Source: a virus. Taken from it: a stretch of 35,787 bases of DNA. Position 1 is the stretch's first letter, and each line of letters begins with the position of its first letter. Below are positions 1 through 35,787 of this stretch, piece after piece. The translations under genes were made by a program, and so were the position numbers. The notes below the pieces were generated by a model, which saw only the letters and a program-made list of their open reading frames with translations, did no database searches and was not told the DNA's origin. The stretch covers positions 1 through 35,787 of IMG/VR virus record IMGVR_UViG_3300027649_000001, one strand, 5' to 3'.

Positions 1-99
1 AGTAAATGCAGACTTGATGACCACTTCAGACGGAGTAAGTTCGTCTGGTTTGTATGGGTTTAAGAACCGCATCATCAATGGTGCGATGGTGATTGACCA
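1..99. repeat. Left copy of the 99-bp terminal direct repeat
   Basis: These bases are identical to 35689-35787. An exact overlap of this size, inside a gene that reads through it, is what a de Bruijn assembler leaves when it closes a circle. I therefore read it as evidence that the contig is circular (or circularly permuted), not as a packaged terminal repeat. Confidence 0.95.
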
Positions 100-1093
100 A
101 AGAAATGCGGGGGCTAGTGCATCCTTAACATCATCACAAACATATTTTGTTGACAGGTTTTTTGGTGTTGAAGATACTGATGGAACTATGACCATTCAAA
201 GGTCAACGACTGCACCTACTGGTTTTATAAATTCTTTATTGATGACCACGACATCTGCTGACGCATCTTTAGGTGCTACACAAATTTGTTATGTTGGTCA
301 AAAAATTGAGGGGTTAAATGTAGCGGACTTTGCATGGGGTACGGCATCTGCATCCACAGTTACTCTGTCATTTTGGGTAAGAAGTTCATTAACAGGAACA
401 TTTGGCGGGGCTATTGCCAACGCCGCTTTTAATCGTTCTTATCCATTTACATACACAATTTCATCAGCAAACACTTTTGAATATAAGACCATTACTATTG
501 CTGGTGATACAAGCGGAACTTGGCCTACTGATAATGGAACTTCAATTCAAGTTTTCTTAGGTTTGGGTATTGGCTCAACATATAGTGGCACTGCTGGCGC
601 ATGGGCTGGTTCTGGTTATATCTCTGCAATCGGTGCTACTTCTGTTATCGGCACAAATGGCGCAACCTTCTACATCACAGGCGTACAACTAGAAAAAGGC
701 AGTACCGCAACATCGTTTGATTACCGTCCGTACGGCACAGAGTTTAGTTTGTGTCAAAGATATTATTTTGCGTTAAATACCGCAAATGTTGGTTCTAATG
801 GTTCTTATTTTACTGGAGTTAATAGAGGAACAAGTCTTCAAGGACATATAAGTCCTCCTCAACCAATGAGAACTGCGCCATCGTTAACAAGTTCTGGTAC
901 TACTACATTTTATGTGCAAAATGGTTCGTCAAATTTGAATTGCACAACAGCCGCAACTATTGCTTCTTCAACTGGTGGAAGCCAAACAATAATGATAGTG
1001 TCAGGAGCATATAGTTCTTATACGAGTGGATATGGTGGGCAAATGATTGACCAAAGCGGTGCTAGTTTTCTTAATTTTAGTGCGGAGTTATGA
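1..1093 (+). CDS. Tail fibre / receptor-binding protein (3' part; gene starts at 35675 across the circle junction)
   Basis: This is the main body of a 368-residue protein whose ATG is at 35675; the in-frame TTG at 14 is not its start. Near the N-terminus it carries NRIINGAMVIDQRNAGAS, and near residue 240 the motif GVQLEKGSTATSFDYRPYGT. Both are hallmarks I know from phage fibre proteins with a carbohydrate-binding-like beta domain. The rest is rich in Ser, Thr, Gly and Asn, as expected for a beta-structured fibre tip. It follows the collagen-type fibre gene and precedes more fibre genes, so a role in host recognition at the tail is likely. The exact receptor cannot be told. Confidence 0.8.
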   Translation, partial: VNADLMTTSDGVSSSGLYGFKNRIINGAMVIDQRNAGASASLTSSQTYFVDRFFGVEDTDGTMTIQRSTTAPTGFINSLLMTTTSADASLGATQICYVGQKIEGLNVADFAWGTASASTVTLSFWVRSSLTGTFGGAIANAAFNRSYPFTYTISSANTFEYKTITIAGDTSGTWPTDNGTSIQVFLGLGIGSTYSGTAGAWAGSGYISAIGATSVIGTNGATFYITGVQLEKGSTATSFDYRPYGTEFSLCQRYYFALNTANVGSNGSYFTGVNRGTSLQGHISPPQPMRTAPSLTSSGTTTFYVQNGSSNLNCTTAATIASSTGGSQTIMIVSGAYSSYTSGYGGQMIDQSGASFLNFSAEL

Positions 1094-1266
1094 TGACATA
1101 TCAAATTAAAACAATTCAATTTGGTGGGCAAATAATTTTGCGTCAAAACGATGATGGTTCTACAACTTCATTTAGCATAAATCCCGACAACACAGACTAC
1201 CAAGCCTATTTAAAGTGGGTGGCTGAAGGCAACACGCCTACTCCCGCAGACGAAGGAACACAATAA
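1093..1266 (+). CDS. Small fibre-associated protein (57 aa), possible fibre assembly chaperone
   Basis: A 57-residue frame sits between two fibre genes. GGAG at 1084-1087 is 5 bases before the ATG at 1093; an ATG at 1090 is also in frame but too close to it. The stop at 1264-1266 shares a base with the next ATG, so translation is coupled. The C-terminal part, YQAYLKWVAEGNTPTPADE, resembles the C-terminal tail of small proteins that accompany phage fibre genes (from memory of the family). A chaperone or fibre-cap role is inference. Confidence 0.7.
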   Translation: MTYQIKTIQFGGQIILRQNDDGSTTSFSINPDNTDYQAYLKWVAEGNTPTPADEGTQ

Positions 1267-2402
1267 TGGCTTCAACTATCAACGGCACAAGCACAGGAAA
1301 TGGCGGTCTTATCTCTACGGGAGATGACAGCGGCATCCTAAACATACAGACAAACGAGACTACTGCGATTACTGTTGACGCTAGTCAGAATGTGGGGATT
1401 GGTACTACTTCGCCAAGCACAAGACTAAGTTTGCAACTAAGTAGCGCAACAACTTATACGACCTCTACTAGAACCAATCAAGGTTTAACGATATACAACT
1501 CATCTGCAACAACAAATGGGTTTACAGGGATTGAGTTTGTTGGTGAACCTACTTCTGGCAATGGTGGTATTGCTGGTATTGGTTCAGTAGTTACTGCTTC
1601 GGGTTCTGCCAATTTAGTGTTTGGTACAAGAGATAGTGCTACTTATGCAGAGCGTATGCGTATCAAATCTAATGGTTCTTTGTTGGTGGCAACTACAACT
1701 GAGGATGTTGCTGATGCAAATGGTGTTGGCGCAACTTTAAATTTTGCTGGCAATGCTCAATTTTCAAGAGCCTCTGGCGGTGTAGTAAACGTAAACAGAA
1801 AAACAGATGATGGAGTTTTAGTTTATTTTCAGCAAGATGGAGCGGTTGAAGGAAATATTTCTGTATCTGGAACAACTGTTTCTTACAATGGCGGTCACTT
1901 ATCTCGATATGCACAAACTACAACTGCCAAAGACGAATCAATTCTTAAAGGTACTGTTTTATCTAACCTTGATGCAATGAATGTTTATACCGCACCGACA
2001 ACCTATTGGACAGAAAAAGATGAGTTACCAGAAGGTGTGAATGTTGGCGATGTAAAAGTCGAAACCCACGAAGTAACAAATGAGCAGTTAAACAAAATTA
2101 AAGTCTCTGATATTGAAGGCGATGCCAATGTCGCTGGTGTGTTTGTAAACTGGGATTATGACAAAACCCATCAAATAGACGAAATCAACATGGCTATGAC
2201 AGGCGATATGATTATTCGTATTGCTCAGGGCGTGACTGTTCAGCGTGGTGATTTACTAATGTCTGCTGGAGATGGAACTGCCAAACCACAAGATGATGAC
2301 ATTCGCAGAAGTAAGACTATTGCAAAGGTCACTTCCAATCATGTAACTTGCACATACGCAGATGGTTCTTACTGTGTGCCATGTGTGCTAATGGCTTGTT
2401 AA
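1266..2402 (+). CDS. Tail fibre protein with a conserved C-terminal domain (378 aa)
   Basis: The N-terminal third is low-complexity beta sequence containing VGIGTTSPS, a motif common in phage and cell-surface fibres just before a beta-helix. The middle has further strand-rich repeats. From about residue 210 the protein changes to a charged, compact domain with WDYDKTH, GDMIIRIAQG and GDLLMSAGDG, ending in YCVPCVLMAC. That tail resembles chaperone-type C-terminal domains of phage fibres, and possibly the self-cleaving peptidase G2 kind, but I see no decisive catalytic residues. It is probably a fibre or tailspike subunit. Three cysteines lie in the last nine residues. Confidence 0.75.
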   Translation: MASTINGTSTGNGGLISTGDDSGILNIQTNETTAITVDASQNVGIGTTSPSTRLSLQLSSATTYTTSTRTNQGLTIYNSSATTNGFTGIEFVGEPTSGNGGIAGIGSVVTASGSANLVFGTRDSATYAERMRIKSNGSLLVATTTEDVADANGVGATLNFAGNAQFSRASGGVVNVNRKTDDGVLVYFQQDGAVEGNISVSGTTVSYNGGHLSRYAQTTTAKDESILKGTVLSNLDAMNVYTAPTTYWTEKDELPEGVNVGDVKVETHEVTNEQLNKIKVSDIEGDANVAGVFVNWDYDKTHQIDEINMAMTGDMIIRIAQGVTVQRGDLLMSAGDGTAKPQDDDIRRSKTIAKVTSNHVTCTYADGSYCVPCVLMAC

Positions 2403-2412
2403 GGAGTTAATG

Positions 2413-2481
2413 ATGAACGACACACAAGCCGAAACAATCAACGCACTAACCGCCCGAATCGTGGCGATCGAGCAGAGATGA
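2413..2481 (+). CDS. Very short ORF (22 aa), possible remnant cut by the homing endonuclease
   Basis: AAGGAG at 2401-2406 is well placed before the ATG at 2413. The peptide, MNDTQAETINALTARIVAIE plus two residues, looks like the first helix of a longer coiled-coil protein. It stops exactly where the HNH endonuclease gene begins: its TGA at 2479-2481 overlaps that gene's ATG at 2478. It may be a leader peptide that couples translation, or the 5' stub of a gene whose remainder was displaced. Confidence 0.45.
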   Translation: MNDTQAETINALTARIVAIEQR

Positions 2482-2972
2482 ATACTTTAACGCTAGAAAC
2501 AGTAAACCATTTGTTTGAATACAAAGATGGCAGTTTGTATTGGAAAAATCCAGTACAAAAACAAAAATGTGGAAAACTTGTTGGCTTTGATAGTGGTAAT
2601 GGCTATAAAAGAGTTGACATAAAAGGCAAACAATATAGTGTGCATAGAATTGTGTTTTTTATGCACCACGGGTATTTCCCAAAGATGGTAGACCACATTG
2701 ATGGAAACGGTACAAACAACGCTATAGAGAATTTGCGGGAAGCGGACAGTTCACAGAACATGATGAACTCTGTTAAAAAGCAAAAGAACACTAGCGGGTA
2801 CAGAAATGTTTTTTTTCATAACCAAAGAAATCATTGGGTTATTAGAATAACAATAAACAAGAAAACAAAATTCTTTGGTTCTTACGAAGATGTAGAACTT
2901 GCAGGGTTAGTTGCTGAAGAAGCAAGGCGCAAATATCATGGAGAATTCTTTTCTACAAGGAGCATAAATTGA
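2478..2972 (+). CDS. HNH homing endonuclease with C-terminal AP2 domain
   Basis: This 164-residue protein has an HNH_3-type nuclease core at about residues 55-98: HRIVFFMHHG, then VDHIDGNGTNNAIENLR, then SSQNMMNS. It is followed by an AP2-like DNA-binding module at about residues 105-155 (SGYRNVFFHNQRNHWVIRI, then KKTKFFGSYEDVELAG). This order is typical of free-standing phage homing endonucleases, which cut a cognate site lacking the element and spread by repair. It lies between two fibre genes and overlaps neighbours by 4 bases at both ends. Composition is lysine- and asparagine-rich and more AT-biased than the flanking genes, consistent with a mobile insertion. Confidence 0.93.
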   Translation: MNTLTLETVNHLFEYKDGSLYWKNPVQKQKCGKLVGFDSGNGYKRVDIKGKQYSVHRIVFFMHHGYFPKMVDHIDGNGTNNAIENLREADSSQNMMNSVKKQKNTSGYRNVFFHNQRNHWVIRITINKKTKFFGSYEDVELAGLVAEEARRKYHGEFFSTRSIN

Positions 2973-3559
2973 CCGCAATTATTGACGGAACACTCGGTGT
3001 CACATTCCCTGCGGGTGGAGTAGGTAATCCTGCTAGTGCTGTGGTGGGTTTAACTGATACTCAGACGCTTACTAATAAAAGCATAGTTGCTACACAGTTA
3101 ACAGGAACTATTGCAGTTGCTAGATTGCCTGCGGGTGCTGTTTTGCAAGTGGTGAACGCAAATACTGCAACACAAGTTCTTACAAGTTCTACAACTTACA
3201 TTGATACTGGATTAACTGCAACTATTACGCCAACATCAGCAACAAGCAAAATTCTTGTTTTAGTTTCCCAAAATGGAATTTCTAAATCTAATGCCAATAG
3301 CGATAATAGTGTTGATTTAAGATTGCTTAGAGGTGCTACTAATCTATTATCACCAAATTTTGCTGGTTGTATGTCACAAACAAGTGGTGCAACATTAAAT
3401 GTTACAGCCGCATCAAGTTGTTATTTGGATTCTCCAGCGACAACTTCTGCAACTACATATAAAACACAATTTAGTAGTAGAAACAATACAGCAAGCGTAG
3501 GCGTTCAGTTTGCTGATGCCTCTACTTCTACAATTACTCTTTTGGAGATAGCGGCATGA
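2969..3559 (+). CDS. Tail fibre-like protein (196 aa, TTG start)
   Basis: The start is TTG at 2969. AAGGAG at 2957-2962 lies 6 bases upstream, inside the end of the endonuclease gene, so the endonuclease supplies the ribosome site. The first 60 residues contain GLTDTQTLTNKSI, a common phage fibre motif. From about residue 55 there is a beta-sandwich-like region with TSSTTYIDTGLTATITP and SATSKILVLVSQNG, which is typical of trimeric fibre heads. A host-contact or fibre-tip role is likely. The short length suggests a distal piece rather than a whole fibre. Confidence 0.72.
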   Translation: MTAIIDGTLGVTFPAGGVGNPASAVVGLTDTQTLTNKSIVATQLTGTIAVARLPAGAVLQVVNANTATQVLTSSTTYIDTGLTATITPTSATSKILVLVSQNGISKSNANSDNSVDLRLLRGATNLLSPNFAGCMSQTSGATLNVTAASSCYLDSPATTSATTYKTQFSSRNNTASVGVQFADASTSTITLLEIAA

Positions 3560-3834
3560 TTGATATTCCACAAGCAATCCTTAAACTTTACCCACAAATA
3601 ACAAAAATAGTAGGTTTTGAAAATCCTATTGCTTATGACGCTGAAGGAAACCAAGTTCAGTATGACAAGACAGCAGTCCAAGCCTATATGGATGCTCATG
3701 CCTACATAGCCAAACGCCAAGCGGAATATCCTCCAATGACTGACTATTTGGATGGCATAGCCAAAGGTGACCAAGCACAGATTGACAAATACATAGCCGA
3801 CTGCCAAGCGGTTAAGGCTAAATATCCAAAATGA
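3556..3834 (+). CDS. Small tail-fibre-region protein, XkdW-like C-terminus (92 aa)
   Basis: The ATG overlaps the preceding stop (ATGA), so it is coupled to the fibre gene. The N-terminus reads IDIPQAILKLYPQITK. The C-terminus, YPPMTDYLDGIAKGD followed by CQAVKAKYPK, matches the pattern I know from small phage proteins related to Bacillus XkdW, found beside fibre genes. No enzymatic motif is visible. A role in fibre assembly or attachment is inferred from position and resemblance. Confidence 0.7.
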   Translation: MIDIPQAILKLYPQITKIVGFENPIAYDAEGNQVQYDKTAVQAYMDAHAYIAKRQAEYPPMTDYLDGIAKGDQAQIDKYIADCQAVKAKYPK

Positions 3835-4070
3835 ACCAAGAACTTCAAAGATATTACGAATCCCGCTTTGACACTATGGCAACAGAGGGTTGGAAGGACT
3901 TAATGGAGGATATTGACACAATGATCAATTCATTGAACAATATCAGTACAATCCCTGACGAAGGGTCTTTGCACTTCAAAAAGGGTGAATTGTCAATACT
4001 CACATGGCTGAGAACCTTGAAAGAGGTCAGCGAAAGAGCATACGAGGAATTGAATGAAAAGACTGTTTGA
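3831..4070 (+). CDS. Conserved phage protein of unknown function (79 aa)
   Basis: The start overlaps the previous stop by 4 bases. The sequence is acidic and largely helical (ELQRYYESRFDTMATEGWKDLM at the N-terminus, then a helical C-terminus with LRTLKEVSERAYEEL). I recall proteins with the same N-terminal pattern near head genes of T7-like and freshwater podoviruses, but no function is known to me. It lies between the fibre cluster and the capsid cluster. Confidence 0.65.
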   Translation: MNQELQRYYESRFDTMATEGWKDLMEDIDTMINSLNNISTIPDEGSLHFKKGELSILTWLRTLKEVSERAYEELNEKTV

Positions 4071-4281
4071 TTTTGCCTGTGAAAACGGGCATAAAACTGA
4101 GAGACTTGTTGATTATGAGACAACAGGTTTTAAGTGTGAGTGCGGAGCAACAGCCAACCGCATATTAAGTGCGCCAGCCTTTAGGTTGGAAGGGTGGTCT
4201 GGTTCTTTCCCGTCAGCGCATGGGAAGTTCGAGAAAAGCCATCTTGACAAGTTGAAGTCTGAACGTAAGCAAAACTCGTAA
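4054..4281 (+). CDS. FmdB-like zinc-ribbon protein (75 aa)
   Basis: A short protein with Cys and His spacing of a zinc ribbon: C9-x3-GH in FACENGHKTE, then C29-x-C31-G in FKCECGATANR. This matches the FmdB-type putative regulatory zinc ribbon. In phages of this kind it sits just before the scaffold and capsid genes. The C-terminal half is basic (SHLDKLKSERKQ). The start overlaps the preceding gene by 17 bases. Nucleic-acid binding is possible but unproven. Confidence 0.75.
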   Translation: MKRLFDFACENGHKTERLVDYETTGFKCECGATANRILSAPAFRLEGWSGSFPSAHGKFEKSHLDKLKSERKQNS

Positions 4282-4335
4282 CAAGAGCGAGTTAAATGTC
4301 CTGAGAACGATCAAAACGCAGGAAAAAGGAAAAAT

Positions 4336-5094
4336 ATGTTGATTGACAAAGAAGATGAGACGCTAAGTGAGTTAGACGCAGTTGAGGAACAAAAACAACT
4401 CCCTGAAACAGAGCCACTCGCCCAAATACCCGACAAATATCGGGAAAAGTCTTTGGAAGATGTGGTCAAAATGCACCTTGAGGCTGAAAAGTTAATCGAG
4501 AGGCAAGGTAAGGAAGTCGGTGAGATTCGTAAACTGGCAGATGAACTTATAAAGCAAAACCTTAGTTCTAACAAACAACCTATTGAGAAAGATGAGCCTG
4601 AAGTAGATTTCTTTGAGAATCCTAAAGAGGCAATTCGTAAGACAGTAGACCAACATCCTGATGTAGTTGCGGGTCGCCAAGCGGCAAACGACTTCAAGAG
4701 GATGCAGATACAGCAGAAGTTAACGCAAGAACATCCTGACTATGTGCAGATTGTTCAAGACCAAGACTTTGTGAATTGGGTGAAATCCTCACCTGTTCGC
4801 CTAGACTTGTTTGCGAAAGCGGATGGTGCATTTGACTACGATAGTGCTAACGAGTTGTTGTCAACATTTAAGCAGTTGAGAGGCGTGAAGGTTAAGCAAG
4901 CGAGTGAGTCTGGAGAGACAACCCGTAAGAATAACTTGAAGGCGGCAACTGTGGATGTAGGCGGTTCTGGGGAGAGTTCAAAGAGAGTTTATAGAAGGGC
5001 TGACCTTATTCGGCTGAAGATGACAGACCCGAACAGATACGATGCTTTGAGTGAGGAAATCATGCAAGCATACGCAGATGGACGGGTTAAGTAA
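4336..5094 (+). CDS. Probable scaffolding protein (252 aa)
   Basis: A highly charged protein directly upstream of the major capsid gene, the usual place for a scaffold. The first 75 residues are acidic and helical, with the conserved IPDKYREKSLEDVVKMHLEA pattern common to podovirus scaffolds. A coiled coil follows at about residues 50-75. The C-terminal part is basic (RRADLIRLKMTDPNRY), as expected of the capsid-contacting tail of a scaffold. AAGGA lies 7 bases before the ATG. It would direct procapsid assembly and leave before packaging is complete. Confidence 0.85.
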   Translation: MLIDKEDETLSELDAVEEQKQLPETEPLAQIPDKYREKSLEDVVKMHLEAEKLIERQGKEVGEIRKLADELIKQNLSSNKQPIEKDEPEVDFFENPKEAIRKTVDQHPDVVAGRQAANDFKRMQIQQKLTQEHPDYVQIVQDQDFVNWVKSSPVRLDLFAKADGAFDYDSANELLSTFKQLRGVKVKQASESGETTRKNNLKAATVDVGGSGESSKRVYRRADLIRLKMTDPNRYDALSEEIMQAYADGRVK

Positions 5095-5122
5095 TTAACC
5101 TATCGTTTTTTGGAGATTTAAC

Positions 5123-6094
5123 ATGGCAACAGCATTTAGCCCGACCAATTCGGTCACAACCACCACCGCAGAAAAATTCATTCCTGAAATTTGGAGTGAT
5201 GAAATTATTGCGGCCTACAAAAAGAACCTCGTTGTCGCTAATGCGGTAATGAAGATGAACTTCAAGGGTAAGAAGGGTGATGTGGTTCATATCCCTGCAC
5301 CTACCCGTGGTTCAGCATCACTAAAAGCCGCTGAGACAGCAGTCACCTTGATTGCCGCCACAGAGACTGAAGTGCAAGTGTCTATCAACAAACACTATGA
5401 ATATAGCCGTTTGATCGAAGACATCGTAGAAGCCCAAGCCTTAAACAGCCTGCGTAACTTCTACACAGCAGACGCTGGCTATGCCTTAGCCAAGCAAGTC
5501 GATACTGATTTGATCCAATTGGGTCGTGCTTTCAATGGCGCAACTGTGGGAACAAATGACTATGCGACAAGCAATTCAACTACTAAGGCTTTCATTGGTG
5601 GTGATGGCACTACTGCTTATAACAGCACAACTAGCAATGCTTCTGCATTGACAGATGCCGCTATCCGCAGAACCATCCAACGCCTTGATGACAATGACAC
5701 CCCAATGGACGGAAGATTCTTTGTGATCCCGCCCTCAAGCCGTAACACGCTTATGGGCTTGGCTCGTTATACAGAGCAAGCATTTGTGGGTAATGGAGAT
5801 GCAATCCGCAATGGTGAAATTGGTCAACTCTATGGTATCCCTGTGTTTACCACTTCAAATGCTGATACTGGTGCTGGCAACTCCACCACAGACCGCATTT
5901 GCTTGATGGGTCATCGTGATGCTATGGTTTTGGTTGAGCAAATTGCTGTTCGTTCACAAGTGCAATACAAGCAAGAATACCTTGCTACATTGTTCACTTC
6001 TGACACTCTGTATGGAGTGAAAGCAGTTCGCACAGCGGCTACTACTGGTGCGGCTTTGTCCTCATCTGCGTTTGCTTTGGCAGTACCAGCCTAA
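5123..6094 (+). CDS. Major capsid protein (HK97-fold type)
   Basis: The 323-residue protein begins MATAFSPTNSVTTTTAEKFI and continues with IPEIWSDEIIAAYKKN, a pattern I know from major capsid proteins of freshwater and marine podoviruses. A KGKKGDVVHIPAPTRG strand segment and the HYEYSRLIEDIVEAQA spine-helix region follow. Near residue 220 comes GEIGQLYGIPVFTTSNA, a motif present across HK97-fold capsids. GGAG precedes the ATG by 8 bases, and a strong terminator follows at 6106. That fits a gene that must be made in great excess. Confidence 0.92.
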   Translation: MATAFSPTNSVTTTTAEKFIPEIWSDEIIAAYKKNLVVANAVMKMNFKGKKGDVVHIPAPTRGSASLKAAETAVTLIAATETEVQVSINKHYEYSRLIEDIVEAQALNSLRNFYTADAGYALAKQVDTDLIQLGRAFNGATVGTNDYATSNSTTKAFIGGDGTTAYNSTTSNASALTDAAIRRTIQRLDDNDTPMDGRFFVIPPSSRNTLMGLARYTEQAFVGNGDAIRNGEIGQLYGIPVFTTSNADTGAGNSTTDRICLMGHRDAMVLVEQIAVRSQVQYKQEYLATLFTSDTLYGVKAVRTAATTGAALSSSAFALAVPA

Positions 6095-6105
6095 TTGCAG
6101 TTGCG

Positions 6106-6136
6106 CCCCCTGCCCTAGTGGTAGGGGGACTTTTTT
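6106..6136 (+). terminator. Rho-independent terminator after the capsid gene
   Basis: A 9-bp stem (6106-6114 with 6120-6128, one G-U pair) has a 5-base loop and is followed by six T at 6131-6136. It lies 12 bases after the capsid stop. It probably limits read-through, so that capsid mRNA exceeds the downstream genes. Confidence 0.9.
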
Positions 6137-6158
6137 AACTTAATTAGGAGAAATTATT

Positions 6159-6482
6159 ATGGCAACAGCAAGTGCAGTTGTGACACGTAGAGGCAATGAC
6201 AGTTTTCGGGGTTTATTCTCTGATACTTGGTCAGTTGTTTGTACTTTAAATGCTGGCTCATTAGTTGATGGCGCTGGTGAAACAGATGATGTAACAGTTC
6301 CAGGCGTTGCCTTGGGTGACATGGTTCTTTGTGCATCTTTGGCTGTGGATTTGGTTGGTTTGACTGTGACAGGTTATGTCTCAGCCGCCAATACTGTCAA
6401 ATTCCGCATCCAAAACGAGTCAGGTTCTACAGCAGACTTGGCATCAGCCACTATGGACATTATTATTGTCCGTATGGTGTAA
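6159..6482 (+). CDS. Small virion protein, possible capsid decoration protein (107 aa)
   Basis: It sits alone between two terminator-like hairpins just after the capsid gene, with a clear AGGAGA ribosome site. The sequence is beta-rich (SFRGLFSDTWSVVCTLNAG, then VTVPGVALGDMVLCASLAV and TVKFRIQNESG) with no membrane or enzyme motif. Small beta proteins at this position are often head decoration or capsid-stabilising proteins. Being flanked by two terminators suggests expression at its own level. The decoration role is inference from position. Confidence 0.7.
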   Translation: MATASAVVTRRGNDSFRGLFSDTWSVVCTLNAGSLVDGAGETDDVTVPGVALGDMVLCASLAVDLVGLTVTGYVSAANTVKFRIQNESGSTADLASATMDIIIVRMV

Positions 6483-6487
6483 GGATT

Positions 6488-6512
6488 GGGGGGACTTGTC
6501 CCCCCTTTCTTC
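6488..6512 (+). terminator. Rho-independent terminator-like hairpin
   Basis: A 7-bp G/C-rich stem (6488-6494 with 6499-6505) has a CTTG loop and is followed by TTTCTTC. It begins 6 bases after the stop of the small virion gene. The T tract is broken by a C, so termination may be partial. Confidence 0.75.
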
Positions 6513-6525
6513 ATTAAGGAATTAA

Positions 6526-6726
6526 ATGGCTTTGTTCAGATGCAATCAATCAGGTAATGTTGTTGAGTTCAGAGATGACTACGACATTAAAACCATGAAA
6601 AAACATCCCGAATACACGGAGGTTGATACTTCTGCTGTTGTGGAGGTTGAGCGTAATGATGGAACAAGGCAGACATTAACTTTGAAGAAACCTATGGGTA
6701 GACCCCGTAAGGAACAATTGTTATGA
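6526..6726 (+). CDS. Small protein of unknown function with basic GRPRK tail (66 aa)
   Basis: AAGGAA lies just before the ATG at 6526. The N-terminus, MALFRCNQSGNVVEFRDDYD, reads like a short beta domain. The C-terminus KPMGRPRKEQLL contains a GRPRK motif like a minor-groove-binding AT-hook. It is part of the run of tiny genes between capsid and connector. A DNA-contact role inside the head is possible but unproven. Confidence 0.65.
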   Translation: MALFRCNQSGNVVEFRDDYDIKTMKKHPEYTEVDTSAVVEVERNDGTRQTLTLKKPMGRPRKEQLL

Positions 6727-6926
6727 GTGATATTGATGCGAGAGATTTTGGCAGAATAGAAGCCCAAGTTGAGGCTCTGCAAGTGGAAGTTCACCAATTG
6801 GCTAATGATGTCAAAGAACTCCTTGAGTTGGCAAACAAGTCAAAAGGTGGGTTTTGGATGGGTATGACCATCGCTTCTATGGCTGGTGGCGTAATCACGT
6901 TTGTTGCTGGAAAACTACTTAAATAA
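6723..6926 (+). CDS. Small coiled-coil membrane protein, XhlA/holin-like (67 aa)
   Basis: The ATG overlaps the preceding stop. Residues 8-40 form an amphipathic coiled coil (GRIEAQVEALQVEVHQLAND), and residues 43-66 are one membrane helix (FWMGMTIASMAGGVITFVAG). A soluble helix followed by a single C-terminal span is the layout of XhlA-type haemolysin/holin-associated proteins. Unusually it is far from the lysis cassette, among head genes, so it could instead be a minor virion protein that acts at the membrane during infection. Confidence 0.72.
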   Translation: MSDIDARDFGRIEAQVEALQVEVHQLANDVKELLELANKSKGGFWMGMTIASMAGGVITFVAGKLLK

Positions 6927-6937
6927 GGGGAAATACC

Positions 6938-7123
6938 ATGCCTATGGTCGGAAAAAAGAAGTTTGCTTACTCTGAAAAGGGCGAGAAAGAGGCTAAAGAG
7001 TATGGCAAGAAAAAGGGTATGCCTGTGACCATTATGGTTGCTGTTGGTAAGCCAAAGGCTATGCCTATGCGTGGACAGCGCACCGCAACTAACATGATGA
7101 AGAAAACAGGGAGAGGCAAATGA
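6938..7123 (+). CDS. Small lysine-rich virion-region protein (61 aa)
   Basis: A very basic 61-residue protein (MPMVGKKKFAYSEKGEKEA, then MPMRGQRTATNMMKKTGRGK) with AGGGGAAA before its ATG. The opening MPMVGKKKF is one I recall from conserved small proteins in uncultured podoviruses, always near the capsid genes. The strong positive charge suggests DNA contact in the head, which is inference. Confidence 0.68.
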   Translation: MPMVGKKKFAYSEKGEKEAKEYGKKKGMPVTIMVAVGKPKAMPMRGQRTATNMMKKTGRGK

Positions 7124-7404
7124 GTTCACTATCTAGCGCAAGAACCCTATTAAATGCAGTAACTGCAAGTGGTGCTTCTACTGCTGTGCAAGCAGACGCA
7201 GGACAACCCGCATTTCTGCAAGTTACAGGCATAACAACCGCTACTGTTGCTTTCCAAGGAAGTCTTGATGGGACAACATTTGCAACGATTGGTACTGCTT
7301 TGACTGCTGATGGCATTGTCACTATTGCCAATGCGCCAAAGTATTTGAGAGCCAACTGTACAGCCTACACCTCTGGAACTATTACAGCAAAGGTCTTGTA
7401 TTAG
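7120..7404 (+). CDS. Small beta-rich virion protein (94 aa)
   Basis: It overlaps the preceding gene by 4 bases. The sequence alternates short beta strands and turns: GQPAFLQVTGITTATVAFQG, then SLDGTTFATIG and NAPKYLRANCTAYTSGTITA. I recognise this pattern from small phage structural proteins with an immunoglobulin- or galactose-binding-like fold, but I know no assigned function. Its position between head genes favours a head-surface or connector role. Confidence 0.65.
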   Translation: MSSLSSARTLLNAVTASGASTAVQADAGQPAFLQVTGITTATVAFQGSLDGTTFATIGTALTADGIVTIANAPKYLRANCTAYTSGTITAKVLY

Positions 7405-7405
7405 T

Positions 7406-7561
7406 ATGAAAAAGACCAAAGCACAGGCAAAGATTAGCAAAGTCATGCGTGAGTACAAGGCAGGTGATCTGCACTCAGGCAAGGGTGGAAAGGTTGTTAA
7501 GTCTCAGAAACAAGCGATTGCTATTGCTTTGTCTGAGGCAGGAAAGGCGAAGAAGAAATGA
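7406..7561 (+). CDS. Small conserved basic protein (51 aa), DUF6496-like
   Basis: The ATG begins just after the previous TAG. The 51 residues contain KVMREYKAGDLHSGKGG and VVKSQKQAIAIALSEAG. This matches, from memory, a widespread small family (I believe DUF6496) in phages and some bacteria; function unknown. Eleven or more lysines make it strongly basic. Its stop overlaps the next ATG, placing it in a coupled chain of four tiny basic genes. Confidence 0.72.
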   Translation: MKKTKAQAKISKVMREYKAGDLHSGKGGKVVKSQKQAIAIALSEAGKAKKK

Positions 7562-7716
7562 AACAAGGACTTTATGCCAATATCAATGCCAAACAAGCAA
7601 GAATTAAGGCTGGCTCTGGTGAACGTATGCGGAAAGTTGGTAGCAAAGGTGCGCCAACTGCCAAAGCGTTTGTTGAGTCTGCTAAAACTGCAAAGAAACC
7701 AAAAAAGGTGAAGTGA
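7558..7716 (+). CDS. Small conserved basic protein (52 aa)
   Basis: It starts at an ATG overlapping the preceding TGA and ends in a TGA sharing a base with the next ATG. The sequence, with GLYANINAKQARIKAGSGER and RKVGSKGAPTAKAFVESAKT, is of a kind I know from many environmental phages: LYANINAKRxRIxxGSGExM and GSKGAPT. Function is not known. It is very basic and lacks cysteines or hydrophobic spans. Confidence 0.72.
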   Translation: MKQGLYANINAKQARIKAGSGERMRKVGSKGAPTAKAFVESAKTAKKPKKVK

Positions 7717-8018
7717 TGAAAACTCCCGCTTGGCAACGCTCCGAAGGTAAAAATCCTAAAGGAGGGTTGAACTCCAAGGGAAGATCATCTTATAATGCGG
7801 AAACTGGTGGTAATCTAAAAGCACCAGTAAAGTCGGGGGATAATCCCCGTAGAGCAAGTTTCTTGGCTCGTATGGCTGGCAACGATGGCCCTGAGTACAA
7901 GGATGGTAAACCGACAAGACTGCTTCTTTCGTTAAAAGCATGGGGTGCAAACTCCAAGGCTGACGCAAAGGCAAAAGCCAAGTCTATTTCCGAACGAAAT
8001 AAGGCAAAGGCAAAATGA
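7716..8018 (+). CDS. Conserved small phage protein (100 aa), DUF6321-like
   Basis: I chose the ATG at 7716, which overlaps the preceding stop, over a GTG one codon earlier. The sequence has TPAWQRSEGKNPKGGLNSKG, then KSGDNPRRASFLARMAG, then LLLSLKAWGANSKADAKAKA. This is a recognisable conserved phage family, I believe DUF6321, of unknown role. High basic charge and its place in a series of tiny basic genes suggest a head-interior or DNA-associated protein. Confidence 0.75.
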   Translation: MKTPAWQRSEGKNPKGGLNSKGRSSYNAETGGNLKAPVKSGDNPRRASFLARMAGNDGPEYKDGKPTRLLLSLKAWGANSKADAKAKAKSISERNKAKAK

Positions 8019-8350
8019 GAGCATTATCGGTTGGAGTTAGTCCCACAGCGGCAGTAGACACAACAGTCTATACCTGTCCTACGGGCTATTACGCCAAATT
8101 TACTGTAATGTATATACACAATACAGGTGGCTCTACCAAACATATAACTGTTCAATGGTTTGACGCAAGTGCTAATAGCACTCTTGATATATTGACCCAA
8201 TACGATTTCACATCAAAAAACTATCTTCAGTTTGATGGCAATGCTTACATTGTTTTAGAAGAAGGCGACAAACTTAAAATAACTACTCAGTCGGGCAGTA
8301 CATTCAGTTTTATAGCAACCTTTGAAGAAATAGGATTGACAAGACAATGA
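8015..8350 (+). CDS. Small beta-rich structural protein (111 aa)
   Basis: Coupled by a 4-base overlap to its upstream neighbour and to the connector gene downstream. The sequence is a likely beta sandwich (TVYTCPTGYYAKFTVMYIHN, then GGSTKHITVQWFD and DGNAYIVLEEGDKLKI). I know similar proteins immediately before head-tail adaptor genes in related phages. They are annotated only as structural or hypothetical. A capsid-vertex or adaptor-associated role is plausible. Confidence 0.68.
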   Translation: MRALSVGVSPTAAVDTTVYTCPTGYYAKFTVMYIHNTGGSTKHITVQWFDASANSTLDILTQYDFTSKNYLQFDGNAYIVLEEGDKLKITTQSGSTFSFIATFEEIGLTRQ

Positions 8351-8994
8351 CCTACTTAGAACTGATTAACGATGTCTTGGTTCGGTTGCGTGAGACAACA
8401 GTCTCTACTAACGCAGAAACCTCCTATTCCACCCTGATTGGCAAGTTTGTCAATGATGCCAAGCGTCAAGTAGAAGATGCCTTTGGTTGGAATATTTTGG
8501 GTCAAACCATCACAGTCACCACAGCATCTAGTACTGCTTCCTACTCCCTTACGGGGGCTGGTCAGAAGTTCCAAGTGCAAGATGTTATCAACACAACAAG
8601 CAATATAAGTCTCACAAACATCAACTTTGTGGACATGAATCGCAAGCAAAACTTCACCCCATTGGTGAACGCAATTCCAACAGAGTTTGCCTTTGATGGC
8701 GTGGATGGCTCTTACGATACTAAAGTCACCCTGTTCCCAATCCCTAATGGCGTATACACAATCAAGTTTTCCTTGGTTGTCCCACAAGCCACTTTGTCTG
8801 CGGATGGTACTGTGGTAAAAGTGCCTGATGTGTTGGTGGCACAAAATGCCTATGCCCGTGCATTGGTTGAGCGCGGTGAAGATGGTGGACTAACCTCCTC
8901 AGAGGCTTATGCGCTATACAGATCAATGCTGTCAGACTATATTGCTCTTGAGGGTACTCGTTATCCTGAGACAGGGGAGTTTGTGGCAATATGA
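8347..8994 (+). CDS. Head-tail adaptor protein (P22 gp4 / T7 gp11-like role)
   Basis: The 215-residue protein opens with TYLELINDVLVRLRETTVST, the helical start common to phage adaptor proteins. FVNDAKRQVEDAFGWNILGQ follows, a motif I associate with head-to-tail connectors that dock under the portal. The C-terminal part has a helical segment ARALVERGEDGGLTSSEAYA. It is coupled to genes on both sides and lies directly before the large tail protein, as adaptors do. Which of the two named families is closer I cannot decide. Confidence 0.75.
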   Translation: MTYLELINDVLVRLRETTVSTNAETSYSTLIGKFVNDAKRQVEDAFGWNILGQTITVTTASSTASYSLTGAGQKFQVQDVINTTSNISLTNINFVDMNRKQNFTPLVNAIPTEFAFDGVDGSYDTKVTLFPIPNGVYTIKFSLVVPQATLSADGTVVKVPDVLVAQNAYARALVERGEDGGLTSSEAYALYRSMLSDYIALEGTRYPETGEFVAI

Positions 8995-10550
8995 GCCAAA
9001 CAATCCAAACATACAGCATCTCAGCCCCAGGCTTCTACGGGTTAAACACCCAAGACTCGCCCTTGGATTTGAACGCTGGGTTTGCGCTTGTTGCTACTAA
9101 TTGCATCATTGACCAATACGGACGCATCGGTTCACGCCAAGGATGGTCTAGAGTTAACTCATCTAGTGGCAATTTAGGTGCTAATGATGTCAAGGTAATA
9201 CATGAGTTAATCCAAGCAGATGGCTCTTTAACTGTGCTGTTTGCTGGCAACAACAAGTTATTCAAACTAGGTGCATCCAATGTTGTTACAGAGTTGACCT
9301 ATGGGGGAGGGGGGTCTGCTCCTACCATTACGGCAAGCAACTGGCAATGTGTATCCTTAAATCAAATCACATACTTTTTCCAATCTGGGTATAACCCATT
9401 GATATACGACCCCGCTGTGAGTACTACTACTTATAGGCGTGTGTCTGAGAAAAGTGGTTATGTGGGGACTGTGCCTGATGCAAACATTGCGTTGTCTGCT
9501 TACGGAAGATTGTGGGTAGCGACTACAGCATCCAACAATTCAACTGTGTCATTTAGTGATCTGACTGCGGGGCATATTTGGGCTACTGGTACTGCTGGTA
9601 GTCTAGATGTCTCTAGGGTGTGGCCTAACGGCTCAGATGAGATTACGGGTTTGGCGGCACACAATGGATTCTTGTTTATCTTTGGTAAGCGTCAAATCTT
9701 GGTTTATGCCAATGCAACCACTCCATCCACAATGACCTTGAGCGACACAGTTGAAGGTATAGGTTGTATTGCTAGGGACAGTATTCAAACAACGAGTACG
9801 GATGTGTTGTTCTTGTCTAACTCTGGTGTCAGATCGTTGATGAGAACAATTCAAGAGAAGTCTGCGCCTGAGAGAGACTTGTCTAAGAACATACGTAATG
9901 ACTTGATGGGAACTGTTGCGGGTGAGACGTTAGCCAACATTAAGTCTGTTTACTCTGAGAGACAAGCGTTTTACTTGTTAGTAACCCCTAGCATTGACAC
10001 AACATGGTGTTTTGATACAAAGGCTTTCTTGCCTGATGGTTCTGCAAGGGTTACGACTTGGGACTCTATCACGCCAAAATCTTTGCTCTCTAAGAGAGAT
10101 GGCAGTTTATTGGTTGGACAGAATGGTTATATTGGCTTGTATAACACCTACCAAGATTACAACGAAGCGTATCGCTTTTTGTACTACACAAACCATGCAG
10201 ACCTTGGTGATCAGAATGTAACTTCTATTTTGAAGAAGTTATCGATTGTGGTGATTGGTGGAACAAACCAAGACGTGACATTTAAGTGGGGCTTTGACTT
10301 CAAGACCAACTATTTGTCAGATAACGCAAGTATTCCAGAGCAAGATGTTTACTACTATGGCATTGCTGAGTATGGCGCAAATGCGACTACTGTTGCGTAT
10401 TACTCTGATGGCGTTGCTTTGCAGACATTGAATGTTTCTGCGTCTGGCGCGGGTAAGGTTGTACAAACAGGGTATGAGGCTGACATCAATGGTACAGCCT
10501 TGTCTATACAGAAAATTGAAATTCAAGCCAAACGTGGCAAAGTAAGTTAA
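8991..10550 (+). CDS. Tail hub / tail accessory protein (519 aa)
   Basis: The N-terminal segment (TYSISAPGFYGLNTQDSPLD, then ATNCIIDQYGRIGSRQGW) is a pattern I know from podovirus tail proteins annotated as tail tubular protein B or P22 gp10-like stabilisation protein. The long middle region alternates strands and turns (GFLFIFGKRQILVY, then DTVEGIGCIARDSIQT), suggesting a beta-propeller or repeat fold. It follows the adaptor gene with a 4-base overlap, consistent with closing the tail channel beneath the connector. Confidence 0.75.
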   Translation: MSQTIQTYSISAPGFYGLNTQDSPLDLNAGFALVATNCIIDQYGRIGSRQGWSRVNSSSGNLGANDVKVIHELIQADGSLTVLFAGNNKLFKLGASNVVTELTYGGGGSAPTITASNWQCVSLNQITYFFQSGYNPLIYDPAVSTTTYRRVSEKSGYVGTVPDANIALSAYGRLWVATTASNNSTVSFSDLTAGHIWATGTAGSLDVSRVWPNGSDEITGLAAHNGFLFIFGKRQILVYANATTPSTMTLSDTVEGIGCIARDSIQTTSTDVLFLSNSGVRSLMRTIQEKSAPERDLSKNIRNDLMGTVAGETLANIKSVYSERQAFYLLVTPSIDTTWCFDTKAFLPDGSARVTTWDSITPKSLLSKRDGSLLVGQNGYIGLYNTYQDYNEAYRFLYYTNHADLGDQNVTSILKKLSIVVIGGTNQDVTFKWGFDFKTNYLSDNASIPEQDVYYYGIAEYGANATTVAYYSDGVALQTLNVSASGAGKVVQTGYEADINGTALSIQKIEIQAKRGKVS

Positions 10551-10561
10551 AGGAGATTATC

Positions 10562-11281
10562 TTGTCTGATTACACAAAAAGCACGAACTTTGCTACCAAA
10601 GATAACCTATCTTCTGGCAATCCTTTAAAGATTGTCAAGGGTACTGAGATTGATACAGAGTTCAACAACATTGCTACGGCTGTTGCGACAAAGGCAGATT
10701 TAGCATCGCCCACCTTTACTGGTACACCTACATTGCCTACTGGCACGATTGCGGTTACTCAGAGTTCTGGAAGCAATACAACTACGATAGCAACTACTGC
10801 ATTTGTGCAAGCGGCAATTGCCTTGCTTTACCCTGTTGGCTCAGTCTATACAAATGCAAGTGTCAGCACTAACCCAGCCACTCTTCTTGGCTTTGGCACT
10901 TGGACAGCCTTTGGCGCAGGGCGTGTTCCTGTTGGTTTTGACTCAGGCAATGCTTTGTTTGACAGCGCAGAAGAAACTGGTGGTAGCGCAGATGCTATTA
11001 CTGTGAGCCACACCCACACGGCTACCTTTACGGGTACTGCAATGGGTACTCATAGACACAATGTTGGTTCTAATGACTCTACAGCACAGGCTGGTAGTGA
11101 CGCAGGTAATCAAGAATTTGTGCGTGATTCAGGCGCTGGAAATGGCCCTGCTACCTACACAAACTATGAATCTGCTGGAACTCCTGCTGGTTCTATTTCT
11201 GTTGCTTCTGCTGGTTCTAGTGGCACAAATGCCAACTATCAGCCATACATAACTGTCTATATGTGGAAACGCACAGCATGA
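10562..11281 (+). CDS. Collar-type tail fibre with HxH metal-site motif (239 aa, TTG start)
   Basis: The start is TTG at 10562, behind AAAGGAGA. The N-terminal part has GTEIDTEFNNIATAVATKAD, a usual virion-attachment motif in podovirus fibres, then TFTGTPTLPTGT. From residue 90, PVGSVYTNA, GFGTWTAFGAGRVPVGFD and the terminal NYQPYITVYMWKRTA match the receptor-tip domain seen in T4 gp12/collar-type fibres. Residues H150-T-H152 and H164-R-H166 form two HxH pairs, which in trimeric fibres of this type bind a metal ion on the axis. It is probably a receptor-contacting fibre tip. Confidence 0.82.
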   Translation: MSDYTKSTNFATKDNLSSGNPLKIVKGTEIDTEFNNIATAVATKADLASPTFTGTPTLPTGTIAVTQSSGSNTTTIATTAFVQAAIALLYPVGSVYTNASVSTNPATLLGFGTWTAFGAGRVPVGFDSGNALFDSAEETGGSADAITVSHTHTATFTGTAMGTHRHNVGSNDSTAQAGSDAGNQEFVRDSGAGNGPATYTNYESAGTPAGSISVASAGSSGTNANYQPYITVYMWKRTA

Positions 11282-11706
11282 TTGCAGAAGAAGTTATACA
11301 AGTCATTGATGGAACATTGGATGACATTGAGAACTTTAACGAGATTGCGTTGGAGCATTGGGAATATTTCAAGAATAAAAAGCCAATGTTCAACAAGGAT
11401 TATCTTGGTAGTTTACGTGTTGCAATAGCCAAGGATGAGGAAAAGTCAGTTGGGTATGTTTTCTATATGTTTTATAGAAGCCCCTATCATGATGAAATGT
11501 GGTGTCAGGTTGATATGTTTTTTTTATTGCCATCACATCGCGGGAATGGCACAGGAAGAAAAATGTTTGAACTTGTTGAAAAAGTTGCAAAGAGCAATGG
11601 GTGCAAAAAACTTATTACAAGTTATAACTTAAAAGAGTCTTTAGAAATGTTTTACGAGAAACTTGGTTTTAATGCTACTCATGTAGCGGTAGCAAAGGAG
11701 ATTTGA
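11278..11706 (+). CDS. GNAT-family N-acetyltransferase (142 aa)
   Basis: I chose the ATG at 11278, which overlaps the preceding stop, over an upstream GTG. The acetyl-CoA-binding motif A is present at about residues 79-95: VDMFFLLPSHRGNGTGRKMF, with the RGNGTG loop. Motif B-like ESLEMFYEKLGF lies near the C-terminus. A lone acetyltransferase in the middle of virion genes is found in several phages, where it may modify a host or virion protein; its substrate is unknown. It is more AT-rich in codon choice than the adjoining tail gene. Confidence 0.88.
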   Translation: MIAEEVIQVIDGTLDDIENFNEIALEHWEYFKNKKPMFNKDYLGSLRVAIAKDEEKSVGYVFYMFYRSPYHDEMWCQVDMFFLLPSHRGNGTGRKMFELVEKVAKSNGCKKLITSYNLKESLEMFYEKLGFNATHVAVAKEI

Positions 11707-11707
11707 T

Positions 11708-12754
11708 ATGCCTTATATTGGTGGAGCAATGGTTGTTGGTGGGATTTTACAAGGCAATTCTGCCAAACAAGCGGCACAACAATCTGCCGCCGCGCAATTA
11801 GAGGCGGGACGATTGGCGGCAGAAGAAGCGCGTTTCCGACCCATTGGTACGACAACTCGTTTTGGTTCATCTCAATTCCAGTTTGGGCCAGAGGGAAGGT
11901 TGTCGGGTGCTAGTTACACAGTATCTCCTGAACTACAACAATATCAGGATCAGTTACAAGCCCTATCGCAACAACAAATACAACAGGGCTTGATGGCTCC
12001 ACAGCAGTACGCCCCCTTGCAGGGTGCGGCTGGAGGACTATTCAGTCTTGGTCAACAGTATTTGGCTCAAACTCCTGAACAAGTAGCGCAACAATACATA
12101 TCGCGACAGCAAGACTTACTTGCGCCTAGTCGTGAAAGACAGTATGCACAAGTGCAAAACCAACTCTTTAATACAGGGCGTGGTGGATTGTCAGTAGGTG
12201 CAACGGGATTGCGTCCAAGCGGAGGCATGGGGCTTAGTGCGGCTAATCCTGAGATGGAAGCCTATTACAACGCATTGGCACAACAAGACTTACAACTTGC
12301 GGCTCAAGCACAAGAGGCTGGTCAACGACAAACTGCATTTGGTGCTGGATTGCTTGGCTCAGGCTCACAATTGCTTGGTCAATATCAGGCTGGTCAAGTT
12401 GGCGCATTGTCACCATTCCAAACCTCTCTTGGCTTGGGTGGAACTATTGAACAAATGGGTCAACAAGGGCTTGAGATTGGTAGTGCGTTAGGTGGTAGGT
12501 CTGCTACTGCTGGCGCTAACGTTGGAAGGTCTTTGCTAGAGGGTGGGCTGGGCGCGGCAAGAACAATGCAAGCCGCTAATGCCTACAACCCATTGGCTAA
12601 TATCTTACAAGGTGCGGGAACTAATCCGCTATTTACACAATACAGACAGCCATATGTAAATGCTCAACAAGCAATGAACCAATATGGCGCAAGTAATGTG
12701 TATGGTTATGGCGGGCAAGGACAAGTTCCAACATCCGTCAATTGGGATATTTAA
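11708..12754 (+). CDS. Internal virion / DNA-ejection protein A (348 aa)
   Basis: A glycine-, alanine- and glutamine-rich protein. Its N-terminus (PYIGGAMVVGGILQGNSAKQ) is a small membrane-seeking segment like that of podovirus ejection proteins of the T7 gp14 or P22 gp7 kind. Repeated AQQ and LGQQ tracts and a helical centre follow. It is the first of three consecutive genes of rising size before the lysis cassette, the position of the ejectosome genes in short-tailed phages. Probably released into the host envelope to extend the DNA channel. Confidence 0.72.
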   Translation: MPYIGGAMVVGGILQGNSAKQAAQQSAAAQLEAGRLAAEEARFRPIGTTTRFGSSQFQFGPEGRLSGASYTVSPELQQYQDQLQALSQQQIQQGLMAPQQYAPLQGAAGGLFSLGQQYLAQTPEQVAQQYISRQQDLLAPSRERQYAQVQNQLFNTGRGGLSVGATGLRPSGGMGLSAANPEMEAYYNALAQQDLQLAAQAQEAGQRQTAFGAGLLGSGSQLLGQYQAGQVGALSPFQTSLGLGGTIEQMGQQGLEIGSALGGRSATAGANVGRSLLEGGLGAARTMQAANAYNPLANILQGAGTNPLFTQYRQPYVNAQQAMNQYGASNVYGYGGQGQVPTSVNWDI

Positions 12755-12765
12755 GGAGAAACCAA

Positions 12766-14274
12766 ATGGCAGAATCAATAATGAGCGGTTTATTTGGTAT
12801 CACTCCTGAAGGATACCAAACAGAACAAAATAGATTGGCATTAGCACAATCAGCGCAATTGGCTCAACTCGATCCTTTTGCATCTGCTCGTACTAGCCTT
12901 ATCTATGGTGGTAGACAGTTGGGTGGTGCTATTGCTGGCGCATTGGGTGCTGAAGACCCACAGTTACAAAGAATTACGGCACAGAATCAAATCTTAAGTG
13001 GTTTAGATTTAAGCGATCCACAATCAATTGCTACTGGCATTACCAGAGCGCAACAGGCTGGCATTCCTGAGTTGGCATATCGTTTGTTGGGGGCTAGGGA
13101 TGAAGCGACTGTGCGCCAACAAAAGCAATTGGCAACACAGCGTCAAATGATGGCTCAAAGAATTGCAATGGGCGCGTATGACCCAGGCCAAGCGGCGCAG
13201 TTAATTCCTGAAAGCGTTGTTGTCGATCAAGCGGCAGATACATCTTATTTGGAGCCTCAAAGAGTTGCTCCAGCGGTTGCGCCAAGTTATGACATCTCTC
13301 GTGTTGCTCCTCAGTTAATGGCTCTTGGCCCAGAGGGTGTTGCTCAATTAACTACGGCTAAAGCGGCACAAAAAGCAATGTTGCCAGAAACTCAAATTGT
13401 TAAAGAGGGCGAGACAATTTATGAGAAATTGCCTAATGGACAATTTAGAGAATTGATTAGTGGCCCGATCAAGAAAGAATCATTTACTGGTGATTATGGT
13501 AATGCCGCAATGACTTTGTTCGGTACTGCCAATATCAATAAGATACCTCAGACACCAGAGGCAATGGATGCCATTACTAAACAAGCGGCTGTTATAGCGC
13601 AAGCCAAGAGGCCAATCACTAATGTTACAAATACAGTTTCCAACAATACGCAAAAGGGATTTAGTGAGCAATTTATGGAAAACGTTGCATCGAATATTAA
13701 GGCTGGACGTGCCGCTGTCAACGCAATTGGTGCTGTGCAAAATATGCAAACTTTGCTTGATGAAGGTGTACGAACTGGTTTTCTTCAGGATACGATGCTT
13801 CAGCTTGGTCGTGCTGGACAATTTTTTGATCCTGAATTTAAAGTCAAGGGATTGGCTGGACAAGAAGCGTTTCAATCATTTTCAACTGGTGTAATTTTGC
13901 CGCAAGTAAAACAACTTGGTGTAAATCCAACAGATACAGATTTGAAATTTATTTCAACAGGAGCGCCAGGATTATCTAAAACGCCAGAAGGAAATAAATT
14001 ATTGTTGTCTGCATTGCAACTTAAACTCAATCGTGAACAAGATTTAGCAAGATTTACAAACCAATTTTTGGCTTCTAATCAAGAATTAGTTACAAACAAT
14101 CCTGTTCAGGCTTACACAAAGTTTAATGATGCGTTTGATCAATACACGAAAACTAGCCCGTTGTACGGGCCAGCGTCTGACTCTTTACGCCAAAGATTTA
14201 ATGATCTTGGAACTAGGTCAACAGGAAATCCAGCGGCTCGTAACGCTTTAAAAAGCGGCGGTCTTACAAATTAA
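12766..14274 (+). CDS. Internal virion / DNA-ejection protein B (502 aa)
   Basis: The ATG at 12766 is preferred because AAGGAG lies 7 bases before it; an in-frame ATG at 12742 lies inside the previous gene. The protein is largely helical and glutamine-rich (MAESIMSGLFGITPEGYQTE at the start, LARFTNQFLASNQELVTNN near the end). I see no enzyme motif, including no lytic transglycosylase signature. It lies in the middle of the three-gene ejection set. It has no cysteine in the parts I read, common in proteins that unfold for passage through the portal. Confidence 0.7.
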   Translation: MAESIMSGLFGITPEGYQTEQNRLALAQSAQLAQLDPFASARTSLIYGGRQLGGAIAGALGAEDPQLQRITAQNQILSGLDLSDPQSIATGITRAQQAGIPELAYRLLGARDEATVRQQKQLATQRQMMAQRIAMGAYDPGQAAQLIPESVVVDQAADTSYLEPQRVAPAVAPSYDISRVAPQLMALGPEGVAQLTTAKAAQKAMLPETQIVKEGETIYEKLPNGQFRELISGPIKKESFTGDYGNAAMTLFGTANINKIPQTPEAMDAITKQAAVIAQAKRPITNVTNTVSNNTQKGFSEQFMENVASNIKAGRAAVNAIGAVQNMQTLLDEGVRTGFLQDTMLQLGRAGQFFDPEFKVKGLAGQEAFQSFSTGVILPQVKQLGVNPTDTDLKFISTGAPGLSKTPEGNKLLLSALQLKLNREQDLARFTNQFLASNQELVTNNPVQAYTKFNDAFDQYTKTSPLYGPASDSLRQRFNDLGTRSTGNPAARNALKSGGLTN

Positions 14275-14284
14275 GGGGTAACTT

Positions 14285-16345
14285 ATGGCTTCATTAAATG
14301 ACCAAATTCTTGATTTGCGGGATGAACTAGAAATAGCCAAGTCAGAAGGAAAAATTACCGATTCAGGCACAAAAATGCTTGAACAACTTAATACCAAAAG
14401 TTTTACAACTGGCGGGTTTGGTCAATTCTTGCAAGGGTTGAGTCTTAATTTTTCAGAAAATGTTACTGGCGCATTAAAGTCTTACTTAACGCCTGGGCCA
14501 GAAGAAATATCTAAACAACTTAAGCTAGGCGCACCAGACAAGCCAGCGCCATCGCCAACAGATGTTGCCATTCAAATGGAACGGATTGGTTTGAGTGAGT
14601 ATGCAAAAGAATCACCAGCCAAAAGTATTTCAGCAAACATTGCTGGTTCAGCAATTCCTGCTTTGGTTACAAAAAAACCTGTCACTAGCTTTCCTGCACA
14701 AATGGGACTTGCTGGGGCGGCAGGATTTACTGCTGGTCTTGGTGAATCAGAAGCTGAACTTTTTAGCCCTGAATCACTAAAATCTGGAGGCATTGGCACA
14801 GCAACTTCTTTGGCAGTATTGCCAATAGCAAAAGGGCTTGGCATAGGTGCGGGTGCTGTCTACCGAGGCGTTGTAAAGTCTATCTTTAATAATCCTCAAA
14901 GAATCGGTACTGATGAGGCAAGAGGACTTATTAAGCAAGCCCTTATTAACGACAAGGGCGGTGTGGATGAAGCCATCCAGTTTGTGCTTGAGCAAAAGGG
15001 AAAGCCTTACTCCATTGCTGATGTTGGCCCAAATACCAGAGCGTACTTAGATGCGGCAAATACTATCCCTGGCCCAGGGAAAAAACAAGCACAAGAGTTT
15101 TTGCAGAATCGAGACAAGGGTGTTCTTTCTCGACTAACTTCTGATTTGCAAGTTGCTTTTGGCTCTAAAGCGGCTTTCTTTGATGAGTTTAATGCGCTTA
15201 AAGATGCAAGGGCCGATCTGGGTGGAAAACTTTACGAACGGGCATTGCAACAAGATGTGCCAGTTACGCCAGAGTTAACAAATCTTTTTAATCGTCCAAG
15301 TGTGCAAAATGCCTACAACAGAGCAATTAACATTGCCAAAGAAGAAGGCGTTAAATTGCCTAACGTAAAAATTGTTGATGGAAAATTGCAAACATTAGAC
15401 GGCAATGCTGTTACTAAAATAAACACCACTTTTTTACATTACATGAAGATGGGTTTGGATGATGTTGTTTTTACAGGAAAAAGTCCAACTAGTGGTATTG
15501 GTTCAACTGAACTTGGAAAAATAAAAGGCACTCGGATTCAGTTTCTTGATCAACTAGATGCCGCTAATCCCACTTACAAAAATGCAAGACGAGTTTGGGC
15601 TTCAGACACGGCTGTTATGGACGCAATGGAAGAGGGGCGAACAGCTTTAAATAAACAGCCTAAAGATGTTGATGTTTTGTTAAGTGACATGAAGACAATG
15701 ACCAAATCAGAACTTGAAGGCTTGCGTCTTGGTGTTATGCAAAACTTGCTTGATCGTCTTGGTGGAGCGCAAACAGCGGCAACAGTTGTTGGCCCAACAG
15801 GTAATCCAGCGTTAAAAATCATTAACGACCCAAAAAATTTACGAGTGCTTAGAGCAACATTTCCAAAAGATGAAGCTGGAGATAAGACTTTTGAGCAATT
15901 TATGAAAAATATGAAGTCTGAAGTTGAAATGAAAAGCACATCTAAGCAAGTCTTGCAAGGCGCACAAACAGCAGAAAGAACACAAGCTATTTCAGACGTA
16001 AAGGCTGGCGGGCAAGCTGTGCGTGAACTGCCAGCTATGAGTGTGCAAGGGATTTTGATGAGGGCTTTGCAACGTGACTATTCTCAACTTGGCGATGCAC
16101 AAACTAGGGCTGTGGCAGATGAGATGACTAGAATTTTGACAACCACAGCCACAGACCCAAAGAAATTGCAAAAAATCTCTAAACAATTAGCTGGTCGTAG
16201 TGTCTACGATGTAATCAGCAAAGACATTCCTGAACTGTTGCCTGCTTTGGGACGAGCAACACTTGGCCCCTTTGCAATTGGATCAATGTCTGGCAATGTA
16301 GCTCCTAATATTGGGGCGGCAACTGGTTTGTTTAGTGGTCAATAG
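14285..16345 (+). CDS. Internal virion / DNA-ejection protein C (686 aa)
   Basis: The largest protein in the genome (686 residues) and the third of the ejection series. A hydrophobic glycine-rich stretch at about residues 140-200 (MGLAGAAGFTAGLGESEAEL, then TSLAVLPIAKGLGIGAGAVY) could insert in membrane. The C-terminal two-thirds is long helices with many charged residues (KQAQEFLQNRDKGVLSRL). GIGAGAV-type sequence ahead of long helices is a layout I know from podovirus ejection proteins. No transglycosylase or protease motif was seen. Confidence 0.7.
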   Translation: MASLNDQILDLRDELEIAKSEGKITDSGTKMLEQLNTKSFTTGGFGQFLQGLSLNFSENVTGALKSYLTPGPEEISKQLKLGAPDKPAPSPTDVAIQMERIGLSEYAKESPAKSISANIAGSAIPALVTKKPVTSFPAQMGLAGAAGFTAGLGESEAELFSPESLKSGGIGTATSLAVLPIAKGLGIGAGAVYRGVVKSIFNNPQRIGTDEARGLIKQALINDKGGVDEAIQFVLEQKGKPYSIADVGPNTRAYLDAANTIPGPGKKQAQEFLQNRDKGVLSRLTSDLQVAFGSKAAFFDEFNALKDARADLGGKLYERALQQDVPVTPELTNLFNRPSVQNAYNRAINIAKEEGVKLPNVKIVDGKLQTLDGNAVTKINTTFLHYMKMGLDDVVFTGKSPTSGIGSTELGKIKGTRIQFLDQLDAANPTYKNARRVWASDTAVMDAMEEGRTALNKQPKDVDVLLSDMKTMTKSELEGLRLGVMQNLLDRLGGAQTAATVVGPTGNPALKIINDPKNLRVLRATFPKDEAGDKTFEQFMKNMKSEVEMKSTSKQVLQGAQTAERTQAISDVKAGGQAVRELPAMSVQGILMRALQRDYSQLGDAQTRAVADEMTRILTTTATDPKKLQKISKQLAGRSVYDVISKDIPELLPALGRATLGPFAIGSMSGNVAPNIGAATGLFSGQ

Positions 16346-16357
16346 GAGAACACTAAT

Positions 16358-17071
16358 GTGTTCGATCCATTAACGATTGGACTGGCCTTTAAGGCCATGC
16401 AAGCCGCCTACGATGGCATATCGTATTGTTGCGAGGCTTTGTCAGAGGGTAAGGTAGCGATACAAAAGGTAAAGAAGGCAACAGATGACATTAAAACAAT
16501 CACCAACGATGCCAAAACAATCTGGAGTTTCTTCTCAGGGTTCTTCGGAGGTAAGGCCAAGCCACTACCCACCGCTGAAGCCAAGCCTGTGGTCAAAAAG
16601 AAGGAACAGTACACCACCCACGTACCTAACGAATCAGAAATTGTCCAACAGTTTATTGGACATCTAGGTGCATTTTTCAGACATCATAAGGAGTTAACCG
16701 AGTATGTGGAAATCAAATATGAAGAAGTATTTGCAAGTGCTGATCCAGACCCTGAAACAATTCTGGAACTCTCGGTTTACAAAAACGAGCTAGATCAGTC
16801 GTATGTCAAGCTGAGTGGAATGATGAGAGGAGCAAGTGTTCCTTACCAACTAGGGCCACTCTGGGAAAACTATAATCAAATATATAGCAAGGTACAAGCA
16901 GAACAACAAAAAAGAAAAGAGCAAATTAGGATCAGGAGACAGCAAGAGAATTACAAACGGGAAAGGTTTAGACAAGAAAAAGTTGAACTCAGCATGGGAT
17001 TATTCTTAGTGCTAATCATAGTTTCTTGGCTATATGCAGTATGGATAAATTCATTTACCGAGGGATTTTGA
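16358..17071 (+). CDS. Unknown protein with C-terminal membrane helix (237 aa, GTG start)
   Basis: The start is GTG at 16358, behind AGGAGA; an ATG two bases upstream is in another frame. Residues 1-60 are helical and mildly hydrophobic (FDPLTIGLAFKAMQAAYDGI, then a lysine-rich segment, then TIWSFFSGFFGGKAKP). A charged helical region follows, with a long basic coiled coil at about 180-210. One membrane span lies at about 213-231 (MGLFLVLIIVSWLYAVWI). Proteins of this kind lie between ejection and lysis genes in related phages. A role at the inner membrane is likely. Confidence 0.7.
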   Translation: MFDPLTIGLAFKAMQAAYDGISYCCEALSEGKVAIQKVKKATDDIKTITNDAKTIWSFFSGFFGGKAKPLPTAEAKPVVKKKEQYTTHVPNESEIVQQFIGHLGAFFRHHKELTEYVEIKYEEVFASADPDPETILELSVYKNELDQSYVKLSGMMRGASVPYQLGPLWENYNQIYSKVQAEQQKRKEQIRIRRQQENYKRERFRQEKVELSMGLFLVLIIVSWLYAVWINSFTEGF

Positions 17072-17217
17072 TACTGGTTTGCGTGATGTTGTCGATTGTC
17101 TTAATCATTACACCTGTTTTGATTATGATGTGGATCAAGATTCAGAAGGCAGAAATTCGGATTGAGCGCAAGGAAAAGCAAGTGAATCAACAACTTAGAC
17201 AACTAAGGGAAAAATGA
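17041..17217 (+). CDS. Small membrane protein of the lysis region (58 aa)
   Basis: The ATG at 17041 begins inside the previous gene and the stop overlaps the next ATG. One strong hydrophobic span at residues 8-34 (RGILILVCVMLSIVLIITPV and onward) is followed by a charged helix rich in Lys, Arg, Glu and Gln. Holin-like or i-spanin-like topology: short N-tail, one span, cytoplasmic coiled coil. No Shine-Dalgarno is obvious, so expression is probably by coupling. Function is unproven. Confidence 0.72.
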   Translation: MDKFIYRGILILVCVMLSIVLIITPVLIMMWIKIQKAEIRIERKEKQVNQQLRQLREK

Positions 17218-17435
17218 AGTATTTAATACTGTTATTGTTTTTGGTGGCCTGCGATGACCGCTATCGGTATTATTGCCAAGACCCAAAGCACTTTTCTGCT
17301 AAACGCTGTCAGCGTCCAGACTGCCTCTTTACGCAAGATTGTCCCGACTACCTCGTAGCACCTGTACTGGAGAAACAAATTGTCCAACCCCCCCAAGTTC
17401 CATCCCAATCGGCTTCTGACGCAAGAGGAAATTGA
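17214..17435 (+). CDS. Small cysteine-rich lipoprotein (73 aa)
   Basis: A lipoprotein signal is plain: MKYLILLLFLVAC, with lipobox LVAC and modified Cys at residue 13. The mature part starts CDDRYRYYCQDP and has four more cysteines in a compact region, with CQRPDCLFTQDCP. I recall similar CDDRYRYxCQDP lipoproteins in marine and freshwater T7-like phages. Being exported and lipid-anchored early in the lysis cassette, it could help lysis or block superinfection. Both ideas are inference. Confidence 0.82.
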   Translation: MKYLILLLFLVACDDRYRYYCQDPKHFSAKRCQRPDCLFTQDCPDYLVAPVLEKQIVQPPQVPSQSASDARGN

Positions 17436-17889
17436 AATACGAGTGTGGGCTTTTGTAGTCCTAGTCGTTACTTTCATTCTTGCTGGCATAGTGTTCTTTA
17501 TGCTCTATAGCCTCGCTTTTGTTGTACAACCACTTAAATCAATGGCTCCGCTTGATCAAGCCATGTCGAAAATGCTCAACGATGTGGTCTTGCTCATTGT
17601 GGGTGGCATAGGTGGGGTAATGTCTAGAAAAGGAACGCAGGCCATTGCCGAGAAGATGGCAACTCCTACAACGCCACCTACAACGCCTCCTACTGCCACA
17701 CCACCAGCCCCACAACCAACTGCCACATCTACTTGGACATCGCCTTCAGGTGCATTGCCTGCATGGGTGAATCCTCCTTTGGATGAGGAATGGAGAGCGC
17801 CACCACCACCTACTACGCCTCCTGACTATATTGACCCTGAGAAGGAGAAAATAGCCAATGAGAGGGCATTAGCGAGGGCTGATCAATGA
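17380..17889 (+). CDS. Holin-like membrane protein with proline-rich tail (169 aa, TTG start)
   Basis: The start is TTG at 17380, chosen because GGAG lies 7 bases before it; it overlaps the lipoprotein gene by 56 bases. The first in-frame ATG, at 17501, would remove the first span. Two hydrophobic helices are seen: about residues 24-50 (WAFVVLVVTFILAGIVFFML) and about 68-83 (LLIVGGIGGVMS). The C-terminal half is unusual: PTTPPTTPPTATPPAPQPT and PPPPTTPPDYI. Two spans beside spanins and endolysin suggest the holin, but the long proline/threonine tail is not typical. Confidence 0.7.
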   Translation: MSNPPKFHPNRLLTQEEIEIRVWAFVVLVVTFILAGIVFFMLYSLAFVVQPLKSMAPLDQAMSKMLNDVVLLIVGGIGGVMSRKGTQAIAEKMATPTTPPTTPPTATPPAPQPTATSTWTSPSGALPAWVNPPLDEEWRAPPPPTTPPDYIDPEKEKIANERALARADQ

Positions 17890-18350
17890 TTCCTAATCCT
17901 TGGATGATATTGGGTGCTATTTTGGTGGCTGTAAGCGTGTATTTTTATGGGCATCACAAAGGGTGGGATGAGCGTGATGCTGAGATGCAAGCAGAGATTG
18001 CTGTCAAGAACGAAGAATCCCGTGTAAAAGAGCAAGAACTTGCCAAACAATTAAATGAACAATCATCGAAACTTTTGGAGGCTAACAATGCCATTACTGA
18101 AAAACAGTCTAGTCTTGATCGTGCTATCCGTGCTGGTCGGGTGCGCCTCCCGTCCACAAGTTGCGTACAAACCAATGGAAATACCCCCGTTGCCAGCGGA
18201 AATAGCAACCAAGCGGCAAGCGAATCTGACACAGAGACTCTCAGACTTATTGCTCAAATCGCCGCAGACGGAGACAAAGCCATCAACCAACTCAACGCCT
18301 GCATCGATGCCTACCAAGCAGTAATGGAGAAATCAAATGGTAAACGCTGA
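17886..18350 (+). CDS. Rz: Rz-like inner-membrane spanin (154 aa)
   Basis: An N-terminal membrane anchor (residues 3-22, PNPWMILGAILVAVSVYFYG) is followed by a periplasmic coiled coil rich in Glu, Lys and Gln at about 32-80. This is the i-spanin layout. Another lipoprotein gene is encoded inside it in a second frame (18088-18324), which is the classic Rz/Rz1 arrangement. The start overlaps the upstream stop and the end overlaps the endolysin start. The pair would fuse inner and outer membranes after the endolysin cuts the wall, so the host is Gram-negative. Confidence 0.9.
   Translation: MIPNPWMILGAILVAVSVYFYGHHKGWDERDAEMQAEIAVKNEESRVKEQELAKQLNEQSSKLLEANNAITEKQSSLDRAIRAGRVRLPSTSCVQTNGNTPVASGNSNQAASESDTETLRLIAQIAADGDKAINQLNACIDAYQAVMEKSNGKR
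18088..18324 (+). CDS. Rz1: Rz1-like outer-membrane spanin lipoprotein, nested in Rz (78 aa)
   Basis: Encoded in another frame entirely within the Rz gene. GGAGG at 18077-18081 lies 6 bases before the ATG at 18088, so I prefer it to an in-frame ATG at 18055. The signal is MPLLKNSLVLIVLSVLVGC, with lipobox LVGC. The mature part begins CASRP and has short proline-rich pieces (MEIPPLPAEI, STPASMPTKQ), typical of Rz1. It would sit on the outer membrane and meet the Rz coiled coil across the periplasm. Confidence 0.9.
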   Translation: MPLLKNSLVLIVLSVLVGCASRPQVAYKPMEIPPLPAEIATKRQANLTQRLSDLLLKSPQTETKPSTNSTPASMPTKQ

Positions 18351-18933
18351 ACAACTGCAAAGACTCCACATTGGTGCTGATTGGGTGGATGCCTTGAATG
18401 AGACATTTGCTCGTTTCAACCTGACCTCAAACAACCAGAAGGCTATGTTTATTGGTCAATGTAGCCATGAATGTGGTAACTTCCGCACACTAGAAGAGAA
18501 TTTAAACTATCGTGCAGAGACTTTGATGAAGTTATGGCCTAAACGCTTCCCTAGTCTAGAGTTTGCAAAGCAGTACGAGAAGAATCCTAAAAAGATTGCA
18601 AATAGCGTGTACGCCAGCCGTATGGGAAACCGAGATGAAGCATCAGGTGACGGGTATCGGTTCAGGGGAAGAGGTGCGCTTCAATGCACAGGGCATAGCA
18701 CGTATTTCCACGCAGGGAAAGCATTGGGCGTTGATTTTGTTATGCAACCTGATCTTGTTGCAACCCCTAAATACGCCGCCCTCACAGCGGGTTGGTTTTG
18801 GGATACCCACAAACTCAATCCACCATCGGATGCCCTTGATTACCAAAAGGTAACCCGTATCATCAATGGTGGCACTATCGGGCTAGATGACCGCATAAAG
18901 CACGTTCAACAGGCTCTAGCGGTCTTAGGTTAG
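18337..18933 (+). CDS. GH19-type endolysin (198 aa)
   Basis: A glycoside hydrolase family 19 (chitinase/lysozyme-like) fold is indicated by FIGQCSHECGNFRTLEENLN (residues 38-57), which carries the likely catalytic Glu45 and nearby E53/E54. RFRGRGALQCTGHSTY follows at about 109-124, then AGWFWDTHKLNPP and VTRIINGGTIGLDDR. There is no signal peptide or N-terminal membrane anchor, so it should depend on a holin. The length suits a single-domain phage endolysin. It begins inside the Rz gene and ends the late block. The stop overlaps a leftward gene. Confidence 0.92.
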   Translation: MVNAEQLQRLHIGADWVDALNETFARFNLTSNNQKAMFIGQCSHECGNFRTLEENLNYRAETLMKLWPKRFPSLEFAKQYEKNPKKIANSVYASRMGNRDEASGDGYRFRGRGALQCTGHSTYFHAGKALGVDFVMQPDLVATPKYAALTAGWFWDTHKLNPPSDALDYQKVTRIINGGTIGLDDRIKHVQQALAVLG

Positions 18934-19040
18934 TCTTTATCTTTTTCCCACCCAAGGTAAAAGACTGCCACAAGAACTGAAACACCTATACATACTCCTA
19001 ATAGGAGTACAACAATTAAGGTAAGGATGTTTTCAATCAT
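18930..19040 (-). CDS. Micro-membrane protein (36 aa), last gene of the leftward operon
   Basis: AGGAG lies 9 bases before the ATG. The peptide is almost wholly one membrane span: MIENILTLIVVLLLGVCIGV, then VSVLVAVFYLGWEKDKD, with an acidic/lysine tail. Its ATG overlaps the stop of the next small gene upstream. Its stop overlaps the endolysin stop on the other strand (18930-18933). A good ribosome site and clean topology argue for a real gene. Function is unknown. Confidence 0.72.
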   Translation of the reverse strand: MIENILTLIVVLLLGVCIGVSVLVAVFYLGWEKDKD

Positions 19041-19147
19041 TTGATCTTGCTCCTAATTAAGTCTTCCAAACACTTCATCAAAGTAAATACCGCACTCAGA
19101 AAGGCGGGAGCCAACATACCAAGAATAAAAAGCGTGACATCATACAT
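19037..19147 (-). CDS. Micro-membrane protein (36 aa)
   Basis: GGAG lies 7 bases before the ATG at 19147. The peptide is MYDVTLFILGMLAPAFLSAV, then FTLMKCLEDLIRSKIK: a single hydrophobic span with a basic C-terminal tail. Start and stop overlap neighbouring frames by 4-8 bases, as in the rest of this operon. It pairs with the following 36-residue membrane protein. Such pairs can act as a small holin/antiholin or envelope modulator, but nothing proves that here. Confidence 0.7.
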   Translation of the reverse strand: MYDVTLFILGMLAPAFLSAVFTLMKCLEDLIRSKIK

Positions 19148-19277
19148 ATCGTGTCTCCAAATACATTTCGTGGAATGCCCACACAACCAGCCAATCCCAC
19201 ATTAGATTTGGGCAGTTCCCGTCATGGTAATACTTTGCCATAGAAAGGCAAAATTCTTTAGTTGGTGGTTTTTTCAT
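19140..19277 (-). CDS. Small protein of unknown function (45 aa)
   Basis: The peptide reads MKKPPTKEFCLSMAKYYHDG, then NCPNLMWDWLVVWAFHEMYL. It is rich in Trp and Tyr, with two Cys, and forms a plausible amphipathic helix rather than a membrane span. The stop overlaps the next start and the start overlaps the preceding gene by 20 bases. GGAA is a weak ribosome site. I see no known relative. Confidence 0.55.
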   Translation of the reverse strand: MKKPPTKEFCLSMAKYYHDGNCPNLMWDWLVVWAFHEMYLETRYV

Positions 19278-19485
19278 ACTTTGTTTCCAATTCTGTAACC
19301 CTGTCAGACAGTACACGAACCAACTCGCTCAAGACTGCAACTTCAGCAACTAGCTTGGCCTCCTTAGTAGGATTGCGAATTGCCTCTTTCCTAACTGAAC
19401 TTTGCTCCATTGCGCTAAAGAATTCCTTTTCCTCTGGAGTCTCTATTTGTATTGGCACAACTAATCCAATTGGTTTTCTAGTCAT
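19258..19485 (-). CDS. Coiled-coil protein of unknown function (75 aa)
   Basis: The first 20 residues are mixed (MTRKPIGLVVPIQIETPEEK). Residues 42-72 form a clear coiled coil (EAKLVAEVAVLSELVRVLSD, then RVTELETKYEK). The ATG overlaps the stop of the next upstream gene by 4 bases. The layout suggests an oligomerising accessory protein, without a recognisable domain. Confidence 0.62.
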   Translation of the reverse strand: MTRKPIGLVVPIQIETPEEKEFFSAMEQSSVRKEAIRNPTKEAKLVAEVAVLSELVRVLSDRVTELETKYEKTTN

Positions 19486-19685
19486 GTTCGCTCCCTTATT
19501 CTTTCAGCAATAACTTGTGAGGGGTGAGGCCAACCAATCGCCCATTCGTCAGCAATCTTTGCACACGCCTCACGTTCAGCTTTAATTCCACTATCTAAAC
19601 CCTCAAGATAGGCTTTCTTTGACTCAACCCTGACCGCCTCCTCAATCATGCGCTTGACTAACTCATGTTCAAATGTTGCTTTCAT
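19482..19685 (-). CDS. Small conserved phage protein (67 aa)
   Basis: Charged and helical. The stretch IKAEREACAKIADEWAIG, followed by HPSQVIAERIRERT, is a pattern I meet often in small phage proteins: the REACAKIAD motif ahead of a C-terminal AxxIRxR. No function is known to me. It keeps the 4-base overlap with its downstream neighbour. Confidence 0.7.
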   Translation of the reverse strand: MKATFEHELVKRMIEEAVRVESKKAYLEGLDSGIKAEREACAKIADEWAIGWPHPSQVIAERIRERT

Positions 19686-19688
19686 GTT

Positions 19689-19898
19689 TCAAACCCAAAT
19701 GTATTTGGTAAACATATAAAAGAAGAACCACACTATGGCGATTAGCGCACAAAGGATGGCGAAGTCGCTGATCTGCGGCTCACGATAAGGGCCTGTGAAG
19801 ATGTCTTCATTCACATAGTCTTTAGGCCATGCCTCTTGCATGGTGCGCGAAAACATTCGCACAGTTGGGTGGTTGTCATCAACTTCTTTTTGCATCAT
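19689..19898 (-). CDS. Small membrane protein (69 aa)
   Basis: A charged N-terminal half (MMQKEVDDNHPTVRMFSRTM) is followed by one C-terminal span at about residues 45-64 (FAILCALIAIVWFFFYMFTK). The tail-anchored layout suggests an inner-membrane protein. Start overlaps the upstream stop by 4 bases. Function unknown. Confidence 0.68.
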   Translation of the reverse strand: MMQKEVDDNHPTVRMFSRTMQEAWPKDYVNEDIFTGPYREPQISDFAILCALIAIVWFFFYMFTKYIWV

Positions 19899-20044
19899 TT
19901 GATTAAAGTCCTGTAAGCGTTGATTGCGTCTTTCAAATCGTTTTGCAATTGCTCAATGTAGTCTTGTTGTTCTTGCAATTTAATGTAAGACTCTTGAGCA
20001 AACTTGGCTAGATTCTCGTGGCTCCATGACTCAAATGTTGGCAT
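19895..20044 (-). CDS. Small coiled-coil protein (49 aa)
   Basis: I place the start at the ATG at 20044, which has GGAGATAACA before it, rather than further upstream, where the frame overlaps another gene with no ribosome site. The sequence is MPTFESWSHENLAKFAQESY, then IKLQEQQDYIEQLQNDLKDA: a soluble, acidic coiled coil. No known family. Confidence 0.65.
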   Translation of the reverse strand: MPTFESWSHENLAKFAQESYIKLQEQQDYIEQLQNDLKDAINAYRTLIK

Positions 20045-20046
20045 TG

Positions 20047-20274
20047 TTATCTCCAAAATCTTGTAAGGTTGTCGGTTGAAAATGTTTTTTGGTATTCGGT
20101 TTCTTTGGGAGTAGTTAGCCTGTTTTTCTGAGGCACAACTCCTGTGAATACTTCTTCTTTGGTTTTGAAGATACAAAAGCAAAGTTTGCAATATCTACGG
20201 CGGTAAGTGAATTCTTCATTCTGGATGGTTTCGGTGATCGCAATCTTGTCACCCTCGCACTTAGGGCATTTCAA
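20047..20274 (-). CDS. Zinc-ribbon protein (75 aa, probable TTG start)
   Basis: The likely start is TTG at 20274, overlapping the upstream stop in the same way other genes here use ATGA. GAGG is 8-10 bases before. A longer form from TTG at 20298 is possible. The sequence begins MKCPKCEGDKIAITETIQNE and contains YRRRYCKLCFCIFKTKE, so two CxxC pairs make a zinc ribbon. It lies directly downstream of the helicase and its small neighbour and might bind nucleic acid. Confidence 0.68.
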   Translation of the reverse strand: MKCPKCEGDKIAITETIQNEEFTYRRRYCKLCFCIFKTKEEVFTGVVPQKNRLTTPKETEYQKTFSTDNLTRFWR

Positions 20275-20471
20275 AATGGCACCTCGTCCCAAACCCAAAA
20301 CTCACAGTCAACAATGCCCGTGATCCAGTCATCTGGCGGGGGCGCATCGAACTCTTGACACTTGCTGAAACTGAGTTTGGTACAACTCTGGCAGTTGACA
20401 GGAATAATATTAATTTGCGCCAATTGCTTTTTCAAATGCAATTTGATGGCGTTCAATTCAACTAAATTCAT
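20271..20471 (-). CDS. Small cysteine-containing protein (66 aa)
   Basis: It begins inside the end of the helicase gene (14-base overlap). After a helical start (MNLVELNAIKLHLKKQLAQI) comes CQSCTKLSFSKCQEFDAPPP and a C-terminal DCEFWVWDEVPF. Four cysteines could hold a metal. I do not recognise the family. Confidence 0.62.
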   Translation of the reverse strand: MNLVELNAIKLHLKKQLAQINIIPVNCQSCTKLSFSKCQEFDAPPPDDWITGIVDCEFWVWDEVPF

Positions 20472-22080
20472 AATCTCTCACTTCCGTGTATTTTCCGTTT
20501 TGGCGGGTTGCAATGCGGTCTGGTTTTTTAATGCAGTTTGGATCGAAAAGCAAAGCATTGATTGCATACTCAACACTTGTTGGATAACTAAGCGAAGTAT
20601 TTGGCGAACTACGAGCAATCCACCAAGCAACAGCCTTCTGTCCTGCATAACCCGTGTGGTCAAAGCAGACCCATTCTGAGGCGGTCTTCAAGATTCCAGA
20701 ATAGTAGTCAACCCTGAGAGAATCGGGCTTGCCCTCCTTCTTGTGGGTGTGGTACTCAACCTTGGTGATGTCATGCCAGATGATCGTTCGCTTGGATTGC
20801 TCTGACAACAATGCCGCATAAGACAGCGAGGCATCCAAGACCTTAACCTGTTCTTCCCTGATCGTGGCTCCACAAGCTGTGCAAGTCAATGCGGCGGCAA
20901 CATTCCTTTCGCCACAGTCTGGGCAGATACAGAATGGGGCTTCCTGATTGCTGGTTATGCGTTTGGTTCTACCAGTTACTGTGTCAACAGTACCCATCCT
21001 TGCAACTGTGTCGGTGAAGTCCAAGACCAAGCAATCTGTCTTGCCTTCCGCAATGCGTGTTCCTCTGCCCATGCCTTGCACATACAGAACTGGTGACTGC
21101 GTTGGTCTGCACCAAATAATGCAATCCACATCTGGCACATCAAAACCAGTAGACAAAGCCAAGACAGTCACCAAGCAATGGATTTCCCCATTACGGAAAT
21201 CCCTAATAAGGTTTTCCCTAATGAGTTTGGGTGTTTCGCCACAGACAACGGCGGTTTCTATGCCAAGGGAATTGAGGCGATTACAGAGGCTGTCAGCGTT
21301 CACCACACTTGGTGTAAAGGCTATCCACTTCTTGCGGTCTGAGGCGATTCTGGTGGCTTCTAGGGCTACTTTGCCCAAGTATTTCTCAACCTCAACAGAC
21401 AACTCGCCAATCTTGTAGTCTCCGTTGGCAATGCCAACTTTGCTGGCATCGATCTGGGTTACAACTCCAAACTTTGGTGGGACTAATGGCGCAATGAATC
21501 CACCATCTAACAACTCACGCATGGTGACTCGACTAGCAAAGCCTGTAAACAGCGGATCGTCCCCGTCTGTAAGCCAAACCCCGTTACCTCGAAAGGGCGT
21601 GGCGGTCATGCCAACTGTGCGGTACTCGCAGAGTTCGGACAGCTTAGACAAGAAGGTTCGGTACATCCCCTTTGGCTTTGTGTCCACCAGATGCGCCTCA
21701 TCAATGATCACCATCTTGATGTCACCAAGCAAATGTGCAGACTTAACAATTGATCCTATGGTGGCAACAATCACATCTGCATCGTGCTGTTTTTTGCCAA
21801 GGCTTGCACTCACAAAGCCAACCTTGATTGTTGGTGGCAAGAGTGCTTGCAACTTCTCAGCGTTCTGTTCTGCCAATTCTTTTGAAGGAACTAGCACCAC
21901 AGTTCGAGGGTGAAAGAGAGGCCATTGCTCCCACATCTGGCGCACAACTTCAGCGCAGATCACAGACTTACCCGCCGCAGTTGGTAGGACTAGCAACGGG
22001 ATGTCAGTTACCTCTTGATGCTTTGTCCACCAATCAAACAGGCTGGTGACTGTGCGAGTCTGATACTCACGCAGGATCAT
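20458..22080 (-). CDS. Superfamily 2 DNA helicase (DEAH type, 540 aa)
   Basis: I start at ATG 22080 (MILREYQTRTV), since the upstream extension lacks a ribosome site. Motif order is complete: Q-like REYQ (4-7), Walker A PTAAGKS (33-39), DEAH at 127-130, motif III GMTATP at about 157, and motif VI QGMGRGTR at about 345. A zinc ribbon (CPDCGERN, then CTACG) follows at about 399-417, so this is a phage UvsW/RecG/type-I-like translocase. It lies with the recombination genes and probably remodels forks or branched DNA. The last about 110 residues I do not recognise. Confidence 0.93.
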   Translation of the reverse strand: MILREYQTRTVTSLFDWWTKHQEVTDIPLLVLPTAAGKSVICAEVVRQMWEQWPLFHPRTVVLVPSKELAEQNAEKLQALLPPTIKVGFVSASLGKKQHDADVIVATIGSIVKSAHLLGDIKMVIIDEAHLVDTKPKGMYRTFLSKLSELCEYRTVGMTATPFRGNGVWLTDGDDPLFTGFASRVTMRELLDGGFIAPLVPPKFGVVTQIDASKVGIANGDYKIGELSVEVEKYLGKVALEATRIASDRKKWIAFTPSVVNADSLCNRLNSLGIETAVVCGETPKLIRENLIRDFRNGEIHCLVTVLALSTGFDVPDVDCIIWCRPTQSPVLYVQGMGRGTRIAEGKTDCLVLDFTDTVARMGTVDTVTGRTKRITSNQEAPFCICPDCGERNVAAALTCTACGATIREEQVKVLDASLSYAALLSEQSKRTIIWHDITKVEYHTHKKEGKPDSLRVDYYSGILKTASEWVCFDHTGYAGQKAVAWWIARSSPNTSLSYPTSVEYAINALLFDPNCIKKPDRIATRQNGKYTEVRDYEFS

Positions 22081-22231
22081 TTTTTCTCGCCTCAAGCATT
22101 GCGTCTGCCATTAAATATGCCGCCTTTGCAATTTCTTCTTTACGAGAAGAAAAATGCTCTGAAAACATACCCTGCATTGCGGCTGTGGCGAAATAGTCTC
22201 TCAAGTTTATGTCTTGGATTGGTACTGTCAT
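22067..22231 (-). CDS. Small conserved phage protein (54 aa)
   Basis: I use the ATG at 22231, which overlaps the nuclease gene's stop; an upstream start would lie inside that gene. The sequence is DINLRDYFATAAMQGMFSEH, then AKAAYLMADAMLEARKND. This resembles a common phage family with LRDYFA and YxxADAMLxAR ends, whose function is unknown. It bridges the nuclease and the helicase genes. Confidence 0.72.
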   Translation of the reverse strand: MTVPIQDINLRDYFATAAMQGMFSEHFSSRKEEIAKAAYLMADAMLEARKNDPA

Positions 22232-23313
22232 ACAAACTTGCCTCCATGTTGCTTGCGTATTTCTAAGCATTGCTCGTCCACCAGAATAGTCTTGTCTGCA
22301 CAGGCGTGTATTTCCTGACTGCTTAAGTGGTCTGGGTTCTTGTTGGGATCGCCATTGGTGAAGCGTTTGCCATCTGCCATTTGGTAGACAACTCCATCTC
22401 CATCTGTGTCAATAGGGTGGGCAGTTTTAGCCAACAAAATTGGAATGATCCGATGGTCTGCACAACCTTGTCGCTGTTCATCAACCGACAAATCTTTTTT
22501 GTGCGTTTGGCAACTCCATCTCGCTTGTCCGTCCATCTCTGGGGTGGCGTGGGCGCATGATCTGCAAGATGGGGCTGGTACATCTTGGGCGTGGCAAATT
22601 GCGTGGTAGTCGCAGAATTTACATTCATACCAAGAGGGATCAGTAGAGACACCAACAGGAGGCTCCGTAGCTGTGATAACTGCAATGGCTTTGTCAATGA
22701 TGGCTTGAGCCTCTTGCACGTCAAACTCAATTCGTTCTGTGTAAATTTCATCGGTATCCTTGTTTACTACAAAGTACAAAGCCCTTTTGCAACCATCATC
22801 ACCAAACTCGTCACTTGTCCACTTCATGTATATTTGCATCTGCCCATAGTGTTCTGGTTTGGACTTCTTTACGCCATTTTTTTGCATATCCCGAAACATC
22901 TTGTCAGATGCGGTCTTGATCTCCAAGATGTGCGGTGACTTAGGAGCCTGCGGCAGACCAGTAACGATGCCATCACAGTTGCCTTGGAAGTGACCACCAG
23001 AAGACTCTTCAACAAAAGACCATTGCTTGCCTGTCGTTGGATTGTTTTGATAGACAGTACAACCAATGCTTGCCAAGTCTTGGTAGACCCGTGGCTCTTG
23101 CAGATGCCCAGACTGGAACACTCGATACAAGCGACCTGAAAATTGTGGAGCCTTTGACCAGCGGAAAGAATACCAATGTTGTCTTAGGCAAGGCTTGCCA
23201 ATGGCAGATGCCCCAAGGTATGGACGCTGTGGCTCAGAGCCAAACTTTGCTTTGTAGTAGGCAAAGATGGCATCTGCCACAGGGTCTACCACAGATTGCG
23301 GTAGAACTGCCAT
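22228..23313 (-). CDS. Cas4-like PD-(D/E)XK nuclease, probable recombination exonuclease (361 aa)
   Basis: The nuclease core is clear: GNCDG with Asp114, then ILEIKTA with E131-x-K133, then YGQMQIYM with Gln158. Cysteines C42, C231, C234 and C240 have the one-plus-three spacing of the Fe-S cluster in Cas4- and AddB-type nucleases. A second cysteine set (C250, C253, C268, C284) and a C-terminal extension follow. It sits beside DUF669 and Sak4-like genes, as phage recombination exonucleases do. It probably makes 3' single-strand tails. Whether it really carries Fe-S is inference. Confidence 0.88.
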   Translation of the reverse strand: MAVLPQSVVDPVADAIFAYYKAKFGSEPQRPYLGASAIGKPCLRQHWYSFRWSKAPQFSGRLYRVFQSGHLQEPRVYQDLASIGCTVYQNNPTTGKQWSFVEESSGGHFQGNCDGIVTGLPQAPKSPHILEIKTASDKMFRDMQKNGVKKSKPEHYGQMQIYMKWTSDEFGDDGCKRALYFVVNKDTDEIYTERIEFDVQEAQAIIDKAIAVITATEPPVGVSTDPSWYECKFCDYHAICHAQDVPAPSCRSCAHATPEMDGQARWSCQTHKKDLSVDEQRQGCADHRIIPILLAKTAHPIDTDGDGVVYQMADGKRFTNGDPNKNPDHLSSQEIHACADKTILVDEQCLEIRKQHGGKFV

Positions 23314-23315
23314 GT

Positions 23316-23798
23316 TTACTTCTTAGCCCAAGCTGGGGCTTTGGAAGCGGGTGCAGTAGCTGGTGCTGTATCAGCAACTTGTGCCGAATGGGTTGGTGTA
23401 ACACCAGAAGCAGACTCATAGCCTTTTATGTTGTTGCTCTCTTGGTACTTGCCATCTGCCTCACGAACTGTCACCTTGACTCGCACAGGCTTGTAATGCA
23501 ATGCAGAAGTGTCTTCCAACTTAATCACATTCACGGCATGGCAAAGGGCAGATAACTGTGCTTGGGCAATGCGTTGGGTGGTTTCGTTGTTGTGTTCGAT
23601 GTTCATGTTGTCCCACACACGCCGTCCCTTGTACTGACCATCAATGATCTCCAAAGTCAATTTCAAACCCTGACCATTGCCAGAGGAAAGAGGGCGAATG
23701 TCAGACTCCGTGATATGCGCCAGATAAGTGCCAGCGGGTAAGACTCCATTTGATACCTGTGGAGCGACAGCGGATGCGTCAAAAGAAAAGTTAGCCAT
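23316..23798 (-). CDS. DUF669-family protein, probable single-strand DNA-binding protein (160 aa)
   Basis: Strongly matches DUF669 as I know it: NGVLPAGTYLAHITESDIRP, then GQGLKLTLEIIDGQYKGRRV and WDNMNIEHNNETTQRIAQAQ. The C-terminal quarter is low-complexity and flexible (ATAPASKAPAWAKK), like the tail of an SSB. DUF669 genes sit with recombination ATPases in many phages and are thought to act as SSB or annealing partners. The gene order supports that here. Confidence 0.88.
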   Translation of the reverse strand: MANFSFDASAVAPQVSNGVLPAGTYLAHITESDIRPLSSGNGQGLKLTLEIIDGQYKGRRVWDNMNIEHNNETTQRIAQAQLSALCHAVNVIKLEDTSALHYKPVRVKVTVREADGKYQESNNIKGYESASGVTPTHSAQVADTAPATAPASKAPAWAKK

Positions 23799-23840
23799 TT
23801 TTTAGATTCCTAAAAGTTAATAAAGTTACGGACTGAAAGA

Positions 23841-24584
23841 TCAAGACTGTGCTTTTGTAAGCGAGTCTTGGAATACCGCCCAGTCAAGCGGCATATTGGA
23901 TAAGCCAAAGCGGTTGCCACCGCAATGGGCTGGGTGCGCCTCAACGTGCAAGATGCGTTCACCCGTTGTAGTTGCCTTGGTTTCTTTCTTGTTGAAACCA
24001 GCATCTGTTTTGTTTGTGTAGATTCTGTAACCAGCGTAGCCAATCACATCTGCCCACTCCTGCACCAATGCGGCGGCTCTATCGTGGAGTTTCAGCACAT
24101 GAGAGTCATAGCCCTCAGTTAAGGGGTCTTCCACTCGTTTGATCTTGTCGTGTGCAATCAGGATGATGCCCATCTGTTTGGTTGATCGGAGGACTTCCAG
24201 ACCAGTTAAGAGGTTGCGCCACTCTTCAGCGGCGGCAACGTAGCCCTTCCCAAAGCCAGGCTGTTCAATGCTCTTCCACCCATTCGCCTTGCACACATGA
24301 TCCTGCACCTGTGGCTCCAACCAATCGAGCGAATCGATAAACAGCGTCTTGAAATCATGCTCAGAGGTGATCAGCGTTTCAATAGCTGAGTAAACCTCTT
24401 GCAAAGAACTCGCCAAGGGGAATGCGTTTGTGTCTACTGCGTCTGCACCATCCTCAGTCAAGATGCCAATCGCATTGGGTGCGTGGGATGCAAAGGTGGT
24501 TTTGCCAATCTTGCCTGCGCCAACTAAACAGATTTTTGGCGCACGAACACGGCGGGTCTTGGTGATGGATTTGAGATCGAACAT
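23841..24584 (-). CDS. Sak4-like RecA-fold ATPase (247 aa)
   Basis: Walker A GAGKIGKTT lies at residues 22-30 and Walker B LFIDSLDW at 81-88. IILIAHDKIKRVEDPLTEGY follows at about 140. This is the AAA_24/Sak4-type phage single-strand annealing ATPase, which works with a DUF669-type SSB and a nuclease. There is a 42-base gap to the DUF669 gene. The fold is secure; the Sak4 role is inferred from neighbours and length. Confidence 0.88.
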   Translation of the reverse strand: MFDLKSITKTRRVRAPKICLVGAGKIGKTTFASHAPNAIGILTEDGADAVDTNAFPLASSLQEVYSAIETLITSEHDFKTLFIDSLDWLEPQVQDHVCKANGWKSIEQPGFGKGYVAAAEEWRNLLTGLEVLRSTKQMGIILIAHDKIKRVEDPLTEGYDSHVLKLHDRAAALVQEWADVIGYAGYRIYTNKTDAGFNKKETKATTTGERILHVEAHPAHCGGNRFGLSNMPLDWAVFQDSLTKAQS

Positions 24585-24585
24585 A

Positions 24586-24951
24586 TTAGTCTTTCAGAGT
24601 TACGGATGGTTTTGCGGGTTTGCTAGTGAAATACTTTGCGGCCTCTGCATACGCAGGGGCATCAAGTTCTTGCAAGGCACGAAGTTGACGAAGATCAACA
24701 TCTGGCTTCCAACGGAATGCTTTCTGCACATTGGCTCCAAGCATCTCAAACACAGCAGACAAGGCTTCTGCATCGACTGTGCGGGTCAGCTTCCAAGCAA
24801 TGGAGAACTCCTCATCATTGTGTGTACCCTCACCACCATCTGGCGTGGCGTAAAGAGCAAGAATCTTGTTCTCCACATCGAGGCGGTTTTTCTTGGCAGT
24901 TTCCTCCGCCATTTTTGCGGCTCTTAATTCCGCAACAAGTTTAGTAATCAT
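24586..24951 (-). CDS. Protein of unknown function, recombination-module accessory (121 aa)
   Basis: A helical N-terminus (MITKLVAELRAAKMAEETAK) is followed by ENKILALYATPDGGEGTH and a C-terminal helical part (ALRALQ-like RQLRALQELDAPAYAEAA), ending KPAKPSVTLKD. I know proteins with this pattern directly upstream of Sak4-like genes in several phages. I cannot name the function; a nuclease-inhibitor or ATPase-partner role would be guesswork. AAGGA is 8 bases before the ATG, and a single base separates its stop from the ATPase start. Confidence 0.68.
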   Translation of the reverse strand: MITKLVAELRAAKMAEETAKKNRLDVENKILALYATPDGGEGTHNDEEFSIAWKLTRTVDAEALSAVFEMLGANVQKAFRWKPDVDLRQLRALQELDAPAYAEAAKYFTSKPAKPSVTLKD

Positions 24952-25315
24952 TTGAGTTTTCCTTTAAGTCTTCAAGGGCTGATTCGCAGATGTGATCTAC
25001 GATGGACTGCATAAGCAGATGGGCAATGTCAACGCCATTGGTGTAGGCGTTAACAAGGTTCATGCACTCCTCGATGTCGGGTGCGTCTGGGTAGTTTTCT
25101 TCTGCTGGCTCATACTCCAAGCGGCAGTCAAGTTCAACACCCTCAACCTCGCACTTGAATTGGTAGAGTTCTGGTGTATTTAATATTTGTGTTTTATATA
25201 ATGCTTCTCTGATAGCAAGTATTGCTGTTTGGGATTCATCTCGCCAATCTCGACAATTTGCCCAATCCCTATAAAACACCAATTCTTTTAAAGCCATTTG
25301 TAATGCATCTCTCAT
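24941..25315 (-). CDS. Acidic protein of unknown function (124 aa)
   Basis: I take the ATG at 25315, overlapping the upstream stop. The first 40 residues (MRDALQMALKELVFYRDWAN, then QTAILAIREALYK) are a common phage helical-hairpin family. The rest changes to an acidic segment (ELDCRLEYEPAEENYPDAPD) followed by helices. The two parts look like a fusion of a common small protein with an unrelated acidic domain. Function is unknown. Confidence 0.65.
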   Translation of the reverse strand: MRDALQMALKELVFYRDWANCRDWRDESQTAILAIREALYKTQILNTPELYQFKCEVEGVELDCRLEYEPAEENYPDAPDIEECMNLVNAYTNGVDIAHLLMQSIVDHICESALEDLKENSNDY

Positions 25316-25560
25316 ACTCTGATCCCCCAAGCGTTGAATAAAGGTTTGGCATCATAGTGAGGCTGAACCTCAACTGTTGATTGGAAGGAGCCAGCGGTTC
25401 TGTGGGTGGGTCTGCCCCAAGCATCCTTGGCGTTGAGGTTGACCAGTTGGCCTCGGCGAACTGCCATGTAGACAGCGTTGGGCGTAAAGCCCTCTGCCAT
25501 GATTTCTTTGATCGTGCGTGGCTCGGCGCAGAACTCTTGGAGTCGGGTGATGTGGGTCAT
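25312..25560 (-). CDS. Small winged-helix-like protein (82 aa)
   Basis: Starts at ATG 25560, overlapping the stop of the 28-residue membrane ORF. The N-terminal region, TRLQEFCAEPRTIKEIMAEG, then FTPNAVYMAVRRGQLVNLNA, has the spacing of a small helix-turn-helix (REPRTIKEI ... NAVYMAVRRGQL). The remainder is a strand-rich tail. This could bind DNA as an early regulator, but the call rests on a short pattern. Confidence 0.6.
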   Translation of the reverse strand: MTHITRLQEFCAEPRTIKEIMAEGFTPNAVYMAVRRGQLVNLNAKDAWGRPTHRTAGSFQSTVEVQPHYDAKPLFNAWGIRV

Positions 25561-25643
25561 GCTGACCACCATGCCACCAAGAGCCAAGCAAAGCCTACTG
25601 CCACCAGCGTGGCGGCGAGGATGTCTTTGAGGGTTTGTTTCAT
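25557..25643 (-). CDS. Micro-membrane protein (28 aa)
   Basis: GGGAG lies before the ATG at 25643, and both ends overlap neighbours in ATGA fashion. The peptide, MKQTLKDILAATLVAVGFAW plus LLVAWWSA, is a basic start followed by one membrane span ending in tryptophans. A good ribosome site and coupled position argue for expression. Function unknown. Confidence 0.65.
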   Translation of the reverse strand: MKQTLKDILAATLVAVGFAWLLVAWWSA

Positions 25644-25897
25644 GCCATTTCTCCCTGCATTGCTTCCCACTCTTTAACAGTAATCATCTTTACTGCCACT
25701 TCGTCCCAACGGCTAAAGTGATTGAATGCGTTAGCGGCTTGCTTGATAGTCATTGGCATAGTTGGCTTCCACATTTGTAGTGCGCCAACATAAGTGTCCA
25801 TGCGGATCACGATCCATTCCTTGCGTCCATTAGGGTTAGGGCAACCCATCCTAGATTTTTTTCTTACTACTGTTCCGTCTACTGTTGAATGTGTCAT
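25640..25897 (-). CDS. Unknown basic protein (85 aa)
   Basis: Begins at ATG 25897, with AGGACA upstream. The sequence has MTHSTVDGTVVRKKSRMGCP, then NGRKEWIVIRMDTYVGALQM, and a C-terminal helical part (DEVAVKMITVKEWEAMQGEM). No domain is recognised. It is the second gene of the leftward operon and follows a hairpin at 25928. Confidence 0.62.
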   Translation of the reverse strand: MTHSTVDGTVVRKKSRMGCPNPNGRKEWIVIRMDTYVGALQMWKPTMPMTIKQAANAFNHFSRWDEVAVKMITVKEWEAMQGEMA

Positions 25898-25927
25898 TTC
25901 AATTGTCCTGTAAAGGTTGAAAGGGAT

Positions 25928-25947
25928 GGGGCTTGCGCCCCGTTTTT
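25928..25947 (+). promoter_or_regulatory. GGGGC/GCCCC hairpin with T tract, between the first two leftward genes
   Basis: Arms at 25928-25932 and 25937-25941 enclose TTGC, and five T follow at 25943-25947 on the + strand. As drawn it would stop + strand transcripts, which have no gene here. On the leftward mRNA it is a hairpin without a U tract, and could slow or process that message between the first and second genes. Confidence 0.5.
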
Positions 25948-26569
25948 AAACAGATTCCATTTTTCTCCAAGAAGTTGAACTTATCCAGCCATTGAGTGTT
26001 TTTATTCCATTACCAAATGTGTAATAAACCCTAGCACCTGTTACATGAGTACAGGTATAAATTAAATTGTTACGAGATTTTTTTTCACCTCTAAAAATTG
26101 GTGTTGGTGCTACTTTTTTTCCAACTTCAGTCAATGGCTTGCCATGATATTCATTAGCAATATTTGCCATTGTTTCAATAAATGTTTTGCCAGCACTTGC
26201 ACGATTGCGTAATTCCCAAACCATTTGATCACGGGCATGGCGTTGGTCATAAGTAGTTGCTTCTGCATAAGGGATAGTTACTTTTTGGTTGTAGCGACCA
26301 GTAACAACAACTGCTGGCAACAATTTGCCAATTACCACTTGTTCTGCTTTGGCAAGCAATTCTGGAATTTCTGCGCTAATGTCAGCAATGATTTTGTCGG
26401 TCTGTATACGGCTAATTTGGATAGGTGCAAAACGCTCACCAGAGCAAACACCATTGAACCAACCATGTTCTACTGTGTAACCATGTTTTGCCATAGTGCC
26501 GTTCTTAACTGCTTGTTGTTTGCCACAGCATTGGCAGTTACCTCTGATTTGATTTTTTTCGTTTGTCAT
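25946..26569 (-). CDS. Conserved zinc-binding-type phage protein, first leftward gene (207 aa)
   Basis: Start is ATG 26569, behind AAGGAAAC; an upstream start would enter the operator region. A zinc-like N-terminus has GNCQCCGKQQAVKNG, then KHGYTVEHGWFNGVCSG (Cys and His spacing). A helical region follows (DQRHARDQMVWELRNRASAG), then a C-terminal strand-rich part. I recall similar phage proteins with the KHGYTVxHGxFxGVC pattern, without an assigned function. Being first behind the controlled promoter, it is probably an immediate-early host-interaction protein. Confidence 0.75.
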   Translation of the reverse strand: MTNEKNQIRGNCQCCGKQQAVKNGTMAKHGYTVEHGWFNGVCSGERFAPIQISRIQTDKIIADISAEIPELLAKAEQVVIGKLLPAVVVTGRYNQKVTIPYAEATTYDQRHARDQMVWELRNRASAGKTFIETMANIANEYHGKPLTEVGKKVAPTPIFRGEKKSRNNLIYTCTHVTGARVYYTFGNGIKTLNGWISSTSWRKMESV

Positions 26570-26637
26570 TTTGTTTCCTTCGTTTAGTTGACCTTGCGGC
26601 GTGATGAACAACAACTCATTTTGCTGTCCATGTAAGA

Positions 26638-26646
26638 ATTCTAGCA
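26638..26646 (-). promoter_or_regulatory. Predicted leftward promoter, extended -10 (TGCTAGAAT on the - strand)
   Basis: Read on the - strand this is TGC then TAGAAT, an extended -10 element; the -35 region is weak. Start would be near 26631, leaving a leader of about 60 bases before the ATG at 26569. The element lies inside operator O1, so a bound repressor would block it. Confidence 0.55.
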
Positions 26647-26656
26647 AAAAACTAGA
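26640..26656. promoter_or_regulatory. Operator O1 (TCTA-N9-TAGA)
   Basis: A 17-bp inverted repeat. TCTA at 26640-26643 pairs with TAGA at 26653-26656. It is the most symmetric of the three copies (TCTAG and CTAGA arms) and overlaps the leftward -10. Its centre is 21 bases from that of O2, two helical turns, so proteins on both sites would lie on the same face. Confidence 0.75.
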
Positions 26657-26660
26657 GGTT

Positions 26661-26677
26661 TCTAGCGGTTTGATAGA
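26661..26677. promoter_or_regulatory. Operator O2 (TCTA-N9-TAGA)
   Basis: A second 17-bp copy: TCTA at 26661-26664, TAGA at 26674-26677. The dyad extends outward by two more bases on each side (TT and AA). It covers the -35 region of the leftward promoter. Confidence 0.75.
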
Positions 26678-26717
26678 AATAATTGAAAATAATTGCTATC
26701 GGTATCCCTAATAGGGT

Positions 26718-26746
26718 TTGCACCTATATCTACAGAGTTCTATCTT
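26718..26746 (+). promoter_or_regulatory. Predicted rightward promoter (TTGCAC, 17 bases, TATCTT)
   Basis: A -35 TTGCAC at 26718-26723 and -10 TATCTT at 26741-26746 are 17 bases apart. The start would be near 26753, only about 14 bases before the ATG of the HTH gene, with no Shine-Dalgarno. The -10 lies inside operator O3. Confidence 0.6.
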
Positions 26747-26755
26747 TCTGCTAGA
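26739..26755. promoter_or_regulatory. Operator O3 (TCTA-N9-TAGA)
   Basis: A third 17-bp copy: TCTA at 26739-26742, TAGA at 26752-26755. It covers the rightward -10 and the likely transcription start. This gives autorepression of the HTH gene if that protein is the binder. Confidence 0.75.
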
Positions 26756-26766
26756 CTCGCTACCCT

Positions 26767-26988
26767 ATGAACATACCTCACATTTCCCCCGAAGAACGCA
26801 GAGAGTTGGCTGAAAAGGTTGGACTCTCAGAACAATATATCTACCAATGCCTGACAGGAAGGCGAGAAATGAGTGCTTGGCAGGCTGTCTGGGTTGAGCA
26901 GGAATCTGGTGGCAAGATCACCAGAAAGATGCTCTGTCAGGGTAGTTGGCAAGCGATTTGGCCTGAACTGGTGGAGGCACAAGCATGA
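26767..26988 (+). CDS. Cro/YdaS-like helix-turn-helix regulator (73 aa)
   Basis: A compact DNA-binding protein. ELAEKVGLSEQYIYQCLTGR at residues 13-32 has the exact helix-turn-helix shape of Cro and YdaS proteins: short first helix, GLS turn, then a recognition helix ending in TGRREM. The C-terminus is CQGSWQAIWPELVEAQA. It lies just downstream of three TCTA-N9-TAGA operators and is the best candidate for binding them. No other repressor gene is seen. Translation must use a very short leader without Shine-Dalgarno. It overlaps the primase gene by 4 bases. Confidence 0.85.
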   Translation: MNIPHISPEERRELAEKVGLSEQYIYQCLTGRREMSAWQAVWVEQESGGKITRKMLCQGSWQAIWPELVEAQA

Positions 26989-29021
26989 GCAGTCTTACAA
27001 ACATATTCCCCAACGGCTTTGCGGCGGCGACAGAGAGCCAAGACTTAGTGAGTCCCATCGAGGGATTCACCAAGCATTGTGAGGCACAAGGGCTGGTGAT
27101 CAGAGACTTGATCGCAGATGGTGAGATACATCGAGTGCCTCACATATCGTCTAAGAAGGGTGCAGTTGATGGTTGGTATATCTTGCACCTAAGTGGCAAG
27201 ATTCCTGTGGGTGTTTGTGGCTGTTGGAAGGAGCCAACCTTTGAGTCCAAGTGGATGGCAGATATTGGGCGCAATATGTCCTTCTCTGAACGCTTGGAGC
27301 ATGACAAGTTGATCGCTGAGATCAGAGCCAAGCGAGAGGCTGACAGGCTTGCCAGCCAACAGGTGGCGGCTGAGAAGGCAGAGGATGAGGTTTCTACATA
27401 CGCAGACGCAAGTGCAGACCATCCGTATTTGGTTAGGAAAAGGATTGAGCCTCACGGGATCAAGATTGATCGTGCTGGCAGACTCGTTGTGCCTGTGATT
27501 GATAACCAAGGTGAAATCTTGAGTTACCAAACAATTGACGCAGAGGGAAACAAGCGGTTCTTGAAGGGTGGCAAGATTGAGGGTGGTTTCTATGAACTCA
27601 GAGGAAATCGCAAGGTGATCTTCATTGGTGAAGGGTTCGCAACCTGTGCGAGTATTCACCAAGCAACAGGGTTCACAACTCTGGTGGCGTTTGATTGTGG
27701 AAATCTCGCCAAGGTAGCTAAGAGTGCCAAGGAAATGTTCTTGGGGTCACGGATCGTTATCTGTGCAGATAATGATCAGTTCACCGAAGGAAACCCTGGC
27801 ATTACCAAAGCAAAAGCGGCGGCTAGTCTGGTGTTTGGGGAAATTGTGTATCCAACATTCAATGAGTCTGATCTGCCTTCTAAGCCAACAGACTTTAATG
27901 ACTTGCACACCTTACAGGGAATAGAGGCAGTCAAGGAACAGATCGAGCGTGTGGCTCTTCCTGCCATAGACAAGTTGGCGTTTGAGTTCACCAGAGCAGA
28001 TAGCTTGGAGTTGACAGAGATAAAGTGGGTGGTAGATGATTACATCGAGGCAGATAGCTTGGCACAGGTGTTCGGAGATCCAGGCGGTGGTAAGAGTTTT
28101 GTGGCCATTGATCTGGCCTGTTGCGTTGCAACTGGTAAACCTTGGCATGGGCATGATGTCAAACAAGGTAGTGTGTTCTACATCGCTGGTGAAGGTCACA
28201 ACGGATTAGCCAGAAGACTGAAGGCATGGCAGATTGGTAACGGCACATCTTTAGCTGGTGTTCCTCTCTACAAGTCCCATCGTGCGGCTCAGTTGTACGA
28301 TGCAACAGAGGCGGCAGTTGTGGCTGAGTCGATAAAGCAGTTGTCAGCAGAGGCTAATTGCATACCAAGCATGATTGTGATTGATACCCTAGCCAGAAAT
28401 CACGGAGGTGACGAGAACAGCACACAGGATATGAATGCGTTTATCCAGCATCTCGATGTCTACTTAAGACAACCTTGGAAATGCTGTGTCATGGTGGTTC
28501 ACCACTCAGGCGTGGCAGACAAGGATCGCTCCAGAGGCTCCACAGCCTTGAAAGGCGCATTGGATGCGGAATACAAGTGCCAGTTGGATTCAGGCACCAA
28601 AACCATAGCGTTCGAATCTAAGAAGATGAAGGATGCGGAAATGCCAAGTCCTAAGAACTTCCAGATCACCCAAGTCGATCTACCAATCAACAACAAAAAC
28701 GGGATGCCAGTTAAGGGCGCATATCTGACAGCGGTAGACATTTCGGGATTGGTTAGCCAAGTCCAAAAGAAGACTTACCTCTCGCCAAACCAAAAGCAAG
28801 TGATGGAATGCTTGGTGATGCTAGAGGTCAGTTTGTTTCAGAATCACCAGTTAAGACCAGTTGGATACGATGAGTGGAGAGACTCAGCCAAGGAGCATGG
28901 AGTTAAGAACAATAGATTCTGGGAAGTAGTAAAAAGTATGATAAATAAAGAAATGGTGATTGAGGTAGATGGTGGTTATAAGAGCAGAAATAGCCAGCCA
29001 AGTGAGGTAAAGTTTGATTGA
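26985..29021 (+). CDS. Toprim primase / RepA-type helicase fusion (678 aa)
   Basis: Two enzyme halves are seen. A Toprim primase domain carries IFIGEGFATCASIHQATG (catalytic Glu216) and VICADND near residue 261. A RepA/AAA-type helicase has Walker A GDPGGGKS at about 364-371 and Walker B MIVIDTLAR at about 462-470. A C-terminal winged-helix-like region follows from about residue 600 (LSPNQKQVMECLVMLE). I see no N-terminal zinc finger of the DnaG kind. This layout is found in plasmid and phage replication proteins and would synthesise primers and unwind DNA at the origin, recruiting the host polymerase. Confidence 0.92.
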   Translation: MSSLTNIFPNGFAAATESQDLVSPIEGFTKHCEAQGLVIRDLIADGEIHRVPHISSKKGAVDGWYILHLSGKIPVGVCGCWKEPTFESKWMADIGRNMSFSERLEHDKLIAEIRAKREADRLASQQVAAEKAEDEVSTYADASADHPYLVRKRIEPHGIKIDRAGRLVVPVIDNQGEILSYQTIDAEGNKRFLKGGKIEGGFYELRGNRKVIFIGEGFATCASIHQATGFTTLVAFDCGNLAKVAKSAKEMFLGSRIVICADNDQFTEGNPGITKAKAAASLVFGEIVYPTFNESDLPSKPTDFNDLHTLQGIEAVKEQIERVALPAIDKLAFEFTRADSLELTEIKWVVDDYIEADSLAQVFGDPGGGKSFVAIDLACCVATGKPWHGHDVKQGSVFYIAGEGHNGLARRLKAWQIGNGTSLAGVPLYKSHRAAQLYDATEAAVVAESIKQLSAEANCIPSMIVIDTLARNHGGDENSTQDMNAFIQHLDVYLRQPWKCCVMVVHHSGVADKDRSRGSTALKGALDAEYKCQLDSGTKTIAFESKKMKDAEMPSPKNFQITQVDLPINNKNGMPVKGAYLTAVDISGLVSQVQKKTYLSPNQKQVMECLVMLEVSLFQNHQLRPVGYDEWRDSAKEHGVKNNRFWEVVKSMINKEMVIEVDGGYKSRNSQPSEVKFD

Positions 29022-29025
29022 TTTG

Positions 29026-29209
29026 CATCCGAAACCATCCGAAGTGCATCCGATTCGGATGATTCGGATAATAAGGATAGCATCCGAATCATCATCCGAA
29101 GTCATCCGAAACCATCCGAAACCATCCGCCTTCCGTCCTGCCAATCATCCGAATCCTTCCTCCTGTGTCTACAGACACAGGATGGTTCGGATGGCGGACG
29201 GATCGGATG
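29026..29209. repeat. Iteron-like array of CATCCGAA octamers, candidate replication origin
   Basis: Exact CATCCGAA copies start at 29026, 29036, 29081, 29093, 29103, 29113 and 29146. Variants start at 29047 and 29123. Inverted TTCGGATG copies start at 29054 and 29186, with further imperfect ones at 29063 and 29202. The 29093-29123 run is spaced exactly 10 bases, about one helical turn, so bound protein would line up on one face. It directly follows the primase-helicase gene. Iterons next to a Rep gene mark origins in plasmids and some phages; that function is inference here. Confidence 0.75.
29161..29182. other. Perfect hairpin inside the iteron region
   Basis: A 9-bp stem (29161-29169 with 29174-29182) encloses TACA. 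It is G/C-mixed, has no T tract after it on either strand, and sits between direct and inverted octamers. It could be an origin structure, for example a primer or protein site, rather than a terminator. Confidence 0.65.
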
Positions 29210-29266
29210 ATCAGGATCGGACAGGGATTTTGGGGTTGGGTTGTTCTTTGGTGAAGAGGGTAAGAA

Positions 29267-29602
29267 ATGATTGAAATAAGGATAGAAATGAAGATTGTCT
29301 CAACTGCGAACTTAAGACTACATTGGGCTGTTAAGGCTCGTTTGGCGAAAAGTCAACGGCAAAAGGCGTTCAACGCCTTGGCATCTGTGGCCGTTCCGCC
29401 GCCATTACCTTTGACCTTGGTGCTAACGAGGATTGCGCCTCGCCAGTTGGATGGTGACAACCTTCAGTCTGCGTTCAAAGCTACCCGTGATGGTGTCGCT
29501 GATTGGCTTGGCGTAGACGATGGGCATAAACAGCTTGATTGGCAGTACAGGCAAAGAAGCGGTGGTGCCAAGGTTTATGCTGTTGAGTTGGAGGTGATAT
29601 GA
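29267..29602 (+). CDS. rusA: RusA-like Holliday-junction resolvase (111 aa)
   Basis: The start is ATG 29267, with GAGGG 7 bases before it; another ATG at 29288 also has AAGGA. The pattern VSTANLRLHWAVKARLAKSQ, then LTRIAPRQLDGDNLQSAFKA and DGVADWLGVDDGHKQLDWQY, matches RusA-type resolvases of phages, with the aspartate-rich LDGDN and GVDD motifs of the active site. It would resolve branched DNA made by recombination and replication. It lies between the two origin-like elements. Confidence 0.85.
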   Translation: MIEIRIEMKIVSTANLRLHWAVKARLAKSQRQKAFNALASVAVPPPLPLTLVLTRIAPRQLDGDNLQSAFKATRDGVADWLGVDDGHKQLDWQYRQRSGGAKVYAVELEVI

Positions 29603-29841
29603 GAGGCAGACCATGCAGAACGGATACTGTTTGGTTTAAGCGCAAACTCGGAGCATCCGAGCGCAAAATCCTTTTGGTCGCTGGCCGTGGTGATCTAACC
29701 CAAGGCTGGCATTCTTTGCTAGAAATCTATCAGAAGCTATGGAACAACGGATATAGACCCAAGGACGATCTGGACGATTTCTTAGGCGTTGACCCGTCCG
29801 AGCCAGAAAAACCCGTTGTAGGCGGTTTTAATGCGGTTTGA
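29599..29841 (+). CDS. Unknown protein linked to the resolvase (80 aa)
   Basis: Begins at an ATG overlapping the RusA stop by 4 bases. The sequence is MRGRPCRTDTVWFKRKLGAS, then RGDLTQGWHSLLEIYQKLWN and an acidic tail (DDLDDFLGVDPSEPEKPVVG). The basic start and helical middle could bind DNA. I do not recognise the family. The gene ends just before the DnaA-box region. Confidence 0.62.
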   Translation: MRGRPCRTDTVWFKRKLGASERKILLVAGRGDLTQGWHSLLEIYQKLWNNGYRPKDDLDDFLGVDPSEPEKPVVGGFNAV

Positions 29842-29952
29842 GAGGGTTTTAAAGAACTATTCTCCGTCTGGTGTCAGGTATAGCCAAGATGCACCATCCG
29901 ACCCTTCCCCTTTTCCCGTTTCCCGACCGACTGGTCGGTCAATTAATCCAAG

Positions 29953-30039
29953 TTATCCACAGGGCAAATGATGAGTTATCCACAATTTCTTGATTCCTTT
30001 CTGTTAACTTACAAAATCCTATGGATAACCTGTGCATAA
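29953..30039. other. DnaA-box cluster, candidate origin of replication
   Basis: Two TTATCCACA boxes lie at 29953-29961 and 29976-29984. In reverse orientation, TTATGCACA lies at 30031-30039 and a one-mismatch box (TTATCCATA) at 30020-30028. Four boxes in 87 bases, facing each other and followed by AT-rich sequence, fit a host DnaA-dependent origin. The three exact boxes match TTATNCACA. Use by the phage is inference. Confidence 0.75.
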
Positions 30040-30125
30040 CCACAAAATAACTTTACATAATGAATGTTGTATGAAGCAGAATTGCAAAACTGTAAGGGTT
30101 TACCAGTAGTTTTGCGTTTTGTCAT

Positions 30126-30176
30126 GGGGGGGAGGGGGTCGGTCGCCACCAAAGTTTTTGCTGTACCCCCCTCCCC
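30126..30176. other. Large G/C stem-loop before the terminase gene, possible packaging site
   Basis: G-rich arm at 30129-30138 (GGGGAGGGGG) pairs with 30167-30176, giving a 10-bp stem around about 28 bases. A GGTCGGTC octamer at 30137-30144 repeats one at 29933-29940. Position just before the small terminase gene suits a pac or cos site. Other uses, such as a terminator for the replication block or a G-quadruplex, cannot be excluded. Confidence 0.5.
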
Positions 30177-30208
30177 TCACAAAAAGGTAAAAGGAGTAAA
30201 ATTTTGTT

Positions 30209-30583
30209 ATGAGTGAACTTGAATTGAAAAAAAAGGTTGGCAGACCGAAGGGTGTAAAGAAACTCACCATCCAGCGGTGGGCGGCTAACCCGTCCCTGTC
30301 GTTACCGAAGACGGATCACCAGAGGATCAAGGAACTCAAAGACCTGATGATCAACTCTGGTGGAAGGGATGTGGCGCAGAAGGTGATAGAGATTGCGTTG
30401 AATGATGACCACCCAGGCCAAATGGCGGCGCTGAAGATGTGTTTGGATCGGACTCTTCCGATCACCTTGTTTGACAAGGAAGCCAAGCAAAGGAATGCGG
30501 TAACGATTAACATCACGGGCATTGGTGAAGTCAACCATGCCCATACGATTGACGCTGAAGATGTGGAGGCGAAAGATGTCTGA
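30209..30583 (+). CDS. Probable terminase small subunit (124 aa)
   Basis: AAGGAG at 30191-30196 is rather far (12 bases) from the ATG. The N-terminus is basic (LKKKVGRPKGVKKLTIQRWA), then helices (TDHQRIKELKDLMINSGGRD, KVIEIALNDDHPGQMAALKM), ending in an acidic tail. Small terminases are poorly conserved. The call rests on size, a basic DNA-binding start and its place directly before the large subunit, with an 8-base overlap. Confidence 0.75.
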   Translation: MSELELKKKVGRPKGVKKLTIQRWAANPSLSLPKTDHQRIKELKDLMINSGGRDVAQKVIEIALNDDHPGQMAALKMCLDRTLPITLFDKEAKQRNAVTINITGIGEVNHAHTIDAEDVEAKDV

Positions 30584-31835
30584 CCTGAACTTCTCCCTTC
30601 TCCCTTGGCAACAGGATGTTTTTGCTGACAAGACGAGGTTTAAGGTTGTGGCGGCTGGAAGGCGTTGTGGCAAGTCTAGGTTGGCGGCAACGACATTGAT
30701 TATTGAGGCGTTGAAGTGTCCACAGGGTTCTGCGGTGCTGTATGTGAGTCCTACTATGGGGCAGTCTAGGCAGATCATTTGGGATTTGTTGTTGGACATT
30801 GGTCGAGAGGTGATCCAAGGTAGTCATGTAAACAACTTGGATATCACGATGATCAATGGCGCAAAGATTTACGTCCGTGGTGCAGACAGACCTGATACCT
30901 TACGTGGTGTTAGCTTGACTTACGCCGTACTGGATGAGGTGGCAGACATTAAGCCAGAGGCATGGGAGCAAGTTATTCGAGCCTCACTCAGCGATAGAAA
31001 AGGTAGAGCGATGTTCATTGGGACTCCGAAGGGTAGGAATTGGTTCTATGACCTTTTCAAACTTGGCGAGACTGAGGATGATGATGATTGGAAGTCATGG
31101 CACTTCACCACCCAAGACAATCCTTTGATTGACCCAACTGAGATTGAATCAGCCAAGAAAACCCTGTCTACCTTTGCTTTTAAGCAAGAATACATGGCTA
31201 GTTTCACCAATGCTGGTAGCAACATCTTCAAGGAAGAGTGGATCAAGTATGGGGAAGAGCCTGAGTATGGAAGTTACTACATAGCCTGTGACTTGGCAGG
31301 ATTCGAGGAAGTTGCCAAACAAGCGGCTAATTCCAAGAAAAGGCTAGACCAGACGGCTATTGCTGTTGTCAAGGTAACGGATGATGGGAAGTGGTTTGTC
31401 AAAGAGATTGTCTTTGGGCGTTGGGACATCCGTGAGACTGCGGCAACCATCCTATTGAAGATGCGTGAGTACAAGCCTTTGAGTGTGGGAATTGAGAAGG
31501 GTGCGCTAAAAAACGCAGTTTTGCCATATTTATCTGACTTAATGCGTAAAAATAATGTATATTCGCACATAGTTGACTTAACTCACGGCAACAGGAAAAA
31601 GGCTGACAGAATTATCTGGAGCCTCCAAGGGCGGTTTGAGCATGGGCGTATTGTGCTGAACTCTGAGGAGGATTGGGATGAATTTAAAGATCAACTTCTT
31701 TTATTTCCCGCCATTGGAGTGCATGATGATTTGCCAGATGCTTTGTCATATATAGATCAGATGGCTGTCACCTCTTACTTTGTAGATGACCAAGAAGATG
31801 AGTGGGAGCCTGTGGACATAATTAGTGGGGTTTAA
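30576..31835 (+). CDS. Terminase large subunit (419 aa)
   Basis: Start is ATG 30576, with GGAGG upstream; earlier in-frame starts fall deep inside the small subunit gene. Walker A AGRRCGKS lies at residues 27-34 and Walker B LDE at 119-121, after YAV. The C-terminal nuclease shows ACDLAG, VGIEKGA and HDDLPDALSY, giving the conserved acidic triad of RNase H-fold terminases. The protein drives DNA into the procapsid and cuts it. At 419 residues it is a compact terminase. Its packaging mode cannot be judged by eye. Confidence 0.93.
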   Translation: MSDLNFSLLPWQQDVFADKTRFKVVAAGRRCGKSRLAATTLIIEALKCPQGSAVLYVSPTMGQSRQIIWDLLLDIGREVIQGSHVNNLDITMINGAKIYVRGADRPDTLRGVSLTYAVLDEVADIKPEAWEQVIRASLSDRKGRAMFIGTPKGRNWFYDLFKLGETEDDDDWKSWHFTTQDNPLIDPTEIESAKKTLSTFAFKQEYMASFTNAGSNIFKEEWIKYGEEPEYGSYYIACDLAGFEEVAKQAANSKKRLDQTAIAVVKVTDDGKWFVKEIVFGRWDIRETAATILLKMREYKPLSVGIEKGALKNAVLPYLSDLMRKNNVYSHIVDLTHGNRKKADRIIWSLQGRFEHGRIVLNSEEDWDEFKDQLLLFPAIGVHDDLPDALSYIDQMAVTSYFVDDQEDEWEPVDIISGV

Positions 31836-33890
31836 ATGGCAACAGACAAACTAGAGCAAAACGAATTTTATGAGCCAACTGAGGCTGATAAAGAGTTGAC
31901 GGCTTTTGTGACAGACCATTGCAATCGTTGGCGTGAATACAGAGATACCAATTTTCTCCCCCAATACCTAGAGTACGAGCGCATCTTCCGTGGTCAATGG
32001 GCTTCTGAAGACAAGACCCGTGAATCTGAGCGTTCACGTATCGTCACCCCCGCCACCCAACAAGCCGTAGAGACTCGCCATGCTGAGATCATGGAAGCAA
32101 TCTTTGGTCAAGGCGAGTTCTTTGACATTGAAGATGACATTAGAGACTACAACGGCAACCCCATAGATGTTGAGTTAATCAAGGCTCAACTGATGGAAGA
32201 CTTTAAGAAAGACAAAATCAGGAAGTCCATTGACCAAATTGAGTTGATGGCTGAAATCTATGGCACAGGCATAGGCGAGATTGTTGTCAAGACTGAGAAA
32301 GAGTACGTCCCCGCCACCCAAGCCATCCCAAATATGCAAGGGCAAGCGGCTATCGGTGTCATGGAAAAAGACAGGATTGGCGTGAAGATCATGCCTATCA
32401 ATCCCAAGAACTTCTTGTTTGACCCAAATGGTACTTCCATTGATGACTGTATGGGCGTGGCTATTGAGAAGTACATCTCAATTCACAAGATTGTCCAAGG
32501 CATAGAGAAGGGTATCTATCGCAAGGTTGATATTGGTACTACTGGCGAGGATACAGACTTAGAGCCTACCCAAGAGGTAAGCCAGTATCAGGACGAGAAG
32601 GTTCTTCTCCTGACCTACTATGGTTTAGTCCCAAGAGAGTACTTAAACAATCTCAAGGAAAACAAAGACATTGTGGAGTTGTTTCCTGAGAACTCTGTGG
32701 CTGAAGACTACTCAGACATGGTGGAAGCCATTGTCGTGATTGCCAATGATGGGCAACTTCTCAAAGCAGAAGAAAACCCATACATGATGAAGGATCGCCC
32801 TGTTTTAAGTTATCAGGATGACACAGTACCTAATCGCTTGCTAGGCAGAGGCACAGTAGAAAAAGCGTTCAATATGCAAAAGGCTATTGATGCTCAGACT
32901 CGCTCACACTTAGATTCCTTGGCGTTGACCACCAGCCCAATGATTGCTATGGATGCTACCCGTCTGCCACGGGGAATGAAGTTTGAAGTGAAGCCTGGCA
33001 AGGCAATCCTCACCAATGGCGCACCTTCAGAGATTCTCTATCCCTTCAAGTTCGGTCAAAGCGACCCCAACAACTTGGCTACTGCCAAAGACTTTGAACG
33101 TATGTTGTTGCAAGCAACGGGAACATTGGATTCCCAAGGCATGATTAGCAATGTGGCTAGAGATGGTGGTCAAGGCGGTATGTCTATGGCTGTCGCTTCT
33201 ATCATCAAGAAGTACAAACGCACTTTGGTGAACTTCCAAGAAGATTTCTTGATCCCGTTTATTCAGAAAGCGGCTTTCCGCTATATGCAGTTCGATCCAG
33301 AGCGTTATCCTTCTGTCGATATGAACTTCATTCCTACGGCAACGCTTGGAATTATTGCTAGAGAGTACGAGCAACAGCAGTTTATTGGGCTTTTGCAGAC
33401 GCTTGGCCCGAACACCCCTGTGTTGCCAATCATCTTGAAAGGCATTTTGACCAATTCAAGCCTGTCTAATAGGTACGAGTTGATACAGATGTTGGACAAG
33501 ATGAATCAACCTGACCCACAAGCGCAAGAAATGCAACAAGTGCAACAACAATTGGCTTTGCAAGCAGCTCAAGCGCAGATTGCGGTCAACACTACACAGG
33601 CAGAACAGAATCGTGCAGAGGCTACCAAGTTGTCTGTTGAGGCTCAGTTGATGCCACAAGAGGTGCAAGCCAAAATGAGTGCATCTTTGACTAAGAATTT
33701 GCCAAGTGAGGCAGATGCTAACCAAAGAGAGTTTGATAAAAGGGTTAAGATTGCTGAATTGATGCTCAAAGAAGCAGACATCAAGAATAAGAGCAAAATT
33801 GTTGAGTTACAGATGGCGAATAAACAAGAAAACCTTGCAAAAGTCGAGAATGACTTTCTTGAAGAGTTATCTGGGAGCCTAAGAAGATGA
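31836..33890 (+). CDS. Portal protein (684 aa)
   Basis: This begins one base after the terminase stop. The N-terminus (DKELTAFVTDHCNRWREYRD, then SRIVTPATQQAVETRHAEIM and EAIFGQGEFFDIEDD) is the pattern of podovirus-type portals. DRPVLSYQDDTVPNRLLGRG and LATAKDFERMLLQATG follow in the middle, both known from such portals. The last 110 residues form a long glutamine-rich coiled coil (QEMQQVQQQLALQAAQAQIA), suiting the barrel above the crown. It would form the dodecameric gate at the head vertex. Confidence 0.9.
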   Translation: MATDKLEQNEFYEPTEADKELTAFVTDHCNRWREYRDTNFLPQYLEYERIFRGQWASEDKTRESERSRIVTPATQQAVETRHAEIMEAIFGQGEFFDIEDDIRDYNGNPIDVELIKAQLMEDFKKDKIRKSIDQIELMAEIYGTGIGEIVVKTEKEYVPATQAIPNMQGQAAIGVMEKDRIGVKIMPINPKNFLFDPNGTSIDDCMGVAIEKYISIHKIVQGIEKGIYRKVDIGTTGEDTDLEPTQEVSQYQDEKVLLLTYYGLVPREYLNNLKENKDIVELFPENSVAEDYSDMVEAIVVIANDGQLLKAEENPYMMKDRPVLSYQDDTVPNRLLGRGTVEKAFNMQKAIDAQTRSHLDSLALTTSPMIAMDATRLPRGMKFEVKPGKAILTNGAPSEILYPFKFGQSDPNNLATAKDFERMLLQATGTLDSQGMISNVARDGGQGGMSMAVASIIKKYKRTLVNFQEDFLIPFIQKAAFRYMQFDPERYPSVDMNFIPTATLGIIAREYEQQQFIGLLQTLGPNTPVLPIILKGILTNSSLSNRYELIQMLDKMNQPDPQAQEMQQVQQQLALQAAQAQIAVNTTQAEQNRAEATKLSVEAQLMPQEVQAKMSASLTKNLPSEADANQREFDKRVKIAELMLKEADIKNKSKIVELQMANKQENLAKVENDFLEELSGSLRR

Positions 33891-35665
33891 GTGACATCAT
33901 TCCAAACCTAGAAGACATGACCGATGCTGAGAAGAAGGCGGCACTTGACGCTATTCAGTTATCTATTGCCAAGTCAAAAGAGGTTCAAAAGCAACGCATT
34001 GGTGAAAACGTCAACCTAGTTATTGATGCCTTAAAGAAAATTGAAGCCGACATCCAATCTCGTTATGACTTAGTGGGAAACACACTAGAGAAGCGAGTTG
34101 CCTCCATTAAAGACGGAAAAGACGGAAAAGATGGAAGGGATGGCAAGAATGGCAAAGATGGACGTGATGGAAAGCAAGGCGTTCAAGGAGTTAAAGGCGA
34201 GAATGGACGCGATGGGCGTGATGGAATCGATGGTAATGATGGTATTGGTGTCTCCTTTGCTCGTATCGATTTTGATGGTAGCCTTGTCATTGGCTTGTCT
34301 AGTGGTGTTGAACTCAATGTTGGTGAAGTTGTTGCTCCTGATCTTGCGGAACGCATCAAAGTCATTACTAATGGTGGCGGCACTTCTCAGTCTGTCCTTG
34401 ATACTCTAGCCTCCCTACAAACACAGATAACTAACCTGATTCCTAGTCAAACAGGAAACTCAGGCAAGTTTTTAACTACTAATGGAACTGTTCTTTCTTG
34501 GTCTTCTGTCGCTGGTGGACTGAGTTACCAAGGAACTTGGAACGCATCTACTAACACTCCTACATTGGCTAGTGGAGTGGGTGTAAATGGCTACTACTAC
34601 ATAGTTGCAACGGCTGGTTCTACTAACTTAGACGGCATTACTGATTGGCAAATTGGCGATTGGCTGATGTTTAACGGCACAGTCTGGCAAAAGATTGACC
34701 AAAGCAACCTAGTCACTTCTGTTAATGGACAAACTGGTGCTGTATCGGTAGGAACTGTTACTTCTGTGGCGGCAACGGCTGGTACAGGAATTACCATATC
34801 TGGTAGCCCAATCACATCAAGTGGCACTCTAACCATTACCAATTCTGCCCCTGATCAGACTGTTTCGCTGACTGCAAGCACAGGCATCTCAACGAGTGGC
34901 ACATACCCAAACTTCACGATTACCAATAGCGCACCAGATCAGACTGTGAGCCTGACTGCTAGTACTGGTATCAGCACATCAGGAACTTATCCTAATTTCA
35001 CTATCACTAATTCTGCGCCTGACCAAACAGTTGCGTTAACTGCTGGCACAGGGATTAGCACAAGTGGAACTTATCCTAATTTTACGATCACTAACTCTGC
35101 ACCAGATCAGACTGTTGCATTGACGGGAGCAGGCACAACTAGTATAAGTGGGACTTATCCTAACTTCACTATTACATCTAATGATGCTTATAGTGGAACT
35201 GTTACATCCATAACGGCTGGTACGGGTTTGACAGGTGGAACTATCACAACAAGTGGTACTGTGGCATTGGCTACAACTGCTGTGACTGCTGGCAGTTATA
35301 CGGCTACTAACATTACTGTTGATGCGTATGGACGGATTACTTCAGCCGCCAACGGAACTGCTGGTGCGTCTATCAGCAACGACACAACTACATCGAGTAA
35401 CCTTTATCCATTGTTTGCGGCGGCTACCTCTGGTACGCCAACAACAATTTATACGGGTAACACCAAGTATTTGTATAAGCCAAGTACGGGTGAGTTAACT
35501 GCGCCAGCGCACATCTCGTCAAACGGCATAAACATCAACTCAACGACTGTTAGCGCAAGTTACACAATAGCAAGCGGAAACAATGGCTTTTCGGTTGGCC
35601 CGATAACTGTGGCAAGCGGTCAAGCGGTAACTGTCTCTAGCGGTCAACGCTGGTTGGTACTATAA
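33887..35665 (+). CDS. Collagen-like tail fibre protein (592 aa)
   Basis: A helical N-terminal part (residues 1-70) is followed by 15 unbroken G-X-Y triplets (Gly at 77, 80 and so on to 119; DGKDGKDGRDG type), then a beta domain. A 28-residue repeat (TITNSAPDQTVSLTASTGIS type) follows four times (about 316-427), then more fibre-like sequence to GQRWLVL. Collagen triplets make a trimeric stalk in phage fibres. The repeated block probably forms the shaft. It overlaps the portal gene by 4 bases, an unusual place for a fibre gene. Confidence 0.88.
   Translation: MSDIIPNLEDMTDAEKKAALDAIQLSIAKSKEVQKQRIGENVNLVIDALKKIEADIQSRYDLVGNTLEKRVASIKDGKDGKDGRDGKNGKDGRDGKQGVQGVKGENGRDGRDGIDGNDGIGVSFARIDFDGSLVIGLSSGVELNVGEVVAPDLAERIKVITNGGGTSQSVLDTLASLQTQITNLIPSQTGNSGKFLTTNGTVLSWSSVAGGLSYQGTWNASTNTPTLASGVGVNGYYYIVATAGSTNLDGITDWQIGDWLMFNGTVWQKIDQSNLVTSVNGQTGAVSVGTVTSVAATAGTGITISGSPITSSGTLTITNSAPDQTVSLTASTGISTSGTYPNFTITNSAPDQTVSLTASTGISTSGTYPNFTITNSAPDQTVALTAGTGISTSGTYPNFTITNSAPDQTVALTGAGTTSISGTYPNFTITSNDAYSGTVTSITAGTGLTGGTITTSGTVALATTAVTAGSYTATNITVDAYGRITSAANGTAGASISNDTTTSSNLYPLFAAATSGTPTTIYTGNTKYLYKPSTGELTAPAHISSNGININSTTVSASYTIASGNNGFSVGPITVASGQAVTVSSGQRWLVL
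34832..35167 (+). repeat. Four tandem 84-bp units coding a 28-residue fibre repeat
   Basis: Units start at 34832, 34916, 35000 and 35084, each 84 bases. The protein units are nearly identical (TITNSAPDQT at each start; the fourth changes to ALTGAGTTSISGTYPNF), but codons differ at many silent sites. Confidence 0.85.
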
Positions 35666-35674
35666 GGAAAAACA

Positions 35675-35787
35675 ATGCCATACGGAACAGTAAATGCAGA
35701 CTTGATGACCACTTCAGACGGAGTAAGTTCGTCTGGTTTGTATGGGTTTAAGAACCGCATCATCAATGGTGCGATGGTGATTGACCA
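35675..35787 (+). CDS. Tail fibre protein, 5' end (gene continues at 1 across the circle)
   Basis: The true start of the 368-residue fibre whose main part is at 1-1093. AAGG at 35664-35667 precedes ATG 35675. The first residues are MPYGTVNADLMTTSDGVSSS, then GLYGFKNRIINGAMVID, matching the frame at the start of the window exactly. It begins 9 bases after the collagen-like fibre gene. Confidence 0.88.
   Translation, partial: MPYGTVNADLMTTSDGVSSSGLYGFKNRIINGAMVID
35689..35787. repeat. Right copy of the 99-bp terminal direct repeat
   Basis: Identical to bases 1-99 and in frame with the fibre gene across the join, so the contig closes as a circle. Confidence 0.95.

Follow-up and report, generated by a model that had tools for sequence, protein, structure and literature searches.

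How would a phage use a lambda-like control region if it shows neither an integrase nor a CI gene? This question was raised by the initial annotation of the window, namely, the whole stretch of 35,787 nucleotides analysed here (positions 1 to 35,787 of IMG/VR record IMGVR_UViG_3300027649_000001), in which three copies of the dyad TCTA-N9-TAGA were noticed between the leftward and rightward early gene blocks. In this study, the dyads, the promoters, the leader RNA and the adjacent HTH gene were compared with those of relatives and of known systems. We consider it highly likely that, of a CI/Cro switch, this phage retains the Cro half alone, with the HTH protein acting as a Cro-type early repressor through the three sites, O1 to O3.

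Megablast of the region against cultured phages returned no match, and the analysis was therefore built on IMG/VR and on genome contigs. About 140 IMG/VR loci were retrieved using the HTH protein and the primase as queries. The main set comprised 58 distinct control regions with HTH proteins at least 64% identical (L040 excluded), which represent related lineages, over which counts are not independent. The sites and their positions and conservation were established by direct computation, as were their association with the HTH gene and their presence in prophage CI/Cro regions. No study of this control region was found in the published literature. The features of the window are listed in Table 1.

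Table 1. Coordinates of the control region features and flanking genes in the window
Feature	Position	Strand	Basis or remark
PL operon gene 1, PHROG 17208 (unknown function)	25946..26569	-	Profile match; differs in many relatives
Two-hairpin RNA leader of the PL transcript	26591..26631	-	Conservation; compensatory changes in first stem
Predicted PL extended -10 (TGC-TAGAAT)	26638..26646	-	Sequence and conservation; expected start near 26631
Operator O1 (TCTAGCAAAAAACTAGA)	26640..26656		Covers leftward PL -10 and spacer
Operator O2 (TCTAGCGGTTTGATAGA)	26661..26677		21 bp from O1, over PL -35 position
Operator O3 (TCTATCTTTCTGCTAGA)	26739..26755		On rightward promoter PR
Predicted PR extended -10 (TGC-TAGACT)	26749..26757	+	9 nt before HTH ATG
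YdaS/Cro-type HTH protein, 73 aa, proposed repressor	26767..26988	+	PHROG 35, YdaS profile, fold
TOPRIM primase-helicase, PR operon gene 2	26985..29021	+	4-bp overlap with HTH gene

The three 17-bp dyads lie exactly where they were first placed (26640, 26661 and 26739), within a divergent gap of 197 bp between the leftward ATG (26569) and the HTH ATG (26767), and O3 ends 12 nt before the latter. TCTA-N9-TAGA occurred four times in the window against 0.27 expected from dinucleotide shuffles, and none of 100 shuffles reached four; two such sites within 130 bp were seen in none of 1500 first-order Markov windows. The only match beyond the gap, at 11462, sits within an ORF and has no inner G/C pairs, and was judged a chance occurrence rather than an operator. 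The dyads are thus real, but their half-sites are longer than initially described: as refined from the relatives, the site is TCTAGC-N5-GCTAGA on sequence comparison. With this consensus at up to two mismatches, the 35.8-kb record has no sites other than O1 to O3, and each of the three departs from the ideal palindrome by one mismatch. Another dyad, CCCTAATAGGG, is present at 26706-26716 between O2 and O3 and reads AAACCCTAATAGGGTTT in several relatives; it is kept in part of the clade and has no candidate binder.

Comparison of the same gap across relatives revealed conserved dyads at both PL and PR in all 58 control regions. O1 lies on the leftward -10 in 58/58 with zero to one mismatch, and O3 on the rightward -10 in 58/58 with one to two mismatches, at -27 or -28 from the HTH ATG. 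A second leftward site, O2, occurs in 46 of the 58, where it covers the -35 position at a distance of 21 or 22 bp from O1. The O1–O3 distance ranges from 73 to 100 bp; the sites have therefore been kept, and the intervening DNA has not, with changes in the flanks as well. When 20 relatives were scanned whole, the true pattern gave two to four sites each, mainly in the control region, and the reversed pattern gave none. Some relatives have extra sites, which lie in the leftward block beyond the helicase gene (L032, L033 and L035-L038) or directly upstream of the ATG of the terminase large subunit (L028, 11423; L101, 10185; L103, 10214; L107, 10262; L134, 10231). The position of the latter, ending a few bases before the ATG, suggests that the same regulator may act on a late promoter in those relatives. 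The window has neither the post-helicase nor the pre-terminase site.

The putative promoters PL and PR were assigned from conservation and spacing in relatives; a generic sigma-70 scan of the region found no promoter. The initial placement of two dyads 21 bp apart over a leftward promoter and of the third over a rightward -10 agrees with this assignment, O1 covering the -10, O2 occupying the -35 place and the right half of O3 reading TAGACT. The leftward -10 in relatives consists of an O1 half-site plus its flank and reads TAGAAT or TAGATAAT. In 34 of the 58 relatives, this -10 is preceded at 16 bp by a TTGAC[A/G/C] hexamer, which the outer half of O2 overlaps where both occur. PL of the window has no recognisable -35, and the group to which the window belongs has a poor -35 and a more complete O2 dyad. 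The rightward -10 reads TAGACT in 49 and TAGAGT in 9 of the 58 relatives, and a Shine-Dalgarno-like 4-mer precedes the HTH ATG in 1 of 59. The end of this -10 lies 8–9 nt from the HTH ATG in 58/58, which makes a leaderless or nearly leaderless HTH (Cro) message probable. TATCTT in the left half of O3 was also considered as the PR -10 and was dropped, given that TAGACT keeps both its place and its distance.

The first hairpin of the RNA leader is the expected start of the leftward transcript. In the window, this leader consists of an 11-bp stem, CAC and then GCC-GCAA-GGU, and across relatives it comprises a hairpin of 8–11 bp, CAC and a second, short hairpin whose loop is mostly of the GNRA type. 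Compensatory changes occur at several pairs of the first stem among 75 distinct sequences, a set filtered by motif only, and their counts lean to paired states because they were drawn from individual folds. About 90 control regions conserve the leader, whichever HTH type they encode, and the gene that follows it varies strongly; the matches listed by the motif scan included many unrelated chance matches and were filtered by script and by eye. In position and layout, with two stem-loops just downstream of PL, the leader resembles HK022 putL, an RNA of about 73 nt that folds into two long stems and binds RNA polymerase (PMC9378689). However, its second stem has only 3 bp and its structured part spans about 41 nt; given this short stem and the lack of a match in an Rfam search with the leader, membership of the HK022 put type is not claimed. 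A leader peptide from the ATG at the leader 5' end was dropped because the frame changes between relatives. The first-gene slot of the PL operon (25946-26569) is hypervariable and differs between phages with near-identical control regions.

As initially proposed, a Cro/YdaS-like HTH protein is encoded by the gene that opens the rightward early operon, which diverges from the leftward operon. The protein matched PHROG 35, 'transcriptional repressor', at 6e-7, and Pfam YdaS at 2e-6 with 27.9 bits, which is below the 30-bit cut-off. Its best solved relative, by sequence and by fold, is YdaS/Cro of CP-933P (PDB profile match, 3.5e-19; Foldseek, 6e-4). The fold comparison was performed with a model of pLDDT 89; a single-sequence model of pLDDT 61 was poor and was discarded. 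In many relatives, genes that by sequence appear to encode DNA cytosine methyltransferases lie between the HTH gene and the primase (L090, L091, L112, L114 and L128).

Across the loci compared, the sites and the YdaS/Cro-type HTH gene go together. Two to three sites were present in 84/84 control regions with this gene and in 0/9 sister regions with the same leader but another HTH gene, all deduplicated by sequence and drawn from lineages that are not independent. Homologs with the recognition helix EQY[IL]YQ, including the Cro proteins of Rhodoferax and Polaromonas (47-57% identical overall), mostly have CTAGC- or CTATC-type dyads upstream, and homologs with other recognition helices have other dyads. 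The sites are absent from L041-L043, where the HTH is 58% identical, fused and out of the control position. There it follows a GIY-YIG-like (weak T5orf172) domain in a fusion protein (L041; L042, 5671-6213; L043), and an unrelated HTH gene upstream of it holds the control position. Four loci (L284, L297, L314 and L341) carry the same RNA leader with another HTH gene (MMNLEEIK..., HTH_3) and no TCTAGC sites; regulator and operators look as if they had been swapped together as a cassette.

The HTH protein very probably binds the three sites, which would then be its cognate operators. There is a slim chance that the main binder of the dyads is another protein, such as a host regulator or the repressor of a resident prophage, and that the HTH protein acts elsewhere, considering that its binding to O1–O3 is predicted by comparison and that sites of this type are probably also bound by prophage CI-like proteins. 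A host regulator, however, would not explain why the sites come and go with the HTH gene, and binding by a prophage CI is compatible with binding by Cro, since known switches share operators between both.

Prophage-type counterparts are found in the Burkholderiales loci L150-L153 (Rhodoferax, Polaromonas), which share with the window the operator type and a homologous Cro; a divergent CI-like gene faces Cro in these loci, with same-type sites in between, which in L152 are a poor fit to the consensus. The CI-like protein of L153 (Polaromonas sp. OV174) has an S24 domain, and about 33 kb beside its gene carry integrase, tail, capsid, terminase, replication and antirepressor genes. L153 is considered a prophage because phage genes, including those for integrase, capsid and terminase, lie beside CI. 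Its PR, TTGACT-N16-TAGAAT, lies under two sites 22 bp apart, which is the layout found on PL in the apparently lytic clade. In the window, neither a divergent CI-like gene as in these loci nor the S24 domain and integrase of L153 were found. No tyrosine integrase, S24 domain or second HTH_3 match was found in the 18 records of the window and 17 relatives, serine integrase and parAB having no models of their own in this search, and the prophage CI proteins had no relatives in any locus of the clade. The initial statement that integrase and CI are not visible thus stands. Its description of the region as lambda-like was borne out for the Cro half and for the repeated operators at PR and PL; a CI gene and integration functions were not found, and a two-state decision switch is unsupported because no CI, integrase or second HTH_3 was found in the 18 records.

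A full lysis–lysogeny switch would require a repressor of the CI type, together with functions for integration or plasmid maintenance, that went unrecognised or lie outside the contig. The operators are indeed common to true CI/Cro prophages, several small genes have no family match, and the contig may be incomplete, such that a missing gene could lie outside it. This alternative is nevertheless very improbable, considering that the 17 relatives, which are of similar length, yielded none of the sought domains either, that searches with the prophage CI proteins gave no match in the loci of the clade and that Cro is faced by a variable non-HTH gene. The simplest history would be that CI was lost, or that cro and its sites were captured from a temperate phage.

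Under the preferred reading, in which only the Cro half is kept, the 73-aa protein would be made early from PR, probably off a leaderless message, and would bind the TCTAGC-N5-GCTAGA dyads as a dimer. With O1 and O2 filled, both the -10 and the -35 position of PL would be occupied and the leftward recombination operon shut off, and filling of O3 would shut off PR, thereby silencing the HTH gene itself and the primase operon. Early expression would then come as a pulse ended by a timed shut-off, with negative autoregulation and without a lysogeny decision; in some relatives, the regulon may extend to the post-helicase and pre-terminase sites. The protein has the YdaS/Cro fold and sequence, its gene stands first in the operon, and putative operators lie over both divergent promoters, as expected of a Cro-type repressor; binding, the dimer state, the order in which the sites are filled, repression and the leaderless start are inferred. 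It is hardly likely that the protein is instead mainly a PL activator, for which PL of the window without a -35 and O2 about 38 bp upstream of the expected start would be suitable, or a toxin, as the Pfam name 'YdaS_toxin' implies, given that O1 and O3 overlap -10 elements as fits repression, that most relatives have a good TTGAC -35 and that YdaS of CP-933P is a Cro analog for which the toxin idea was rejected (PMC8630535, PMC9986795).

The closest characterised system is the immunity region of CP-933P in E. coli, with YdaS (Cro) and PaaR2 (CI) (PMC8630535; 8co2, 8c7k), whose YdaS is homologous to the HTH protein and footprints over and represses the two divergent promoters of its region (PMC8630535). 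In both systems, Cro is first in the rightward operon, operators lie over divergent promoters, and one regulator gene is leaderless, namely, the CI gene in CP-933P and, by prediction, the Cro-type gene in the window. However, CP-933P has CI and CII partners and GTTTAGTAA half-sites, whereas the window has TCTAGC half-sites, neither partner and a different operator layout, with two on PL and one on PR. The cI-Cro region of lambdoid mEp043 has a Cro 39% identical to the HTH protein, a divergent layout and three dyads in the gap, but it contains cI and cII, and its TTACCT...GGTAA sites all lie between cI and cro. Mycobacteriophage D29, a lytic phage, retains the operator sites of its temperate relatives after loss of the repressor and is homoimmune with them (PMC5712189). 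It resembles the window phage in having kept operators without the repressor, but its repressor/stoperator system is unrelated, its working integrase is kept and its deletion is recent, whereas a whole Cro-only clade is found here. Idiomarinaceae phage 1N2-2 and Alteromonas phage PB15 share the genome plan of the window, with a leftward recombination block, a Cro-type HTH gene followed by a TOPRIM primase and no CI at the divergent junction, but their primases are only about 32% identical and their gaps have no TCTAGC sites.

The control region is a variation on the known CI/Cro theme, with Cro and operators and without a decision switch. It is possible, though doubtful, that these phages share operators functionally with resident Comamonadaceae prophages, such that a prophage CI would bind and silence PL and PR of an incoming phage and the phage Cro would unbalance the prophage by binding its operators. 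If so, the apparently lytic clade would still be inside the immunity network that it left by losing CI, and it could escape by exchanging the HTH gene and operators as a cassette, an exchange of the kind suggested by the nine sister regions. The ties between apparently lytic phages and Burkholderiales prophages through shared operators make mutual immunity testable, and a concrete operator sequence for this YdaS/Cro subfamily makes binding directly testable. The cassette swap, with the same leader, another regulator and no such operators, would be a non-lambdoid parallel to heteroimmunity. Our results point to an operator-controlled early switch without lysogeny across uncultured freshwater phages.
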